Assembly: GCF_004345745.1 (NCBI RefSeq)
Contig: NZ_SLXJ01000002.1
Location: 1-64,000, forward strand
Direction of reading: 5' to 3'
DNA: 64,000 nt
DNA from: Nicoletella semolina
GTDB lineage: Bacteria; Pseudomonadota; Gammaproteobacteria; Enterobacterales; Pasteurellaceae
Shown here: positions 1 to 64,000 of the stretch, piece after piece
Layout of the letters: each line of letters begins with the position of its first letter
Numbering within the stretch: the stretch's first letter is position 1
The notes under the pieces: model-generated
The model's input: the letters and a program-made list of their open reading frames with translations, nothing else
What the model was told of the DNA's origin: nothing
Databases searched by the model: none
Program-made: the position numbers and the translations under genes

Positions 1-89
1 CTGAATCCATTCCGAACTCAGAAGTAAAACGCAGTAACGCCGATGGTAGTGTGGGGGCTCCCCATGTGAGAGTAGGTCATCGCCAGAGC
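1..89 (+). rRNA. rrf: 5S rRNA, 3' part
   Basis: The window opens inside a 5S rRNA gene. The segment CCGAACTCAGAAG, the run GCCGATGGTAGTGTGGGG and the closing GAGAGTAGGTCATCGCCAG are typical of the 3' two thirds of gammaproteobacterial 5S rRNA. The 5' end lies before the window. It is the last gene of an rRNA operon, and a terminator follows about 60 bases on. The exact 3' end is estimated. Confidence 0.93.
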
Positions 90-145
90 TTTATTTAAAT
101 AAACTGAATTCAAATAAACTAATTCAAGTAAACTAAAGCAACTAA

Positions 146-176
146 ACCCCTGAGAGGAATCTCGGGGGTTTTTTTA
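146..176 (+). terminator. rRNA operon terminator
   Basis: CCCCTGAGA and TCTCGGGGG form a 9-bp GC-rich stem with a short loop, followed by a run of eight T. It lies just after the 5S gene and fits an intrinsic terminator for the rRNA operon. Confidence 0.9.
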
Positions 177-317
177 TACTCTATTACCTTTCTTAGCCTC
201 TCTCATTTATTACATCATTCTTTTATTTCAATCTCATACAATTTAAATGAAATTCGTTTTGAGGAAATAAAGCTGGTCAGTTTTGCAAGTTTTTTTGCAG
301 TATGAACCGCTACTTTC

Positions 318-885
318 CTATTTACCTAGATATGTTACTCCAGTATCGGGAAAATCAGTAAAAACACCAGTTGTTACAGCGTTGAATAATGCTTCATACA
401 TTTGATTAACCTCACTAAAAAATGTAGGTAGAGCATCTTGGCGAACCGTGTATGGGGGAATGACTAAGGCGTATTTTACTACTTCTGTCATTGCACCGTC
501 TTTAAATAGCCAGTCATAGTTGTAATTGACCCTGTTTCCTTGTGTATCTTTTTCTTCTGTTTTGTGCCAATCGGTGTATACGATGAGATGAGTTGAACTA
601 ATTTTAAGTCCATTTTGAGCTTCGGTAATAATTCAGTTTTGATTCTTTTTAGTTCTTTAAAATTAAAGGTTTGCAAATAAACAGAATCGGATTTTTCATC
701 ATAACCATATTTTTTCAACGACTTTAATGTTTCTAAAGCAATATCTTTGCCTTCTTTATAGTATAGCCAATGTACTTTTTGGGGTAGATCCCTATTTTCT
801 TGCCTGTAATAGCAACCTCCTAGCTATATCTTTTTGTTGGTAATCTCTTTCTCATCAAGGTTATGACCTGTTCTGTTTTCATAAT
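318..885 (-). pseudogene. glpQ: glycerophosphodiester phosphodiesterase remnant
   Basis: The minus strand reads as a broken C-terminal part of GlpQ (protein D family), the enzyme that splits glycerophosphodiesters into glycerol-3-phosphate. Recognisable pieces, in order, are GIYP, the stretch around KKYGYDEKSDSVYLQTF, ELKRIKTELLPK, MDLKLVQLI, a NYDWLFKDGAM segment, and the C-terminus VFTDFPDTGVTYLGK with a stop at 318-320. At least one frameshift lies just after LVQLI. An internal deletion joins VVKYA directly to the YTVRQDALP segment, so roughly 35-40 residues are lost. The 5' third is missing. It lies back to back with glpA and glpC remnants, as expected of a decayed glpTQ/glpABC locus. Confidence 0.85.
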
Positions 886-1094
886 AAACCCTCTTTTAGT
901 GATGTTTATTTTCTCTTTTACCCTTTTCTATACTCCATGTTTATTCAATGTAAAGTTTTTTATGGTTTTTGATTGAAAACACACAATTTTATGGAATGGG
1001 GAAATAACGGAGTAGATTGATAATTTGGGGCTGAAAGAATTAGGTGGCATAGATAGAGGGGGCTAATATGACTGGAGGGGGGAGATGGCAAGTC

Positions 1095-1690
1095 GAATAA
1101 GGTTGTACAAAAATGTCGCAGAGAGTTCCCCAATCGCCAGCGATGTAATTAATTATGGGTGGTGAGATGGGAGCGGGAATTACCAGAGATTGTGAGTTGC
1201 GTAGACTTTTTTACGTGTTACTTAAATGGCGAGATATTGCGACAGGAATACAGGGAGAAATCACGGTTTGTTGCACAGTGGTGTGGTTATGCAGTGAATG
1301 ATGCATAATCCGCTTGAGAGTGTATTGAGGAAAATGCGATTTTAAAAAATATTGCTCGTCATTGCATTGAAGATACTAAGAAGTTGTTTATTACGCTGCG
1401 CGAAAACGATCTTGCTTATTAATCAAGCCCGTATTCAGGCAGGTATAGAGGCAGTAGTAATAGAACATGCTCTTGCTGAACGGCTGCAAATATGCGGGAT
1501 GTGACGGATTTGGGTTGCAAAAAATTACACAAAACAGATCACTGTACTATTGCAGAATGCCCATTACTAGGGATATCAGAAGGCGTAGAAGAGATGCCAA
1601 AAAATAATTTCGTTGCTAAATACAATTCGTCGTTCAGTCGTCTATCGGTAAGGTTTACGAGCCACTCGTTTGTTGAACAACTGTACGTTT
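1095..1690 (+). pseudogene. glpA: anaerobic glycerol-3-phosphate dehydrogenase subunit A remnant
   Basis: No open frame survives, but two blocks match the FAD-dependent GlpA dehydrogenase. About 1150-1480 gives, across several frames, GAGITRDCELR, DIATG, a TGRNHGLLHSG segment, YAVNDA, ECIEENAILKNIARHCIED and LFITLRENDL, which correspond to the N-terminal FAD region. About 1498-1680 gives CKKLHKTDHCTIAECPLLG followed by a degraded RKVISLP...YRHGD-like stretch from the C-terminal part. The middle (roughly 250 codons) is deleted and several frameshifts and stops are present. No glpB is visible between this remnant and glpC. I identified it from memory of the family, by conserved order and spacing. 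Bases 886-1094 show nothing I can name. Confidence 0.75.
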
Positions 1691-1738
1691 TTCTCAGCCT
1701 CAACCATATCAATCCGTAGGGGGTGCAATTAACGAGTA

Positions 1739-2893
1739 TTGTCAAGTACGAAAAAAAGCGGTACGCTCGACCCAAAACAAGCAGGACCTGACGGTGAGCG
1801 TTTACGTTTAAAAAGTGCGGAATTTTATGATGAGACTTTAAAATATTGTACAAACTGTAAACGCTGTGAGATTGCTTGCCCATCAAATGTGAAAATTGGC
1901 GATATTATCGTGCGAGCGAGAAATTCGCATTTAGCTCAACAGAATAAACCACTGACACACAAGTTGCGTGATGCGATTTTAAGCAATACGGATTTTATGG
2001 GAAAACTGAACACGCCATTCGCCCCAATTGTTAATCAGATCACAAGCCTAAAAACTACTCGTTTTCTATTAGAAAAAACGCTCAATGTGAGCCAACATCG
2101 TTCGTTGCCCAAATATTCATTTGGATCATTTCGCAGTTGGTATCTCAAAAAAGAGGCACAACGGCAATCAGTTTTTACGAAAAAAGTCGCTTACTATCAC
2201 GGCTGTTATGTCAATTATAACAATCCACAACTCGGCAAAGAGTTGATTGATGTGTTTAACGCTCTTGATATTGGTGTGGTATTGCTTGAAAAAGAGAAAT
2301 GCTGTGGACTGCCGTTGGCGGTTAATGGTTTTCCAAAGCGAGCTAAAGCGTTAGCGGCATTTAATTTGCAGCAACTGGATAAGACTATTGAGCAAAAACT
2401 GGACGTGGTAGGGACTTCTTCAAGTTGTACGATGAACTTGCGTGATGAATACCATCACGTTTTGGGTATGGATAACGCAAAAGTTCGTCCACACATTAAT
2501 ATCGTTACTCGTTATCTCTATCAATTGCAAAAAAATGGACAAAAATTACCGCTTAAATCAATGCCTCTGAAAGTGGCTTATCATACCGCTTGTCACGTTG
2601 ATAAAGCAGGTTGGGCTCCTTATACGTTGGAGGTGTTAAAACAAATTCCTGATCTAGAGATTGTGATGTTGCCAAGCCAATGCTGTGGGATTGCGGACAC
2701 ATATGGTTTTAAAGCCGAAAATTACCAGACTTCTCAAACGATTGGTAAAAATTTGTTCACCTATATCAATGAGGGGGGATTTGATTATGTGGCTTCAGAA
2801 TGTGAAACCTGTAAATGGCAGATTGATATGTCCATCCGTCTCACTTGTTTTCACCCCATTACGCTATTGGCGGTAGTGTTAAAGGGTAAATAG
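1739..2893 (+). pseudogene. glpC: anaerobic G3P dehydrogenase subunit C, 5'-truncated
   Basis: The long open frame matches GlpC, the membrane-anchoring iron-sulfur subunit that passes electrons from glycerol-3-phosphate to menaquinone. Homology begins only at PKQAGPDGERLRL (about 1771). The usual first ~35 residues, with the first CxxCxxCxxxCP cluster motif, are absent. The second cluster (CTNCKRCEIACPS) and the two C-terminal cysteine-rich CCG segments (EKCCGLPL and SQCCGIADTYG) are intact. The only in-frame start is a TTG at 1739 with no ribosome binding site, inside sequence of unknown origin. With glpA shredded and glpB gone, the product could not form the normal GlpABC complex. I call it a pseudogene, though the reading frame itself is clean, which suggests a recent break. 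Confidence 0.8.
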
Positions 2894-2917
2894 GAAAATG
2901 TGATATCAGGTTGTACC

Positions 2918-2958
2918 CACCCCTAGCCCCTCTTTGAAAAAGAGGGGAATTTTTTGTC
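2918..2958. repeat. CCCCTCTTT...AAAGAGGGG dispersed inverted repeat
   Basis: CCCCTCTTT, four bases, then AAAGAGGGG followed by AATTTTTT. The same core with a flanking CCCTAG block occurs twice more at 14071-14238. It may act as a terminator for glpC, but its recurrence marks it as a dispersed repeat. Confidence 0.7.
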
Positions 2959-3024
2959 GCTTGTACTTGAAAAAATGTATTTCTTCCCCCAAATACCCCT
3001 TGTTTTTTTAACTAGGAATGAAAA

Positions 3025-3546
3025 ATGACAACGATTGTATGTGTTCGTAAAAATGGCAAAGTGGCGATAGGCGGTGATGGGCAAGCGACATTGGGTTCGT
3101 GTGTTGAAAAAGGTACAGTGCGTAAAGTTCGCCGTTTGTATCAAGATAAAGTAGTTACAGGTTTCGCAGGCTCGACTGCCGATGCGTTTATTTTGCGTGA
3201 TCTGTTTGAGAAAAAACTTGAACTGCATCAAGGGCATTTAGTGAGAGCTGCTGTGGAATTAGCGAAAGAGTGGCGGACAGAGCGTTCGCTTCGCCGTTTA
3301 GAAGCAATGATGATCGTGGCGAATGAAAGTGAGTTTTTACTCGTCTCAGGTTCTGGCGATGTGATTGAGCCTGAATTTGATGTATTAGCGATTGGTTCTG
3401 GTGGGAATTATGCAAAATCAGCGGCATTAGCTTTACTTCGCACGGAGAATGATTTGTCTGCAAAAGAAATTGTCTCGGAAGCGTTGAAAATTGCAGGTGA
3501 TATTGATATTTACACTAATCATAATCACGTTATCGAAGAAGTATAA
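3025..3546 (+). CDS. hslV: ATP-dependent protease peptidase subunit HslV
   Basis: HslV is the threonine-type peptidase that forms dodecamers and works with the HslU ATPase to degrade cytoplasmic proteins. The product is 173 residues, the normal length. After removal of Met1 it begins with the catalytic TT of [42 protein letters not shown] and AIGSGGNYA are the family hallmarks. An ATG preceded by AGGAATGAAAA fixes the start. hslU follows about 100 bases downstream on the same strand, the usual pair. The spacer between them holds a repeat, so the two may not always be co-transcribed. Confidence 0.97.
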
Positions 3547-3551
3547 TTGTA

Positions 3552-3622
3552 TCACGACAATAAAATGGTAGGGACGCAGTGCCTGAGTTCGTGGACACGC
3601 AGTGTGTTCCTACGAATGTCGT
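3552..3622. repeat. GTAGGGACGC-type dispersed inverted repeat
   Basis: A nested palindrome fills the hslV-hslU spacer. An outer TCACGACA/TGTCGTGA pair encloses GTAGGGACGCAGTG and its degenerate complement ending GTTCCTAC. Related GTAGGGACGC sequences occur at 7874-7980 and 28478-28500. It is a small REP-like repeat family, or a bidirectional stem-loop affecting hslU expression. Confidence 0.65.
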
Positions 3623-3647
3623 GATTTATCATTAAGGAATAAAAAAT

Positions 3648-4970
3648 ATGTCAATGACCCCTCGTGAAATTGTATCGGAATTAGATGCACATATTATCGG
3701 ACAAAATGAAGCCAAACGTGCTGTGGCGATTGCCCTGCGTAATCGCTGGCGGAGAATGCAACTGCCTGAATCTCTTCGTCAGGAGGTTACCCCTAAAAAT
3801 ATTCTAATGATTGGACCGACTGGGGTAGGAAAAACGGAGATTGCTCGCCGTTTAGCTAAATTAGCTAATGCCCCTTTTATTAAAGTTGAAGCCACGAAAT
3901 TCACTGAAGTGGGTTATGTGGGTAAAGAGGTGGATTCGATCATTAAGGATTTGACTGATGTGGCGGTGAAACTTGTAAAATCTGAAGCAGTTGAAAAAAA
4001 CCGAATGAAAGCACAAGATGCGGCAGAAGATCGTATTTTAGATGTGTTGTTACCGCCTGCTAAAGATCAATGGGGTAATGTACAAGAGAATGAAAGTTCT
4101 ACCACTCGTCAAACTTTCCGTAAGAAATTGAGAGAGGGGCAGCTTGATGATAAAGAAATTGAGATTGATGTAGAAGCACAGGTGAGTGTTGAAATTATGG
4201 CTCCACCAGGTATGGAGGAGATGACCTCACAGCTACAGTCGTTGTTTGAGGGTATGTCGCCAAATAAAACGAAAAAACGCAAAATGAAAATTAAAGATGC
4301 GTTAAAGGTGATGTTAGATGAAGAAGCGGCAAAATTAGTCAATCCAGAAGAATTGAAACAGCAAGCTATAGAAGCTGTCGAGCAGCACGGCATTGTATTT
4401 GTTGATGAAATTGACAAAATTTGTAAGAAAAGTGAACATTCTGGTGGTGATGTTTCTCGTGAAGGGGTACAGCGTGATTTATTACCGATTATTGAGGGGG
4501 CAACAGTGAATACGAAGCACGGAATGGTGAAAACCGACCATATTTTGTTTATTTGTTCTGGAGCATTTCAAGTAGCTCGTCCATCGGATTTATTACCTGA
4601 ATTACAAGGTCGTTTGCCAATTCGTGTGGAGTTGAAGTCGCTTACAAAAGCAGATTTTGAGCGTATTCTAACCGAACCAAATGCTTCTTTGACATTACAA
4701 TACCGTGAATTAATGAAAACTGAAGGGGTGGAAATTGAGTTTACGCCAAATGGGATCAGCAAAATTGCGGAATCCGCCTTCCGTGTTAATGAGAAAACGG
4801 AGAACATTGGTGCAAGACGTTTGCATACTGTACTAGAACGTTTAATGGACGGTATTTCTTTTGATGCAAACGAGCGTGCAGGCGAGAAAATTGTGATTGA
4901 TGAAAAATATGTTGCTGAAGCTTTAAATGATGTAGTGGAAAATGAAGATTTAAGTCGGTTTATTCTTTAG
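3648..4970 (+). CDS. hslU: HslU ATPase subunit of HslVU protease
   Basis: HslU is the AAA+ unfoldase that feeds substrates to HslV. The product is 440 residues, full length. The Walker A motif GPTGVGKT is at residues 56-63, followed by the pore-loop region [16 protein letters not shown]. The extended I domain spans about residues 110-240, Walker B is [10 protein letters not shown], and the sensor region is near [12 protein letters not shown]. The C-terminus ends DLSRFIL, the peptide that docks into HslV. The ATG at 3648 follows AAGGAATAAAAAAT. A second in-frame ATG two codons later is possible. Confidence 0.97.
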
Positions 4971-5023
4971 TCTCTGTACATTATTTATATTCTTTCATTT
5001 ATCTATATTTTTTTAGTCTTATT

Positions 5024-5052
5024 AAGCACGCTGTTAGGTGTGCTTTTTTATC
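5024..5052 (+). terminator. terminator after hslU
   Basis: AAGCAC and GTGCTT form a 6-bp stem with a 10-base loop, followed by TTTTTA. It lies 50 bases after the hslU stop and also faces the convergent dprA. Confidence 0.6.
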
Positions 5053-5103
5053 AAGGTGATGAAATTTTGCACATATGTGCTGCCCATAATGAATACCTTC
5101 ACA

Positions 5104-6243
5104 TTAAGCCTCTCTTACATAGCCCCCGCTCACTTGTTTTATGATACCCATTAATTCTAAATTAAGCAGTTCAATCAGCACATTATCAATTTCAAGTTGG
5201 CAGATTTTAGCAAGATCATCAATGGCGATGGGGTCAACAGTGATTTGATTGTATAACGCTTGCTGACAAGCGGTGAGTTCTAGTTGCATTTTTGCAAATT
5301 TTGGTGAGGATTTGACCGCTTGTGGAGTGTTGGGGAATGGCGTTTGGTCAAAAAAAGAGGCTTGATGAGTTGGCTGTTGTTGGAAAGCGATTGCATTGAG
5401 GATATCGTCAATAGATTCAACTAATACAGCTCCTTCTTTGATCAGTTTATGGCAGCCTTGGCTATAGGGATTCTGAACGGCATTAGGCAGTGCAAATACT
5501 TCACGCCCTTGCTCAAGAGCATAGCGAGCGGTAATCAGTGAGCCGCTATTGATAGTAGCTTCAATGACCAGTGTGCCGAGAGAAAGCCCGCTAATAATGC
5601 GATTACGGCGAGGGAAATTTTCTGCCATTGGTGGTGTGTTAGGTAAAAACTCGGACACAATCGCACCGCCTGTTTCAAGGATCTGGTTTGCTAGCTTGGT
5701 ATGTCGAGCGGGGTAGATTTGGTTTAAGCCACAACCCAGCACAGCAACAGTGATGCCATTTTCTTCTACGACCCTCTGATGACAGAATCCATCAATGCCT
5801 ATTGCTAAGCCACTCGTTACTGCAAATTGGCTTTTGACAAGTTCTGTGGCAAAAAATTTTGCCCAATATTCGCCATAATGGGAGTATTCTCTGCTGCCAA
5901 TGATCGCAATTTGCGGTTTTGACAGAGCGTTTACCTCGCCTTTTACAAATAAAATTGGCGGAGCGGTACTAATTTGTTGAAGCAAAAAGGGATAGTTTGG
6001 ATCAAATAAGCTAATCAATTGATTACCTTTTTGTTCAGCCCAATTGAGTGCAGGTTCAATCCAACGCATTTCAGGCTGAAACCAATGTTGAATTTGTTTC
6101 TCATTCCAACCTATTTGGCGTAGTTGTGTTTTGTCATAATGACAGAATGTTGCAAAATCAACTTCAGCCAGCAATCGTCCTATTCGTTGAGGACCTAATT
6201 GTGGGATTTGCATTAATTTGAGTAATTCAACTGAATAATTCAT
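5104..6243 (-). CDS. dprA: DNA-processing protein DprA/Smf
   Basis: DprA binds incoming single-stranded DNA during natural transformation and loads RecA onto it. The 379-residue product has an N-terminal SAM-like region, the Rossmann-type core with GSREYSHYG and SGLAIGIDGFCH, the FPRRNRIISGLS segment, and a C-terminal winged-helix-like domain. The length matches H. influenzae DprA. The gene is divergent from def, with about 94 bases between the starts. It carries two Apl-type uptake signals (around 5267 and 5315), which fits a naturally competent Pasteurellaceae host. Confidence 0.96.
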   Translation of the reverse strand: MNYSVELLKLMQIPQLGPQRIGRLLAEVDFATFCHYDKTQLRQIGWNEKQIQHWFQPEMRWIEPALNWAEQKGNQLISLFDPNYPFLLQQISTAPPILFVKGEVNALSKPQIAIIGSREYSHYGEYWAKFFATELVKSQFAVTSGLAIGIDGFCHQRVVEENGITVAVLGCGLNQIYPARHTKLANQILETGGAIVSEFLPNTPPMAENFPRRNRIISGLSLGTLVIEATINSGSLITARYALEQGREVFALPNAVQNPYSQGCHKLIKEGAVLVESIDDILNAIAFQQQPTHQASFFDQTPFPNTPQAVKSSPKFAKMQLELTACQQALYNQITVDPIAIDDLAKICQLEIDNVLIELLNLELMGIIKQVSGGYVREA

Positions 6244-6337
6244 CGACTTTCTGGCTAAATTTTAATTTCACTAATCGTAATAAAACGTATAGAATAACCA
6301 ACCCTTTCTTTGTAATTTTTCGATCGAGATCACAAAA

Positions 6338-6850
6338 ATGGCAGTTTTAGAGGTTGTTATTTATCCAGATGAAACCCTTGCGACAGTATGTGAGCCTGTG
6401 GCAGTGGTAGATGAGCAATTAGCAAAATTTATTGATGATATGTTTGACACAATGTACCACCACGAGGGAATTGGGTTAGCCGCCCCTCAAGTGGCAGTAT
6501 TAAAGCGAGTTATTGTAATTGATATTGAAGGCGATAAAACAAACCAAATCGTGTTAATTAATCCTGAAATAATAGAAAGTTCGGGAGAAACTGGCATTGA
6601 GGAAGGTTGTTTATCTATCCCTGGTTGTCGTGCATTAGTGCCCCGCAAGGAAAAAGTCAAAGTGGTTGCATTAGACCGATATGGAAAGCCTTTTGAGTTA
6701 GAGGCTGATGGCTTATTAGCTATCTGTATTCAGCATGAAATTGATCATATTAATGGTATCCTGTTTGTTGATCATATTTCTGCCCTTAAGCGTCAGCGTT
6801 TTCGAGATAAAATGGTGAAACTGAAAAAACAACTAAAAAAAGATAAATAA
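6338..6850 (+). CDS. def: peptide deformylase
   Basis: This metal-dependent enzyme removes the formyl group from the N-terminal methionine of new proteins. It is 170 residues, the normal length. All three family motifs are present: GIGLAAPQV (motif 1), EGCLSIPG (motif 2, with the metal-binding Cys) and [12 protein letters not shown] (motif 3, HExxH-type with two metal-binding His). The ATG at 6338 follows a GATCGAGATC region. In many Gammaproteobacteria def is followed by fmt; here the next gene is hldD. Confidence 0.96.
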
Positions 6851-6926
6851 GTTAGGGAATAGCAGGGGTGGGAAAAGAAACGTGTAAGCGGTGTAATTTG
6901 AGCGTTTTTGCAATTGAGGATAGATT

Positions 6927-7853
6927 ATGATTATTGTAACAGGTGGTGCAGGTTTTATTGGTAGCAACATTGTGAAAGCACTCAACGGTGTAGGCAGACG
7001 AGATATTTTAGTGGTTGATAACCTCAAAAATGGTGAAAAATTCATTAATTTGGTTGAGCTTGATATTGCAGATTACTGCGATAAAGAAGATTTTATTGCA
7101 TCAATTATTGCTGGAGATGACTTTGGAGCGATTGATGCAGTTTTTCATCAAGGGGCTTGCTCTGCAACGACAGAATGGGACGGTAAATATTTAATGCAAA
7201 ATAACTATGAATATTCCAAAGAGTTGTTGCATTTCTGTTTAGATCATCAAATTCCTTTCTTTTATGCCTCTTCGGCAGCAACCTATGGTGGACGGACGGA
7301 GAATTTTATTGAGAAACGTGAATTTGAAAAACCGCTTAATGTGTATGGCTATTCAAAATTTTTGTTTGATGAATATGTCCGTCAAATATTGCCAGAGGCA
7401 AACTCGTCTGTTTGTGGTTTTAAATATTTTAATGTTTATGGACCAAGAGAGCAGCACAAAGGCTCAATGGCAAGTGTTGCTTTCCACCTCAATACTCAAA
7501 TGAAAAATGGCGAAAATCCAAAATTATTTGAAGGATCAGAATCGTTTTTGCGTGATTTTATCTATGTGGAAGATGTGGCCAAAGTCAATATTTGGGCGTG
7601 GCAAAATAGCGTGTCAGGGATTTTTAATTTAGGGACAGGCAGAGCAGAATCCTTTCAAGCTGTTGCACAAGCGGTGATTGATTTTTATGGCAAAGGCGAG
7701 ATTGAACTCATTCCATTTCCGCCACACCTCAAATCTCGCTATCAGACATTTACTCAAGCTGATTTAACAAACTTAAGAGCAGCAGGTTATCAGAGCGAAT
7801 TTAAAACGGTAGCAGAAGGCACACAGGCTTATATGCAATGGCTAAATAGTTGA
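6927..7853 (+). CDS. hldD: ADP-L-glycero-D-manno-heptose-6-epimerase
   Basis: HldD (RfaD) converts ADP-D-glycero-manno-heptose to the L-glycero form used in the inner core of lipooligosaccharide. The 308-residue product is a short-chain dehydrogenase-type epimerase. It has the NADP-binding GGAGFIGSN at residues 6-14, [23 protein letters not shown], the catalytic YxxxK at Y140/K144, and [11 protein letters not shown]. The start is an ATG after TTGAGGATAGATT. An Apl-type uptake signal lies within the gene (7667-7675). Confidence 0.97.
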
Positions 7854-8081
7854 TTCAGATTTATTTATTGCGATCGTAGGGACACGATGCTTCGTTTCCG
7901 TAATATGGCACCCACAAGCGGTTAAATTTCAACAAATTTTTGCAAATTAAAAACGGACTCCAAGCGTGGCGTCCCTACTGTTGGTTTTGTGGGGGATTTG
8001 TAAAGCAGGCTTCAGTATTGTAGGAGCGAATTGCATTCGCCTTATTGGGAGGAGTATAAAGATGGATTTTTACAGGTATTT
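7854..8081. repeat. repeat-rich spacer with GTAGGGACGC elements and an uptake signal
   Basis: No gene is visible. The spacer between the convergent hldD and yidD holds an inverted pair of the GTAGGGAC family (about 7874 on one strand, and GCGTGGCGTCCCTAC ending at 7979 on the other). An Apl-type USS (ACAAGCGGT with its AT-rich tail) starts at 7914, and a smaller palindrome GCGAATTGCATTCGC lies near 8026. These probably serve as a bidirectional termination zone. Confidence 0.65.
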
Positions 8082-8408
8082 TTATTGAGAATGATCCTGA
8101 TGATCACATTTGGGCGGAACAGGGTCATCTCCACCTTGGCTAAGAGGGTGGCAGCGTAAAATCCGTTTGAGTGTCAGCCAGCTTCCTTTAAATGCACCGT
8201 GCAATCTGATAGCTTCTAATCCATATTGAGAGCAGGTCGGATAAAAACGGCAACGAGGTGCTAGAAATGGGCTGATACAATAGCGGTAAAAATGAATGAG
8301 AGCAAGGAAGAGATAACCTAGCAGGGAAACCGTAGTTTGAGGCTGGCGAGCTGATGTTATGTGGTTTGTGTGTTTTTTTGTTTGGCGAGACGAATGTGGC
8401 GTTGCCAT
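8082..8408 (-). CDS. yidD: membrane protein insertion efficiency factor YidD
   Basis: YidD is a small protein of the inner membrane face that assists insertion by YidC. The product is 108 residues. Family features are [26 protein letters not shown], with its two cysteines, followed by [19 protein letters not shown] and GGDDPVP. The start overlaps the end of rnpA by about 50 bases in another frame, as usual for this pair. In most Gammaproteobacteria yidC follows yidD; here the next gene is the convergent hldD. Confidence 0.94.
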
Positions 8409-8731
8409 AATTTCTCCAAAGTTTCAAACAGTTCTTGGTTAGTGAGTTTTCCGATTCCTCCTTTGGCAACAAAAACAAAATCGTGGTGAGGTAATTGATG
8501 TTGCTTTAAGCGAAAACTTTCTCGCACAATGCGTTTAATGCGATTACGGTCGTGAGCTCGTTTTAGATGTTTCTTCGCTACAGTTAAACCTAAGCGGGGA
8601 TTCTCAAGGGAAGTTGGGATTGATAAGAGGGTTAGTTGAGGGGTACTTGCACGATCAGGTTGTGCAAAAACAGCCTTAAATTGAGTAGGAGCTAACAAAC
8701 GTAGCTCCCTAGGAAAAGTTAGCTTATTCAC
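8357..8731 (-). CDS. rnpA: ribonuclease P protein component
   Basis: RnpA is the protein cofactor of RNase P and helps the RNA subunit mature tRNA 5' ends. The product is 124 residues, basic, with the signature region [23 protein letters not shown] and an N-terminal [17 protein letters not shown]. It sits between rpmH and yidD in the conserved order and its 3' end overlaps yidD. Confidence 0.96.
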
Positions 8732-8813
8732 ACTATTTTCTTAGATGGAATGACTATATCCTTAGCTCATTTTACGTAGTTAAAGTATTAGACTAAGGCT
8801 AGTTCATCTATGC

Positions 8814-8948
8814 TTATGCAGATAAGCTTTTGCGTCCTTTAGCACGGCGACGTGCCAAAACTTGACGACCGTTCTTAGTTGCCATACGAGCACGGAAGCC
8901 GTGTGTACGAGCACGTTTTAATACTGATGGTTGAAATGTACGTTTCAT
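8814..8948 (-). CDS. rpmH: 50S ribosomal protein L34
   Basis: A 44-residue open frame begins [18 protein letters not shown] and ends [11 protein letters not shown], an unmistakable bL34. It is basic and of exact family length. It lies upstream of rnpA with about 80 bases between, the conserved rpmH-rnpA-yidD cluster. The upstream spacer to cya (8949-9087) should hold the promoter; I could not single out clear boxes. Confidence 0.97.
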
Positions 8949-9087
8949 TGTTATCTACCTAAAAAATAATGTTGGCAAAGACCAAATAAAAATATGAAAA
9001 ACAGAGCCGAAATTCTACTGGTAAAGTGATCAAAGATCAAGATAAATCACAAACTTTCGTGGAATTGTTCATAATTAATGTGAGTAT

Positions 9088-11565
9088 TTATAACTGAGTG
9101 AGGTACTCTCGGTGTTGTCTACTCTGAAAAGGTACAATGAGGATCTCATTTTTTTGATTAAGTAACTGATAAAACTGTGGAAAATTGAAATTATCTGAAT
9201 AGTCACTTTGCTCTAGGTTAATGCTATCAGCGTAGGCAAGAGTGATTTGTTTGATTCTTTCAACTTTTTGTCCAGCACAGTTAAAGTAGCTTTCCAGTTG
9301 GTTTTTTTTATCAAGAATATAGACATTAAAGCTCTTATCAGCGTTGTCTTCAAAGAAAAATTGTAGAAAGCCTTCACTAGCGAAATTGTAAATTTCTTTT
9401 GGCGGCTTCAGTGCTGTAGCTGTTGTCATATTTGGGGGAAGGGTCATTGAACAAGATGATGGATTAAATAGCATTTGCCACGAATTTCCCTCAAGGCGAA
9501 TGAGGTAAGGCTGTTTTTCATATAGCGTGCCGAGTTGAACCGAAATGCAGCGATTTACTAGCTCTTCCACAGATTTTTTGATCGTTTTGCTAAATTGACG
9601 GCTGTAGCAGAATACATTAACTGATTGAGGGGGGGCGGAGTTGCGATAAATTTTGTTTGAGATAAATTTTAGCATTTTTAATAATGCATCATTGCCCTCA
9701 AGATGTTGGGTAATGACTTCGTTCCACATATTGCGGTAAATTAGACTGATGCTGCCGATGATTGGATAGTCTGATGTACTTAGATTGAGTAAATTGATTG
9801 CTGAAAATTCGGTACGAGCTGGGATTTCAATTGTAGGATCGCAGGTTAAATTAACCGCAAGAATGAGATTGCGGATCTCGTTTGGGTGATAAAAATCCAT
9901 ATAGTCCATTGTTGGAGCTTTAATCGGAAACGAGTTGCGTAAATCGGTAATAAATTGACGAAGTTTACTTAAGTTTACACATTGACTTACAATATGTAAT
10001 TGGGTTTCAGCAGTGATGAGACCATTGAAATACGCCCAAGCAACGAGTTTATTTAAGCTTTTTTGATGCTGTACATAGCGTTTAGCCGGATCATAAGGCA
10101 TTGATGGAGCATTATTGACTAAATACCAACCAGCCTTAGCGGAACCAGTATCAATAACCTCAATAAAAGTAACCTCATCTTCTGCGAGGTTTTGACCTAT
10201 TTTATCGTTAATTAAGGTAATTTTCCCTGGTAGCACCTCAAAAACGGAATAGAGTTTACGAGCTAGAATATCTGTATCTTGTGGCATAATGCTGGGATCA
10301 ATTTGGTATTTACGAGCAAAACGAATGAGGTTTCGGTAACTTTGTAATAATTGCTCAATTAACATTTTTTGATGTCGCATTGCTTGTTTAATTTTCCACT
10401 GGCTACGCATTTCCAGTAGCTGAATATCGTTTTCTTGCCAGTGCCAAGTGTAGGCTAATGCACGCAATTTTTGTCGTTTGCGGGGATCGGTCTGTTGTTC
10501 AATTGCTTTGATGTAAAAACATTGACGCAAGCAGTCTAATCGAGCGAATTCTTTGCAATTTTCTAGGTAATGAGTAGCTTGCTCTAACATTGCTAAATAA
10601 GGATCGAAGAGGTTGGGATCGAAATTGCACGCTTGATCCTCAGAAAAGAGTTGTTTTTTTAATTGGCGTGAGATTAAGGTTGTATTTGGGTAGACCTCTG
10701 CATAGCTTTCTAGTAGCAAAATTTTGATAGCAGATTTATACGGATTTTCTATGCCTTTATAAAGCTGCCATAGCGTTGCACCAAAATATTCTCCAGCAGA
10801 TAAGTTATTAAGATCTCCAAAATCAACCCATTCCTCTAAGCGAATAATATGTGCAGCAACGGCTTGATCAACTAAAACTTGGTAGGGGAGAGAGGTTTCA
10901 GGCAAATGCAGCCATAAAATAGGCTTACCCGCAAGACGTACGGCGGAACGATAGAACTCATCAAGCAAGAAGTAGTGCTGTGCTGAACCGCTGTGTTCCT
11001 CATTTAATTCACTCGTATATCGGTGGGTTTTAAACTCACTAGGGTTCATTAAATAAAGGTTGATTTCCACCCTAAGAGATTGCCCCCACTGCTGAATTTT
11101 TACGATTTTTTCTTTTAAAGCGGTCAGTTGAGCATCTGAAAACGGACGAGAGTAGCACAACCATATATCAAGATCTGAAAGTGAAGTCTGTGTAATTGAG
11201 CCAAAGCTCCCCATTGCATATAATCCATCAAAGGCAGTTGAATAATAGTAATGTGGTTCATCAAATAACGTAGCGAGGTAACTTGATTGATCTGCATTAG
11301 GTAAAAAATGCGCAATGCCGTGGGGAGCATTTGGTGTATAAGCGACTAATGCTGGGTGATTGTAGTGCAACAATATAGGCAAGAGAGAAAAGACCGTTTT
11401 AAATGACTCCGAACAATGGCTTAACGCTTGATAGATACGAGCTTGCTCAATTTTCGTAATTCGCCCTTTTGCAATCTCAATAGAATGGCTTAAATCAGCT
11501 ATATCGTATGAATTATGTGAAGGTAATGAATGAGAATTTTGATAAATCGGTACACGCTTTTCCAT
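9088..11565 (-). CDS. cya: class I adenylate cyclase
   Basis: It makes cAMP from ATP, the signal for CRP, which in Pasteurellaceae also controls competence. The 825-residue product is the enterobacterial-type cyclase. The catalytic nucleotidyltransferase motif GSFGS(x5)LSDLDIW lies at residues 119-135, with the metal-binding Asp pair at 131 and 133. The long C-terminal half is the regulatory part. The ATG at 11565 gives the N-terminus MEKRVPIYQN. The gene stands alone between rpmH and the L16 hydroxylase gene, with about 200 bases upstream for its promoter. Confidence 0.97.
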   Translation of the reverse strand: MEKRVPIYQNSHSLPSHNSYDIADLSHSIEIAKGRITKIEQARIYQALSHCSESFKTVFSLLPILLHYNHPALVAYTPNAPHGIAHFLPNADQSSYLATLFDEPHYYYSTAFDGLYAMGSFGSITQTSLSDLDIWLCYSRPFSDAQLTALKEKIVKIQQWGQSLRVEINLYLMNPSEFKTHRYTSELNEEHSGSAQHYFLLDEFYRSAVRLAGKPILWLHLPETSLPYQVLVDQAVAAHIIRLEEWVDFGDLNNLSAGEYFGATLWQLYKGIENPYKSAIKILLLESYAEVYPNTTLISRQLKKQLFSEDQACNFDPNLFDPYLAMLEQATHYLENCKEFARLDCLRQCFYIKAIEQQTDPRKRQKLRALAYTWHWQENDIQLLEMRSQWKIKQAMRHQKMLIEQLLQSYRNLIRFARKYQIDPSIMPQDTDILARKLYSVFEVLPGKITLINDKIGQNLAEDEVTFIEVIDTGSAKAGWYLVNNAPSMPYDPAKRYVQHQKSLNKLVAWAYFNGLITAETQLHIVSQCVNLSKLRQFITDLRNSFPIKAPTMDYMDFYHPNEIRNLILAVNLTCDPTIEIPARTEFSAINLLNLSTSDYPIIGSISLIYRNMWNEVITQHLEGNDALLKMLKFISNKIYRNSAPPQSVNVFCYSRQFSKTIKKSVEELVNRCISVQLGTLYEKQPYLIRLEGNSWQMLFNPSSCSMTLPPNMTTATALKPPKEIYNFASEGFLQFFFEDNADKSFNVYILDKKNQLESYFNCAGQKVERIKQITLAYADSINLEQSDYSDNFNFPQFYQLLNQKNEILIVPFQSRQHREYLTQL

Positions 11566-11770
11566 ATCTCTTCAAAAATGTGTTCTAAAAGGGCGTGTAA
11601 TCTAACACGTTAAGAAGAAAGATGAAATGAAAACACAAAATCAATCGGTTAAAAACGTTATCATTTGTAAAATTTTTTCACTTCTTGACCGCTTGCAAAA
11701 GGACTATCAAATTAACACAGTTTTGTGGTAATCCTTATTGGTAACTTTCCCTTTTGGTTGGACGTGAGAT

Positions 11771-12976
11771 TTATTCGCCTTCTTCTAAAGTAACCCAGCC
11801 ACTGTCAAGCCAATCGCACAGACTATCTAGCAATAGTTCCAGCGTATCTTGATTTTTTGCTTTCGAAGCCAACTTATTCCACGAGATAGCATCGCCATTG
11901 GCAATACGAATGAGTAGATTGGCTTCAGGCTCGGTTAATTCATCAATCCATTCACCATTGACATAAACCTGCTGTGGCTGCTCGGTATAAAGCATTTTGA
12001 CATTGGCATCTTGCTGAATCCAGCCACCTGATTCAAGCACTTGTTGTACTTCATCAGGGTAAAATTCCCCCTCTTCAAGCAATTGCACATAACGTCTCGT
12101 ACTCACTGCCGTTGCAACACTATGAGTAAAAAGTGCATCAAATTGCTCAGAATGTTGCAGTAAATCAATCAGTTGCACCTTCAATTGTTTAACCATTTGC
12201 GGATCAAGCAGGGCGTTCGGTTGCATTTTAGGCGATAGCCGAAACGGCAAGGCAAACTGTGAATTTGGCAGTGTTTCGCTTTGATGTTCAAGGGTTTTAC
12301 ATAAGTTTTCGAGTAAATCCGCCGCATTAGGGAAACGCAAGCCAAATGAAAAAGTTAAACAATCATCTTGTGCTACACCGTAGTGGGACAAGCGAGATGG
12401 CACATACAATACATCACCAGGGGCTAATATTTCATCAAAAATTAACTCGCCCATATCATCAAAAATACGAATTGGTTGATTGGCTTTAAATTCTGTACTT
12501 GAATCGCACCATTTCCCAAGCTGCCAACGGCGATGACCATAGCCTTGTACAAGGAACACATCATATTCATCATAATGACGACCGACAGAGCCACCAGCAG
12601 GGGCATAAGAGATCATAATATCATCACGTTGCCATTGCGGAATATAGCCAAACGCTTGCCATAACGCTCCCAATTCAGGCGACCACTGTTCTAAGTTTTG
12701 TACCAACACCGACCATTGCTCAGGTAAGTCATTAAAATCTTCACAAGAAAGTGGGCTACGTTTTAGCGACCATTTCTCACCCTCTGGTTGTGAGTGAGTA
12801 GTAATTAAGCGAGCCGTTACTTCATCTTGCTGTGCCAGCTCAATAATATCTTCAGGCTCGAATAGTCCAATAATTTGAGGCAAGCCATTACGAATTAATA
12901 GCGGTCGTTTTTGCCAATAATTTTGCAAAAAATCTTCAGGCGTAATATTTTCTGGGAGACAAAATGGGATATTCAT
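11771..12976 (-). CDS. roxA: ribosomal oxygenase, L16 arginine 3-hydroxylase (YcfD/RoxA family)
   Basis: This JmjC-type cupin uses Fe(II) and 2-oxoglutarate to hydroxylate an arginine of ribosomal protein L16. The product is 401 residues, slightly longer than E. coli RoxA (about 373). The iron triad is visible as H134-x-D136 in GGSVGRHYDEYDVF and H198 in PSRLSHYG. PGDVLYVPS precedes the second His. The C-terminal region is winged-helix-like. The gene is divergent from glyQ with about 180 bases between, and that spacer contains an Apl-type USS near 13103. Confidence 0.92.
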   Translation of the reverse strand: MNIPFCLPENITPEDFLQNYWQKRPLLIRNGLPQIIGLFEPEDIIELAQQDEVTARLITTHSQPEGEKWSLKRSPLSCEDFNDLPEQWSVLVQNLEQWSPELGALWQAFGYIPQWQRDDIMISYAPAGGSVGRHYDEYDVFLVQGYGHRRWQLGKWCDSSTEFKANQPIRIFDDMGELIFDEILAPGDVLYVPSRLSHYGVAQDDCLTFSFGLRFPNAADLLENLCKTLEHQSETLPNSQFALPFRLSPKMQPNALLDPQMVKQLKVQLIDLLQHSEQFDALFTHSVATAVSTRRYVQLLEEGEFYPDEVQQVLESGGWIQQDANVKMLYTEQPQQVYVNGEWIDELTEPEANLLIRIANGDAISWNKLASKAKNQDTLELLLDSLCDWLDSGWVTLEEGE

Positions 12977-13159
12977 AGCAAGCTCCTTGCACTGGAAATG
13001 GTGAGTTTGGCATTATTCTAACGGATTTCCACATTCTAAGGGAATAAATCGTCATTTATCTTATTGATTTATTCCGCTATTTTGCAAAAAATTTACCGTC
13101 ATTGACCGCTTACAAGCTATAATGAGCAAATTTTACAAAGTATTCTCTGGGAACAAAAA

Positions 13160-14065
13160 ATGAGTACAACATTTAACGTAAAAACTTTCCAAGGTATGAT
13201 TTTAGCCTTACAAGACTATTGGGCAAATGTGGGCTGTGCAATTGTGCAACCTTTTGATATGGAAGTCGGTGCAGGAACAAGTCACCCTATGACCGCACTT
13301 CGTGCCTTAGGTCCTGAACCAATGGCATTTGCTTATGTTCAGCCATCACGCCGCCCAACAGACGGTCGCTATGGTGAAAATCCTAACCGCTTGCAACATT
13401 ATTACCAATTCCAAGTGGTGATTAAACCATCGCCAGATAACATTCAAGAACTCTACTTAGGCTCGCTTAAAATGCTTGGTTTCGATCCAACGCAGCACGA
13501 TATCCGCTTTGTAGAAGATAACTGGGAAAACCCAACACTTGGTGCGTGGGGTCTAGGCTGGGAAGTATGGCTCAACGGTATGGAAGTTACCCAATTCACC
13601 TACTTCCAACAAGTAGGCGGTTTAGAATGTAAACCTGTTACAGGCGAAGTAACCTACGGCTTAGAGCGTTTGGCAATGTACATTCAAGGCGTGGACAGCG
13701 TGTACGATTTAGTTTGGGCAGATGGTCCGCTTGGCAAAACCACCTATGGCGATGTGTTTCACCAAAACGAAGTCGAACAATCAACCTACAACTTCGAATA
13801 CGCAGACGTAGATTTCTTATTCGAAGCGTTCGAACAATACGAAAAAGAAGCAACCGAGTTATTAGCGTTAGAAAAACCGCTACCGTTACCAGCCTACGAA
13901 CGCATTTTAAAAGCGGCACACAGCTTCAATATGCTAGATGCACGCAAAGCGATTTCAGTAACCGAACGCCAACGTTACATTTTACGAATCCGCACCTTAA
14001 CCAAAGGCGTAGCAGAAGCCTATTATGCGAGCCGTGAGTCATTGGGTTTTCCAGGGTGTAAGTAA
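13160..14065 (+). CDS. glyQ: glycyl-tRNA synthetase alpha subunit
   Basis: This is the catalytic subunit of the tetrameric (alpha2beta2) glycyl-tRNA synthetase. The 301-residue product has the class II motifs: [21 protein letters not shown] near the N-terminus, [23 protein letters not shown] (motif 2) and [10 protein letters not shown] (motif 3). The start ATG follows a GGGAACAAAAA site. glyS lies 237 bases downstream in the same direction, an unusually long gap filled with an inverted repeat pair. Confidence 0.97.
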
Positions 14066-14070
14066 GGTTA

Positions 14071-14238
14071 AATCCCCCCTAACCCCTCTTTACTAAAGAG
14101 GGGGATCGGATCTCCAAAATGTTGAGATTTGTGTTCTTCATCAACAATAGAAATTTTAAAATGCGGATTAGTCCACAAAACTGAATTTCTGCACAAACCC
14201 AGTCCCCCTCTTTAGCAAAGAGGGGCTAGGGGGGATTT
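14071..14238. repeat. inverted pair of CCCCTCTTT repeats between glyQ and glyS
   Basis: Two copies of the same element face each other. 14071-14104 carries the CCCCCTAACCCCTCTTT core, four bases and its complement; 14201-14238 carries the reverse orientation ending GGGGCTAGGGGGGATTT. A third copy lies at 2918. Each copy is itself a stem-loop, and together they can form a long stem with a loop of about 95 bases. This pair separates the two glycyl-tRNA synthetase genes and may reduce read-through. Confidence 0.75.
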
Positions 14239-14302
14239 AGCAGAAATGAAAAATGAAGTGTGATATAGCATATTTACAAGACAATTTAAAAAGAGATAAA
14301 CA

Positions 14303-16387
14303 ATGACAACACAAAACTTCCTCGCCGAGATCGGCACTGAAGAGTTGCCACCGAAGGCACTCAAAAAATTAGCGACCGCATTTGCACAAAATGTAGAAAA
14401 CGAATTAAACCAAGCAGGTTTATCATTCGAGAAAGTGGAATGGTTTGCTGCACCACGTCGTTTGGCGGTAAAGGTGTTGGGTTTGGCGACGGCTCAACCA
14501 AGCAAAGAAATTGAAAAACGTGGTCCTGCGGTGTCGGCGGCGTTTGACGCAGACGGCAAGCCAACTAAAGCGGCAGAAGGCTGGGCGAGAGGCTGTGGCA
14601 TTACCGTGGATCAGGCAGAGCGTATCGCCACCGAGAAAGGCGAATGGTTAGTTCATCGTGCAGTGATTGAAGGTCAGCCGACTAAAAACTTATTGGCAGA
14701 CATCATCAGCCGTGCGTTGGCGGGCTTGCCGATTCCAAAACCAATGCGTTGGGGCGACAAAACCGTGCAGTTTATCCGTCCTGTGCATACGGTAACGATG
14801 TTGCTTGGCGATGAATTGATCGCAGGCGAAATCCTTGGCGTAGCGAGTGGCACGACTATTCGTGGTCACCGTTTCCTTGGCGAACGTGAGTTCCAAATTT
14901 CACACGCAGACCAATACCCAGCATTGCTGAAAGAAAAAGGTATGGTCATTGCCGATTTCAACGAGCGTAAAGCGTTGATTCTTGCAAAATCGCAAGAAAA
15001 AGCGACCGCTCTCGGTGGTGTGGCGGACATTGAAGAAGACTTACTCGAAGAAGTAACCTCGCTGGTGGAATTTCCAAACGTTCTCACCGCAAAATTTGAA
15101 GAACGTTTCTTAGCAGTGCCTGCAGAAGCCTTAGTTTACACCATGAAAGGCGACCAAAAATACTTCCCAATCTATGCAAAAGGAGAAGGTGATAAAGACG
15201 GCAAATTATTACCGCACTTTATCTTTGTTTCGAATATCAACCCAGATGATCCAACAGCGATCATCGCAGGTAACGAAAAAGTGGTACGCCCACGTTTGAG
15301 TGATGCGGAATTTTTCTTCAATACTGATAAAAAACAGCGTTTAGAAGACTTATTACCACGTCTTGAAACAGTTTTATTCCAACAACAATTAGGTACATTA
15401 TTGGATAAAACCAAACGTATTCAATCCCTTGCAGGCGAAATTGCCACCCAAATTGGCGCAGACAGAACCAAAGCGGAGCGTGCAGGCTTGCTTTCTAAAT
15501 GTGATTTAATGACCAATATGGTATTCGAGTTTACCGACACGCAAGGCGTAATGGGTATGCACTACGCTCGCCACGATGGTGAAGATGAAGAGGTGGCAGT
15601 GGCGTTGAACGAACAATATATGCCACGTTTTGCAGGCGATGAATTGCCGAAATCGTTGGTGGCTTGCTCGGTGGCGTTGGCGGATAAATTCGACACGCTC
15701 ACGGGGATTTTCGGTATCGGTCAAGCACCGAAAGGCAGTGCCGACCCATTTGCTCTACGTCGTGCGGCATTAGGCTCACTTCGTATTATCGTTGAGAAAA
15801 ATTTACCACTTGATATTGAAAACCTTGTTCGCAAATCGGCAGCATTATTTAGCGATAAATTAACCAATGCGAATGTGGTTGCGGACGTGGTGGACTTTAT
15901 GCTTGGTCGTTTCCGTGCGTGGTATCAAGATGAAGGCATTGCGGTGGACGTAATCCAAGCGGTATTAGCTCGCCGCCCAACCAAACCAGCAGATTTTGAT
16001 GCTCGTGTGCGTGCAGTGTCGCATTTCCGTACCTTAGATTCAGCCCAAGCGTTAGCGGCAGCGAATAAACGTGTAAGCAACATCTTAGCGAAAGTAGAAG
16101 GCGAAATTTCATCAGAAATTCACTATTCGCTGTTAGTCGAGGTGGAAGAAAAAGCCCTTGCAGAACAAGTACTTGCACTGCAAGCCGAACTTGCTCCAGT
16201 CTTTGCCAGTGGGGAATACCAAGTCGCATTAGACCGCTTAGCGAGCTTGCGTGAAACAGTGGATAATTTCTTCGAAAAAGTGATGGTCAATGCAGAAGAT
16301 GAAAGCCTTCGCCGTAACCGTCAGGCAATTTTGAATAATCTGCGTAACTTATTCTTACAAGTGGCGGATATTTCCGTTTTACAATAA
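14303..16387 (+). CDS. glyS: glycyl-tRNA synthetase beta subunit
   Basis: The beta subunit binds tRNA-Gly and completes the alpha2beta2 enzyme with GlyQ. The product is 694 residues, full length (family about 690). It begins [20 protein letters not shown], the conserved opening. HD-domain-like residues ([28 protein letters not shown]) lie in the middle, and the C-terminal part is anticodon-binding-like. A weak AAAGAGATAAACA precedes the ATG. Confidence 0.97.
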
Positions 16388-16399
16388 TTTTTCTTAAAC

Positions 16400-16428
16400 T
16401 GACCGCTTACTACGAGCGGTCAATTTTT
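16400..16428 (+). terminator. USS-derived terminator after glyS
   Basis: TGACCGCT and AGCGGTCA form an 8-bp stem over a short loop followed by ATTTTTAT. The stem is made of paired, opposed uptake-signal cores, a common way Pasteurellaceae build terminators. Confidence 0.8.
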
Positions 16429-16458
16429 ATCAGAAATTTGCAAACACAAGGAATAACG

Positions 16459-16749
16459 ATGACAACCAAAATCGAACATTTATTCAGCAATCAATGGGAC
16501 GTGCGTGTAAGCGATCCTGGCTTAGAGGGAGCTATCAGCCACTATTTTGAAACGGTCTCTCTAACCTTAGATGCCCATATTGATGATAATGGTACAAAGT
16601 ATGAATTTACTCGAACTGTTGAGAAAAAAGTACAAACGCATTGTGTATTTAGTGAGATTGATGAGCTGTTTAAGTTTCTTGCTGAATATCTTGGACCTGT
16701 TGCATTAGGCAATATCGGCGTCAAAATTGGTAAATTAGGGCTGGCTTAA
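16459..16749 (+). CDS. conserved small protein upstream of xerC
   Basis: I do not recognise this family. The start ATG at 16459 is chosen because AAGGAATAACG lies at the right distance; an upstream start at 16438 would sit in the terminator zone. The product is 96 residues, acidic in the centre, with no signal peptide or membrane segment. Predicted pattern: beta-rich start ([10 protein letters not shown]), a helix-like [16 protein letters not shown] and a C-terminal [13 protein letters not shown]. Its stop overlaps the xerC start (TAATG), so the two are translationally coupled. Confidence 0.8.
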
Positions 16750-17654
16750 TGAGCGAACTTTACGCCCAAACTGCTCCCTACTGGGATTTTTTGCGTATTG
16801 AAAAACAACTCAGCCCCCATACGCTGAGCAGTTATCAGCGTCAATTGCTTGCAGTCTGCCAGTTATTGAATGAAGTCTCGGTCAGTGATTGGGAAAACGT
16901 TGATACGCACGCTATTCGTTGGCTGCTATCTCAAAGCCATAAACAAGGTTTAAGTACCAAAAGTATTGGGCTACGCCTTGTAGCACTTCGTCAATTTTTG
17001 GCTTTTTTGGTTGAGCGAGGGACATTATCGGTCAATCCCGCTCTTGGCATAAAATCACCTAAAGTGGGTAAACGCCTACCTAAAAATGTTGATGCTGAAC
17101 AAGTTGCACAATTGCTAAATTTTGATCCAAACCAACCGCTTGATGTGCGAGATAAAGCAATGATGGAATTGATGTATAGCTCTGGGTTACGCCTGTCCGA
17201 ACTACAGCAGCTAGACTTAGGCGATATTGATTTTGCCTCAGGCGAAGTGCGAGTGTTGGGCAAAGGGAATAAAGAGCGTATTGTACCTGTCGGATCAAAG
17301 GCAATTATGGCGGTTCAAGCGTGGTTAAAGGAACGCTTAATGTTTCAACCTCAAGATAGTGCATTATTTATCAGCCAGCGAGGGAAACGAATTTCGCACC
17401 GCAGCATTCAACTTATAATGAAAAAATGGGGACAAAAGCAAGCGTTGGATAGCCACCTTTACCCCCATAAATTACGCCACTCTTTTGCAACCCATATGCT
17501 TGAGGGCAGTAGTGATCTCCGAGCTGTGCAGGAGTTGTTAGGACACAGCAGTCTTGCCACTACGCAAATTTATACGCATTTGGATTTTCAGCATCTTGCC
17601 AAAATTTATGATAACGCCCACCCAAGAGCAAAACGCAAAAAAGAGACGGAGTAA
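16749..17654 (+). CDS. xerC: tyrosine recombinase XerC
   Basis: With XerD it resolves chromosome dimers at dif. The 301-residue product has the N-terminal SAM-like core-binding domain ([13 protein letters not shown]) and the catalytic domain. Its catalytic residues are Arg in SSGLRLSE, Lys in GKGNKER, HxxR in [12 protein letters not shown], His in [11 protein letters not shown] and the nucleophile Tyr in IYTH. The length is normal. It overlaps the preceding small gene and is convergent with holB; TAGCTTGGCTAAGCTA in between could be a weak stem. Confidence 0.96.
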
Positions 17655-17682
17655 TAGCTTGGCTAAGCTAGTAGGAAAAACT

Positions 17683-18693
17683 TCAATGATCATTGGTTGC
17701 AAATACGTCTAACGCCAACTTAGTGAGAGCATCTGCAAGCATTAGCTCTAGGTTAATAGCATTGACTTCACGGATAACTTGTTGAGTTTGAAGAATAATT
17801 TGATAACCTTTGAGCAATGATTGTACACTTAAGGCTTGGCTAAAGGGAAGAATACCATTGCGTAAATCAGGGTTTATCCAAGTCGATTGTACGGTCATTT
17901 TCGCTTTCAGAGCATCACTGAAAAAGTAACTAATCCAGTCTAATTGTCGCAATATGTCCTCTTTTTCTTTGCCAAACTCACTTAACAATAACCAAATGTC
18001 GTGGCTTTTGTAAAATCGCCAAAAATTTTGCAGAAAGCGTTTTCGCTGTGATAAGCGGTCAGTTTCCAAAAAATCTTTGCAAACAAGTGGACGCTGATGA
18101 CATAGACGAAGAGCAATTTCAATATCGTCCAAAGTGAGTGCAGGACATTGCTCTTGTAGCCATTGATATACAATTGAAAAGCTAGGTGGCTGAACCAGCC
18201 AAGATTGGCAACGGCTTTGAATAGTTGCTAACAAGGGACTATTTAAGGGAGCTTCTAGCAGAAAATAGACATTATCGTGCGGTTCTTCCAATATCTTGAG
18301 TAGAGCATTGGCAGCTGCTTCTGTTAAGCGTTCAGCTGAGGCAATGTAGATCGCACTGTTGCCACCTTGCTGGGCAAATTGTTGTAATTTCGTATTCTGA
18401 TCACGGATTTGATCGACTCCAATGTCTTTTCCTTCAATGGACTCAATGAAGTGAAAATCAGGGTGATTGCCACTTTGCATTAATAAGCAGCTTTTGCAAG
18501 TGCCACACGAAACAGCATCTTGTGGCGTATGGCATAATAACCTTGTGGCAAACTGTCGAATGAGAGTTGGCGTACCCAGTCCGCTCTCTGTTTTAAATAA
18601 CAAAGCGTGGTGTCCGTGTCCTTGCTCAAAGGCAGAAACAAGCTGCTGGTAGATTGGCTCAAGCCAAGGGTAAAGTGCCATATTAGTTTGCAA
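17683..18693 (-). CDS. holB: DNA polymerase III delta' subunit
   Basis: The delta' subunit is part of the clamp loader. The 336-residue product has the AAA+ fold of the family, including a zinc-binding [10 protein letters not shown] segment, [12 protein letters not shown]-like [16 protein letters not shown], and the arginine-finger-type ATIQSRCQ. The N-terminus [12 protein letters not shown] is typical. It overlaps tmk by 11 bases and lies in the conserved mltG-tmk-holB order. Confidence 0.95.
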
Positions 18694-19309
18694 AATTAAA
18701 GAAAGAAATCACCGCTTGTCGTATCTCTTCAGAGACCTGCTCCATCGATTGTGCGGCATTGATAATGACAGCTTTAGGGTGATGCTGACAGAGGGTTAAA
18801 TAACGCTGGCGAGTTCGCTGGAAAAATGCAATGTGCTGCTGCTCTATGCGATCTAATTGCCCACGTCCTTTCGCTCGAGCTAGCCCCATTTCAGGATCGA
18901 GATCGAGATAAAGCGTCAAGTCTGGTTCAAACTCACCTAAAATAGCGTGGCTGATTTGTTCGACTAAGCCTACTAAACCTCTCCCTCCCCCTTGGTAAGC
19001 TAAACTTGACATATTATGCCTGTCGCCCACGACCCACTTTCCTGTGGTTAAGGCTGGCTCAATCACTGTTTCAAGTAGCTGGGTTCGAGCGGCAAACATC
19101 ATCAGCAGCTCTGCCTTATCCGTGGTATGTTCGCCATCAACGCCTTGTTTCCATAAAGTGCGTAATGCCTCAGCAATCGGTGTGCCACCAGGTTCACGAG
19201 TTTGCACGATGTCCAGCCCCTGTTTTGTCAAAAGCTGGCTGACAACCTGCTGGGCATTCGATTTTCCTGCCCCTTCTAAACCTTCTATTGCAATAAATTT
19301 GCCACGCAT
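18683..19309 (-). CDS. tmk: thymidylate kinase
   Basis: It phosphorylates dTMP to dTDP. The 208-residue product has the P-loop EGLEGAGKS at residues 9-17, the DR(H/Y) motif in [19 protein letters not shown], and the lid-region arginines. The length is standard. It lies between mltG and holB and ends inside the holB start, suggesting co-transcription. Confidence 0.97.
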
Positions 19310-19397
19310 TTGTTACTCTCTTATATTCTATTGTAAGTTATGGTTCATTTCTGAAAGCAGTTGCCAAATGGCAACACGGATTTCTGTCAATTTTACG

Positions 19398-20447
19398 CTA
19401 TTTATTCAGGTTCTCACGTTGTTTTTTTCTTTCGAGCTGAATCCATTCTTGCACAGCTCGATTATGTTCAGCTAAAGTTCGACTAAATTTATGCCCTCCA
19501 GAACCATCAGCCACAAAATAGAGATAATCAGTGCTGTCTGGTTGAGCCACCGCTTCAAGTGAGGCACGGCTTGGCATAGCAATTGGGGTTGGGGGTAAGC
19601 CATCAATCACATAAGTATTATATGGCGTGGCTTCTAGCAGATCTTTTTTACGAATATTCCCCTTGTAATGCTCGCCCATACCATAAATAACTGTCGGATC
19701 AGTCTGTAGTTTCATCTTTAAATTGAGACGATTAATAAACACCGATGCCACTTTTGGGCGTTCAGAAGCCACAGCGGTTTCTTTCTCGACAATGGAAGCC
19801 AAAATTAACATTTCATAAGGGCTAGCGAGAGGCAAGTCGATTTTTCTTTGCTGCCAAATTTGGGATAGTGCCTGTTGCTGCTGCTGATAGGCTCGTTTGA
19901 GCAATGTAAGATCATTGCTATAAGGCACATAACTGTAAGTATCAGGGGCAAGCCAGCCTTCCAATTTTGTATGCGGAATCGCCAATAATTGTGCAATTTC
20001 TTGTTCAGATTTGTCCGCTAATGTCTGAGTTAAATAGGGTGTGTTTCGGAGTTGTTCACGCCAGTCCTTGAACGTTTTTCCTTCAATAAATTGTGCATTC
20101 AGTTGCACTTCTTTGCCGCTATTTAAATGAGCAAGCAGTTCACTAACAGTGTGAAGATTTTCCAGTGAGTAAACTCCTGCTTTGAATTTGCCTAATGAAG
20201 GCGAAAGGCGTAAAAAATATGGCAGCCAATGGGTTTCAGCTACAATATTTCTTTCTGCCAACAGTTGTGCCAATTTTTGGCTTGATGTGCCTTTTTCAAT
20301 GACCAAAAAGGGCTTGGGCTGGCTCATTAAAAATTGAGGATTTAAAGGCTGATTAGCAAAATTGATAATTTTAACGTAGAAGAATCCCCCTACCCCTATA
20401 GCAATCACCAATAATAAACACAATGTAACAAAGATTTTTTTTAACAT
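19398..20447 (-). CDS. mltG: endolytic murein transglycosylase MltG
   Basis: MltG (YceG) cuts nascent glycan strands and so sets their length. It is an inner membrane protein of 349 residues. One N-terminal membrane segment (about residues 4-24) is followed by a LysM-like region and the YceG domain with the catalytic Glu in [21 protein letters not shown] and [13 protein letters not shown] are family motifs. It is first in the mltG-tmk-holB operon; menB lies upstream on the same strand. Confidence 0.95.
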
Positions 20448-20512
20448 GCCAAATCAAATAAAAAATAGCGAGCAAATGCTGCTGTTAAACACGGTATTTG
20501 CTCGCTTAATGG

Positions 20513-21370
20513 TTATGGATTACGTTTAAACTTAGCAAAATTTGGCGGACGTTTTTCGTTGAACGCATTGCGTCCTTCTTGCCCTTCTTCTGTCATATAA
20601 AATAACATTGTCGCATTACCTGCCAATTCTTGTAGACCTGACTGACCATCACAATCGGCATTCAGTGCTGCTTTTAAGCAACGCAACGCAATTGGGCTGT
20701 TACGCAACATTTCACGACACCAACGCACCGTCTCTTTTTCCAAATCTGTATAAGGCACAACCGTATTGACTAAACCCATCTCTAACGCTTCTTTCGCATC
20801 GTATTGGCGGCATAAAAACCAAATTTCTCGAGCTTTTTTCTGTCCAACAATGCGAGCCATATAGCTTGCCCCCCAGCCGCCATCAAAAGACCCCACTTTT
20901 GGACCTGTTTGCCCAAAAATTGCGTTCTCAGCAGCAATGGTTAAATCGCAAATCATATGCAAAACGTGTCCACCGCCAATCGCATACCCTGCCACCATTG
21001 CCACAACAGGTTTCGGACAAGTCCGAATATCACGCTGAAAATCCAAGACGTTTAAGTGATGGACGCCACTGTCATCTTGATAACCACCATAATCACCACG
21101 CACTTTTTGATCACCCCCTGAACAGAACGCTTTTTCTCCCTGCCCTGTCAGCACAATCACGCCCACATTTTCATCAAAACGAGCATCAGAAAACGCTTGG
21201 ATCATCTCTTTCACCGTTTGTGGGCGGAATGCATTTCTAACCTCAGGGCGATTAATTGTAATTTTAGCAATGCCATCGGTTGATTTATGATAAAGAATAT
21301 CCGTGTAGCCTGTACTACAATCTTGCCATTCTACAGGGGCATAAAGCAGATCATCTTTTGCATTTTGCAT
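20513..21370 (-). CDS. menB: 1,4-dihydroxy-2-naphthoyl-CoA synthase
   Basis: MenB closes the naphthoquinone ring in menaquinone biosynthesis. The 285-residue crotonase-family protein has [14 protein letters not shown], the oxyanion-hole [30 protein letters not shown] and [19 protein letters not shown], all MenB-specific. It stands alone with an upstream spacer facing the divergent FKBP gene. No other men genes are in the window. Confidence 0.97.
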
Positions 21371-21549
21371 TGTGTATTCCTTAATAAAGAATGAATAAAA
21401 CGGAAAAACTCATAAAGTGGTGTGATTATACTCTAATTTGCAAAAATTTGGGCAAATCGCACCGCTTAGGGCTTGTAATCCGCTCATTTATCCCCATACT
21501 ACGTCAAATCATTCCTCCAACCTGACAATTCAATTTATAAGGAAACACT

Positions 21550-22179
21550 ATGTCATTAGATTTAAACACAATCTCGCTAGAAAGCGTTGAAGCACAGGGC
21601 GGCTACGGTATCGGTTTACAGATTGGTGAACAATTACTGTCCAGCGGTTTAGATATTGAGCCGAACGCAGTAGCAAAGGGACTGTTAGATGTATTAAATC
21701 AAAATCCGCCTGCATTAGATATTCAAGTAGTCAGTCAAGCATTACAAACCTTACAACAACGAGCAGAAACAGCTCAACGAGAAGCCTTTAAAGCACTTGA
21801 AACAGAAGGCAAGGCATTCTTAGCAGAAAACAAAAAACACCCTAATGTTGTAGAAACAGATAGTGGCTTACAATATGAAATTCTCACGCAAGGCACAGGC
21901 AAAGTTCCGACTAAAAGTGACAAAGTGCGAGTGCATTACACAGGTTCATTGATTGATGGCACAGTATTTGACAGCTCAGTAAAACGTGGCAATCCAGCAG
22001 AATTCCCTGTAACAGGCGTGATTGCAGGCTGGATCGAAGCATTGACGTTAATGCCTGTTGGCTCAAAATGGCGTTTAACTATTCCACACAACCTTGCCTA
22101 TGGCGAACGTGGTGCTGGAGCCTCTATTCCGCCATTTAGCACACTGATTTTTGAAGTAGAATTGCTTGATATCGTATAA
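21550..22179 (+). CDS. fklB: FKBP-type peptidyl-prolyl isomerase (FklB-like)
   Basis: It catalyses proline cis-trans isomerisation. The 209-residue product has an N-terminal dimerisation helix region (LNTISLESVEAQGGYGIGLQIGEQLLSSG) and a C-terminal FKBP domain with VRVHYTGSLIDGTVFDSS, VIAGWIEALTLMPVGSKWRLTIP and AYGERGAGASIPPFSTLIFEVEL. There is no signal peptide, so it resembles the cytoplasmic FKBP22/FklB rather than periplasmic FkpA. The ATG follows AAGGAAACACT. Confidence 0.93.
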   Translation: MSLDLNTISLESVEAQGGYGIGLQIGEQLLSSGLDIEPNAVAKGLLDVLNQNPPALDIQVVSQALQTLQQRAETAQREAFKALETEGKAFLAENKKHPNVVETDSGLQYEILTQGTGKVPTKSDKVRVHYTGSLIDGTVFDSSVKRGNPAEFPVTGVIAGWIEALTLMPVGSKWRLTIPHNLAYGERGAGASIPPFSTLIFEVELLDIV

Positions 22180-22277
22180 TTTAGGGATAATCTAATTACT
22201 CTTTTTAACTTTCTATTTTTAGTACAAGCGGTTAGTTTTGCACAAATATTTGCAACTAACCGCTTTTGGAGTTCATA

Positions 22278-23141
22278 ATGAAAAACGTTCTCTCTATTCA
22301 ATCGCACGTTGTATACGGCTACGCAGGCAACAAAGCCGCTGTTTTTCCAATGCAATTATTGGGCGTAGATTCTTGGGCATTAAATACCGTGCAATTTTCC
22401 AACCATACACAATACGGCAAATGGAAAGGTATGGTTGTCCCTAAAGAACAAATTGGGGAAATTGTGCAAGGGATTGATGAAATTGATGCATTGCACGAAT
22501 GTGATGCTGTTTTGTCAGGCTATATCGGTGCGGCGGAACAAGGGGCAGAAATCCTTGCGGTGGTCGAAAAAATCAAAGCTAAAAATCCAAATGCCATTTA
22601 TTTTTGCGATCCTGTAATGGGACACCCCGATAAAGGCTGTATTGTTGCCCCAGGTGTAGCGGAATTCTTGCGTGATGAAGCTATGGCAAAAGCAGACATC
22701 ATCGCCCCTAATTTAGTCGAATTGCGTGAATTAACAGGCTTATCCGTTGAAAATTTCGATCAAGCGATTGAAGCCATTCAAGCAATCCGATCCAAAGGCG
22801 TAAAACGTGTGCTCGTCAAACACTTAAGTAAAGTCGGACAAGATCCAAGCCAATTTGAAATGGTACTGGCAAACGACGCAGGTATTTGGCATATCAGCCG
22901 ACCACTCCACGAATTTGTTGGTCGTGATCCTGTTGGTGTGGGTGATCTCACAAGTGGTCTATTTTTGGCAAATGTACTCAACGGAAAATCTGATCTCGAA
23001 GCCTTTGAACACACGGCCAATGCAGTGAATGATGTGATGAGCATCACTCAGCAACGTGGCAAATATGAGCTACAAATCATTGCTGCTCGGGAGCTAATTG
23101 TAAATCCAACCAGCCGATATAGAGCAGTTAAATTGGTATAA
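22278..23141 (+). CDS. pdxY: pyridoxal kinase PdxY
   Basis: It phosphorylates pyridoxal in vitamin B6 salvage. The ATG at 22278 gives [21 protein letters not shown], the conserved PdxY start, and 287 residues, equal to E. coli PdxY. An earlier TTG at 22266 is less likely. GYIGAAEQG, the metal/ATP region [13 protein letters not shown], and the anion-hole [15 protein letters not shown] with the catalytic Asp are visible. An Apl-type USS (22224) and its partner lie in the leader. Confidence 0.95.
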
Positions 23142-23178
23142 TCTACGGATTTCTATCTTGGTAAGCACTTAGACATCT

Positions 23179-23217
23179 TTCCTCTTTAGATTATCTTTTT
23201 ATCAATGCAAAGAGGAA
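23179..23217. terminator. stem-loop between pdxY and the convergent regulator
   Basis: TTCCTCTTT and AAAGAGGAA pair over about 21 bases between two convergent genes. No strong T run follows on the plus strand. It is probably a weak bidirectional terminator. Confidence 0.45.
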
Positions 23218-23242
23218 GGTGATTGGTTTCGGAGTTATTCTG

Positions 23243-23638
23243 TTATTTATTTGTTTTCAGTAATCCAACTAATTCTTTTAATATCTCAATTTCAGCATCT
23301 TTTTGTTTTAATAATTCATCTTTCATTTTAAGTAACGCATTTAATTTTTCGACTTCCGCACTTAACGCTTCATTCGTTCCAAAATGGCTATTTGTTAAGT
23401 TATAAGAATTATCGCCACCGACAGCGAAAAAGATGGAGTGATCTTTGCTAGTAATTAATGCACCCATATCAATGTTAAAGACATTAGCAATTTGTTGTAA
23501 TTTTTCAAGGTTAATATTGCTCTGTCCACGTTTAATTTTTGCGTAGCCATTTGCGGACATAGATAGCCTCTCCGCCATTTCTTCCTGCGACCATTGATTA
23601 ATCTCTCTCATTACTCTGATTTTATCGTGGACTTTCAT
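23243..23638 (-). CDS. XRE-family transcriptional regulator with C-terminal coiled coil
   Basis: The 131-residue product begins with a Cro/CI-type helix-turn-helix (about residues 6-60: IRVMREINQWSQEEMAERLSMS, NGYAKIKRGQSNINLEKLQQIANVF). Its C-terminal tail (about 90-128: EALSAEVEKLNALLKMKDELLKQKDAEIEILKEL) has heptad spacing and probably dimerises the protein. The target is unknown. It is divergent from the small gene at 23836 and the duplicated autotransporter locus, so it could regulate them. Bases 23639-23787 are AT-rich and should hold both promoters. Confidence 0.88.
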   Translation of the reverse strand: MKVHDKIRVMREINQWSQEEMAERLSMSANGYAKIKRGQSNINLEKLQQIANVFNIDMGALITSKDHSIFFAVGGDNSYNLTNSHFGTNEALSAEVEKLNALLKMKDELLKQKDAEIEILKELVGLLKTNK

Positions 23639-23835
23639 TCTTATTCCTTAAAGTGAGGTTTTATGAAGTAGTAGGTTAGATTTTAATACTGTTGGTTTAT
23701 TGTTAAAGGAACCCAACAAGTGTAGCATAAAGATACTACTTGTTTAACTAAAAATAAAAAAGACAATGTAGTAGAAAATCACGGTATTTGCCTATATGTA
23801 TTCTTACTCTGTCTTTCATAAAGGAAAAATCAACG

Positions 23836-24009
23836 ATGAATTTTTTTGAAAATCCTATTAGGTTAGCACTTTTTGGGGTGATGCCAGCTCTTGCTGTAAT
23901 AGTAATTTCTACTGATGCTGTGGCACAGGTGGGAAATATAAATACTCATAAAGTAAATAATGATATAGAACTTAAACAAGCACACTGCACCACTGGTTGG
24001 CAAAGATAG
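23836..24009 (+). pseudogene. short signal-peptide ORF fused to truD debris
   Basis: An ATG with AAGGAAAAATC upstream opens a 57-residue frame. Residues 1-31 look like a signal peptide (MNFFENPIRLALFGVMPALA, ending DAVAQ). After about 48 residues the frame runs into the duplicated 3' end of truD and stops within it. It is most likely the surviving 5' end of an exported-protein gene cut off when the truD-autotransporter unit was inserted at about 23980. An independent small secreted peptide is less likely. Confidence 0.55.
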
Positions 24010-24271
24010 CTCCAAGCTAATTGACACCACAGAACAACAGCAAAATACAGTTACACCAAATCAAGAACAACACATTGTAGAGTAGCATCAAACACTGCTG
24101 CAATTAATGGTAAAAGAACGCATGAATGCGGCTCGCCGTGCAATGTTATGTAAACCACAAAATCTAACGTGGCAATTTGAGCCAGAAGGTTTGAAATTGC
24201 AATTTTATCTACTTGCAGGCAGCTACGCCACCGCATTAGTGCGTGAACTAATTATGCTATCAGTCGAATAA
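23980..24271 (+). pseudogene. truD: duplicated 3' end of truD
   Basis: This segment is an almost exact copy, in the opposite orientation, of the last ~290 bases of the intact truD at 29587. It reads [18 protein letters not shown] and continues to [10 protein letters not shown] with a stop. One substitution (TAG for CAG at about 24083) adds an internal stop, and the last residues differ from the intact gene (LILLPAE). It lacks the first three quarters of truD. It lies directly before the full-length autotransporter gene, just as intact truD lies before the damaged copy. Confidence 0.92.
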
Positions 24272-24286
24272 ATCCGAGGAAATACT

Positions 24287-26848
24287 ATGAAACTTCCCAA
24301 AAGCCAAATAGCCTTTACTCTTGCAACAGCCTTCTCCGCCATCACCATACCCACCACATTAACCCTTATCCCGCAAATGGCTTATGCTCAAGCGACAGGG
24401 ATTACTACACCAGCAGAATTGATTGCTGCCATTGGTCGTGCTAAAAATGGGGACACCATCACATTAGCTCAGCCAAGTTTTGTTATAGGTTATGGTAATG
24501 GTGGCTACCTTGGTTCAATCAATGAGCAGACGGCTAGGGGTAAGTTATATACATTTGATAAAGATATTACTATCGATCTTAACGGAAATGAGTTAATTTT
24601 TAGAGGTGTAACGGTAATTAACGAAGGCAGCCTTACCCTTAAAAACGGCACGATTGGTATAATGGACGAGGGAAATTCGGTTGGTAATATATTTAATGAC
24701 GGGACTTTAACCATCACAGGTTCTGCAACAGAGCGTAACAATGGTTCAAAATTAACGGCTGCTGAATTTATTAATAGTGGTACATTGTTCATCGATCCAA
24801 ACAGCAATCAAAATATTCAAGATGTGCAAGATCAAGGTGGTACATACAATCGTACTGCTCCACAACCACAATTTTCCCCAGCAACGCCTGCAGTAACTCA
24901 ACCGCTTGTGCAGTCGCCACCGCCACAACCACCCCAGCCGCAACCACAGGTACAGACCCAGCCACAAGAAACACCTGCGGCTAAAAAAGCTCCAGAAGCT
25001 CCAAAAAACCAAGAAGCTGAGGCATTAAAACGCCAGCAAGAAGAAGCCGACCGCAAAGCCGAAGAAGCACGCCTTGCCAAAGAAGAAGCCGATCGCAAAG
25101 AGCGTGAACGCCTAGAGCAAGAGCGTTTGGAAAAAGAAGAAGCCGACCGCAAACAGGCAGAAGAAGCCAAAGTGCGTGAAGAAGCAGAAAAAGCCCGCTT
25201 GGCAAAAGAGGCAGAAGATAGACGCCTAGCGGAAGAAGCACGCAAAGCTAAAGAGGCTGAGGATAAACGCAAAGCTGATGAAGCGGCTGCAAAAAAATTG
25301 GCAGAAGAAACCGCTCGCCAAGAGGCGTTAGCTCGTCAAAAAGCAGCGGAAGAAAAAGCCAAAGCTGATGAATTGCAACGCCAAAAAGAGAAAGAGGCAC
25401 AAGCACAAAAAGAGCGTGAGCGTTTGGCAGAATTAAAACGCCAGCAAGAAGAAGCGGAGCGTAAACAGGTAGAAGAACAGCGTAAACTTGAAGAGCAAAA
25501 AGCCAAAGAAGAAGCCGACCGCAAACAGGCAGAACAAGAAGCCAAAGTGCGTGAAGCGGCAGAAAAAGCCCGCTTGGCCAAAGAGGCAGAAGAAAAACGC
25601 AAAGCTGATGAAGCGGCTGCAAAAAAATTGGCGGAAGAGACCGCTCGTCAAGAGGCGTTAGCTCGTCAAAAAGCGGCGGAAGAAAAAGCCAAAGCTGATG
25701 AGTTGCAACGCCAAAAAGAGAAAGAGGCACAAGCACAAGAAGAGCGTGAGCGTTTGGCAGAATTAAAACGCCAGCAAGAAGAAGCGGAGCGTAAACAGGC
25801 AGAAGAACAGCGTAAACAACAAGAAGCCGACCGCCTAGCTGAAGCGGAAAAACAGCGTAAACTTGAAGAGCAAAAAGTCAAAGAAGAAGCCGACCGTAAA
25901 CAGGCAGAACAAGAAGCCAAAGTGCGTGAAGAAGCCGAAAAAGCTGAAAAAGCCCGCTTGGCAAAAGAGGCAGCAGACAGACGCCTTGCTGAACAAGCAC
26001 GCCGTGCCGAAGACCCAGCCAATTTTGCGGTGTTAAATCACTTGTTGCAGGATTCTGCCAGATTGTTGGCTCAAAAAATTGAAGCACGCCAATATACCGC
26101 TCGTGTTGATGGCGAGCAGGCGGTGTGGGCAAAAGGCTTGGGAGCTTGGGGAGTGTCTGGCGATGCCAAAACCCAGCATCAAGCGGTGATTGTGGGGGCG
26201 GATAAAGCCTTAAGCAATTCACGCATTGGGGTGGCGGTGGCGGTCAGCCAAGATGTCGCCAAAGCCGCTGCTCACACACTCAAAGCCCAGACGGTGTATG
26301 GCTTTGTGTATGGCGATTATCAGCTTGACAAGGTGCAACTAAACGGCTTGCTTGGGGCAAATCACAGCCGTGTGGACAGCGAACGACACAGCCAAATTGC
26401 CGCCCAAAGCGTGGCTGGCAAGACAAGTTTAACAGGGCTACAAGCGGGCGTGGGGGCAAGCTATGCGTTAAATGACGCCGTTACGCCATTTGCTCGCCTA
26501 GACTGGCAAACCAAGAACGCCAAAGCGTTGCACGAACAAGGCGAAGGCGTGGCGTTTACGCAGCAAATTGAGGCAGCACCTTCGGCAGTTGTGAAAGTGG
26601 GAGCAAATCTTAGCTTGCCATTGTCTGCAAAAATTCGCCTAAATTCTACCGCTGCTGTAGGGGTGGATTTGTTGCACAAACAGCCACGAACCGTTCAACC
26701 TCAAGTTGGCAAATCCTTGCTCAACATCGGTGTGGGCGTGGATTATCAGCTAAGACCAGACTTGACGCTGACCGCCGCCTACCAAACCGAGCAGCGTAAA
26801 CACATCAACAACCACAGTGCCAATGTGAATGTGAAGTGGCGGTTTTAG
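24287..26848 (+). CDS. autotransporter with coiled-coil repeat passenger
   Basis: The 853-residue product is predicted to be a surface adhesin of the classical autotransporter (type Va) kind. Residues 1-34 are a signal peptide ending AYA. Residues 35-190 form a polar beta-rich passenger with an LTLKNGTI / FNDGTLTITGSA pattern. A Pro/Gln-rich linker (about 195-235) leads into some 340 residues of Ala/Glu/Lys/Arg coiled coil (EADRK, EAEKARLAKEA) with long internal repeats. The C-terminal ~250 residues form the beta-barrel, from AVWAKGLGAWG to the outer-membrane signature VNVKWRF. A GAGGAAAT site precedes the ATG. The target ligand is unknown. A second, damaged copy lies inverted at 28558-29571. 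Confidence 0.88.
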   Translation: MKLPKSQIAFTLATAFSAITIPTTLTLIPQMAYAQATGITTPAELIAAIGRAKNGDTITLAQPSFVIGYGNGGYLGSINEQTARGKLYTFDKDITIDLNGNELIFRGVTVINEGSLTLKNGTIGIMDEGNSVGNIFNDGTLTITGSATERNNGSKLTAAEFINSGTLFIDPNSNQNIQDVQDQGGTYNRTAPQPQFSPATPAVTQPLVQSPPPQPPQPQPQVQTQPQETPAAKKAPEAPKNQEAEALKRQQEEADRKAEEARLAKEEADRKERERLEQERLEKEEADRKQAEEAKVREEAEKARLAKEAEDRRLAEEARKAKEAEDKRKADEAAAKKLAEETARQEALARQKAAEEKAKADELQRQKEKEAQAQKERERLAELKRQQEEAERKQVEEQRKLEEQKAKEEADRKQAEQEAKVREAAEKARLAKEAEEKRKADEAAAKKLAEETARQEALARQKAAEEKAKADELQRQKEKEAQAQEERERLAELKRQQEEAERKQAEEQRKQQEADRLAEAEKQRKLEEQKVKEEADRKQAEQEAKVREEAEKAEKARLAKEAADRRLAEQARRAEDPANFAVLNHLLQDSARLLAQKIEARQYTARVDGEQAVWAKGLGAWGVSGDAKTQHQAVIVGADKALSNSRIGVAVAVSQDVAKAAAHTLKAQTVYGFVYGDYQLDKVQLNGLLGANHSRVDSERHSQIAAQSVAGKTSLTGLQAGVGASYALNDAVTPFARLDWQTKNAKALHEQGEGVAFTQQIEAAPSAVVKVGANLSLPLSAKIRLNSTAAVGVDLLHKQPRTVQPQVGKSLLNIGVGVDYQLRPDLTLTAAYQTEQRKHINNHSANVNVKWRF
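25271..25790 (+). repeat. 330-bp tandem repeat inside the autotransporter
   Basis: The block beginning AAAGCTGATGAAGCGGCTGC at 25271 recurs at 25601, exactly 330 bases (110 codons) later, with only a few silent or conservative changes. It encodes the coiled coil DEAAAKKLAEETARQEAL and what follows. An in-frame repeat of this size invites loss or gain by recombination, so the stalk length may vary between strains. Confidence 0.85.
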
Positions 26849-26850
26849 TT

Positions 26851-26884
26851 TTCTCTTCCTCTGCTTGCAGAGGAAGAGAATTTA
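26851..26884 (+). terminator. terminator after the autotransporter gene
   Basis: A perfect 14-bp inverted repeat (TTCTCTTCCTCTGC and its complement) with a 2-base centre follows the stop codon, then TTTAATATT. It is probably a bidirectional terminator between the autotransporter and the convergent hfq. Confidence 0.7.
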
Positions 26885-27093
26885 ATATTGATCTAGATTG
26901 TTTGAGTTCAGCAAGTAGCGATTTGCTAAATTCAGTTAATTGATTTGACTTATGAAACAATTTTAGGCACGTTTGCCATTCAAAGTGAGCGTTTTTATTC
27001 AGTCGATAGGTAATACTTGAAGAACCAAAAAGAAAGGGAACGAAAGCGATCATCCCTTAGATTCAGGTTCAAAAAGTGTGTTCCCTACTTTAA

Positions 27094-27357
27094 TTATTCC
27101 GTATTTTCTGAAGGTTCTGTAGTAACTTGAGATTGTGTTGCGTTATTATGGCTTACTGATCGTGCTGGTACGACGGTGGAAATGGCGTGTTTGTAAACCA
27201 TTTGGCTTACAGTATTTCTCAGTAAAATCACAAACTGATCGAACGATTCAATTTGCCCCTGTAATTTGATGCCGTTCATTAGATAAATTGAAACAGGAAT
27301 TCGCTCACGGCGTAGTGCATTTAAATAAGGATCTTGTAAAGATTGACCTTTTGCCAT
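27094..27357 (-). CDS. hfq: RNA chaperone Hfq
   Basis: Hfq is a hexameric Sm-like protein that pairs small RNAs with mRNAs. The 87-residue product has the conserved [26 protein letters not shown] start, the Sm1 region [14 protein letters not shown]-like sequence with Gln and Phe of the proximal face, and the Sm2 motif [12 protein letters not shown]. The tail is short. It follows miaA in the conserved order. The usual hflX downstream neighbour is absent; the autotransporter lies there instead. Confidence 0.97.
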
Positions 27358-27413
27358 TTTATGTTCCTTTTAGTTATTGTTGATTATGGTATGCCAAAGG
27401 CGATGTGATGTTA

Positions 27414-28361
27414 CTACAAATTTTGGCATTTTTGCAGCAATTTCTCTTGTATTCTAATGCACGCTTGTTCTGGTAACAAGCTATCAAGCCACTCTAATTC
27501 ACTGCTCCAACCTCTTAGCCAGGTTATCTGACGTTTAGCAAGCTGGCGAGTTGCACAAATTCCTTTAAAAACAGCTTCATCAAGTGAAATATCGCCCTGT
27601 AAATATTCCCACATTTGACGATAACCTACGCAACGAATCGATGGCAAATTAATGTGCAAATCTTTGCGTAAAAACAACCGCTTCACTTCGTCCTCAAATC
27701 CTTTGTCGATCATCTTATGAAAACGCTGTTCAATGCGTTGATGAAGTACGCTGCGTTCAGGGGGGGTAATAGCAAACTGAAGAATATCATATTCGATACT
27801 CTCGCCCTGCTGTGCGGTTAATTCCGTCATTGTTTTGCCAGTTAGGTAAAATACTTCCAACGCACGATTGATTCGCTGACTATCATTAGGATTGATGCGA
27901 TTGGCTGAGATAGGGTCAATCTGTGACAATGTTTGGTGCAGCACTGCCCAACCGTGCTGTTTAGCTTGTTGTTCGATCTGTGTTCGAATAAGCGGATCAG
28001 CAGAGGGTAAGGGTGATAATCCTTCAAGCAATGCTTTGAAATAAAGCATTGTGCCGCCTACAAGCAGCGGAATTCGCCCACTAGCAGTAATCTGTGCCAT
28101 TTCACTCAGGGCATCTTCACGAAAATTCATTGCCGAGTAGCTATCGATAGGATCACGAATATCCATTAAACGATGAGGGGCTAAGGCTAATTCTGCTGTG
28201 CTTGGTTTTGCTGTGCCGATATCCATTCCTTTATAGATCAAAGCAGAATCAACACTGATGATCTCAACAGGTAAACACTGGCGTAAAGCAATCGCTAGAT
28301 CTGTTTTCCCTGAAGCGGTCGGTCCCATTAAAAAAATTGCAAGAGGTTTTTGCTTTATCAC
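27414..28361 (-). CDS. miaA: tRNA dimethylallyltransferase
   Basis: MiaA adds a dimethylallyl group to A37 of tRNAs reading UNN codons. The 315-residue product has the P-loop [14 protein letters not shown] at the N-terminus, [18 protein letters not shown], the [20 protein letters not shown] region and GYRQMWEYL. The length is normal. hfq lies 56 bases downstream. The miaA-hfq pair is enclosed by the inverted autotransporter/truD duplication. Confidence 0.96.
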
Positions 28362-28477
28362 ACTGATTAATAAATTGCCAATAATGCGTAAGATTTTAAA
28401 TTATTCCCTTCCAAAGGCATAGCAAAAAGAGTGAGAGCGTGAAAATATTTATTTGTACGAGTGTATTAAAGCAATCT

Positions 28478-28500
28478 GTAGGGACGCCACGCTGGCGTCC
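28478..28500. repeat. GTAGGGACGC-type repeat
   Basis: GTAGGGACGCCACGC followed by TGGCGTCC forms a compact inverted repeat (GGACGCCA / TGGCGTCC). It belongs to the same dispersed family as the elements at 3569 and 7874-7980. Confidence 0.7.
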
Positions 28501-28557
28501 GCTGGTTGTTAATTGCTCATTGCAAAAGCAAGGAGGGTTTAGGGAGGGTAAATGGGC

Positions 28558-29571
28558 TTAAAACCGCCACTTCACATTGATATTGGCACTGTGGTTGTTG
28601 GCGTGTTTACGTTGCTCGGTTTGGTAGGCGGCGGTCAGCGTCAAGTCTGGGCTTAGCTGATAATCCACACCCACACCAATGTTGAGCAAGGATTTACCGA
28701 CTTGAGGTTGAACGGTTCGTGGCTGTTTGTGCAACAACTCTACCCCCACAGCAGCACTTGAATTTAGACGAATTTTTGCAGATAATGGCAAGCTAAGATT
28801 TGCCCCCACCTTCGCAACTGCCGAAGGTACTGCCTCAATTTGCTGCGTAAACGCCACGCCTTCGCCTTGTTCGTGCAACGCTTTGGCGTTTTTGATCTGC
28901 CAATCTAGGCGAGCAAATGGCGTAACGGTGTCATTTAACGCATAACTTGCCCCCACGCCCGCTTGTAGCCCTGCTAAACTTGTCTTGCTTCTCGTTGCTT
29001 TAGCTCTTCTGGAGCTTTGTTAGCCACAGGTGTTTCTTGTGGCAGGGGTGGTTGTGGAGCAGTACGATTGTATGTGCCATTATTGATAAATTCAGCAGCC
29101 GTTAATTTTGAACCATTGTTACGCTCTGTTGCAGAACCTGTGATGGTTAAAGTCCCGTCATTAAATATATTACCAACCGAATTTCCCTCGTCCATTATAC
29201 TAATCGTGCCGTTTTTAAGGGTAAGGCTGCCTTCGTTAATTACCGTTACACCTCTAAAAATTAACTCATTTCCGTTAAGATCGATAGTAATATCTTTATC
29301 AAATGTATATAACTTACCCCTAGCCGTCTGCTCATTGATTGAACCAAGGTAGCCACCATTACCATAACCTATAACAAAACTTGGCTGAGCTAATGTGATG
29401 GTGTCCCCATTTTTAGCACGAACCAATGGCAGCAATCAATTCTGCTGGTGTAGTAATCCCTGTCGCTTGAGCATAAGCCATTTGCGGGATAAGGGTTAAT
29501 GTGGTGGGTATGGTGATGGCGGAGAAGGCTGTTGCAAGAGTAAAGGCTATTTGGCTTTTGGGAAGTTTCAT
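28558..29571 (-). pseudogene. damaged second copy of the autotransporter gene
   Basis: From the ATG at 29571 this copy matches the autotransporter at 24287 almost base for base through the signal peptide and beta-rich passenger. It has two lesions. A single inserted T at about 29423 (GGTTCGTGC instead of GGTCGTGC) shifts the frame after residue 45. A large deletion joins the short PLPQETPVANKAPEE linker to the barrel at the ACAAGTTTAGCAGGGCTAC region, removing the whole coiled coil and the first third of the barrel. The last ~130 barrel residues, ending VKWRF, remain. No functional product is expected. Confidence 0.93.
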
Positions 29572-29877
29572 AGTGTTTCCTTGGATTTATTCGGCTGGTA
29601 GCAGAATCAACTCACGCACTAATGCAGTGGCGTAGCTGCCTGCAGGTAGATAAAATTGCAATTTCAAACCTTCTGGCTCAAATTGCCACGTTAGATTTTG
29701 TGGTTTACATAACATTGCACGGCGAGCCGCATTCATGCGTTCTTTTACCATTAATTGCAGCAGTGTTTGATGCTGCTCTACAATGTGTTGTTCTTGATTT
29801 GGTGTAACTGTATTTTGCTGTTGTTCTGTGGTGTCAATTAGCTTGGAGCTATCTTTGCCAACCAGTGGTGCAGTATG
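29052..29877. repeat. right outer arm of the inverted truD/autotransporter duplication
   Basis: This arm pairs in inverted orientation with about 23980-24826. It contains the truD 3' end and the autotransporter 5' part and is near-identical to its partner apart from scattered substitutions and one inserted base. A second, inner pair is the barrel-coding sequence: about 26430-26848 against 28977-28558. The two pairs are concentric around hfq-miaA. Confidence 0.9.
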
Positions 29878-30630
29878 CAAAATATCGCCCTCAATTAACC
29901 GCTTGTTCAGACTATCTAGTTCAGATGGTTGTGCAATAAACCAGCTATTTGTGCCAGCCAGTTGTAGCACATCGCCTGCATAAACTTGTTGCCAACTGTT
30001 ACTGGCAATGCGTTGTGAGACCACTAGGTTGAAGATTTCACTGCGTGCGGCAGAGAGGTAAAAGCTGCGTTTTTTGCGATCTTTGACACTGATCTCGCCT
30101 TTCGCCCAACGCTGTGCCTGCTCTAGATTATGTCCATCACGTCCAAAGCGTTGTTCTGTAAAATAATTAGGAAATCCGACCGCTTGTAGTTGTTGTAAGC
30201 GGTGTATTAATTCGTCTTTTTCGACTACATCTCGTAGCAAGATATCAAAATGATTGCCTGCAAGGCTGCCAATGCGAATTTTGCGGTTGTGGCGAGTAAT
30301 CTCCAAAATTTCTATGCCATCGCAGTCAAACGAGCTAAAGTCAGGCGTTGCCTTGCCTGCGAGGTGTAAACAGAACCATTGCTCGGTGATGGCGTGGCGA
30401 TCTTTTAAACCAGCATAACTCATGTTTTTGGCAGAAACTCCGACAAATTCAGCCAGTTTTTCCCCAACAAAGAGGGTGTTAGCGTTGATTTTGCGGATTT
30501 TTACTGCAACAAATTCCCCCTCACCAGCGAGCGGATAGCCAAGTTCTTCACGCACGATAAAGTCTGCAAATTCTTGCTTTAATCTGCCCGCTTGTTGGGG
30601 TTCGCCCCATAAATAGTTGAGTGTTTGCAT
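29587..30630 (-). CDS. truD: tRNA pseudouridine(13) synthase TruD
   Basis: TruD makes pseudouridine 13 in tRNA-Glu. The ATG at 30630 ([21 protein letters not shown]) gives 347 residues, the usual length; the upstream in-frame ATG at 30690 lacks a good ribosome site. The catalytic Asp lies in [27 protein letters not shown] and [18 protein letters not shown] are family motifs. The C-terminus is the source or partner of the duplicated fragment at 23980. Confidence 0.94.
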
Positions 30631-30867
30631 TGCTTGTGTTTTGTTGGTTGTATTCCGATAGATTATGAATGAATGTGATTTGTTAAACAACGGTACTATT
30701 CGTTAAAAAATCAAGCGATTTTAGCCGTACACATTTTATCAGCTATTTATCTGCCTTGTTATAATTTTTTGGAAAAAAATCTTTCTTTATTTTGTAAATC
30801 CTTGTGTAAATTTGATATAGTTGGCTAGGTTTTTATAGGTTTTATTTTTTAATATTAGGAGAAAAAA

Positions 30868-31656
30868 ATGGCTCGTCGTCCGCTTGTAATGGGAAACTGG
30901 AAACTCAATGGAAGTAATGCGTTCACGAAAGAGTTGATCGCTGGTTTAAAAGCTGAACTGCACGATGTTGCTGGGTGTGATGTAGCGATTGCTCCGCCAG
31001 TAATGTATTTGGCTGCGGCACAAAGTGCGTTAAATAGCTGTGGTTGCTCAGATAAACAGTTAATTTCCCTTGGCGCACAAAATGTCGATATAAATGTACA
31101 AGGTGCTTTTACTGGTGATATTTCAATTGAAATGCTCAAGGAGTTTGATGCGAAATATATCATCATTGGACATTCAGAACGTCGTACTTATCATCAAGAA
31201 AGTGATGAGTTTATCGTCAAAAAATTTGAAGCGATTCAAAAAGCGGGTTTAGTTCCCGTATTATGCATCGGAGAGACAGAAGTGGAAAATGCAGCGGGTC
31301 GTACTGAGTCCGTTTGTATGAGGCAGTTAGATGCTGTACTAGATACACTAGGTGTTCAAGCTTTTAATGGAGCGGTGATTGCCTATGAACCTGTTTGGGC
31401 GATTGGTACGGGTAAATCTGCTACTCCAGCACAGGCACAAGCTGTTCACGCCTTTATTCGTGGGCATATTGCGGCGAAATCGCCAGCTGTTGCTGAGCAA
31501 GTGATTATTCAGTACGGCGGTTCAGTAAATGAGACAAATGCTGCAGAATTATTTGCACAACCAGATATTGATGGAGCTTTGGTTGGTGGTGCTTGCCTTA
31601 AAGCTCCAGCCTTTGCAGCGATTGTCAAATTGGCGGCAAAAGCAAAAGTAAGATAA
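30868..31656 (+). CDS. tpiA: triosephosphate isomerase
   Basis: This glycolytic enzyme interconverts DHAP and glyceraldehyde-3-phosphate. The 262-residue product has the substrate-binding N and K in [10 protein letters not shown], the catalytic His in [11 protein letters not shown], the catalytic Glu in [11 protein letters not shown] with the flexible lid, and the phosphate-binding YGGSVN and [21 protein letters not shown] gives a strong ribosome site. It is divergent from truD. Confidence 0.98.
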
Positions 31657-31673
31657 TTTCATACATATCAAAT

Positions 31674-31701
31674 ACAAGGATACGATACCTCGTATCCTTG
31701 T
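31674..31701 (+). terminator. stem-loop after tpiA
   Basis: ACAAGGATACGA and TCGTATCCTTGT make a perfect 12-bp stem with a 4-base loop 17 bases after the tpiA stop. The T run is poor (CCAAATT), so it may be a terminator or an mRNA-stabilising hairpin. Confidence 0.6.
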
Positions 31702-31733
31702 CCAAATTAAGTGCTTTAATGAGGAGATTAATG

Positions 31734-32513
31734 ATGAAAAAGAATATTATAGCTTTAAGTATTTTGGCTGCCATTGGGCTTGTGGGGTGCGGCAGTGGCG
31801 GCGGTCAGAACCACGCTGCCCCAAACACTCAAACGAATAAAGCAGTCGAAAATAAGTCTGTTGAAAATAAAGTTATCGAAAATGAACCTGTCGAGAACAA
31901 ATATAGCTATGTCATTTCTGTTCCTAAAACAGCAGGCAATACAAGAGAAAAGGATTTCTCTGATTTAGCAGATCTAAATCAGCTTTATATCGAAGATGAG
32001 CAACAAATATTCACGATATATAGAAATGATGAGTTAAATAAAACTGATCTGAAAATTGATAATTCAACAAATAAAGATCGCATTTATCCCAATAATTATT
32101 CACTTTATGGCTTAATCAGCCAAGAAAATTTAAGAAATCATTATTTGTTTCTCCGTGGTACTCAGCCTTATGACACAACGAATTTAACAGGTATTGTAAC
32201 TTATGAAGGAAATGCTATTCAGCTCAAATTAGACGAAAATACAAATCTTAATGGTTTCACAAATGGCAAAGTCAATCTTGTAGCGAATTTTGATAACAAG
32301 ACATTAAATGGGGCGGTAACAGGTGATTTTAAACCTGTAGAGATTGTTGCTACGATTAAGGGAGAAGCATTCCAAGGTGGAAAAGAGAATTTTACGGTTA
32401 AGGGTATATTCTTTGGACCTGAAGCAGAAGAGGTTATCGGACGTTATACAAGAAATAAAACCGCTGATCCGAAAGACACCACTATCGGTGTTTTTGGTGC
32501 AACTAAAAAATAA
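31734..32513 (+). CDS. TbpB-like surface lipoprotein
   Basis: ATGATG follows GAGGAGATTA; the second ATG has better spacing. The ~259-residue product begins with a lipoprotein signal (residues 1-17, lipobox LVGC) and a Gly/Asn-rich tether with repeated VENK/IENE blocks. The rest is beta-rich. The C-terminal region, ending near KGIFFGPEAEEVIGRY and TIGVFGATKK, resembles the eight-stranded barrel of transferrin-binding protein B-type and Slam-dependent surface lipoproteins. It is far shorter than TbpB and no tbpA-like gene is adjacent, so its ligand is unknown. The tpiA and ponB neighbours give no hint. Confidence 0.75.
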   Translation: MKKNIIALSILAAIGLVGCGSGGGQNHAAPNTQTNKAVENKSVENKVIENEPVENKYSYVISVPKTAGNTREKDFSDLADLNQLYIEDEQQIFTIYRNDELNKTDLKIDNSTNKDRIYPNNYSLYGLISQENLRNHYLFLRGTQPYDTTNLTGIVTYEGNAIQLKLDENTNLNGFTNGKVNLVANFDNKTLNGAVTGDFKPVEIVATIKGEAFQGGKENFTVKGIFFGPEAEEVIGRYTRNKTADPKDTTIGVFGATKK

Positions 32514-32547
32514 TATAAATTGTGATATTTAATAAGCATACGCGACA

Positions 32548-34890
32548 GTGAAATCCACAACACCTCCTAGGACTGAGACCAGTAAGACTTCCAAAAGTAA
32601 AAAAAGGAAGGCTCACTTTGTGCCAATCTGTTTAAAATTATTGCTGCTTGCTGTCAGTTATGTAGGATTTTATGGTATTTATCTTGATGGTAAAATTCGT
32701 GAAAAGATGGAGGGGCAGATTTGGCAGCTACCTGCACAGGTCTACAGCCGTATAGAACAAATTTCTCTTTCTGAGCAGCCTGCCTTTGAGCAGGTAAAGT
32801 TGCGTTTATTAGACAATGGTTATCGTGACGTGTCGCAGATTGCTACTCCTGGGGACTTTAAAATTGAAGGAGATGTTATTGAGAGCAGTATCGTACTTTT
32901 ACGTCGAGCATTTCAGTTTCCTGATATGCCAGAGGCACAACGTTTATTGCGATTGCGTTTTACTCACAACACTTTAACTCGTATTGAAGATTTAGTCAGG
33001 GTGCGCCAAATTAGTTCATTTCGTCTTGACCCGAAACTGATTGCAATGTTGCATTCAGATAATGATGAAGAACGTGATGCTCTGCGTTTACATCAGTACC
33101 CTCATTTATTAATTGAAACGCTGTTACTGACCGAAGATAAGCGTTTTTTCCAGCACGATGGTATTAGCCCTATTGGTATTGTTCGAGCTATTATCAGCAA
33201 CTATCAAGCAAGGCGTACCGTGCAAGGCGGTAGCACGCTGACACAGCAATTGGTTAAAAATCTTTTTCTTACTCACGAAAAATCATTACTGCGAAAAGCG
33301 AATGAAGCCTTGATGTCGCTGATTTTAGATTTCCGTTACGATAAAAATCGTATCCTTGAAACCTACCTAAACGAGATTTATCTCGGACAAAATGGCAACC
33401 ATCAAATTCACGGCTTTGCACTAGCAAGCCAATTCTATTTTGGTCGCCCAATTCAAGAACTTAATTTAAATCAAATTGCTTTTTTGGTCGGCATTGTCAA
33501 AGGTCCATCGCTCTACAATCCGTGGAGAAACCCAACAGGGGCATTGGAGCGTCGTAATGTAGTATTGCGTATATTATTAGAACATCAAACGATCAACCAA
33601 GAATTGTACGAATTTCTCTCAAAGCAACCGCTTGGCGTACAACCTAGAGGTCAGATTTATCGCCAACAACCTGCATTTATGCAAGCGCTCCATTCTGATT
33701 TAAAAAATGCAATTGGGGAGGAAAAAATTGCACAGCTATCAGGGGCAAAGGTTTTTACAACGCTCGATCGTAAACAGCAACGTTCAGCAGAATTAGCCGT
33801 GATCAATGGTGTTGCAGAATTAGAAAATAGTAGTAAAAAAGTCAAGGATCTGCAATCTGCTGTGGTGGTGGCAGAATATGGTACAGGTAAGGTTCGTGCT
33901 ATCGTCGGCGGTGTACAAACTCAATATGCTGGGTTTAATCGTGCCCTACAAACTAAACGCCAAATCGGCTCGTTAGTTAAACCTTCTATCTACGCAATTG
34001 CATTATCTCACCCTGAACAGTTTCGTTTAAACACGCCAATTGATAATCAACCGATTACGATTAACGTAAAAGGCAGCCCACCTTGGTCACCACGCAATTA
34101 TGATCGCAAATTCAGTGGTTCAGTGATGCTAATGGACGCTCTTGTCCGCTCGCTAAATATTCCAACAGTCAATATTGGTATGAAAATTGGCTTATCAGAT
34201 GTGATTGCAAAACAGAAAGCAATGGGCTGGGATCAGGCTGAAATTCCACTCTATCCTGCCACCTTGCTAGGCTCCTATGCAATCTCACCTTATGACGTAA
34301 CAAAATCCTATCAAGTCATTGCCAATAGTGGTACAAAAATTCCACTAACTACGATTGAAGCGGTACTGGCTGACAATGGTAAAATCCTATATCAATCCGA
34401 TACCAATCCTAAAAAGAATCAAATTCTACCTGAACCTGCTGCTATTCAAACTCTTTATGCTATGCAACAAGTCGTTGAAAGAGGAACGGCACGAAGCTTG
34501 CAGAATGAATTTTCATCACTTCATCTAGCAGGAAAAACAGGTACAACCAATAATGCCCGTGATACTTGGTTTGTGGGCATTGACGGAAAAAATATCACCA
34601 CTGTATGGCTCGGTAAAGACGACAACAGTGACACATATTTAACAGGGGCAAGTGGTGCATTGCGTGTTTATCAAGAGTACCTTAAACGTGCGGAACCATC
34701 GCCATTTCAGCTCCCCACTTCACCATACATTCAATGGGTTGGCATTAATCAATATGGCGGCTGGGATTGTAATAGCACAAGAAAAATCCCTGTTTGGCAA
34801 CATAACGGACAACCTCTCTGCTTAACATCAAATGCAACCGATAATCTACGCCCAAGCGTATGGGACGCTCTCTCTTTCAGTCAGCCCTAA
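32548..34890 (+). CDS. mrcB: penicillin-binding protein 1B
   Basis: This bifunctional peptidoglycan synthase has a GTG start and 780 residues, as in other Pasteurellaceae. It has a short basic cytoplasmic tail (KTSKSKKRKAH), one membrane segment (about residues 28-48), a UB2H-like region, and a glycosyltransferase domain with the catalytic Glu in TEDKRFFQHDG and GGSTLTQQLVKNLFL. The transpeptidase domain has SLVK (active Ser) and the KTGT motif in LAGKTGTTNNARD. The C-terminus ends shortly after a Cys-containing WDCNSTRK segment. I use mrcB; ponB is a synonym. Confidence 0.95.
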   Translation: MKSTTPPRTETSKTSKSKKRKAHFVPICLKLLLLAVSYVGFYGIYLDGKIREKMEGQIWQLPAQVYSRIEQISLSEQPAFEQVKLRLLDNGYRDVSQIATPGDFKIEGDVIESSIVLLRRAFQFPDMPEAQRLLRLRFTHNTLTRIEDLVRVRQISSFRLDPKLIAMLHSDNDEERDALRLHQYPHLLIETLLLTEDKRFFQHDGISPIGIVRAIISNYQARRTVQGGSTLTQQLVKNLFLTHEKSLLRKANEALMSLILDFRYDKNRILETYLNEIYLGQNGNHQIHGFALASQFYFGRPIQELNLNQIAFLVGIVKGPSLYNPWRNPTGALERRNVVLRILLEHQTINQELYEFLSKQPLGVQPRGQIYRQQPAFMQALHSDLKNAIGEEKIAQLSGAKVFTTLDRKQQRSAELAVINGVAELENSSKKVKDLQSAVVVAEYGTGKVRAIVGGVQTQYAGFNRALQTKRQIGSLVKPSIYAIALSHPEQFRLNTPIDNQPITINVKGSPPWSPRNYDRKFSGSVMLMDALVRSLNIPTVNIGMKIGLSDVIAKQKAMGWDQAEIPLYPATLLGSYAISPYDVTKSYQVIANSGTKIPLTTIEAVLADNGKILYQSDTNPKKNQILPEPAAIQTLYAMQQVVERGTARSLQNEFSSLHLAGKTGTTNNARDTWFVGIDGKNITTVWLGKDDNSDTYLTGASGALRVYQEYLKRAEPSPFQLPTSPYIQWVGINQYGGWDCNSTRKIPVWQHNGQPLCLTSNATDNLRPSVWDALSFSQP

Positions 34891-35008
34891 CAGTGCTGAC
34901 GCAAAACAGCCTCAAAAGGAAATTGATTGATACCCCTAGCCATTGCAAGATAGATCAGAAATTTACTATCGAATTTTAATTATTTGAATACGACAGATTG
35001 AGAATACT

Positions 35009-36112
35009 ATGCAGACTCTCTTATTAGCACAATCAATGGTCTCTTCCCCCTTTCCACAAGCAGTGCTGACGTGGTTTAGGTTATATGGGCGTAAGAACTT
35101 ACCTTGGCAGCAAAATAAAACTTTATACAGCGTGTGGTTATCTGAGGTGATGTTACAGCAGACGCAGGTTGCGACGGTGATCCCTTATTTTGAGCGGTTT
35201 ATTCGACGTTTTCCTACAGTAGTTGATTTGGCTGATGCACAAATTGATGAGGTGTTGCACCTTTGGACTGGACTTGGCTACTACGCTCGTGCGAGAAATT
35301 TACATAAGGCTGCAAGACAGATTCGAGATGAATTTAATGGTGAATTTCCCTCTGACTTTGATTCCGTTTTGGGGCTATCAGGTATCGGCAGAAGTACGGC
35401 AGGTGCAATTTTATCCTCTGTGTTAGATGCTCCTTACCCTATTTTGGACGGTAATGTAAAGCGAGTGTTGGCTCGTTATTTTGCGGTTGAAGGTTGGAGT
35501 GGTGAGAAAGCTGTGGAAAATAGGCTGTGGGAATTGTCGGCCCAAGTTACGCCTCAGAGTCAAGTGGCTGATTTTAATCAGGCAATGATGGATTTAGGGG
35601 CAATGATTTGTACACGTTCAAAACCGAAATGCTCACTTTGTCCTATTGCTAATACCTGTGAAACTCATCGTTTAGAGGCTTGGGAACGATTTCCAACCAA
35701 AAAGCCTAAAAAAGTATTACCTGTGCGTGAGGGCTATTTTTTAATTCTAAAGCAAGGCTCGAAAGTTTGGTTAGAGAAGCGTGAAGATCAAGGGATTTGG
35801 GGTGGATTATTTGCTTTTCCACAATTTGATTCACTAAACATACTCAAGCGGTCAATTTCTATGCAAAATTTGCAAATTTCCCAGCACTTAATTGCTTTTC
35901 GTCACACATTTTCGCACTTTCATCTTGATATTTTTCCTATTCTTGTTGATGTGCCAATAAATTTTGTGGAAGAAAAATCAGGAAATTACTGTTCTATCAT
36001 ATCTTCAACCGCAGATTGTTGGTATGATTTATGTCAGCCAAGTTCGGTGGGATTGCCAACACCGATTAAGCAAATTTTAGATGAACTATCCATATTAGTG
36101 AGGAAAACATAA
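35009..36112 (+). CDS. mutY: A/G-specific adenine glycosylase MutY
   Basis: MutY removes adenine mispaired with 8-oxoguanine. The 367-residue product has the catalytic Glu (residue 46) in [11 protein letters not shown], the helix-hairpin-helix [14 protein letters not shown], the Asp in [14 protein letters not shown], a 4Fe-4S cluster with C-x6-C-x2-C-x5-C spacing ([17 protein letters not shown]), and a C-terminal NUDT1-like domain with [12 protein letters not shown]. It overlaps the start of yggX by one base and heads a mutY-yggX-mltC operon. A near-Apl USS lies in the C-terminal part (about 35849). Confidence 0.96.
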
Positions 36113-36387
36113 TGTCTCGAACAGTTTTTTGTGCATTTTTAAATCAAGAAGCGGAAGGTTTGGATTTCCAGCTTTATCCAGGTGAGTTAGGTAAGCGTAT
36201 TTTTGATTCGATTAGTAAACCTGCGTGGGCAGAGTGGATAAAAAAACAAACAATGCTAGTGAATGAAAAAAAGTTAAATATGATGAACCCTGAACACCGC
36301 CAGCTACTTGAAACTGAAATGGTAAATTTTTTATTTGAGGGAAAAGACGTGGTGATTGAAGGTTATGTACCAATAGTCGCAGAATAA
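36112..36387 (+). CDS. yggX: Fe(2+)-trafficking protein YggX
   Basis: This small protein is linked to iron-sulfur cluster protection and oxidative-stress resistance. It has 91 residues, with [19 protein letters not shown] at the start (single conserved Cys7), the PGELGKRI segment and [14 protein letters not shown], and [15 protein letters not shown]. It lies between mutY and mltC, the conserved order; the mutY stop and this ATG overlap. Confidence 0.96.
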
Positions 36388-36400
36388 TTTGAGTATTGTG

Positions 36401-37492
36401 ATGAAAAAATTAACTAAATTTTTACCCTTTTTAGTCATTATACCGTTTCTCGCCTCTTGTAGCAGTTCGCCAAAAAAGCAGAAAACGGGACGGATAAAAC
36501 CCGATTATGGTAAGGATACCAATGGTCTAGATATTTTAACTGGGCAATTTTCTAGAAATATCGATCAAATTTGGGGAGTAAACGAATTATTACTTGCCAG
36601 TCGTAAAGATTATGTGAAATATACCGATCGATATTACACTCGTAGTCATATTAGTTTTGAGGAAGGACAAATTACTATTGAGACGCTCGGCGACCAAAAC
36701 CATTTACGCAACTCCATTATTCATACCTTACTAATGGGGTCAGACGCTTCAGGTATTGATTTATTTGCCTCGGGTGATGTGCCAATCAGTAGTAACCCAT
36801 TCTTAGAGGGGCAAGTAGAAGATCAATTTGGTCGTCAGATCTCAAATGTAGCTATTGCCAATGATTTTGCCAGTTATTTGCTTCAACATAAGCTAAAAAC
36901 ACGCCGACTTGCTAACGGATACAATGTTACTTATGTAAATATCCCAATGACTGCCAATCACGTTGAGGTGCGAGCAAGACGTTATTTACCTTTAGTAAGA
37001 AAAGCCTCAAAGCGTTATGGGATTGATATGAGCCTTATTCTTGGTATTATGGAGGTTGAGTCTTCTTTCAACCCTTATGCCGTGAGCTATGCCAATGCCA
37101 TTGGATTAATGCAGGTTGTACCTCGTACAGCAGGGCGTGACATTTTTGCTCGTAAAGGTTTGAATGGTGAGCCAAGTAGTGATTATTTACATAATCCAAC
37201 ACAGAATATTGATGCTGGTACATTGTATCTAGCCATTTTGCGAGATGAGTATCTATATGGCATTACAAACCCTGTGAATAAACAGTATGCAATGATTTCT
37301 GCTTATAACAGTGGTGCAGGTGCGGTGCTGCGAGTATTTGATCGAGATAAATTAAGTGCGATTAACAGACTAAATAATTTACAATCTGATGCGGTTTATC
37401 ATATATTGACAACCGTGCACCCCTCAGCACAAGCTCGTAATTATTTACAGAAGGTAACGAAAGCACAACAAAAATATAAAAATGTGAGATGA
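36401..37492 (+). CDS. mltC: membrane-bound lytic murein transglycosylase C
   Basis: MltC is an outer-membrane lipoprotein that cleaves peptidoglycan. The ATG at 36401 gives 363 residues with a lipoprotein signal (LASC lipobox at about 17-20); the upstream GTG/TTG alternatives are poorer. The SLT domain carries the catalytic Glu in [14 protein letters not shown], then [15 protein letters not shown] and [17 protein letters not shown]. It is last in the mutY-yggX-mltC operon. Confidence 0.95.
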
Positions 37493-37618
37493 GTTATCTG
37501 TTTTTTAATCAAATCGCATAAAAAGCGATCTGTTAAACATCTTTTTGTAATATTTTATAAAAATATGTTTGACGAAGGCGGTAGAAATCAGCATAATGCC
37601 CCCCGAAAACGACGAGTC

Positions 37619-37694
37619 GCCTCGATAGCTCAGTCGGTAGAGCAGGGGATTGAAAATCCCCGTGTCGGTGGTTCGATTCCGCCTCGAGGCACCA
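37619..37694 (+). tRNA. tRNA-Phe (GAA)
   Basis: A 76-base cloverleaf. The acceptor stem is GCCTCGA/TCGAGGC with encoded CCA. It has D arm AGCTCAGTCGGTAGAGC, anticodon stem-loop GGGGATTGAAAATCCCC with anticodon GAA, and T arm GGTTCGATTCC. Confidence 0.98.
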
Positions 37695-37701
37695 TTTCTA
37701 C

Positions 37702-37777
37702 TCCTCCTTAGTTCAGTCGGTAGAACGGTGGACTGTTAATCCATATGTCGCTGGTTCAAGTCCAGCAGGAGGAGCCA
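37702..37777 (+). tRNA. tRNA-Asn (GTT)
   Basis: A 76-base cloverleaf. The acceptor stem is TCCTCCT/AGGAGGA with encoded GCCA. It has D arm AGTTCAGTCGGTAGAAC, anticodon loop CTGTTAA with anticodon GTT, and T arm GGTTCAAGTCC. It is the last chromosomal gene before the integrative element, so its 3' end is the best candidate attachment site. Confidence 0.98.
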
Positions 37778-37862
37778 ACTTTGTTGGTTAGTAATGTTAC
37801 AAAATCCTATCTAATTCCTAGTCGATACTTCATTAACAATAGTTTTGTTAAGAGAGTATCAA

Positions 37863-38702
37863 ATGGAAAACTTAAACTTATCTAAAAAACCATTCATTAT
37901 TACCATCGCCTCAACCAAAGGCGGTTCAGCAAAAAGTACAAATGCAGCGAATATTGGTGCATTTTGTGCAGATCACGGGTTAAAGACCTTATTAATTGAT
38001 ACCGATACGCAACCGACACTCAGTGCTTATTTTGCCTTAGATTATGTTGCACCAGGTGGTATCCACGAGTTCTTGACCTATCAAGATGTCGATCCCGCCC
38101 ATATTATTTCAAAAACAACCCTGTCAAATTTAGATTTAATTCAATCCAACGATCCCACAAATAATGTCAGCCAGATGCTACGCAATGCCCCTGATGGGGC
38201 AATACGGTTTAGCTTTTTGCTGAAAAAGCTCAAAGGCTATGATGTGATTATTGTGGATACACGCGGAACGCGAGATATTACGGTAGATATGTCCGTACTT
38301 GCTGCAGATTTGTTATTTTGTCCTATCTTGCCACATATTTTATCCGCAAAAGAATTTATTCGCGGTACGATTGGAATGTACCAAGAATTGCAGACCTTTG
38401 AAGCATTTGGCTTTTCGCTCCCGCCGCTCAAGGCTGTGCCTAACTGTGTCGATCATACCAATGATGTTAAATTTGTGCTTGGTCATCTCAAACAGCTTTT
38501 TGAACAAAACTTGAGCGCAGATAAAACCCTCCTTGATTTCCATATTCCCGATAAAGTGGCTTACCGTGAAGCGGCAACCTATTCACTGCCCGTCTATCGA
38601 CATAGCAAAGCAGAGTATGCCGTAATCCAAGCCCTTTGTATGCATTTATTGCCTCAATTTGCTCTCCAATTTGAGCAAGGGTTAGGAGGGCATAATGCGT
38701 AA
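37863..38702 (+). CDS. soj: ParA/Soj-family ATPase of the ICE
   Basis: This partition-type ATPase in related elements helps maintain the excised circle. I start at ATG 37863 (MENLNLSKKPFI) behind AAGAGAGTATC; an upstream TTG at 37845 is possible. There are 279 residues: a deviant Walker A (STKGGSAKST), LIDTDTQPTLS, a Walker B-like IVDTRGTRD and a C-terminal helical part. It is the terminal gene of the element, next to tRNA-Asn, as in other soj-ended islands. It overlaps the helicase gene by 8 bases. Confidence 0.93.
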   Translation: MENLNLSKKPFIITIASTKGGSAKSTNAANIGAFCADHGLKTLLIDTDTQPTLSAYFALDYVAPGGIHEFLTYQDVDPAHIISKTTLSNLDLIQSNDPTNNVSQMLRNAPDGAIRFSFLLKKLKGYDVIIVDTRGTRDITVDMSVLAADLLFCPILPHILSAKEFIRGTIGMYQELQTFEAFGFSLPPLKAVPNCVDHTNDVKFVLGHLKQLFEQNLSADKTLLDFHIPDKVAYREAATYSLPVYRHSKAEYAVIQALCMHLLPQFALQFEQGLGGHNA

Positions 38703-40071
38703 AACGAAAAAGTTGTCCGCTGAGCTTTATTCGCTTGAGGCAGAACATTCGGTCATTGGTGGGCTATTGATTAATGCAGATTGCTTTGATGATGTGGCGA
38801 TCATTCTCAATGCTGAAGATTTCTATCTTATACAGCATCGCTGTATTTTTGAAACTATCGCATCACTTGCGAACCAAAATAAAGCCGTCGATATGCTTAC
38901 GGTGTCGGAATATTGCAAAGAAAAAGGCACCTTGGAAGAAGTTGGTGGTTTCGCTTATTTAGCTGAAATGGCACATAACACGCCATCGGTTGCCAATATT
39001 GTGGCTTATGCGGAGCTTGTCAAACAATATAGTCGGCAACGTCAATTTCTAGCCTTGGGGCAGTTTATTTTAACTGAAATGACCGAGCCTAAGAATGCGG
39101 AAAATTTGGCAGCACTTGCCGAGCAAATTGAACAGCGATATACGCAAATTTCGTTAAATCAAACCGATAAAAGTGCGGTGAAATTAGCGGACATTTTTTC
39201 GCAAATGTTTGACAAGATGGAGCAATCAACCTTAAGTGCTGACCCCGTTACAGGCACACCATTAGGTATTCAACAAATTGATGAGTTGACCACTGGTGGG
39301 CAAGCGGGGGAACTGATTATCATCGCTGCTCGCCCTGCGATGGGAAAAACGGCACTTTCTCTCACGGCAACGGCAAGTATTCTGGATAAGATGACAGATC
39401 AACCCGTGTTTTATTTCAGTCAGGAAATGCCTGCCGATCAGATTTTGCAACGTTTTATGGCAATGAAATCAAGAGTAAGCCTGCAAAAGATTCGTCGAGC
39501 AACAGAACTTGCGGAAGAAGATTGGAGCAAAATTACGGATTCTGCGGGCGATATTAAACAAAACTGGGACAAGCGTTTAATTATTGATGATGAGGGGGCA
39601 TTAACGATCCCTCGATTACGCAGTAAAGTTCGTCAATATAGCCGACAATATGGCTTGCCTGCAGCGGTATTCATTGATTATCTCCAATTAATGCGAGGCA
39701 CTGGCAGAGTAGAGAACCGACATCTTGAAATCACGCAAATTTCAGGGGCATTGAAAGCCTTAGCCAAAGAATTAGGGCGTCCTGTTTATGCCCTTTCACA
39801 ACTCAATCGTAGTTTAGAACAACGCACCAATAAACGCCCTGTCAATGCGGATTTACGCGAATCTGGCTCGTTAGAGCAAGATGCTGATGTGATCCTATTT
39901 ATCTATCGTGATGAAGTCTATCACCCAGAAAGTGTTGATCGGGGGCTAGCTGAAATCATTATCGGCAAACAACGTAATGGACCATTAGGGAGCGTGAAAT
40001 GCCGTTTTTATGGTGAGTTTAGTTTATTTGAAAATGAAATGAATTTAGGTGGATATTACGATGAACACTAA
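38695..40071 (+). CDS. dnaB: DnaB-like replicative helicase
   Basis: The 458-residue hexameric helicase belongs to the element and is distinct from the host DnaB. It has an N-terminal DnaB domain (ELYSLEAEHSVIGGLL, ECIE-like LTVSEYCKEKG) and a RecA-like domain with Walker A AARPAMGKTA, the FSQEMPADQI segment, Walker B VFIDYLQLM, the arginine finger region and SGSLEQDADVILFIYRDE. It overlaps parA upstream and parB downstream, so it is part of a tightly coupled replication/partition operon. A Hin-type USS lies at 39171. Confidence 0.95.
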   Translation: MRKTKKLSAELYSLEAEHSVIGGLLINADCFDDVAIILNAEDFYLIQHRCIFETIASLANQNKAVDMLTVSEYCKEKGTLEEVGGFAYLAEMAHNTPSVANIVAYAELVKQYSRQRQFLALGQFILTEMTEPKNAENLAALAEQIEQRYTQISLNQTDKSAVKLADIFSQMFDKMEQSTLSADPVTGTPLGIQQIDELTTGGQAGELIIIAARPAMGKTALSLTATASILDKMTDQPVFYFSQEMPADQILQRFMAMKSRVSLQKIRRATELAEEDWSKITDSAGDIKQNWDKRLIIDDEGALTIPRLRSKVRQYSRQYGLPAAVFIDYLQLMRGTGRVENRHLEITQISGALKALAKELGRPVYALSQLNRSLEQRTNKRPVNADLRESGSLEQDADVILFIYRDEVYHPESVDRGLAEIIIGKQRNGPLGSVKCRFYGEFSLFENEMNLGGYYDEH

Positions 40072-41767
40072 GAACAAAAAATTATCAGATGCCGTGGCAC
40101 GAAATTTAAATGTTGCACCAATGGTGAATACCTCGCCTTCTTATGTGGGGGTGGCTGCGACGCATTACCCAACAACCTCTCAGTACATTACGGTAACTTT
40201 AGATAAATTACGCCCTTATGAGCATAACCCACGCAAAACCCGTAATCCTAACTTTGAGATGATCAAAGAATCCATTCGACGTCGCGGACTCGATCATAAG
40301 CCCAATATTACCCAACGTCCAGGTGAGCCGTTTTATATCATCGCAGACGGGGGAAATACACGGATTCAAGCCTTAAAAGAGCTATTTAGTGAAACTCAAG
40401 ATCAACGTTTTTGGGCGATTGAATGCTTGTATAAACCTTGGAAAGGGGAGACTGCGGACAGTGTGGAAGCTGAACTGGATTTGCTGATCGGTCATTTAAT
40501 TGAAAATGATACCCGTGCAGATTTAACCTTTATTGAGAAAGCCCTAGGGATTCAGCAGGCGAAGGAGTATTACGAGAAAAAATTGGGGCGTTCATTATCC
40601 GCTCGAGAGCTTTCAACTGAATTGGAAAATGATGGGTATATTATTCATTATACAATGGTATCTAAAATGGGACGTTGTTTAGAATTCTTATATCCATTTA
40701 TTCCTGATGTATTATTTAATGGATTAGGCAATAGCCCGATTGATAAACTCTTAGCCATTCGCAATAACGCCCTTGAAGTTTGGCAGCAATACCAATTTGA
40801 TACAGAAATCACGTTTGAAGCCATTTGGCAAAATAGCCTGTCTCGTTGTAATGATGATTACCCATTCAATGTGAAAACCTTTCAAGATGCGTTAATTAAT
40901 GAGATGACGGATGCCCTTGAGGGCAAAGTCAGCTATGAAATGCTCTATATGGAAGTGGATCTCGATGAGCGTAAATTCCAAAAATTGGCGAAAAAGCAGC
41001 AAGAAATTGATGCCCAAATTCAGCATAGTGAAGAAGATGTAGCGAGATTTCAGCAACAGCAATTGGAAAAATCCCTTTCTGAACCTGTTCAAAACATTGA
41101 GATGACCGAATCAGAAAGCACAAATGTCATTACGCCAATCTTTGATGAACGTGCCGAAAATGCAGAAAAAAATGACCGCACTTTTGTAGAAGATGCCAAC
41201 CACGATAGTTTAGAAACGGAAGCAGTCAATGACATGGTGAATACTGAAACAGTTGATGAGGTTTCTAGTTCTGAACCAACCCAAGATCTCGCCCAGCAAT
41301 TTGCCCAAAATTACGGTATTACGCCAGGAATGAGCATTCAGACTCAACGTGAGCAGCAAGCCATTGCAAATGGGCTGGAATTTGCTTGTGTAGGTCGTCA
41401 ACCTGTTGCGGATATTTGGCAAGTGTACCCAAGTCGCCAACATAAAGCAGAAGCCTATTCGCTTGCCTTAGATATTGCCGAGCAGTTTGGGTTAGATGAA
41501 CTCGTTGAACACGTTGTGAACCAACCTGTCGATTATAGCTTTCAGATGAAAGCCGTCGAAGATTCTTTAAAAGATGATACCCAACGTACCATTTATGAGT
41601 TACTCAGTATGTTGCAAACACAGAATCTAGCCTATTCGGAAGCCTGTTTTCTTGATACGGCATTATTGTTAGGTTCAACTGATCGAGAACCTAAAATTGA
41701 TGATGTTACCTTGGTGAAATTATTTCGACTCATTCGTCTTGTTCGCTATTTGCGGGCTTCAGCTTAA
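40061..41767 (+). CDS. parB: ParB-family protein of the ICE
   Basis: The start is placed at ATG 40061 (MNTKNKKLSD), which follows AGGTGGATATTACG inside the end of the helicase gene. There are 568 residues. About 45-140 is a ParB/Spo0J nuclease-like domain (LDKLRPYEHNPRKT, ADGGNTRIQAL). A helix-turn-helix-type segment follows, then a long acidic linker (residues ~300-400, rich in Glu/Ser/Asn) and a C-terminal domain with GLEFACVGRQPVADIW typical of GI-type ParBs. A Hin-type USS (41175) falls in the linker. Confidence 0.9.
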   Translation: MNTKNKKLSDAVARNLNVAPMVNTSPSYVGVAATHYPTTSQYITVTLDKLRPYEHNPRKTRNPNFEMIKESIRRRGLDHKPNITQRPGEPFYIIADGGNTRIQALKELFSETQDQRFWAIECLYKPWKGETADSVEAELDLLIGHLIENDTRADLTFIEKALGIQQAKEYYEKKLGRSLSARELSTELENDGYIIHYTMVSKMGRCLEFLYPFIPDVLFNGLGNSPIDKLLAIRNNALEVWQQYQFDTEITFEAIWQNSLSRCNDDYPFNVKTFQDALINEMTDALEGKVSYEMLYMEVDLDERKFQKLAKKQQEIDAQIQHSEEDVARFQQQQLEKSLSEPVQNIEMTESESTNVITPIFDERAENAEKNDRTFVEDANHDSLETEAVNDMVNTETVDEVSSSEPTQDLAQQFAQNYGITPGMSIQTQREQQAIANGLEFACVGRQPVADIWQVYPSRQHKAEAYSLALDIAEQFGLDELVEHVVNQPVDYSFQMKAVEDSLKDDTQRTIYELLSMLQTQNLAYSEACFLDTALLLGSTDREPKIDDVTLVKLFRLIRLVRYLRASA

Positions 41768-41777
41768 GGGAGGCGTT

Positions 41778-42329
41778 ATGCTTGATAATTTAAATAAAGT
41801 GATTTTAGACCACATTGTAAATAATATCCGCGAAGGCAATGTGAATACCTGCCATCACCTTGGCTTTTCAACGGCAGAACTCAGTGAAATCCAACAGCTA
41901 AGCATTGATGAAATGTACGATATTGCCCAATCTAAAGTGCCGATTGCGGCGATTAGTATCGATCACAGTGCCTTTTGGAAAATGGTCAAAATGGCACAAG
42001 TCAATTCGCAGGAACGAATGATTATTGATCGTGCTTTACTCCTTGGTGCGTCTATCCAGATGTTGAATGCCTACTTTGGTTTGAGTACGACGAAAGTCTC
42101 AGCAAGACGCAGTTTATTGGGGATTCGTGAAGAGCCTGGACGAAAAGCCACAGCCACAGATGAGCAAAAGACGCTTTTATGGGAGTTATGGTGTCAACAT
42201 AAAGGCAGTATCCAGAGTTTAGAATCAATGGAAGGTCTGGAATTATTAATGTTGTTTGCGGAAGAAACGCAAATTAATTTGACTGCGATTTGGCGTGCAG
42301 TTGAGCCTTGGTATCGTCATAAAAAATAA
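41778..42329 (+). CDS. DUF2857-family ICE protein
   Basis: The ATG at 41778 follows GGGAGGCGTT. The 183-residue product matches the DUF2857 family found after parB in SPI-7/PAGI-type elements. It has VNTCHHLGFSTAELSEIQQLS, DRALLLGASIQMLNAYFGLST and a helix-turn-helix-like RRSLLGIREEPGRK. The architecture resembles FlhC-type regulators. By its position it may bind DNA in the replication or control region. It is the last gene of the soj operon; a structured terminator follows. Confidence 0.85.
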   Translation: MLDNLNKVILDHIVNNIREGNVNTCHHLGFSTAELSEIQQLSIDEMYDIAQSKVPIAAISIDHSAFWKMVKMAQVNSQERMIIDRALLLGASIQMLNAYFGLSTTKVSARRSLLGIREEPGRKATATDEQKTLLWELWCQHKGSIQSLESMEGLELLMLFAEETQINLTAIWRAVEPWYRHKK

Positions 42330-42331
42330 AA

Positions 42332-42372
42332 AAGAGTCCCCCAAGGTGAGTATCAGGCTCTTCTTGGGGGAT
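42332..42372 (+). terminator. stem-loop with possible pseudoknot after DUF2857
   Basis: CCCCCAAG (42338-42345) pairs with CTTGGGGG (42363-42370). AAGAG just upstream (42332-42336) can also pair with CTCTT (42358-42362), inside the loop of the first stem. The two pairings interleave, which is an H-type pseudoknot layout. The T run is poor, so it may be more than a terminator. Confidence 0.55.
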
Positions 42373-42447
42373 CGGGATTGCTATATGGAGCATTCCCTTA
42401 TAAGTGGCTTTGTTAAGAAAGCGAAAGCATTATAACGAAATACAGAC

Positions 42448-42484
42448 CCAAAACAATCGGAATAATTAAATACAGGTTTTGGAG
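42448..42484 (+). promoter_or_regulatory. anti-Shine-Dalgarno hairpin before STY4528 gene
   Basis: CCAAAAC (42448-42454) is complementary to GTTTTGG (42476-42482), whose GG opens the ribosome site GGAG (42481-42484) of the gene starting at 42493. The pairing would hide part of the ribosome site. Confidence 0.5.
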
Positions 42485-42492
42485 AATTAAAT

Positions 42493-43719
42493 ATGACAAT
42501 TTTTGAGCAAATCACCACATCGCCCAATACAGAGCAGGGGTTACTGTTTTTTGGGAATCAGCACGAAACCGTGCCCACACGGCTACTTTATGATCCTTAT
42601 TTAACCCCGCGAGCCAAATTTGCTTGGCAGCTTATCAAGCATAAGGCGAGGGAGTTTCAAGGGGGATTATTTCCATCTTACGAGGTGTTGGGAAAACTGC
42701 TTTCAGATAAGCCTTACCTGAATGCGAGCCTATCGCGTAAAACCGTCAGCCAAACCTTATTACTGCTACGCCTAACAAGGTGGTTGACCCTTTGTGAAAC
42801 CGTGCGTAATGAATTAGGGCAAGTAAAAGGGAATGTCTATTTACTGCACGATGAGCCTATTCCCATATTAGATGCAATTCAACTTAACGAAGATTATTTA
42901 CATTTACTCCATTCAGCCACAAAACATAAAGACGTTGTAGTGAGAGGGGTTGCAACGCATATTGTCGATAATATTCTTTCAGATAAAACCCAATGGCATT
43001 ATGTTTCGCATATTGATTGGATGCAAGCTCGTTATCAAGATTATTGTTCTCGTCTCGGAAATGAAAAAGAGGCTGATTTTTCTCATTTAAATTTAGATAC
43101 TGTGCAGCAGAATTTGCTGCGTTCCAATAAGGAACGCAGTCAAAACAGCAGGGAACTCAGTGAAAAAACAATCAATTTACCGAGTTCCATTAAGGAACTC
43201 AGTCAAAATGACCTAAGTTCCAATAGGGAACTCTGCCAAGAAAAACAGGCTAAGTCATTGATTTTAGGCTCAGTTCCATTAAGGAACTCAGCAAGTACCT
43301 CGTACAAGTATAGTACGGTATTTATAAATAAATACTGTACAGGTACGGTAGAGGAAATTGATTGGACGCTCAACTTAACCCCTTTTGAGAAACGTACTGT
43401 AGTTAAAGCAATGGAAGGGCTTGATTTGGGGCTGTGTCAAGCTATTTTGTTTGAAGCGGGTGAACGCCTTGCAAAAGGAACCATCAAGAAACCACAGGGA
43501 TATTTGCTAAGCCTAGTGAGAAAAGCTCATTTAGGGCAATTTAATCCCTATTTACTTGAACAACACTTAAGCCAATGTCATACGCCTGCGGTGAATCAAT
43601 CTCAGCCACAAGCGATTGTGCCAGAGCGAGAACAAACGCTATCGTCTGTGCCAACGCTTGAACAACGTCAAGCGAGAGCGGCAATGATACGGAAATTTAA
43701 AGCACAGTTGTTGAATTGA
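42493..43719 (+). CDS. STY4528-family ICE replication protein
   Basis: The 408-residue product matches the STY4528 family, described as a pathogenicity-island replication protein in GI-type elements. It has an N-terminal winged-helix-like region (LLYDPYLTPRAKFAWQLIKHK, LLSDKPYLNASLSRKTVSQTL) and a low-complexity middle with repeated Ser-Asn/Ile-x-Glu-Leu (residues ~210-270). A C-terminal helical domain (LTPFEKRTVVKAMEGLDLGL, KKPQGYLLSLVRKA) follows. The low-complexity middle is encoded by a set of palindromes that may be the real reason for the sequence. The gene begins a new unit after a stem-loop. Confidence 0.85.
   Translation: MTIFEQITTSPNTEQGLLFFGNQHETVPTRLLYDPYLTPRAKFAWQLIKHKAREFQGGLFPSYEVLGKLLSDKPYLNASLSRKTVSQTLLLLRLTRWLTLCETVRNELGQVKGNVYLLHDEPIPILDAIQLNEDYLHLLHSATKHKDVVVRGVATHIVDNILSDKTQWHYVSHIDWMQARYQDYCSRLGNEKEADFSHLNLDTVQQNLLRSNKERSQNSRELSEKTINLPSSIKELSQNDLSSNRELCQEKQAKSLILGSVPLRNSASTSYKYSTVFINKYCTGTVEEIDWTLNLTPFEKRTVVKAMEGLDLGLCQAILFEAGERLAKGTIKKPQGYLLSLVRKAHLGQFNPYLLEQHLSQCHTPAVNQSQPQAIVPEREQTLSSVPTLEQRQARAAMIRKFKAQLLN
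43104..43340 (+). repeat. palindromic iterons inside the STY4528 gene
   Basis: Six stem-loops lie in 240 bases of coding sequence. One is GCAGCA/TGCTGC (43104-43120). Four share the form GTTCC-5 bases-GGAAC with A/T/G loops and variable outer pairs: 43119-43137 (outer GC/GC), 43182-43200 (GA/TC), 43216-43232 and 43272-43288. The last is an AT-centred imperfect 28-bp palindrome with GTAC ends (43313-43340). A lone half-site GGGAACTC lies near 43151. They resemble origin iterons placed within the initiator gene. Confidence 0.8.
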
Positions 43720-43736
43720 GAACAAAAAATAAGCAC

Positions 43737-43969
43737 TGTGTAGGGGCTACACAAAGTACAAAAAATAGCCGCTGTAAAGGGGCTTTACAAAGTACAAAAA
43801 TTAATCACTGTAGAAGGGTTCTACAAAGTACAAAAAATAATCACTGTAGAAGGGTTCTACAAAGTACAAAAAATAATCACTGTAGAAGGGTTCTACAAAG
43901 TACAAAAATTAATCACTGAAAAGGGACTTTTCAAAGTATAAAAATTAATCAGTGAAGCGGGACGCTTCA
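43737..43969 (+). repeat. 36-bp-period array of seven covarying hairpins
   Basis: Seven 17-base hairpins start at 43737, 43773, 43809, 43845, 43881, 43917 and 43953, exactly 36 bases apart. Each has a perfect 7-bp stem and a 3-base GGG or GGA loop. The stems are TGTGTAG, TGTAAAG, TGTAGAA (three times), TGAAAAG and TGAAGCG, each followed by its own complement. Both arms therefore change together. The 19-base spacer AAGTACAAAAAATAATCAC is nearly constant. The array fills the gap between the STY4528 gene and TIGR03761. A 67-codon frame crosses it, but the repetition makes coding unlikely. Confidence 0.93.
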
Positions 43970-44005
43970 AAGTACAAAAATTGACCACTAAATAGGAGTA
44001 TCAAT

Positions 44006-44758
44006 ATGACAACCACTGATCTTCAAAATCAACGACCAGGACCACTACGCAGCGCACCTGAAATTACCATCAATACCCATCATGCCTCTAAATTATGGGT
44101 GGGGCGTGCAGCTGTACGAAATGAACAAGGCAAAATTACCCGTGCAGGGATCATCAGTATGCCGAACTGCCTGAGTTTATTGAGTCAAATTCAGCGTGCG
44201 GCAACGAATGATGATCCTTATGCAGATGACTATTTACTACGGTTTGAAACCAAAGTGCTGGGTTATCGTCAGGAAATGCAGCAATTGGTTGATAAGGTAA
44301 ATTACCTTTATAGTGAACAAATCCCTGCAGCATTTCATATGGAAAATTCAGTATCAGTAGAGCCCGCACGTTATGCATTGACCTTTAATTCTCAACTTGG
44401 CTATCAATTAATTTTCCTTTTTTTGAAATTTGATGAGCTCGCTTGTGCGGTAATGGCCGCATCTCATATTGCCTTAATAACCCGTAGCGAAGCCTCGGAT
44501 TGGATTGAAGCTGGGGCAAAATTAATTCGTCAGTGTTTTGGCTTGGTTGAAAATTATCGTCATTCAGGGATTACCCGCCGCGATGCAATCGAAAATAATG
44601 CACGCTATAAAGCTGCGATAAAACGAATGAAGTATGAATTATCCCCTGAAATTTTATCGGGTGAAAAACGTGCAAATTTTGCTCCAGTCATAAAAAATGC
44701 CTCGTCATCTGAGGCTGAACCAGAACAAGATGAGTTTGTTGAGAATGGCTCAGAATAA
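44006..44758 (+). CDS. TIGR03761-family ICE protein (PFL_4669-like)
   Basis: The 250-residue product matches the integrating conjugative element family TIGR03761. Landmarks are LRSAPEITINTHHASKLWVGR near the N-terminus, DDPYADDYLLRFE, VEPARYALTFNSQLGYQLIFL and the GITRRDAIENNARYKAAI region. There is no signal or membrane segment. The function is unknown; it always lies between the STY4528 protein and DUF3158 in these elements, suggesting a part in replication or DNA handling. Its ribosome site (TAGGAG) comes directly after the hairpin array, which would be its 5' untranslated region. Confidence 0.88.
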   Translation: MTTTDLQNQRPGPLRSAPEITINTHHASKLWVGRAAVRNEQGKITRAGIISMPNCLSLLSQIQRAATNDDPYADDYLLRFETKVLGYRQEMQQLVDKVNYLYSEQIPAAFHMENSVSVEPARYALTFNSQLGYQLIFLFLKFDELACAVMAASHIALITRSEASDWIEAGAKLIRQCFGLVENYRHSGITRRDAIENNARYKAAIKRMKYELSPEILSGEKRANFAPVIKNASSSEAEPEQDEFVENGSE

Positions 44759-44798
44759 AAGAACATCATAAGAATGGCACAGTGCTAAGAGGGAAAGA

Positions 44799-45311
44799 AT
44801 GAAAAATGAGTTAATTCCAAAAAGTATGTACCGTGATTTAGCGGTGCATACCCCACTTAATTTGGCATTGAAACAGTTTTTTAGTGAGATAGCCAGCATA
44901 GAGGATTGCGAACAATTACAGCTCTCGCTTTATCAAGTGAGAGAGCATTTAATCAGTCAACATCAAGATGTTGTCCAGAAACTGAGAAGCAATGAAATTA
45001 CAAAAGCCTTAGGGTTTCGTTTAATGCAAGATAAAGCCTCTTCTTCAGGGGGCCATTTTTTACGTTGGCGTATCACTATTGGGCAAACTAACCAATCCGC
45101 TGAAAAAGGCGGGTTGATTTGGAAAGGATTGGTTGAAGATAGTGCGGTATCTGACGGCATTAAAAAACGTATTGCTCAGATGGAAAAAGAACGTTTAGTG
45201 TTAAATATGCAAATGTCGGTATTAAATTCGATGATGCGACAATTATCCGCAACCATTGATAAATTAACCGAAGTTGAAGCCATCATTCAAGGTGAGCTGT
45301 CGCCTAATTAA
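44799..45311 (+). CDS. DUF3158-family ICE protein
   Basis: The 170-residue product matches DUF3158, a family confined to GI-type elements. It has LEIASIEDCEQLQ-type helices, a central beta segment (GGHFLRWRITIG, GGLIWKGLVED) and a C-terminal coiled coil (RIAQMEKERLVLNMQMSVLNSMMRQL). There is no export signal. It shares a unit with the preceding TIGR03761 gene (40 bases apart) and precedes ssb, so a DNA-metabolism role is plausible but unproven. Confidence 0.85.
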   Translation: MKNELIPKSMYRDLAVHTPLNLALKQFFSEIASIEDCEQLQLSLYQVREHLISQHQDVVQKLRSNEITKALGFRLMQDKASSSGGHFLRWRITIGQTNQSAEKGGLIWKGLVEDSAVSDGIKKRIAQMEKERLVLNMQMSVLNSMMRQLSATIDKLTEVEAIIQGELSPN

Positions 45312-45321
45312 AAAGTTTGTA

Positions 45322-45525
45322 ATGGCTGGATTTTCAAGTTTGTACTCATTGGATTTTCAAAGTTTGTACTCACTGGATACAAAAGGCCTTTTAAAGGTAA
45401 GGGGACAAGCCCCTTACCTTAACGAAGAAAAAGCCTTTACCTTTGAACAGCTTGTCGGCTCTGATATATTATACAGAGCTAGCTATGCAATCAATAAAGA
45501 ACGATTTGAGAGGGAATTGAGATGA
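45322..45525 (+). CDS. small hypothetical protein
   Basis: The ATG at 45322 (MAGFSSLYSLDF) opens a 67-residue frame. The first 18 codons are built from a 23/24-bp repeat (AAGTTTGTACTCAYTGGATTT, at 45313, 45336 and 45360), giving FSSLYSLDF/FQSLYSLD. The rest (RGQAPYLNEEKAFTFEQLVGSDILYRASYA) looks like a conserved small ICE protein. Its stop overlaps the next ATG (ATGA), arguing for translation. A strong inverted repeat lies inside the frame. Without the repeats I would have no doubt; with them, coding is likely but not certain. Confidence 0.6.
   Translation: MAGFSSLYSLDFQSLYSLDTKGLLKVRGQAPYLNEEKAFTFEQLVGSDILYRASYAINKERFERELR
45394..45420 (+). repeat. perfect 11-bp stem-loop within the small ORF
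   Basis: AAGGTAAGGGG, a 5-base loop ACAAG, then CCCCTTACCTT. The palindrome AAAAGGCCTTTT lies just upstream (45381-45392). No T run follows, so it is not a typical terminator. It may limit expression of the downstream membrane protein or act as single-stranded DNA structure. Confidence 0.75.
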
Positions 45526-45776
45526 AAACTCCAAAAGAAGTAATCAAAATAACTGTTATTACTCTAGTTATTATTCTAGCTATTATATCCCTTAGTTACG
45601 CATTATATTTTAGTTATGCCTACTATTTTGACCACGCGTTCCAACCACAAGAAGGGATAGCCAGATTGATTTATATTTTCGATATTTTTATGTTTATGTT
45701 CTTATTAGCTGGAACAACGTATTATATTAGACTTTTAATAATGCTTTTATCAGTAATTATTGGTCTATTTAAATGA
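45522..45776 (+). CDS. small two-helix membrane protein
   Basis: 84 residues with two clear membrane segments (about 9-32, ITVITLVIILAIISLSYALY, and 48-80, IYIFDIFMFMFLLAGTTYYI). The short loop between them holds FDHAFQPQEGIA. It is coupled to the preceding small gene by an ATGA overlap. I do not recognise the family. Small membrane proteins in such positions can be exclusion or host-interaction factors, but nothing here shows that. Confidence 0.7.
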   Translation: MKTPKEVIKITVITLVIILAIISLSYALYFSYAYYFDHAFQPQEGIARLIYIFDIFMFMFLLAGTTYYIRLLIMLLSVIIGLFK

Positions 45777-45779
45777 TTT

Positions 45780-45942
45780 GATGCGGCAATAAAGGATTCG
45801 CCAAAGGTAATACTAAGTTTTTCTGACATATTGGATATCCTATTTTTGTTGTAGTAGATAAAAATGGAAATTCAATATACCACATAGAGTCGGTGTGGCT
45901 AAATCTTCTCGAAATTCATTTCAATGGAATTTTAATTAAATG
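45780..45942 (+). pseudogene. probable gene remnant before ssb
   Basis: Two pieces in different frames look like the broken end of a small protein: DAAIKDSPKVILSFSD, then (after a shift near 45831) YPIFVVVDKNGNSIYHIESVW and LNLLEIHFNGILIK with a stop at about 45942. I do not recognise it. Downstream, TTAAACTGAATCAAGTTTAA (45951-45971) is a palindrome that could be an operator for ssb. Confidence 0.4.
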
Positions 45943-46003
45943 ATTTTTTCTTAAACTGAATCAAGTTTAATAAGCTAAATATAATTCATTAAGGAGCAAA
46001 ACA

Positions 46004-46516
46004 ATGGCGGGCGTAAATAAAGTGATTATTGTTGGATACCTCGGTAATGAGCCTGAAGTGCGAACTATGCCAAATGGTGAGGCTGTAGCCAATATTAGTG
46101 TCGCAACCAGTGAAAGTTGGATAGATAAGAATACAAGTGAAAAACGTGAATTAACCGAGTGGCATCGTATTGTGTTTTATCGTCGTCAAGCTGAGATTGT
46201 GGGAGAATATTTACGCAAAGGCTCGAAAGTTTATGTCGAGGGGCGATTAAGAACCCGTAAATGGCAAGACCAAAATGGGCAAGATCGATACACCACAGAA
46301 ATCCAAGGCGATGTACTTCAAATGTTAGATAGCCGTCCTGAGCGCTATCAAGCAGGGCAGGCAACGCAAGTTGGAGCGGCACAACAAGGTCGTAATCAAT
46401 ATGCGCAACAGAGTCAGCCTGCCTACCAAACACCACAAACTCAAACTTCAGCATCTCAGCCTGTACCACCGCCTATCCCTGATGATGGCTTTGACGATGA
46501 TCTGATTCCTTTCTGA
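46004..46516 (+). CDS. ssb: single-stranded DNA-binding protein of the ICE
   Basis: A 170-residue SSB with the OB-fold ([63 protein letters not shown]), a Gln-rich linker and the acidic C-terminal tip [11 protein letters not shown] that recruits partner proteins. The length and sequence are those of ICE-borne SSBs rather than an obvious host gene. It probably protects transferred single strands. AAGGAGCAAAACA gives the start. Confidence 0.96.
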
Positions 46517-46598
46517 GTTGCAATGATGAATATTGAACATTTAATTATTTTGGGGTGGAGTTAAATGCCATTCTGGCTAGCAATTCGGAGTTGATATA

Positions 46599-47078
46599 AT
46601 GAAAACATTAAAAATAACGACCGCACTTTTTATATTAGGCATTCTCTCAGGTTGTGCAGAACTTTCTGCGTTCAATCAAAAAGTGGGCGATTGGGCAGGA
46701 GAAATTAATCGTACGCTCAATGCAGATAAACAACAATTCTCGGATACCTTAACGTCTAAACGAGATATTGATACCCTGTATGTACGCATTAAGCGTAATG
46801 TAGGGTTTGAAACAATGGAAGAAATGTTGAAATGCGATCCTGAATCAAATAAGAACTGTGCCTGGAAGAAAGCTGCAATTGCCGAAGGCGGCTATGTTCA
46901 TGAAAAAACGCCTGGTGTTTATTATCGAATGGCGGATTCTTTTGGTAAAGAGGGGCGATATTATGCCGCAGTTACCTTAGAAAAAGAGGGCAGAAATACC
47001 CTTATTTCTTGGAAAGTGAAAGGCTCCCAAGACTTTGCTAATCAAATCAAAGCAGATATTTTAAAAGCGGTTAAATAG
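46599..47078 (+). CDS. putative lipoprotein of the ICE
   Basis: 159 residues with an N-terminal lipoprotein signal (about residues 1-19; lipobox LSGC) followed by a soluble domain with two Cys (KCDPESNKNC). The motif VRIKRNVGFETMEEMLKCD suggests a conserved family, which I cannot name. It is probably anchored in the outer membrane. It ends in KADILKAVK just before a terminator. The ATG lacks a strong ribosome site (GGAGTTGATATA). A Hin-type USS is at 46620. Confidence 0.75.
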   Translation: MKTLKITTALFILGILSGCAELSAFNQKVGDWAGEINRTLNADKQQFSDTLTSKRDIDTLYVRIKRNVGFETMEEMLKCDPESNKNCAWKKAAIAEGGYVHEKTPGVYYRMADSFGKEGRYYAAVTLEKEGRNTLISWKVKGSQDFANQIKADILKAVK

Positions 47079-47105
47079 GTTTATTTGCTCAAAAACCTCA
47101 GTATT

Positions 47106-47134
47106 GCCCAATCTTGATGATTGGGCTTTTTTGT
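47106..47134 (+). terminator. terminator after the lipoprotein gene
   Basis: GCCCAATC and GATTGGGC form a perfect 8-bp stem with a 5-base loop TTGAT, followed by TTTTTTG. A typical intrinsic terminator. Confidence 0.88.
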
Positions 47135-47217
47135 TTGATATGTAATAAGAATTAAGAGATGCAATTAATCTCTCTTTATATATGATTGAAAATAAATCAT
47201 TTTTTAGGTAAATGGGA

Positions 47218-47511
47218 ATGAAACAATCTAATTCTATTGATATTAATTTACTTTTTGATACTCTTTTAGCTGTCAGTGAGTTATCTTTAAAGCTAAATTT
47301 TCTTTTGAAAAACGCCCAAGATCCTATAAAAATCACTAAGATAATTAATGTGATGAGCAATCTTACATTAATTAGCTCAGCTTATACGGAGAACGGGATT
47401 GATATTGACAGTCTAGCGTTATTCCGTTCGATGATTAATGATTTAGATTATCCAGAGTTAAATAGGTTAAATCATATTATTAATAAAGCTATTGTGGCTC
47501 ATAAAGATTAA
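47218..47511 (+). CDS. hypothetical cargo protein
   Basis: 97 residues from ATG 47218 (an earlier ATG lies 2 codons upstream, too close to its AGG). It is predicted all-helical (SIDINLLFDTLLAVSELSLKLNFLLKNA, KITKIINVMSNLTLISSAY) with no membrane segment or known motif. It overlaps the convergent gene at 47489 by 23 bases. Its base composition is very AT-rich compared with the ICE backbone, and it lies between two backbone genes (ssb block and topB), so it is probably cargo. Confidence 0.6.
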   Translation: MKQSNSIDINLLFDTLLAVSELSLKLNFLLKNAQDPIKITKIINVMSNLTLISSAYTENGIDIDSLALFRSMINDLDYPELNRLNHIINKAIVAHKD

Positions 47512-48130
47512 TATTAGTTAGCTTTTCAAGCTCTTTGTTTAGCTCTAGTAGCCCATAATATCCTTCTGAATATATACCTGCATATTTTGCAAGTAAAATA
47601 GCATCTTCTTCACTGTAAGTATAGACTGGAAACTGCTGTACACCATTGGCAAGCAACCAAATGGTTCGCGTTATTCCATTGATAAAGGAGCAAGCGGTTT
47701 TAGTATTTTGAGTATATCCAATTAATTTATTAAACCAAAGAAATTGTTTAACATATACAGGTTCTTGTTCTATATATTGCTCACAGCTTACCTCGGCAAG
47801 TGGCACTGGATTTGAGTGACCATAGCTAAATCCTTTTTCTGCATACTGGAATTTATCGTCATTACGCCAATCTGCTTCATTTCCAAAGCTAAGTTTAGGC
47901 ACTTGTGGAAATTGCATATTTCTCCACATATTTAAAAATTTTGTTGATTTAACAAAAACGATATGCTTTTCATTATCGGGGGCAGGATAAATAGGGTGCT
48001 TCATATAGACAAATCTTTGCGTATTTGTCATCAGCTCAAAGACGAGATAATTTTGGAGGTGGTAAGTAGGACGATCAATATAGATATTATGATAGAGAAA
48101 TTTTTTCAGTTCCATTTTTGATTGCCTCAT
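47489..48130 (-). CDS. cargo protein, possibly related to plasmid fertility inhibition factors
   Basis: 213 residues on the minus strand, against the direction of every other ICE gene here. It has HIVFVKSTKFLNMWRNMQFP, FGNEADWRNDDKFQYAEKGF, SYGHSNPVPLAEVSC and NGITRTIWLLANGVQQFPV. From memory this pattern resembles the plasmid fertility inhibition factor (FiwA-like) family, whose members block transfer of other plasmids, but I cannot confirm it. It contains an Apl-like uptake core (GCAAGCGGT, 47690-47698), unlike the Hin-type signals of the backbone. An ATG at 48115 gives a slightly shorter form. Confidence 0.65.
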   Translation of the reverse strand: MRQSKMELKKFLYHNIYIDRPTYHLQNYLVFELMTNTQRFVYMKHPIYPAPDNEKHIVFVKSTKFLNMWRNMQFPQVPKLSFGNEADWRNDDKFQYAEKGFSYGHSNPVPLAEVSCEQYIEQEPVYVKQFLWFNKLIGYTQNTKTACSFINGITRTIWLLANGVQQFPVYTYSEEDAILLAKYAGIYSEGYYGLLELNKELEKLTNINLYEPQ

Positions 48131-48246
48131 TCATAGAATATTAATTTGATAAATTCTCTAAATTGATAGTTGAGTTCTTTCTTGTGAATGGATTGTCATT
48201 TATGAACAATAAATTGTCAAGAATATCCAGATAATTAGAGGAACTA

Positions 48247-50277
48247 ATGAAATTATTTTTATGTGAAAAACCCAGTCAAGGACGGGATATTGCAAAAGTG
48301 CTGGGGGCAACACAAAAAGGGGAAGGTTATTTATCTACTACTGATGGCACAATCGTTGTGACTTGGGCAAGAGGGCATTTAGTTGAACAATTCTCGCCAG
48401 AACAATACGATCCTGCCCTTAAAGCGTGGCGATTAGATACCCTCCCGATTATTCCTTCACAATGGCAAGTTTCCCCTAAACCCGATGCAAAAAAAGAATA
48501 TAAAACCGTGATGACATTGCTGAAAAAAGCACGCACGGTAGTAATTTCAACCGATATTGATCGTGAAGGAGAAACGATCGCCCGTGAGTTATTAGATATT
48601 GCGGGCTATCGTGGACATATTCAGCGGCTATGGATCACCGCACTTGATGAAATCAGTGTGCGTAAAGCACTCAGCCAACTTAAAACCAATGAAGAAACCT
48701 TGCCACTTTATTATGCTGGGCTTGCCCGTAGTCGGGCAGATTGGTTAATTGGAATGAATTTTAGTCGAATGTTTACCCTTTTGGCACAACAACAAGGCTA
48801 TCAAGGTCCGCCGCTTTCGGTGGGGCGAGTGCAAAGCCCTACATTGGCTCTCGTAGTGAATCGAGATAAGGAAATCGCGAATTTTGTGCCAAAATCTCAT
48901 TATGCCCTGCTCGTTCAAGTAAGCGCTGACAATGCGACCTCTTTTTCTGCAACGCTTTTTGTACCAGAGCAATATTGTGATGAAGAGGGACGTTGTTTAG
49001 AGATAAAGGTTGTTCAGGAGGCAGAACAACAGATTCGTCAGGCGGGTCAAGTGTGCGTGCAGAATGTAGAAACAAAGCGAGAAAAAGAAAGCCCGCCGTT
49101 ACTTTTTGCATTAAGTGATTTGCAGGCAGAATGTAATCGCCTCTATGATTTAGGCACGCAACAAGTGCTTGATATTGCCCAATCCCTCTATGAAAAACAT
49201 AAGGCAACTACCTATCCACGTACGGATTGCGGTTATCTCCCTGAAGCACAATTACTTGAAGTGCCTCAGGTCATCGGTAGCCTAATGCAGTCAGATCCTA
49301 AGTTACAACCTTTGCGAACACAGCTTAATTTGAGCCAAAAATCCCGTGCGTGGAATGATAAAAAAATTACCGCTCACCATGGGATTATACCTACTACACA
49401 GCCCGTCGATATTAGCAAAATGGACGAGAATGAGTTTAAGGTTTATGACTTAATTCGTCGTCGTTATCTCGCTCAATTTCTACCGCACTTTGAAGTGGAT
49501 AAAACCCAAATTCGGTTATCTTGTGGCGAACATCAATTCATTGCCAAAGGTCAAGTGATTGTGGTTTCAGGGTGGAAAGCCTTGTTTCGTGCGTCTAAAG
49601 AAGAACAGGGAGAGAAACAAGGTTTGCCAATACTGAATAGTGGGCAAATATTGCAAGTGATGAATACAGAAGTTAAATCACTTAAAACCACACCACCTGC
49701 ACATTATACAGAAGGCACCTTGCTCACGGCAATGGTGAATGTTGCCCGTTTTGTTACCGATGAACGGCTAAAGAAACAATTACGCGAAACGGAGGGGCTG
49801 GGGACAGAAGCCACCCGAGCCAGTATTATGAAAACCCTTTATGATCGCGGTTATATCAAGAAAAAAGGGAAATCCATTGTGGCGACAGAGGCTGGTATGA
49901 TGTTGATTGATAATTTACCGACGGTATTAAAAGATCCTGGTTTAACGGCATTGTGGGAACAAGCCTTAAACCAAATTGCCGAAAACCAAATGAGCTTGCA
50001 AGGATTTATGCAAAAGCAAGAACAGTTTATTCGGCATCTTATTCAAACCTGTGGGCATCAAGGTATCAAAATGGGCAAGATAGACATTAAAAAATGCCCG
50101 CAATGCGGTAAGGGACTTCGAAAAATGAAAGGGAAAAATGGGGACTTCTGGGGTTGTACGGGCTATCCACAATGCAAATATATTGAATCAAACGCCAAGA
50201 AAAAATCCTCTGCCAGAAAAGCAACACCAATTAACCTTTCTCAACAATTTGCAAATTTGCGTCAATCTGTCAAATAA
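48247..50277 (+). CDS. topB: DNA topoisomerase III of the ICE
   Basis: A type IA topoisomerase of 676 residues. It has the Toprim domain at the N-terminus (LFLCEKPSQGRDIAKVLG; STDIDREGETIARE with the metal-binding Asp), the active-site Tyr in ATTYPRTDCGYLPE, TEGTLLTAMVNVAR, LGTEATRASIMKTLYDRGY, and one C-terminal zinc finger (CPQC ... GCTGYPQC). This is the standard TopB of GI-type elements, between the ssb region and the STY4534 gene. It may resolve transfer or replication intermediates. A long structured non-coding stretch follows. Confidence 0.96.
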   Translation: MKLFLCEKPSQGRDIAKVLGATQKGEGYLSTTDGTIVVTWARGHLVEQFSPEQYDPALKAWRLDTLPIIPSQWQVSPKPDAKKEYKTVMTLLKKARTVVISTDIDREGETIARELLDIAGYRGHIQRLWITALDEISVRKALSQLKTNEETLPLYYAGLARSRADWLIGMNFSRMFTLLAQQQGYQGPPLSVGRVQSPTLALVVNRDKEIANFVPKSHYALLVQVSADNATSFSATLFVPEQYCDEEGRCLEIKVVQEAEQQIRQAGQVCVQNVETKREKESPPLLFALSDLQAECNRLYDLGTQQVLDIAQSLYEKHKATTYPRTDCGYLPEAQLLEVPQVIGSLMQSDPKLQPLRTQLNLSQKSRAWNDKKITAHHGIIPTTQPVDISKMDENEFKVYDLIRRRYLAQFLPHFEVDKTQIRLSCGEHQFIAKGQVIVVSGWKALFRASKEEQGEKQGLPILNSGQILQVMNTEVKSLKTTPPAHYTEGTLLTAMVNVARFVTDERLKKQLRETEGLGTEATRASIMKTLYDRGYIKKKGKSIVATEAGMMLIDNLPTVLKDPGLTALWEQALNQIAENQMSLQGFMQKQEQFIRHLIQTCGHQGIKMGKIDIKKCPQCGKGLRKMKGKNGDFWGCTGYPQCKYIESNAKKKSSARKATPINLSQQFANLRQSVK

Positions 50278-50760
50278 GGTAGTATGGCAGGCAAAAGTAA
50301 GCCGTTTTAACATTGTCGGTCATCAATGTTGTGCCGAAATACCCTTAGCACTCTGAAAGAGGGTTCAGTGATATTGGGAGTGTGTGTTTTATCTTTTTAT
50401 CGACAATCGCGTGATTGCTAAGTCGTCATCGCATTTTATTAAGTGTTATGACGACTTAGCAATACGTTGCTTCTTTATCCCAGCCAGAGCCCACTGGTGA
50501 AAAATTGGGTGCCCTTTGTATCGATTGAGATGCCTCCGTTATACTGATTAAAGACCACAATGTAATCAGGTAGATGCGATAGGAAATCAAACATTGTAAC
50601 GAAGATGGGAAGATTTCAATCATCCATTTATATTGGTCTGTCATTCACACAATTTTTTCAAATTGTTATCTTAAAAAGTAAATAAGCCATAAGTGAATTG
50701 TTCATTTATGGCTTATTTACTTTTGGATCAAAATTCTTTTCTATTAATATTTAATTCTTT
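50278..50760. other. non-coding stretch with two long inverted repeats
   Basis: No convincing gene. Two strong hairpins stand out. One is a perfect 16-bp pair with an 18-base loop (arms 50414-50429 and 50448-50463, ATTGCTAAGTCGTCAT and its complement). The other is a 24-bp pair with one mismatch and a 3-base loop (50674-50697 and 50701-50724, reading through AAATAAGCCATAA). The second may terminate topB, although its T run is short. Either could be an origin of transfer or a single-strand initiation site. Confidence 0.75.
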
Positions 50761-50794
50761 CTATACGAGAGAGACGATTTTGCGGTTTAATGTG

Positions 50795-50938
50795 GGTATT
50801 AAGTCGCTACGTTGTAGCCCTTAGAAGTTGCCAAACACTTGAAAGAGCAACGGACTAGCCCGCAGTGGTAGTTGTGTTAATACCAGCCGAAATGTCATCA
50901 GCATTCTGAAAGATGACGCTGTGAAAACAGGAATGCTG
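50795..50938 (+). ncRNA. candidate structured RNA: cloverleaf plus pseudoknot
   Basis: GGTATTAA (50795-50802) pairs with TTAATACC (50877-50884) and encloses three hairpins: GCTAC/GTAGC (50806-50818), GTTGC/GCAAC (50827-50851) and ACTA/TAGT with adjoining CC/GG (50854-50872). Directly after, GTCATC/GATGAC (50894-50899, 50912-50917) interleaves with CAGCATTC/GAATGCTG (50899-50906, 50931-50938), and CTGT-GAAA-ACAG (50919-50930) stacks on the latter. It lacks tRNA signature loops. It lies in the long leader of the STY4534 gene, 90 bases before its start. Confidence 0.6.
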
Positions 50939-50950
50939 CCTCATCTGTTA

Positions 50951-51029
50951 ACCCTGGCGGGGAACATTTTTCCCGTGTTGGGTAAGGATGTTTCTCCGCT
51001 TTTTTTATTTTTACTCTAGGAGAAACATT
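50951..51029 (+). promoter_or_regulatory. Shine-Dalgarno-mimic leader, copy 1
   Basis: ACCC/GGGT (50951-50954, 50980-50983) and GGG/CCC form a hairpin whose loop reads GGGGAACAT. A following strand ATGTTTCTCC (50988-50997) is fully complementary (10 of 10) to the ribosome-site region GGAGAAACAT (51019-51028), and also pairs (with wobbles) with the loop. It is copy 1 of a five-member family, in front of the STY4534 gene. Confidence 0.75.
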
Positions 51030-51494
51030 ATGTCTAACTCATCTACACAAAAAAATTTCTTTGACCTTCATACTCAAGGTTTAGGCTACTTGAACAATAT
51101 CCGTTTAGTGGAGCCGAAAAAAGGAACGCCTTTCTACTCTTGTGATATTGCTGCATTAGTAGGGGAATCATCTCAGCCTGAATACCGTTTTTTCAACTGT
51201 AATGTGGTTGGAAAAGATACGGCAAATCTGGTTAAACGTTGTCAAGATGCTGTAAATGCTAACAAAAAAGTCCTGATCGCCTTTGTGATGTCAGACCTTT
51301 GGTTTGATACGTTTACCTATCAAAAAGACGGTAAAAATCACAAGAAAGGTGATACAGGCGTGGCATTGAAAGGTCGCTTGATTAACATAAAAATGGTTAA
51401 AGTTGATGGTGAACTCAAATACCCTAATCCGACGGAAGCAAAAACAGAACATGTTGAAAATGCCAACGTAGAATTAGCCACACCAAACGCTTAA
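51030..51494 (+). CDS. STY4534-family ICE replication protein (DUF3577)
   Basis: The ATG at 51030 follows AGGAGAAACATT. The 154-residue product matches DUF3577, annotated in relatives as an ICE replication protein. Landmarks are NFFDLHTQGLGYLNNIRLVEPKKGTPFYSCDIAAL, FNCNVVGKDTANLVKRC and GDTGVALKGRLINIKMVKVDGE, a beta-rich OB-like pattern that suggests nucleic-acid binding. It has no export signal. It opens the series of genes carrying the shared leader element and could be the factor that reads it, though nothing proves this. Confidence 0.88.
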   Translation: MSNSSTQKNFFDLHTQGLGYLNNIRLVEPKKGTPFYSCDIAALVGESSQPEYRFFNCNVVGKDTANLVKRCQDAVNANKKVLIAFVMSDLWFDTFTYQKDGKNHKKGDTGVALKGRLINIKMVKVDGELKYPNPTEAKTEHVENANVELATPNA

Positions 51495-51510
51495 TCATTA
51501 CACTCAACGG

Positions 51511-51541
51511 AAAGACTGGCACGCTTGTCAGTCTTTTTCTT
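51511..51541 (+). terminator. terminator after the STY4534 gene
   Basis: AAAGACTG and CAGTCTTT pair over a 10-base loop, followed by TTCTTTAT. A second transcription unit presumably starts here; the next gene lacks the shared leader. Confidence 0.75.
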
Positions 51542-51574
51542 TATCCTCATTTTTCTTTTTAGTAGGAGAATACA

Positions 51575-51973
51575 ATGAAACAAGGTATTTATGTTAACGG
51601 AAAACCTGTTTTCACTCAGATTGCTCACGGCAATGTGAAAAATATGGTTGTCTCATCACAAACTATTTCAATAGAAAATGGACAAGTGTCAATCCAAGCC
51701 CCACAGCTTACCATTGATGGTCAAGTGATTGTGCTTGAAAAAGCACCTGTCTTACACATCGAAGTTTTCGGTAATGTGAATCACATTGATGCTGGCAGTG
51801 TCGCCGATATTGCGGTAACAGGTAATGTCGAACGCATTGAAACGGTCAGTGGTGATGTGTCGATACACGGTGATGTGTCTGGTAGTGTAAAAACCGTAAG
51901 TGGTGATGTACAAGCACAACGGATACAGGGTGCAGTTAATACGGTTTCAGGTGATATTTATCGCGATGATTAA
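51575..51973 (+). CDS. beta-solenoid-like repeat protein
   Basis: 132 residues, no signal peptide. The second half is a run of short repeats (AVTGNVERIETVSGDVSIHG, DVSGSVKTVSGDVQAQ, IQGAVNTVSGDIY) with Gly-Asp/Asn-Val spacing typical of a small beta-helix, like bactofilin-type or polymer-forming folds. The first half has VFTQIAHGNVKNMVVSSQ and VQAPQLTIDGQV-type strands. I know no function. AGTAGGAGAATACA precedes the ATG. It is found here among ICE genes only. Confidence 0.75.
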   Translation: MKQGIYVNGKPVFTQIAHGNVKNMVVSSQTISIENGQVSIQAPQLTIDGQVIVLEKAPVLHIEVFGNVNHIDAGSVADIAVTGNVERIETVSGDVSIHGDVSGSVKTVSGDVQAQRIQGAVNTVSGDIYRDD

Positions 51974-52003
51974 CCGTTGATTGCCTGTTTTAACATTCAC
52001 TCA

Positions 52004-52070
52004 ACCCCACATAGGGAATGATGTCCCTTGTGGTGTCGTTCCCTTAATTTTATGAAAGGCGGTGAACGAT
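52004..52070 (+). promoter_or_regulatory. Shine-Dalgarno-mimic leader, copy 2
   Basis: CCACA/TGTGG (52007-52011, 52029-52033) and GGG/CCC make the hairpin; its loop reads GGGAATGAT. The strand TCGTTCCC (52036-52043) can pair with the loop (two wobbles) or with GAACGA (52064-52069), between the ribosome site and the ATG at 52071. Confidence 0.7.
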
Positions 52071-52355
52071 ATGTTTACTTTTAAGCGGAACCATCAATTT
52101 AACCATCGATGGAATCTCAAAACCCTTCGTCGTATCGGAGAAGATTTGCGTAAGGCGGGGGCGATTACTGGTGTCGGATTTGTTGGATTGGTTTTACCAA
52201 ATGATAATATTGGATTGAGTGAGTCTTTGTTACTTGCACTATTTGGCATATTATCGTGGGGTATTGGCTTGTACCTAGAGTATGTAGTCGATACAATATC
52301 ACCGAAATCACGACAGTCTTTCTATAAAAGAAATAGAAAGGCTAATCAACCATAG
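52071..52355 (+). CDS. small membrane protein
   Basis: 94 residues from ATG 52071. The N-terminus is basic (FKRNHQFNHRWNLKTLRRI), followed by two hydrophobic segments (about 30-48, AGAITGVGFVGLVLP, and 54-78, LLLALFGILSWGIGLYLEY) and a basic tail. Predicted N-in C-in inner membrane protein. The family is unknown to me. It carries the shared leader and is followed at 8 bases by another small membrane gene. Confidence 0.75.
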   Translation: MFTFKRNHQFNHRWNLKTLRRIGEDLRKAGAITGVGFVGLVLPNDNIGLSESLLLALFGILSWGIGLYLEYVVDTISPKSRQSFYKRNRKANQP

Positions 52356-52363
52356 GAGGCGAT

Positions 52364-52489
52364 ATGAATGTATGGCTGATTGCAGCAATGGCAATGATTT
52401 TAGTGCCTGCTATCACCTTAGCCGCGTGGGTAACTTGGGATTATCGAGATATTTTGTTTGAAAACAAAAAAGCACGAAAAACCCGTTAA
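52364..52489 (+). CDS. 41-residue membrane peptide
   Basis: ATAGGAGGCGAT gives a strong ribosome site for this short frame: MNVWLIAAMAMILVPAITLA, then WVTWDYRDILFENKKARKTR. One membrane segment with a charged C-terminal tail (about 13 residues in the cytosol). It directly follows the 94-residue membrane protein and probably works with it. Confidence 0.65.
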   Translation: MNVWLIAAMAMILVPAITLAAWVTWDYRDILFENKKARKTR

Positions 52490-52540
52490 CCTTATTCACA
52501 TTAAATCTACCTATTTTTGAATAGGTCGATTCCAACTTTA

Positions 52541-52601
52541 CCCATAGGGGAATATTTTCCCTTGTGGGCAGATATTCCCCGTTTTATTAGGAGAATATCT
52601 T
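52541..52601 (+). promoter_or_regulatory. Shine-Dalgarno-mimic leader, copy 3
   Basis: CCCATAGGGG and CCCTTGTGGG (52541-52550, 52559-52568) form the hairpin; its loop reads GGGGAATAT. AGATATTCCCC (52570-52580) pairs perfectly over 9 bases with the loop side, or over 8 with GAATATCT (52593-52600), which abuts AGGAG and the ATG at 52602. Confidence 0.8.
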
Positions 52602-53249
52602 ATGTCACTTAACACTTATGCAAAATTTGTCCCAAACGTATTTTTGGCGAAATGTGCTGAACCTCATCAACGAGGCGAAACCATTACACTAACGAGCAAA
52701 TATGGCAAAGAAACAGAAGTAGAAATCTATAACCTTGTGAAGCAACAAGATGACTTCTATTTTTATTCTTTCGTGCGTTGTGATGGATTAAACCGTCAGA
52801 CCTATGCACTTAAAAAAGCTGCACATTATCAAACGGTGGCAGACAATGCACAAACGCGTAGCGAACAGTATTGTGAAGCGGCAAATGAAGGACGTGAGTT
52901 TTTAAGCCTGGGTGAACCCATTAAAGTGGGACATCATAGTGAAAGACGACATCGTGCTTTAATTGGGCGTAATGCTAAACGTATGGATAAAGCAGTCGAA
53001 GAAATGCAAAAAGCCGAGCACTATGAGGACAAAATCCCTTATTGGCTAGAGCGTGCAGAAGTCATTGATTTATCTATGCCAGAAAGTCTTGCGTATTTTC
53101 AGTTCGAGTTGGAAAAAGCCAAAGCTAAGCATCAAGAACTAAAAGAAAATCCAGAAAAACGCTTGAGTCGATATTCATTAACTTATGCTAAAAAAACAGT
53201 TAATGAATTGGCGAAAAAAGTTGAGCTAGCTCAGCAGCTTTGGGGCTAA
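52602..53249 (+). CDS. DUF3560-family protein
   Basis: 215 residues matching DUF3560, common in ICEs and plasmids. It has an N-terminal beta-rich part (GETITLTSKYGKETEVEIYNL), then a helical domain with EGREFLSLGEPIKVGHHSERRHRALIGRNAKRMDKAVEE, the family signature. The C-terminal coiled coil contains LEKAKAKHQELKEN. The function is unknown; the conserved GHHSExRHR looks like a metal or nucleic-acid site. It has the shared leader. Confidence 0.85.
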   Translation: MSLNTYAKFVPNVFLAKCAEPHQRGETITLTSKYGKETEVEIYNLVKQQDDFYFYSFVRCDGLNRQTYALKKAAHYQTVADNAQTRSEQYCEAANEGREFLSLGEPIKVGHHSERRHRALIGRNAKRMDKAVEEMQKAEHYEDKIPYWLERAEVIDLSMPESLAYFQFELEKAKAKHQELKENPEKRLSRYSLTYAKKTVNELAKKVELAQQLWG

Positions 53250-53267
53250 TTGCATTTATCTTTAACG

Positions 53268-53300
53268 TTAAAAGTGCAGTGAAAATTGACCGCACTTTAT
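53268..53300 (+). terminator. Hin-type USS-pair terminator
   Basis: AAAGTGCAGT and ACCGCACTTT face each other around an AT loop and end in TTTATT. It is a terminator built from two opposed H. influenzae-type uptake signals, one with a single mismatch. Confidence 0.75.
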
Positions 53301-53303
53301 TCA

Positions 53304-53371
53304 CCCATAGGGGGAAACATTCCCTTATGGGGCGTTTCCCTTTCATTTTTTATCAATTAAGGAGAAACACC
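53304..53371 (+). promoter_or_regulatory. Shine-Dalgarno-mimic leader, copy 4
   Basis: CCCATAGGG and CCCTTATGGG (53304-53312, 53322-53331) form the hairpin; its loop side reads GGGGAAACAT. GTTTCCC (53334-53340) pairs with GGGAAAC of the loop. The overlapping GGCGTTTC (53331-53338) pairs with GAAACACC (53364-53371) except for one mismatch; that is the ribosome-site region of the gene at 53372. Confidence 0.75.
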
Positions 53372-54049
53372 ATGACAACATTAACGGTAAACCAAGTTTT
53401 GGAAGCTGCTCAAATTTACGATGAAACCGTAAAAAATATTCAGCAACGATTCATCTATTTAACCTATAAACTCTGCGATCGCGTTAGTGAATTGACGCAT
53501 CTGTCCTCAGTGAAAAGGTTTTATCATCAATTATCACAATGCCAACGTGAAATTGAAAATGATGAATCAACGAGTATGGATTTTGCCTGTATTCAGGCGT
53601 TTGAGCCAGAACATGCTTGTTTTCAAAAAACAATGCAAAACCAAGCCTTTATTCAACAATGTCAACAATTGTTAAATGGCAACCATGCACTTTTAGCCTT
53701 TGGGCGTCCATTTGAGCTCAAACCAACGCACTGGGATTTTCAACTAATCTCAGAGCAGGCGTTAGAGGCAATGGAACAAATTAATGCACAAATGTGTAAT
53801 ATCTCTTTTACTTCGCCAGGTAAAACCTATTTGGTTAACAGTTTAGTCATTGAGCTTGAAAGTATTATGCATAAAGCACAATGTGTTATTGATCTTGTGA
53901 AACAACGTGGTTTTGCTGAAGTACCACAAAATCCGTGGGAGTTATTACAACAGTGGAAAAAGCAAATCCATTTTTTGTTGAATGATGCACTTGTAATTAT
54001 TCAGCAGGAAAAAGGACGTGCTATTTTACATACCTTAGCAAATCAATAA
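53372..54049 (+). CDS. hypothetical helical protein
   Basis: 225 residues from ATG 53372 (AAGGAGAAACACC upstream); a longer frame upstream runs through the leader and is rejected. It is predicted mostly helical with many Gln, Cys and His (FAFACIQAFEPEHACF-like region, QQCQQLLNGNHALLAFGRPFEL). There is no export signal. The segment LLAFGRPFELKPTHW recalls the LGEPIKVGHHS of the neighbouring DUF3560 protein, which may mean shared ancestry. The function is unknown. Confidence 0.75.
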   Translation: MTTLTVNQVLEAAQIYDETVKNIQQRFIYLTYKLCDRVSELTHLSSVKRFYHQLSQCQREIENDESTSMDFACIQAFEPEHACFQKTMQNQAFIQQCQQLLNGNHALLAFGRPFELKPTHWDFQLISEQALEAMEQINAQMCNISFTSPGKTYLVNSLVIELESIMHKAQCVIDLVKQRGFAEVPQNPWELLQQWKKQIHFLLNDALVIIQQEKGRAILHTLANQ

Positions 54050-54065
54050 TTGCAATAATATTCAA

Positions 54066-54130
54066 CCCCAAAGGGAAACATTCCCTTTGGGGGCGTTTCC
54101 CTGAATTTTATCTTTTAAGGAGAAACGCGA
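54066..54130 (+). promoter_or_regulatory. Shine-Dalgarno-mimic leader, copy 5
   Basis: CCCCAAAGGG and CCCTTTGGGG (54066-54075, 54083-54092) form a perfect 10-bp stem with loop AAACATT. GCGTTTCCC (54093-54101) pairs with GGGAAAC of the loop side (7 bp) or with GAAACGC (54122-54128) next to AAGGAG, before the ATG at 54131. Confidence 0.8.
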
Positions 54131-54496
54131 ATGTATTATCAAAAAACCTATAACACGATACCACGGCTTTATATGGGCGGGGTGAGTGAAAATTTAGCAG
54201 GTTGGGAAGATATTCTCTTTCATTTTGATGTCAGCATTGAAGATGACGAGGTTTGGGAGATTGCTCGAGGTTGTAAGGAAATTCCTCACCTTGGTAATAT
54301 TTACCAAAGCCTGGTTATTGGACGGCTCGAAAGTCTCTTCTTTGAGCATATTGGTTTAGAGGAGGACAATGAGCGGGTTAAGGTGTTCACCTTTGTGAAT
54401 GACTTTGATAGCCATTTTTGCATTGATGGTGAAGCGATTAACACGCTTGATGCGTTTATGGCAAAAGTGGAAGAAATTAAGTCCACATTGCACTGA
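54131..54496 (+). CDS. hypothetical acidic protein
   Basis: 121 residues, strongly acidic (ISIEDDEVWEIARG-type segment, GLEEDNERVKVFTF), no signal or membrane segment. It has an alternating alpha/beta pattern. I do not recognise it. Acidic small ICE proteins can be anti-restriction or DNA-mimic factors, but nothing specific supports that. It has the shared leader and ends at a double terminator. Confidence 0.72.
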   Translation: MYYQKTYNTIPRLYMGGVSENLAGWEDILFHFDVSIEDDEVWEIARGCKEIPHLGNIYQSLVIGRLESLFFEHIGLEEDNERVKVFTFVNDFDSHFCIDGEAINTLDAFMAKVEEIKSTLH

Positions 54497-54566
54497 TATC
54501 AACGTATCGTTGATATTTATTTTACTTATTCCTAAGCCCATTTATTTTTTAATAAATGGGTTTTTT
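54496..54566 (+). terminator. double terminator before the secretion operon
   Basis: The first is ATATCAACG/CGTTGATAT (54496-54516), overlapping the stop codon and followed by TTATTTTA. The second is CCCATTTATT/AATAAATGGG (54537-54560), followed by six T. They close the cluster with the shared leaders. Confidence 0.85.
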
Positions 54567-54608
54567 ATTTATGTTCTGTAAATAATAAATCATTCCACTT
54601 CTGCCTTA

Positions 54609-54657
54609 TCTTCTCCATAGTAAAGCCACAATTTATCAATTTATGCCTTGGAGAAGA
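54609..54657 (+). promoter_or_regulatory. anti-Shine-Dalgarno hairpin before the secretion operon
   Basis: TCTTCTCC (54609-54616) is exactly complementary to GGAGAAGA (54650-54657), the ribosome site of the lipoprotein gene starting at 54661. The intervening 33 bases are AT-rich. Confidence 0.6.
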
Positions 54658-54660
54658 ATA

Positions 54661-55302
54661 ATGAAAAAATCCGCTTTTTCACTTTTAATCGTAGGGTGTG
54701 TGAGTGCGACAATAATCGGCTGTGTTCAACGCCCACAACAAGATTTGTCTGCTACCGTTGAAACGCAGCCCTTGCCTGTTACAGAAGTCGTTATTGAACA
54801 GAATGCCTTTCAACCTTCAGCGAAGTTTGAGCAAGTTATTGTGCCAGATATTTATCAAGGCTTAGATGAATCGAAAACCCAAATCATCCGTCAAGGTCGT
54901 TATACCCTGGTGAACACCTCACCTGAAGAAGGACAAAAGTATTTATTAGAGCAAATGGTTACGGTAAATATGAAGCCAAAACGAAAAGGGGGGAGCATAA
55001 CAACTGTTGAGCAAGGATTAAAAACAACGCTATCGGGGACAGGGTTACGTCTTTGTCTTGGTTCTTCACTAAATCAAACTACCGCACTTTTTTCTCTGCC
55101 ACTACCTAAAATTCATCAGCAATTTGGTCCGATTAAACTTCGTGAAGCCCTCCAAATGCTGGCAGGGCCTGCCTATTATGTTACGTTAAATGATATTACG
55201 CGTACCGTCTGTTTCAAACCGCGTGAAACGCCGATTAATATTGAACAAAAACGTATAGAAATTATTTTAACCACAACCGAAACCGAGGTGATCAATGAAT
55301 AA
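54661..55302 (+). CDS. PilL N-terminal-type lipoprotein (TIGR03748)
   Basis: First gene of the type IV secretion block. The ATG at 54661 gives 213 residues with a lipoprotein signal (MKKSAFSLLIVGCVSATIIG, then Cys in the lipobox IIGC). The body has the TIGR03748/PilL-N pattern: QIIRQGRYTLVNTSPEEGQKYL, GLRLCLGSS, FGPIKLREALQMLAGPAYY and DITRTVCFKPRE. It is probably an outer-membrane or periplasmic component of the transfer apparatus. It overlaps the next gene by 8 bases. A Hin-type USS lies at 55081. Confidence 0.88.
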   Translation: MKKSAFSLLIVGCVSATIIGCVQRPQQDLSATVETQPLPVTEVVIEQNAFQPSAKFEQVIVPDIYQGLDESKTQIIRQGRYTLVNTSPEEGQKYLLEQMVTVNMKPKRKGGSITTVEQGLKTTLSGTGLRLCLGSSLNQTTALFSLPLPKIHQQFGPIKLREALQMLAGPAYYVTLNDITRTVCFKPRETPINIEQKRIEIILTTTETEVINE

Positions 55303-56050
55303 GGTTGCCCCGTGGGTTGGTTTATCGCTGTTAGGGTTGTTCGTTTCATTGAATGGGAATGCTGATACTTTAAGCCGTAACTCGCCTTTACTTTCAGCAA
55401 CGTCAAATCAGACGACAACGCTTGAAAAACAGTTGGATACAAACACGCTGACTCAATCAGCACTACAACAAAACGCCCAAGAATGGGGATTAACGACGGA
55501 AGAATGGCTACGTTACCTTCAATTAAAAAAAGGTGAACGTGGAGTATGGTCGCCGAATCTTGATCCATTAACTACGTTGGGCATTGAGGCGAAAACGGAG
55601 GCAGACCGCAATCGGTATGCCGAAATGTTGGTGCGCAAGATGTATGAACGGATTGAGCGAGAGCTAGCCTTCCAGCGAGCTTACGATAAAGCCTTTGCCA
55701 AGCTTTATCCGAATGAATTACCTTTTGAGGTTGAACCTCATATTTCTCAATCCGCTGGACGGGTGATTTATTTTACTCGTTTAGATAATTGTGCCAAATG
55801 TGAGATTGATGTGAGCCGTATTCTTTCTCATGTAGGCAATAGTACCCCTGTTGATATTTATGTTGTTGGCAGCAATGATAAGGCGATTCGTGAGTGGGCG
55901 AAGAAGCATCAAATTGATCCAATTAAAGTACAAAAACGTTTAATTACCTTAAACCACGATAAAGGGTATTGGCTGCAGTATGGGAAAGGCAAAATACCTG
56001 CTGCGTTTCAAATTCAACAGGACGGACAATGGCAATCACTCGTTTATTAG
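55295..56050 (+). CDS. TIGR03759-family ICE protein
   Basis: 251 residues with a signal peptide (about 1-23, ending GNADT) and the TIGR03759 pattern: WGLTTEEWLRYLQLKKGERGVWSPNLDPLT, RYAEMLVRKMYERIERELAFQRAY, and a thioredoxin-like C-terminal part with FTRLDNCAKCEID and YVVGSNDKAIREWAKKH. The CxxC suggests a periplasmic disulfide-related role in assembling the transfer machine. It overlaps its neighbours on both sides. Confidence 0.88.
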   Translation: MNKVAPWVGLSLLGLFVSLNGNADTLSRNSPLLSATSNQTTTLEKQLDTNTLTQSALQQNAQEWGLTTEEWLRYLQLKKGERGVWSPNLDPLTTLGIEAKTEADRNRYAEMLVRKMYERIERELAFQRAYDKAFAKLYPNELPFEVEPHISQSAGRVIYFTRLDNCAKCEIDVSRILSHVGNSTPVDIYVVGSNDKAIREWAKKHQIDPIKVQKRLITLNHDKGYWLQYGKGKIPAAFQIQQDGQWQSLVY

Positions 56051-56739
56051 TGGGTATTTTTCTATTGAGTACCTGTACGGTTTCAGCACAGGCGTTTAGT
56101 TTTGGTCGAGATATAGATCAAGATATTCATAATGCAGCACGATACTATCAAGTGAGCGAGGAGATGTTAAGAGGTTTGGTGAAGATGGAAGATGGTTGGT
56201 ATGGAAAACGCTCTCCTACAGGTGCATTAGGCGTTGGGCAGTTTACGCAAAAAACATGGAATTGGTTAGCGCAGACAGCGCGAGGGAAAGCGCTTGGCAT
56301 GAGATTAATTACATCCTCAAATCGAGGTACCGCATCCGATCCTCGCCGTCATCATCGCACTAATACCTATGCCACGGCACTATTGGTCCGTTGGCATCTG
56401 GAACAATTTGCACAACGAGGCATAAAGCCTACTGATGAGCATCTTTATCTTGCTCATAACATTGGTTTAGAAGGGTTACATCGCGCTTTATTAGGACGTG
56501 CGAATAACGAAGATATCCGCAATATGCGTCGTAATGGAATGCGTAAGGGAATGTCAGTGACACAATTTTTGGTTTATCAAGGCCAGCGTTATCGAGTGCA
56601 TAAACAAATTGCCAATAACCAAATCCATTTAAACGAACAGAATTATGCTTGGGTTGTGTCTAAAAGTGCGGTGCAAAATCAAGATATTTTTTGGGTTGAA
56701 CCACAAAGTACACCGCTTGTTTGGGTTGAGCCAAAATAG
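56029..56739 (+). CDS. lytic transglycosylase of the ICE secretion system
   Basis: The ATG at 56029 gives 236 residues with a signal peptide ending VSAQA. The SLT-like domain has YYQVSEEMLRGLVKMEDGWYGKRSPTGALGVGQFTQKTWN, with the probable catalytic Glu in KMEDG, and YLAHNIGLEGLHRALLG. It likely opens peptidoglycan for the conjugation channel. A longer frame from 55969 would not fit the signal peptide. It starts inside the end of the TIGR03759 gene. A Hin-type USS is at 56664. Confidence 0.88.
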   Translation: MAITRLLVGIFLLSTCTVSAQAFSFGRDIDQDIHNAARYYQVSEEMLRGLVKMEDGWYGKRSPTGALGVGQFTQKTWNWLAQTARGKALGMRLITSSNRGTASDPRRHHRTNTYATALLVRWHLEQFAQRGIKPTDEHLYLAHNIGLEGLHRALLGRANNEDIRNMRRNGMRKGMSVTQFLVYQGQRYRVHKQIANNQIHLNEQNYAWVVSKSAVQNQDIFWVEPQSTPLVWVEPK

Positions 56740-56751
56740 GAGAAAAATATG

Positions 56752-57102
56752 ATGAAATATATTATTGATGCTGTGAGGGCAGATATTCAAGGATATTTAT
56801 TTAATTGGCGATTAACGCCTTATGTAAGCACATTTTTTGCAATTTGTATATTCCTGAAATGTATTTTGGTCATTGCTTTTAATACATTAGCATTTGCCTT
56901 TATTTTATTATGTGGACGACTTATTCAGAGCTTGCCAATTACCATTGATTCATCAAATGACTTAGAGGCCATAATAATGGATATATTGGCTGAGAGTTTT
57001 TATTTATGTTTATCCATCACAATATTTATGTATGTATTTAGATTTTTTAAATACATTATCAACATAGAAGAAAAATGGCGAGATTTGAAAAATGATGAAT
57101 AA
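56752..57102 (+). CDS. small membrane protein of the secretion block (1)
   Basis: 116 residues, second ATG of ATGATG after AGGAGAAAAAT. Two membrane segments (about 30-58, with FAICIFLKCILVIAFNTLAF, and 80-102, FYLCLSITIFMYVFRFF). I know no family. It overlaps the next small membrane gene and is the first of three inserted between the transglycosylase and TIGR03765 genes, which are usually adjacent in related islands. Entry exclusion or mating-pair stabilisation are possible roles. Confidence 0.7.
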   Translation: MKYIIDAVRADIQGYLFNWRLTPYVSTFFAICIFLKCILVIAFNTLAFAFILLCGRLIQSLPITIDSSNDLEAIIMDILAESFYLCLSITIFMYVFRFFKYIINIEEKWRDLKNDE

Positions 57103-57355
57103 AAGAATGACTGCCATTATCAAATTTATTTTCAGCGTTGGGGTTTGTTTTCTTGTCGTTTATGGTTGTGTATGGCTGTATTTTTTCTCACCCGCTCATT
57201 TTGAGACAACGATAGCCCAATTAGCCAGATTGCAAGGTTATCCTTTAGCCTATCAAGCCTTATTTAATCAGATTTATCAAATTGCATTACTCATTGGTGT
57301 GCATTTTGCAATAGTCGTTTATGCCATCCGTTTTCTTTATATAAGGAGAAAATAA
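57092..57355 (+). CDS. small membrane protein of the secretion block (2)
   Basis: 87 residues with two membrane segments (about 8-30, IKFIFSVGVCFLVVYGCVWL, and 62-82, IALLIGVHFAIVVYAIRFLY) and a basic C-terminus. Overlaps its upstream neighbour; the following gene begins at once after the stop. The family is unknown. Confidence 0.7.
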   Translation: MMNKRMTAIIKFIFSVGVCFLVVYGCVWLYFFSPAHFETTIAQLARLQGYPLAYQALFNQIYQIALLIGVHFAIVVYAIRFLYIRRK

Positions 57356-57598
57356 ATGAAACGCTTTATTTCATTCATTTTGGTCTCTATAAACTTCCTT
57401 TTAATAACAGGGAGTTGTGTATTGGGTTTTTATGGTTATTTTTTCTACTCACAGGAAACAAGAGAGCAGCTGGCTAATATCTTGTTAGCTCTTAATACTC
57501 TCCTTGAGCTACTTGAGCTATTTGTTCCTTCAGTCTATATAGGCTCAATATTAGGTTTAATAGGTGGCGTGATTTATTTCTTTCATGGGAGAAGATAA
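57356..57598 (+). CDS. small membrane protein of the secretion block (3)
   Basis: 80 residues with two membrane segments (about 5-28, ISFILVSINFLLITGSCVL, and 55-75, PSVYIGSILGLIGGVIYFF). AAGGAGAAAATAA precedes the ATG. Size and layout mirror the gene before it, so the pair may have arisen by duplication, though the sequences have diverged. Confidence 0.7.
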   Translation: MKRFISFILVSINFLLITGSCVLGFYGYFFYSQETREQLANILLALNTLLELLELFVPSVYIGSILGLIGGVIYFFHGRR

Positions 57599-58108
57599 AT
57601 GACCCGATTAAGTTTAGTCTTTTGGGGAATGATGCTTTTAGGCGTAAGTCCTGTTTCGGCAGAACTGCCCGTCATTGCCGATTTAGGGGGTGAAAGTGCG
57701 GTGCGTTTTTATGAAGGAATTCAGCCTGAGGCGGATGAAAATACCGCCCATTTCCCGAATGCAATCCCTGATACCATTAGTGAGGCCGATATGCTCCCTG
57801 TGGTTTCCCATCGTTTAACCCCTGGCAAAGTTAATCCAATAGCCCTTGACTTGACAGGAATGTCGCCACTGTTTTTAGTCGGCGTCGATAACTTATCTCG
57901 TCAATGGCTTAAACAACATTATGACGTATTATTAGCCAATCAAGCAGTGGGATTAGTGGTGAATGTGGCAACCCTTGAGGAATTGACCGCACTACGCGAG
58001 CTTGCCCCAAATTTGCCATTATTACCAACCAGTGCGGACGATTTAAGCCGCCGTTTGAAGCTGAATCATTATCCTGCACTGATCACTGAAACAGGAGTAT
58101 CACAATAA
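57599..58108 (+). CDS. TIGR03765-family ICE protein
   Basis: 169 residues with a signal peptide ending PVSAELP. It has the TIGR03765 pattern: VIADLGGESAVRFYEGIQP, ISEADMLPVVSHRLTPGKVNP, PLFLVGVDNLSRQWLKQH and ALITETGVSQ. Predicted periplasmic protein of the transfer system. It lies directly before the coupling protein and overlaps it by one base. A Hin-type USS is at 57694. Confidence 0.88.
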   Translation: MTRLSLVFWGMMLLGVSPVSAELPVIADLGGESAVRFYEGIQPEADENTAHFPNAIPDTISEADMLPVVSHRLTPGKVNPIALDLTGMSPLFLVGVDNLSRQWLKQHYDVLLANQAVGLVVNVATLEELTALRELAPNLPLLPTSADDLSRRLKLNHYPALITETGVSQ

Positions 58109-60333
58109 TGGCATCGAAGTATTTATTAGAAGGGCTACTGCGTCCCCCTGTGGAATTTTATCCCGCTGCGGCTCATGCTGCTTGTGCCTATATTTGTGCG
58201 GTAGCACCTTGGTCTCTTGCCTTAAATCCGATGATTGGCTATGGGCTTGCCGCAGGCTTTGGCGGGATCAGTTATTTTCGCTTTCGACAAGGGTGGCGTA
58301 TTGTGCGTTACCATCGGAATTTAAAGCGATTGCCTTATTATGCGTTAACCAGTCGTCAAATTCCTGTTAGCCAGAAATTTTTATTTCTGGGGCGCGGGTT
58401 TGAATGGCAACCTGAACATACTCAGCGATTGTATGATTGCTTTTCAGCAGAGGGAAAAAAATACCTTCGCCCATCTAAACTCTTTCTGCGTGCTAGAGAA
58501 TATGAAAAACATCACGATAATGTGATCACCAAGTTCACCACCTCAGATTCTCCTTTTAATCCCGTCAGACCCTTACCGCCTGTTGAGGGGATCCCCGCAA
58601 TTCACGGGATTGAAGTCAATGAAATTGATGTGATGCAGCCGTTAAATTCACGCGGTGGGCATACAGCAGTTTTTGGCACGACGGGGGTAGGGAAAACCCG
58701 TTTTGCTGAGGTCCTTGTTACGCAAGATATTCATCGAGGAAAAACGCAAGCCGAGCGTGAAGTGGTTGTCTTTTTTGATCCCAAAGGCGATCCCGATATG
58801 TTAAAACGGATGTATGCCGAAGCGAAACGGGCTGGGCGTGATAAGGAATTTTATATGTTCCATTTGGGCTATCCTGAACGTTCAGCACGCTATAACCCGA
58901 TTGGACGCTTTGGGCGTGTTTCAGAGGTTGCAGGGCGGATTTCAGGGCAGTTAAGTGGGGCGGGCAATTCTGCCGCCTTTAAAGAATTTGCTTGGCGTTT
59001 TGTCAATATTGTGGCAAGAGCCTTGGTTGAAATGGGGGAGCGTCCAAATTATTCGCAAATCTCTCGTTTTGTACAAAATATTGATTCTCTGTTTCTTAAT
59101 TATGCGAAAACCTATTTTGATACCCGTGATCCTGCACTTTGGCCACAGCTATTAAGCATTGCCGCAGGCGTTGATGTAAAAAATTTATCCTTTGGTATGA
59201 AAGACCGCCCACTGATTTGGGTGATCAATCAATATATTTTGGAAAATAAAATCTTCGATCCTGTGCTTGAAGGATTGGCGACGGCGGTACGTTATGATAA
59301 AACCTATTTTGATAAAATTGTGGCGTCATTATTACCGCTCTTGGAAAAATTGACCACGGGGAAAATCGAAGAGTTATTATCGCCAGACTATACGGATGTG
59401 AATGATGAACGACCAATTTTTGATTGGGAAGAGGTGATCCGTAAACGGGGCATTGTGTATGTTGGGCTTGATGCACTTTCTGATGCCACGGTTGCAGCGG
59501 CGGTAGGTAATAGTATGTTTGCCGATCTCGTTTCAATGGCTGGACATATTTATAAGCACGGTGTAAATGAAGGATTACCTGAGGCATTTGGCGGTCCAAA
59601 TAAACCTGTAAAAATCAATTTACATTGCGATGAGTTTAATGAGCTAATGGGTGACGAATTTATCCCCCTTATCAATAAAGGACGTGGGGCAGGAATGCAA
59701 GTGACTGCCTATACCCAAACCATTGCTGATATTGAAGCCCGTTTAGGCAATCGTGCCAAAGCAGAGCAAACTATTGGGAACTTTAATACCTTGATTATGT
59801 TTCGGGTTAAATCGCCTGCAACCGCAAAATTGCTTACCGATCAACTGCATCGGGTGACGATTTTACAGAGTATGGTTACCTCAAGTGTGACCGACTCAAG
59901 TAATCCTGATGATGACAAAGCCTTTACCTCCAATACAGGAGAGCGGATTTCACAAAAAGAAGTGCCGTTATTAGATGTGGCAAATGTCACTAACCTCCCT
60001 AAAGGACAGGCATTTATTCTGATGAACGGGAGTACGTTATATAAAGTGCGAATGCCGTTGCCTGCCATTGATAAAAACGATGTAATTCCAGCCTCAATGC
60101 AGGAACTATTGGAGAAAATGCAAAAGCATTACCATGTGGCGACAAATTGGTGGGAGCCTGCGTTTAAGGAATATACCCCTTCAAAAGATATTGCGAGTTC
60201 ATTTGAAGAGATGATTGCAGAAGAACGCATTGCCAAGGTAGAGGTGGATTGGGGGAGCGATATTGATATGCCCGAAGAGGAAAGTGATGCCATTAGTCAA
60301 GTGGATACCGATGATGATATAGGAGAAGAATGA
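58108..60333 (+). CDS. traD: conjugative coupling ATPase TraD
   Basis: The type IV coupling protein hands the relaxase-bound strand to the secretion channel. It has 741 residues with two N-terminal membrane segments (about 18-60). Walker A is GTTGVGKTRFAEVL, and FFDPKGDPDMLKRMY follows. Walker B lies near KINLHCDEFNELMGDEF, with AGMQVTAYTQTIADIEARLG as the motor motif and NFNTLIMFRV. The C-terminus is acidic. It is the SXT/PFL_4693-type TraD of GI elements. Confidence 0.94.
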   Translation: MASKYLLEGLLRPPVEFYPAAAHAACAYICAVAPWSLALNPMIGYGLAAGFGGISYFRFRQGWRIVRYHRNLKRLPYYALTSRQIPVSQKFLFLGRGFEWQPEHTQRLYDCFSAEGKKYLRPSKLFLRAREYEKHHDNVITKFTTSDSPFNPVRPLPPVEGIPAIHGIEVNEIDVMQPLNSRGGHTAVFGTTGVGKTRFAEVLVTQDIHRGKTQAEREVVVFFDPKGDPDMLKRMYAEAKRAGRDKEFYMFHLGYPERSARYNPIGRFGRVSEVAGRISGQLSGAGNSAAFKEFAWRFVNIVARALVEMGERPNYSQISRFVQNIDSLFLNYAKTYFDTRDPALWPQLLSIAAGVDVKNLSFGMKDRPLIWVINQYILENKIFDPVLEGLATAVRYDKTYFDKIVASLLPLLEKLTTGKIEELLSPDYTDVNDERPIFDWEEVIRKRGIVYVGLDALSDATVAAAVGNSMFADLVSMAGHIYKHGVNEGLPEAFGGPNKPVKINLHCDEFNELMGDEFIPLINKGRGAGMQVTAYTQTIADIEARLGNRAKAEQTIGNFNTLIMFRVKSPATAKLLTDQLHRVTILQSMVTSSVTDSSNPDDDKAFTSNTGERISQKEVPLLDVANVTNLPKGQAFILMNGSTLYKVRMPLPAIDKNDVIPASMQELLEKMQKHYHVATNWWEPAFKEYTPSKDIASSFEEMIAEERIAKVEVDWGSDIDMPEEESDAISQVDTDDDIGEE

Positions 60334-60668
60334 TGTTTGAAAATGAAACCAATGTGCTTGATTTACCGAATCAATATATTAATTTTGAAGCGAATTTTGC
60401 GGTGTCAAGTGGGCTACCAAATGCCGAAGCGTTGCTTTTTTATCTCGAGCCCTATTTAAATAAATGGGTCGAAAGCCAAGATTCCGTACATCAATTTGCC
60501 ACAAAGTATGCCGATGAGGGCATCTCACTGTGGACAGCCAGTGATGTTCCTTTACGCGAAGAAGATATTGCAAAACAACGAACCTGCTTTTATTTAGTGT
60601 CAACGAAAAATGAGCAAGGTTACGTCCTTATTCACTGTCAGTTATCGTATAAGGAAGCACTTCAGTGA
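60330..60668 (+). CDS. hypothetical ICE protein between TraD and TIGR03747
   Basis: 112 residues starting at an ATGATG that overlaps the traD stop. It is acidic with no membrane segment: YINFEANFAVSSGLPNAEALLFYLEP, ISLWTASDVPLREEDIAKQR and RTCFYLVSTKNEQGYVLIHC. An alpha/beta fold is likely. It is coupled to traD and overlaps the next gene, so it is co-translated with the transfer genes. I do not know the family. Confidence 0.78.
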   Translation: MMFENETNVLDLPNQYINFEANFAVSSGLPNAEALLFYLEPYLNKWVESQDSVHQFATKYADEGISLWTASDVPLREEDIAKQRTCFYLVSTKNEQGYVLIHCQLSYKEALQ

Positions 60669-61354
60669 GTGAACAAACCTCAAGTTCAAGCAAGAAAAAG
60701 GGGCCTTGTCATACAGTTTCAGCCTTATTGGCTGCATTGTTTATCTCCCTATTATTAAGCATTCTCTTTGAATGGTTAGGGATTGCCTTTATTTGGCCTG
60801 AACAAGGTCATCTGCATAGCCAAGCGATGATGATTCAGGAATTAGGCTGGATTTCAGAAAGTGCAACACGCAGCCTCTTTAGTTATTCACCCAGTGAACT
60901 TGCCAATACGCTCACCTTAACTGTGCACGATTGGCTGTTTGTGAAAACAGGGTTTCAATCTTGGTTACAGTCGCCCAACAAACACAGTGATTGGGAATAC
61001 CTGATTTACCATTATACGCGAGCCTATTTAGAGTCCATTATTTATGTGTCGATTACCTTTGTTGTGCGGTTGATTGTGATTATTTTTACCAGCCCGTTGT
61101 TTTTATTAGCTGCCTTTGCGGGCTTTACGGAGGGGTTAATGATGCGTGATTTGCGTAAATTTGGCTCAGGACGAGAATCAAGTTTTTTGTATCACCATGC
61201 AAGACGCTACATTAAGCCTGTGATGATAGGTTCTTGGGTACTTTATTTGTCCATTCCTGTTTCTGTTTACCCGAATATTATTTTAATTCCAGCCGCCTTT
61301 TTATTTGGTTTATCCATTTGTATTACGGCAGCGAGCTTTAAAAAATATTTATAA
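60665..61354 (+). CDS. TIGR03747-family ICE membrane protein
   Basis: GTG start overlapping the previous stop; 229 residues. Four membrane segments are visible (about 17-40, 118-150, 180-205 and 206-225). LFEWLGIAFIWPEQGHLHSQAM, VRLIVIIFTSPLFLLAAFAGFTEGLMMRDLRKFGSGRESSF and YHHARRYIKPVM are the family signature. It belongs to the transfer machinery and ends the first secretion operon. Confidence 0.9.
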   Translation: MSEQTSSSSKKKGPCHTVSALLAALFISLLLSILFEWLGIAFIWPEQGHLHSQAMMIQELGWISESATRSLFSYSPSELANTLTLTVHDWLFVKTGFQSWLQSPNKHSDWEYLIYHYTRAYLESIIYVSITFVVRLIVIIFTSPLFLLAAFAGFTEGLMMRDLRKFGSGRESSFLYHHARRYIKPVMIGSWVLYLSIPVSVYPNIILIPAAFLFGLSICITAASFKKYL

Positions 61355-61376
61355 CCTCGCACTGCATAGAATGAAG

Positions 61377-61407
61377 TTTGAAGGAAATAGCCAAGATTTC
61401 CTTCAAA
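61377..61407 (+). terminator. stem-loop after TIGR03747 gene
   Basis: TTTGAAGGAAAT and ATTTCCTTCAAA form a perfect 12-bp stem with a 7-base loop. The T run is missing, so it may be a processing site or a weak terminator. Confidence 0.6.
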
Positions 61408-61411
61408 ATGT

Positions 61412-61537
61412 ATGAATATGTTTGTAGGGATTACGCATCTCTTTCGAGAGACTCGTCAATACCTTTGGAGCGGTGTTTATTTTATGTTAGGAGGAGGTAT
61501 GTTGGCGTTAGGATTGCATTTTCTGTCCCCGTTTTGA
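61412..61537 (+). CDS. possible 41-residue membrane peptide
   Basis: A short frame, MNMFVGITHLFRETRQYLWS then a hydrophobic GVYFMLGGGMLALGLHFLS. The amphipathic start followed by one membrane helix looks protein-like. There is no strong ribosome site, because the ATG follows the stem-loop at once. It could be a small transfer peptide or a remnant. Confidence 0.4.
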   Translation: MNMFVGITHLFRETRQYLWSGVYFMLGGGMLALGLHFLSPF

Positions 61538-61557
61538 AATATACTCACTGTTGAATT

Positions 61558-61767
61558 TTAGCGAAACGGTGTTTCCTTGATAGATGAGTTCGTTAAATCA
61601 GAAAGTTCGGTTTCATATTGTGAGAGAATATCATTTAGTATTTTCTGTGAACTTGCTCTCGTAACCCCTGTTTTGATTTTCTGTATCTCAGTTTCTAGCC
61701 AAGCTATACGAAAGTGACGGGATTTATTAACGAGGTGAAATTCATCTAAAAAAACAATCTTGTTCAT
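61558..61767 (-). CDS. small hypothetical protein, minus strand
   Basis: 69 residues on the opposite strand to the transfer genes, all helical (LVNKSRHFRIAWLETEIQKI, KILNDILSQYETELSDL). The AT-rich spacer upstream (61768-61908) would hold its promoter. No family is recognised. It may be a regulator or cargo. I keep it because it stands in an otherwise empty 580-base gap and has no competing frame. Confidence 0.5.
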   Translation of the reverse strand: MNKIVFLDEFHLVNKSRHFRIAWLETEIQKIKTGVTRASSQKILNDILSQYETELSDLTNSSIKETPFR

Positions 61768-61908
61768 AAATGCACATACCCATTATTCTATTCTTATATG
61801 ATGTAATAATAACATAACAATAACCTATATATCTTTAATTTTTTTCCTAAAAACTCTCTCAATTCTGAATAGAATTTCTCATTAAATTCCCATTGTGTTT
61901 TTGGCAAC

Positions 61909-61943
61909 CTTAACCCGAGTCAATTTAAGTTAAGGAGTTGTCG
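61909..61943 (+). promoter_or_regulatory. anti-Shine-Dalgarno hairpin before the RAQPRD gene
   Basis: CAAC-CTTAAC (from about 61905) pairs with GTTAAG and GTTG around a bulged GA, enclosing the ribosome site AAGGAG of the gene starting at 61944. It opens the second secretion operon with a stem that hides its ribosome site. Confidence 0.5.
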
Positions 61944-62261
61944 ATGAATACGTTAGGAAAAAAGGTTTTACTCACCGTCTCTGTGTCTATGATGGTATTG
62001 ACTGTACAGGCTTCCGAAAATGCCCAGTTAGCTCAGGCTATCAAGCAACTTGAAGCCGCTCAGCATTCGCTTACGCGTGCGGAGGTTCTGGCTCAGACCT
62101 CGGAGAAAAACCGTGAATATTTTGATTATCAAGCTGCACGTCGAGATATTAATGCGATTAAAAGTGGCATTAATCAATATATCAATCCAACACGTGCCAT
62201 TCCTCGCGATCCCAACGCCTCTCGTCGCTTGCAAGAAGATTACACCAAATTAAGACATTAA
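61944..62261 (+). CDS. RAQPRD-family ICE protein
   Basis: 105 residues from ATG 61944 with a signal peptide ending VQASE. The mature part (NAQLAQAIKQLEAAQHSLTRAEVLAQ, YQAARRDINAIKSGINQYINPTRAIPRDP) is the TIGR01690 family, named for a related RAQPRD motif. It is a periplasmic protein that opens the second run of secretion genes. Its function is unknown beyond the conserved position. Confidence 0.88.
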   Translation: MNTLGKKVLLTVSVSMMVLTVQASENAQLAQAIKQLEAAQHSLTRAEVLAQTSEKNREYFDYQAARRDINAIKSGINQYINPTRAIPRDPNASRRLQEDYTKLRH

Positions 62262-62271
62262 GGAGGACAGT

Positions 62272-62520
62272 ATGGCAAGTGATTATACCCCGCTTAAGGC
62301 CTTTGAAATTGCCAGTGGCTTAAATGCCACAGAGCTTCGTGCCTTCTTTGCGATTATTTTCGTGGCATTGTTGCTGTTTGCTTATGTGTGGGCAATGAAA
62401 AAAGGTTATAGCGGGTTATTTAGTGGGTTTAAGGGAGATCTCTTTGACTACTTAAAATTGATTCTGAAAGGGGCAGCAGTGTTAATTGTTGTCGTGCTAT
62501 TTTTCGTTTCTGAGAGGTAA
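62272..62520 (+). CDS. TIGR03758-family ICE membrane protein
   Basis: 82 residues, two membrane segments (about 22-42, LRAFFAIIFVALLLFAYVWA, and 60-78). KGYSGLFSGFKGDLFDYLKLIL lies between them. It matches the small TIGR03758 protein that follows RAQPRD in these systems. An AGGAGGACAGT ribosome site is present. Confidence 0.88.
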   Translation: MASDYTPLKAFEIASGLNATELRAFFAIIFVALLLFAYVWAMKKGYSGLFSGFKGDLFDYLKLILKGAAVLIVVVLFFVSER

Positions 62521-62522
62521 TT

Positions 62523-62933
62523 ATGACTCTTTTCCATTCTTTTTTTCAGCAAGTAAAACGCACTTGGCAATGGGGTGCACAGCGTTATTTGGCTTTTTCA
62601 GTTCTGTGTTTTGGGGCAGTGCAAAACGCCTTAGCCGCAGGACCTGACGCATCCAAAATTCCTGATTTTAAAATTCCTGGCATTGATAGTAATACGACAG
62701 ATCCCCTTGAAATAGTTTGGATTGTATTCAAAGGTGTTGCAGTGATTGCGGCAGTCTGTATTGCAGCATTATGTATTTTGGTTGTAGCAAAATCCTTAAT
62801 TAAGACCTATAACCAAGCAACGGAAGAAGGAGACAAAAAAGGTTGGACACCTTTCATTATTGCATTGATTGTAGGGTTTGTGATGATTTTCTTCACCCTC
62901 TGGCTCGTAAAAATGGCGATTGGTTTGTTTTAA
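62523..62933 (+). CDS. TIGR03745-family ICE membrane protein
   Basis: 136 residues. It has a signal-like N-terminus (ending ALAAGPD) and two membrane segments (about 62-85 and 105-130). The layout is like a VirB2-type pilin precursor: WIVFKGVAVIAAVCIAALCILVVAKSL and GWTPFIIALIVGFVMIFF. It is plausibly the pilin or an inner membrane subunit of the transfer system. Confidence 0.87.
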   Translation: MTLFHSFFQQVKRTWQWGAQRYLAFSVLCFGAVQNALAAGPDASKIPDFKIPGIDSNTTDPLEIVWIVFKGVAVIAAVCIAALCILVVAKSLIKTYNQATEEGDKKGWTPFIIALIVGFVMIFFTLWLVKMAIGLF

Positions 62934-62957
62934 TCTTTTTCGTTCACAGGATAAGTT

Positions 62958-63326
62958 ATGTCACATCAAGACAACATTCAATTTTTACCCACCCGACTTA
63001 ATCGAGAAGCGACCGTGTACGGTGGGATGACAGTGCCTGAATTTGGTATTGCCGCAGCGATCGGATTTGGGGTTGGGTTGGTGATTGGCATTATGCTGTG
63101 GGCGATAGGTGCATCTTGGATTCTCGCCCCTGCTTTTGCGATGTTGATGTGCATTATTTTTGTACTGATTGGCAAAGTGCTGTTCGCACGCTTAAAGCGG
63201 GGAAAGCCTGAAGCCTATTTAAACCGTCTGATTGAAGAACGCATGGATTCGCTTTTAGGCGGCAATAAATTTATTCGGCGTGTCGGCTTTTGGGCCACTC
63301 GTCGTTCTTCAAGAGGACTGTTCTAA
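62958..63326 (+). CDS. TIGR03750-family conjugal transfer protein
   Basis: 122 residues: IQFLPTRLNREATVYGGMTVPEFGI, two membrane helices (about 30-75), then VLFARLKRGKPEAYLNRLIEER and a basic tail. The form is that of VirB3/TraL-type proteins. It lies between the TIGR03745 and TIGR03746 genes as expected. Confidence 0.88.
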   Translation: MSHQDNIQFLPTRLNREATVYGGMTVPEFGIAAAIGFGVGLVIGIMLWAIGASWILAPAFAMLMCIIFVLIGKVLFARLKRGKPEAYLNRLIEERMDSLLGGNKFIRRVGFWATRRSSRGLF

Positions 63327-63965
63327 ATGAGTAGATTGAAAAGTGAACTGAATCATAAAGATCGCCAATTAACCGTCGCCAAGATTGCGATCGTTTGCAT
63401 CACCCTTATTTGTTTTGCCTTAATGTTTATTATTTACACCTTCCCAAGTACCTTGAAAATCTTACTTCCCCCTGATTTAAGGGCTGGCAGCCAGCGACCT
63501 TGGTGGGAAGTGCCAACATCAACCGTCTATGCCTTTGCCTATCAAACCTTTCAGCAACTTAATCGTTGGACACTTGATGGGACTCAAGATTACGAAAAAA
63601 ACATTGAAGCACTTAAGCCTTTTTTAACCCCCTCTTGTGAAGCCTTTTTGCAACAAGATTATGAGGATCGCCAACGTCATAGTGAATTGCGTGATCGTGT
63701 GCGTGGCGTGTATGAAATCCCAGGACGGGGATTTAGTGATGATCGCGTGATTGTCCATAGCCGAGATAGCTGGACGGTGAATTTGGATTTAAGTGTCGAT
63801 GAGTATTACAAAGACGAACCTGTCAAACGTGTTTTAACCCGTTTCCCTATCAGTATTGTGCGAATGGATATTGATTCACAGCGTAATCCTTGGGGATTAG
63901 GTTTTAACTGTTATGCCTCCATACCCTTACGTTTAGAGGCAAGTGAGAGTGGGGAGAAAAAATAA
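63327..63965 (+). CDS. TIGR03746-family (PFL_4703) ICE protein
   Basis: 212 residues. One membrane segment near the N-terminus (about 18-40, IAIVCITLICFALMFIIYTF) is followed by a periplasmic domain: VYAFAYQTFQQLNRWTLDGTQDYEKNI, RGVYEIPGRGFSDDRVIVHSRDSW and NPWGLGFNCYAS. It is shaped like VirB8/TraE bitopic proteins. It follows TIGR03750 with no gap and abuts the next gene. Confidence 0.9.
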   Translation: MSRLKSELNHKDRQLTVAKIAIVCITLICFALMFIIYTFPSTLKILLPPDLRAGSQRPWWEVPTSTVYAFAYQTFQQLNRWTLDGTQDYEKNIEALKPFLTPSCEAFLQQDYEDRQRHSELRDRVRGVYEIPGRGFSDDRVIVHSRDSWTVNLDLSVDEYYKDEPVKRVLTRFPISIVRMDIDSQRNPWGLGFNCYASIPLRLEASESGEKK

Positions 63966-64000
63966 ATGAAGCGAAAAACCTTACGAAATTTGACCGCACT
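63966..64000 (+). CDS. start of the next secretion gene (TIGR03749 expected), partial
   Basis: An ATG one base after the previous stop opens MKRKTLRNLTAL and runs off the window. By the conserved order this should be the TIGR03749 (TraK-like) protein; the sequence here is too short to tell. A Hin-type uptake core starts at 63993. Confidence 0.55.
   Translation, partial: MKRKTLRNLTA

Follow-up and report, generated by a model that had tools for sequence, protein, structure and literature searches.

The closest described systems are PFGI-1, pKLC102 and ICEHin1056. In PFGI-1, a putative oriV was placed between PFL_4668 (STY4528) and PFL_4669, where inverted repeats lie within direct repeats, and the same account notes that strand-displacement replication had been suggested for pKLC102 (PMC2647930). 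For ICEHin1056, iteron-like repeats and indirect repeats were reported in a putative oriV (PMC2258188). Circular pKLC102 was found at about 30 copies per chromosome in one strain (PMC8765398), and its autonomous replication has been taken as consistent with the postulated oriV (PMC7685784).

We analyzed a stretch of 64,000 nucleotides from Nicoletella semolina (the window). Its genes are ordered as a dnaB-like helicase (38695-40071), ParB (40049-41767), DUF2857, STY4528 (42493-43719), a hairpin array, PFL_4669 (44006-44758), DUF3158, ssb and topB. This is the order of the ICEHin1056-family replication module; ICEHin1056 itself shares it and has an array of the same type. The features considered here are:

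42493..43719, plus strand: STY4528-family replication protein (NF040582), with a predicted N-terminal winged helix (residues 15-123) and a disordered linker (residues 191-283)
43119..43289, no strand assigned: four palindromes of the GAGTTCC-N5-GGAACTC type (43119-43137, 43182-43200, 43215-43233, 43271-43289), within the coding region of the STY4528 disordered linker
43722..43988, plus strand: entire repeat array, including the 19-bp A-rich linkers before, between and after the hairpins; linker consensus AAGTACAAAAAWTAAYCAC
43737-43753, 43773-43789, 43809-43825, 43845-43861, 43881-43897, 43917-43933 and 43953-43969, plus strand: the hairpins of the array, 17 bp each, with TG...CA ends
43994..43998, plus strand: AGGAG, ribosome-binding-like site of PFL_4669, outside the array (by inspection)
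44006..44758, plus strand: PFL_4669-family protein (TIGR03761; Pfam AcaB PF08900), the first gene 3' of the array

As far as the published descriptions of their putative oriV regions extend, PFGI-1, pKLC102 and ICEHin1056 share with the window the place of the array (immediately 5' of PFL_4669, after STY4528), an inverted repeat of ~17-21 bp inside each direct repeat, four palindromes (here GAGTTC...GAACTC) and the replication module. The window holds both published parts of a putative oriV, the array and the four palindromes inside STY4528, the latter being the counterpart of the 23-bp palindromes described for PFGI-1 (PMC2647930). The array region has already been published as the putative oriV of this group of islands, and the published description includes inverted repeats nested in direct repeats. 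The first-pass annotation of this DNA missed that description; what appears to be new is the conservation of shape. In the sections of these accounts that deal with the repeats (PMC2647930, PMC2258188), they are treated as ordinary iteron-like sequences, with no mention of covarying stems, a 7-3-7 geometry, loop flipping or missing RNA-like wobble.

The array and its distribution in relatives

Direct reading of positions 43737-43969 gives seven perfect hairpins, each with a 7-bp stem and a 3-nt loop, at an exact period of 36 bp, and TRF independently returned a tandem repeat at 43722-43980 (period 36, 7.2 copies). The 5' arms are TGTGTAG, TGTAAAG, TGTAGAA (three times), TGAAAAG and TGAAGCG, i.e., five stem sequences, and all 3' arms match them perfectly. 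The loops are GGG in five hairpins and GGA in two, and the 19-bp linkers are near-constant. The seven hairpins, five stems and near-constant linkers read by the first-pass annotation are reproduced exactly, and the gene boundaries (STY4528 ends at 43719 and PFL_4669 starts at 44006) agree with its placement of the array between the replication gene and TIGR03761.

Folded as single-stranded DNA, the array reaches -33.3 kcal/mol, compared with -13.9 kcal/mol for dinucleotide shuffles (z -7.0; 0/200). The pattern CTGN5GGGN5CAAAGT has five matches genome-wide, every one inside the array (reversed-pattern controls gave 0), and the background of single TG-7-3-7-CA hairpins with at least 6/7 pairs is 0.056 per kb in flanking DNA. 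Thus, the array is far beyond chance; it is real and strongly conserved. A covariance model of the unit found no further copies above chance elsewhere in the window. TRF also reported a second small tandem repeat 3' of the DUF3158 gene (45312-45378, period 23, 2.8 copies, AAAGTTTGTACTCACTGGATTTTC).

A protein-coding reading of the array was considered and rejected. An ORF (43716-43919) crosses it, and ICEHin1056 is annotated with 63 aa there, but the 40-bp period in many relatives breaks any frame, and the Pantoea annotation at the array is on the opposite strand. Conservation of a protein frame across the array, which the first-pass annotation named as grounds for refuting its reading, is therefore not borne out. 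The array was also rightly set apart from CRISPR, since its variable part is self-complementary.

Loci were collected via TIGR03761 from Pasteurellaceae, other Enterobacterales, the wider class and named genomes, and plasmids were added. At least one TG-N5-NNN-N5'-CA hairpin is present upstream of PFL_4669 in 115 of 157 non-redundant loci, from Pasteurellaceae to Enterobacterales and Pseudomonas, usually directly 3' of the STY4528 gene. The units are spaced at 36 bp in 146 cases, at 40 bp in 69 and at 39 bp in 10, and copy number ranges from 1 to 32. As 36 and 40 bp are not whole numbers of helical turns, face-aligned cooperative binding is not suggested. The linker sequence is conserved across relatives and the sequence of stem and loop is not; in distant relatives (L172 from Pseudomonas; L075, L079 and L084) the 7-3-7 geometry is the same and the linkers are unrelated.

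The units are coupled to the replication module: of the 136 loci with STY4528, 116 have a unit, compared with 6 of 25 loci that lack the gene (Fisher 2e-9). Among 140 Pasteurellaceae genomes, 38 encode STY4528 (the 36 with TIGR03761 and two in which it lies at a contig end). The unit covariance model has matches in 27 of the 140, including 26 of those with TIGR03761; in the 27th, STY4528 lies at the end of a contig and is followed by the array. Those inspected among the TIGR03761 genomes missed by the model carry the 40-bp form. In locus L008 the array stays with STY4528 and other sequence separates it from PFL_4669, and in genome G097 it is located after PFL_4669. No relatives were found in viral contigs.

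Several loci show unusual arrangements. Upstream of PFL_4669 in L030 there are at least 32 units with a 40-bp period and several stem types in mixed order, which suggests unit-wise amplification and exchange. In a Pasteurellaceae element (L182:6797-14245, genome G051) units are dispersed over ~8 kb, like a dispersed repeat family. STY4528 is split into two frames in two genomes (G012:C1:6900-7911 and G011:C2:2256142-2257060), and the adjacent array is intact in both. Two Pantoea plasmids (L183/L184 and L185/L186) that carry the complete island module and array also encode a separate protein for replication initiation, and vegetative replication of these plasmids may therefore not depend on the module.

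Like the array, STAXI (RF01728) is a structured element that belongs to the island replication module, where it lies close to topB and ssb. Rfam identified it in each of the 10 Enterobacterales relatives examined, ~3 kb downstream of PFL_4669 (e.g., L132:9118-9279, L125:9100-9256, L141:9108-9262), and in L132 it sits between topB and STY4534. Thus, the module of these relatives carries two different structured elements. STAXI is a single structure of ~153 nt, unlike the tandem hairpins, and had been named in the first-pass annotation as a structurally different parallel. In keeping with this, a search of 43600-44100 gave no STAXI match up to E 10 with the library that detects it in relatives, and none was found in the window or in ICEHin1056.

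Stem covariation and the alternative readings

At stem positions 3-6 every one of the four Watson-Crick pair types is seen, and at position 7 three of them. The 37 loci compared, mostly from Pasteurellaceae, contain 82 distinct hairpins, among which 43 different 5' arms occur. The inner five positions of these hairpins pair at 4.57 of 5, compared with 1.80 when the arms are shuffled (maximum 2.23 in 1000 shuffles). A set of 34 diverse aligned units, pre-selected for pairing, shows 85 double changes and 0 one-sided changes, with a covariation score of 0.891 versus 0.171 shuffled (0/500). Fairer measures are the arm-shuffle tests and a sample of 189 units picked by position alone (between two others), of which 130 have 7/7 pairs and 48 have 6/7. 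It is the shape of the hairpin, and not its sequence, that is conserved, and the geometry stays fixed throughout the family; this appears to be new.

The constraint had been attributed at the outset to hairpin shape and not to one stem sequence. The comparison across relatives, in which unit number varies and stems covary, bears this out: homologous arrays with stems that are no longer complementary were looked for, and the arrays remain complementary. The accompanying claim that the array is unlike ordinary iterons stands for the stems and falls for the linkers, which are conserved in sequence as iterons are. Classic plasmid iterons are likewise tandem direct repeats of fixed period beside an initiator gene, with a conserved linker and variable copy number, but they are conserved over the whole unit, whereas nearly half of each unit of the array is kept as structure.

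The least unlikely of the alternatives to a shape-conserved origin component is an operator or iteron array of the usual double-stranded type. In that case, a dimeric protein (AcaB-like PFL_4669 or STY4528) would bind the linkers and the TG...CA half-sites, and the palindrome would reflect dyad symmetry rather than an extruded hairpin. Conservation of the linkers and TG/CA ends in sequence is consistent with this, as is the relationship of PFL_4669 to AcaB (PF08900 score of 234 bits versus a gathering score of 27); its predicted model matches the solved structure of this transcription regulator (6n8a) with Z 14.9. PDB sequence searches returned chance matches only, save a weak one to AcaB. However, a sequence-reading dimer would not tolerate all four types of base pair at stem positions 3-6, and stems that differ within one array, while needing self-complementarity, and the odd 3-nt center and fixed 7-3-7 geometry suit a hairpin. 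Comparison of linker distances with STY4528 or PFL_4669 distances does not discriminate between the two proteins, which co-vary at r 0.96.

We also consider it improbable that the hairpins are read as RNA, within a transcript running from STY4528 to PFL_4669, where they would serve PFL_4669 expression as a structured leader or as an element for processing, stability or protein binding. The array is in a row of same-strand genes and 5' of PFL_4669 in most relatives, and its folding as RNA exceeds that of shuffles (z -3.7). However, an RNA stem would be expected to tolerate G-U far more than A-C, and the inner mismatches comprise 14 G-T versus 15 A-C (9 versus 12 in the position-only sample). 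Moreover, among units pre-selected for pairing, 10 of 48 pairs of loops on the same stem are exact reverse complements, versus 3.2 expected (0/2000 shuffles); the flipped pairs are ACT/AGT, CCC/GGG, CCG/CGG, CTG/CAG and GGC/GCC. Neither strand nor loop orientation is fixed, given the similar G-T and A-C counts and the loop flips, and this points to the hairpins acting as DNA. The flips also suggest that strand switching or inversion occurs at hairpin sites. No Rfam family has a match at the array, and promoter-like sites in the array region are no more frequent than in shuffles. Given these results and the positions of the array in L008 and G097, the leader of TIGR03761 suggested in the first-pass annotation is disfavored. 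Its proposal of CsrA sites does not hold up either, as GGA is present in only two of the seven loops and the loops of relatives are ACT, AGT, GGG, CCG, CTG and others.

A purely mutational origin seems doubtful. Perfect stems would be maintained by template switching or quasipalindrome correction during replication, and units would spread by unequal exchange and gene conversion, with the fold itself unselected. Loop flips are a signature of strand switching inside a palindrome, and copy number is variable. In L006, 160 bp upstream of the PFL_4669 match, a chimeric hairpin (TGTGTAG-GGG-CTGGACA) joins arms from two neighboring unit types with two pairs broken, which is evidence of exchange through the loop. 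These processes would leave unexplained the fixed 7-3-7 geometry, the TG/CA ends, the fixed genomic place from Pasteurellaceae to Pseudomonas and the single-copy units that stay perfect in many Enterobacterales. Transcription terminators or REP-like insulators against antisense or read-through transcription in the intergenic space are very improbable, because, despite a T-run ~8 nt after each hairpin on the minus strand, one array hairpin that scores as terminator-like and several L182 units whose extended stems directly adjoin runs of A and T, the T-run is too distant from the stem in nearly all units, the region has 4 terminator-like sites versus 2.2 expected, and up to 32 tandem copies would make no sense.

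STY4528 and its intragenic palindromes

The predicted winged helix of STY4528 has as its best structural neighbors primosomal DnaB (Z 8.9), RepA_N-type plasmid initiators (8.3, 7.8 and 7.3), DnaD (7.2) and RctB (7.0). The model behind these matches (Z 7-9) is of moderate confidence (pLDDT 65 overall), and ordinary winged-helix regulators follow close behind the initiators. On this basis STY4528 is a probable initiator, and the likeness of its predicted winged-helix domain to replication initiators appears to be new. A Rep protein was not recognized in PFGI-1, according to the part of that account concerned with replication (PMC2647930), whereas in the window STY4528 looks like an initiator.

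One of the four palindromes within the gene is altered symmetrically in both arms (GCGTTCC...GGAACGC). The palindromes encode a repeated peptide, SSN(K/R)ELS, in the predicted disordered part of the protein, and are candidate initiator or ParB sites. RepA_N plasmids have their origin within the rep gene; the palindromes inside STY4528 would be a parallel to this, which offers a possible lead.

The array as a putative oriV component

The array is probably a cis-acting DNA component of the replication origin of the element (putative oriV), in which the linker would be read by sequence and the stem by shape. We infer the origin function from the published annotation and the location, directly 3' of the gene for the probable initiator STY4528 and beside the four sequence-conserved palindromes in that gene. 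The 36-bp unit would have two parts, a sequence-conserved A-rich linker, which a protein probably contacts, and a 17-bp hairpin that keeps its geometry as its letters change. Most likely, the hairpin would act when the origin is melted or passes through a single strand, or as a short cruciform. Read by shape, it may be a landing or priming site for the initiator, for the DnaB helicase of the element or for a primase, or it may keep SSB off.

Hairpins also serve as single-strand replication signals in IncQ plasmids (ssiA/ssiB) and in G4-type origins, where they are single, longer and read by a dedicated primase. The array would be comparable in this respect, although it is linked to no primase.

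Several observations count against the origin reading. GC skew was uninformative on ICEHin1056 and the two Pantoea plasmids and does not mark the array as an origin. About 15% of STY4528 loci lack a recognizable unit beside the gene, and the two Pantoea plasmids have a separate initiator. The array follows PFL_4669 in G097, units are scattered in L182, and 7-bp arms are short for cruciform extrusion.

A broader proposal, which we advance tentatively and regard as possible rather than probable, is that a widely distributed family of integrative elements marks its replication origin with tandem DNA hairpins, the geometry of which (7-bp stem, triloop, TG...CA base) is recognized whatever the stem sequence or loop orientation. 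If so, such sites would be free to change sequence yet stay functional. Origins of plasmids and integrative elements are usually recognized by sequence, whereas here half of each unit is kept only as a DNA hairpin. This family of elements spreads resistance and virulence genes, and how it replicates has so far only been postulated. With its winged-helix model, STY4528 becomes a candidate for the missing initiator, and origins in this family would become findable by structure instead of sequence.
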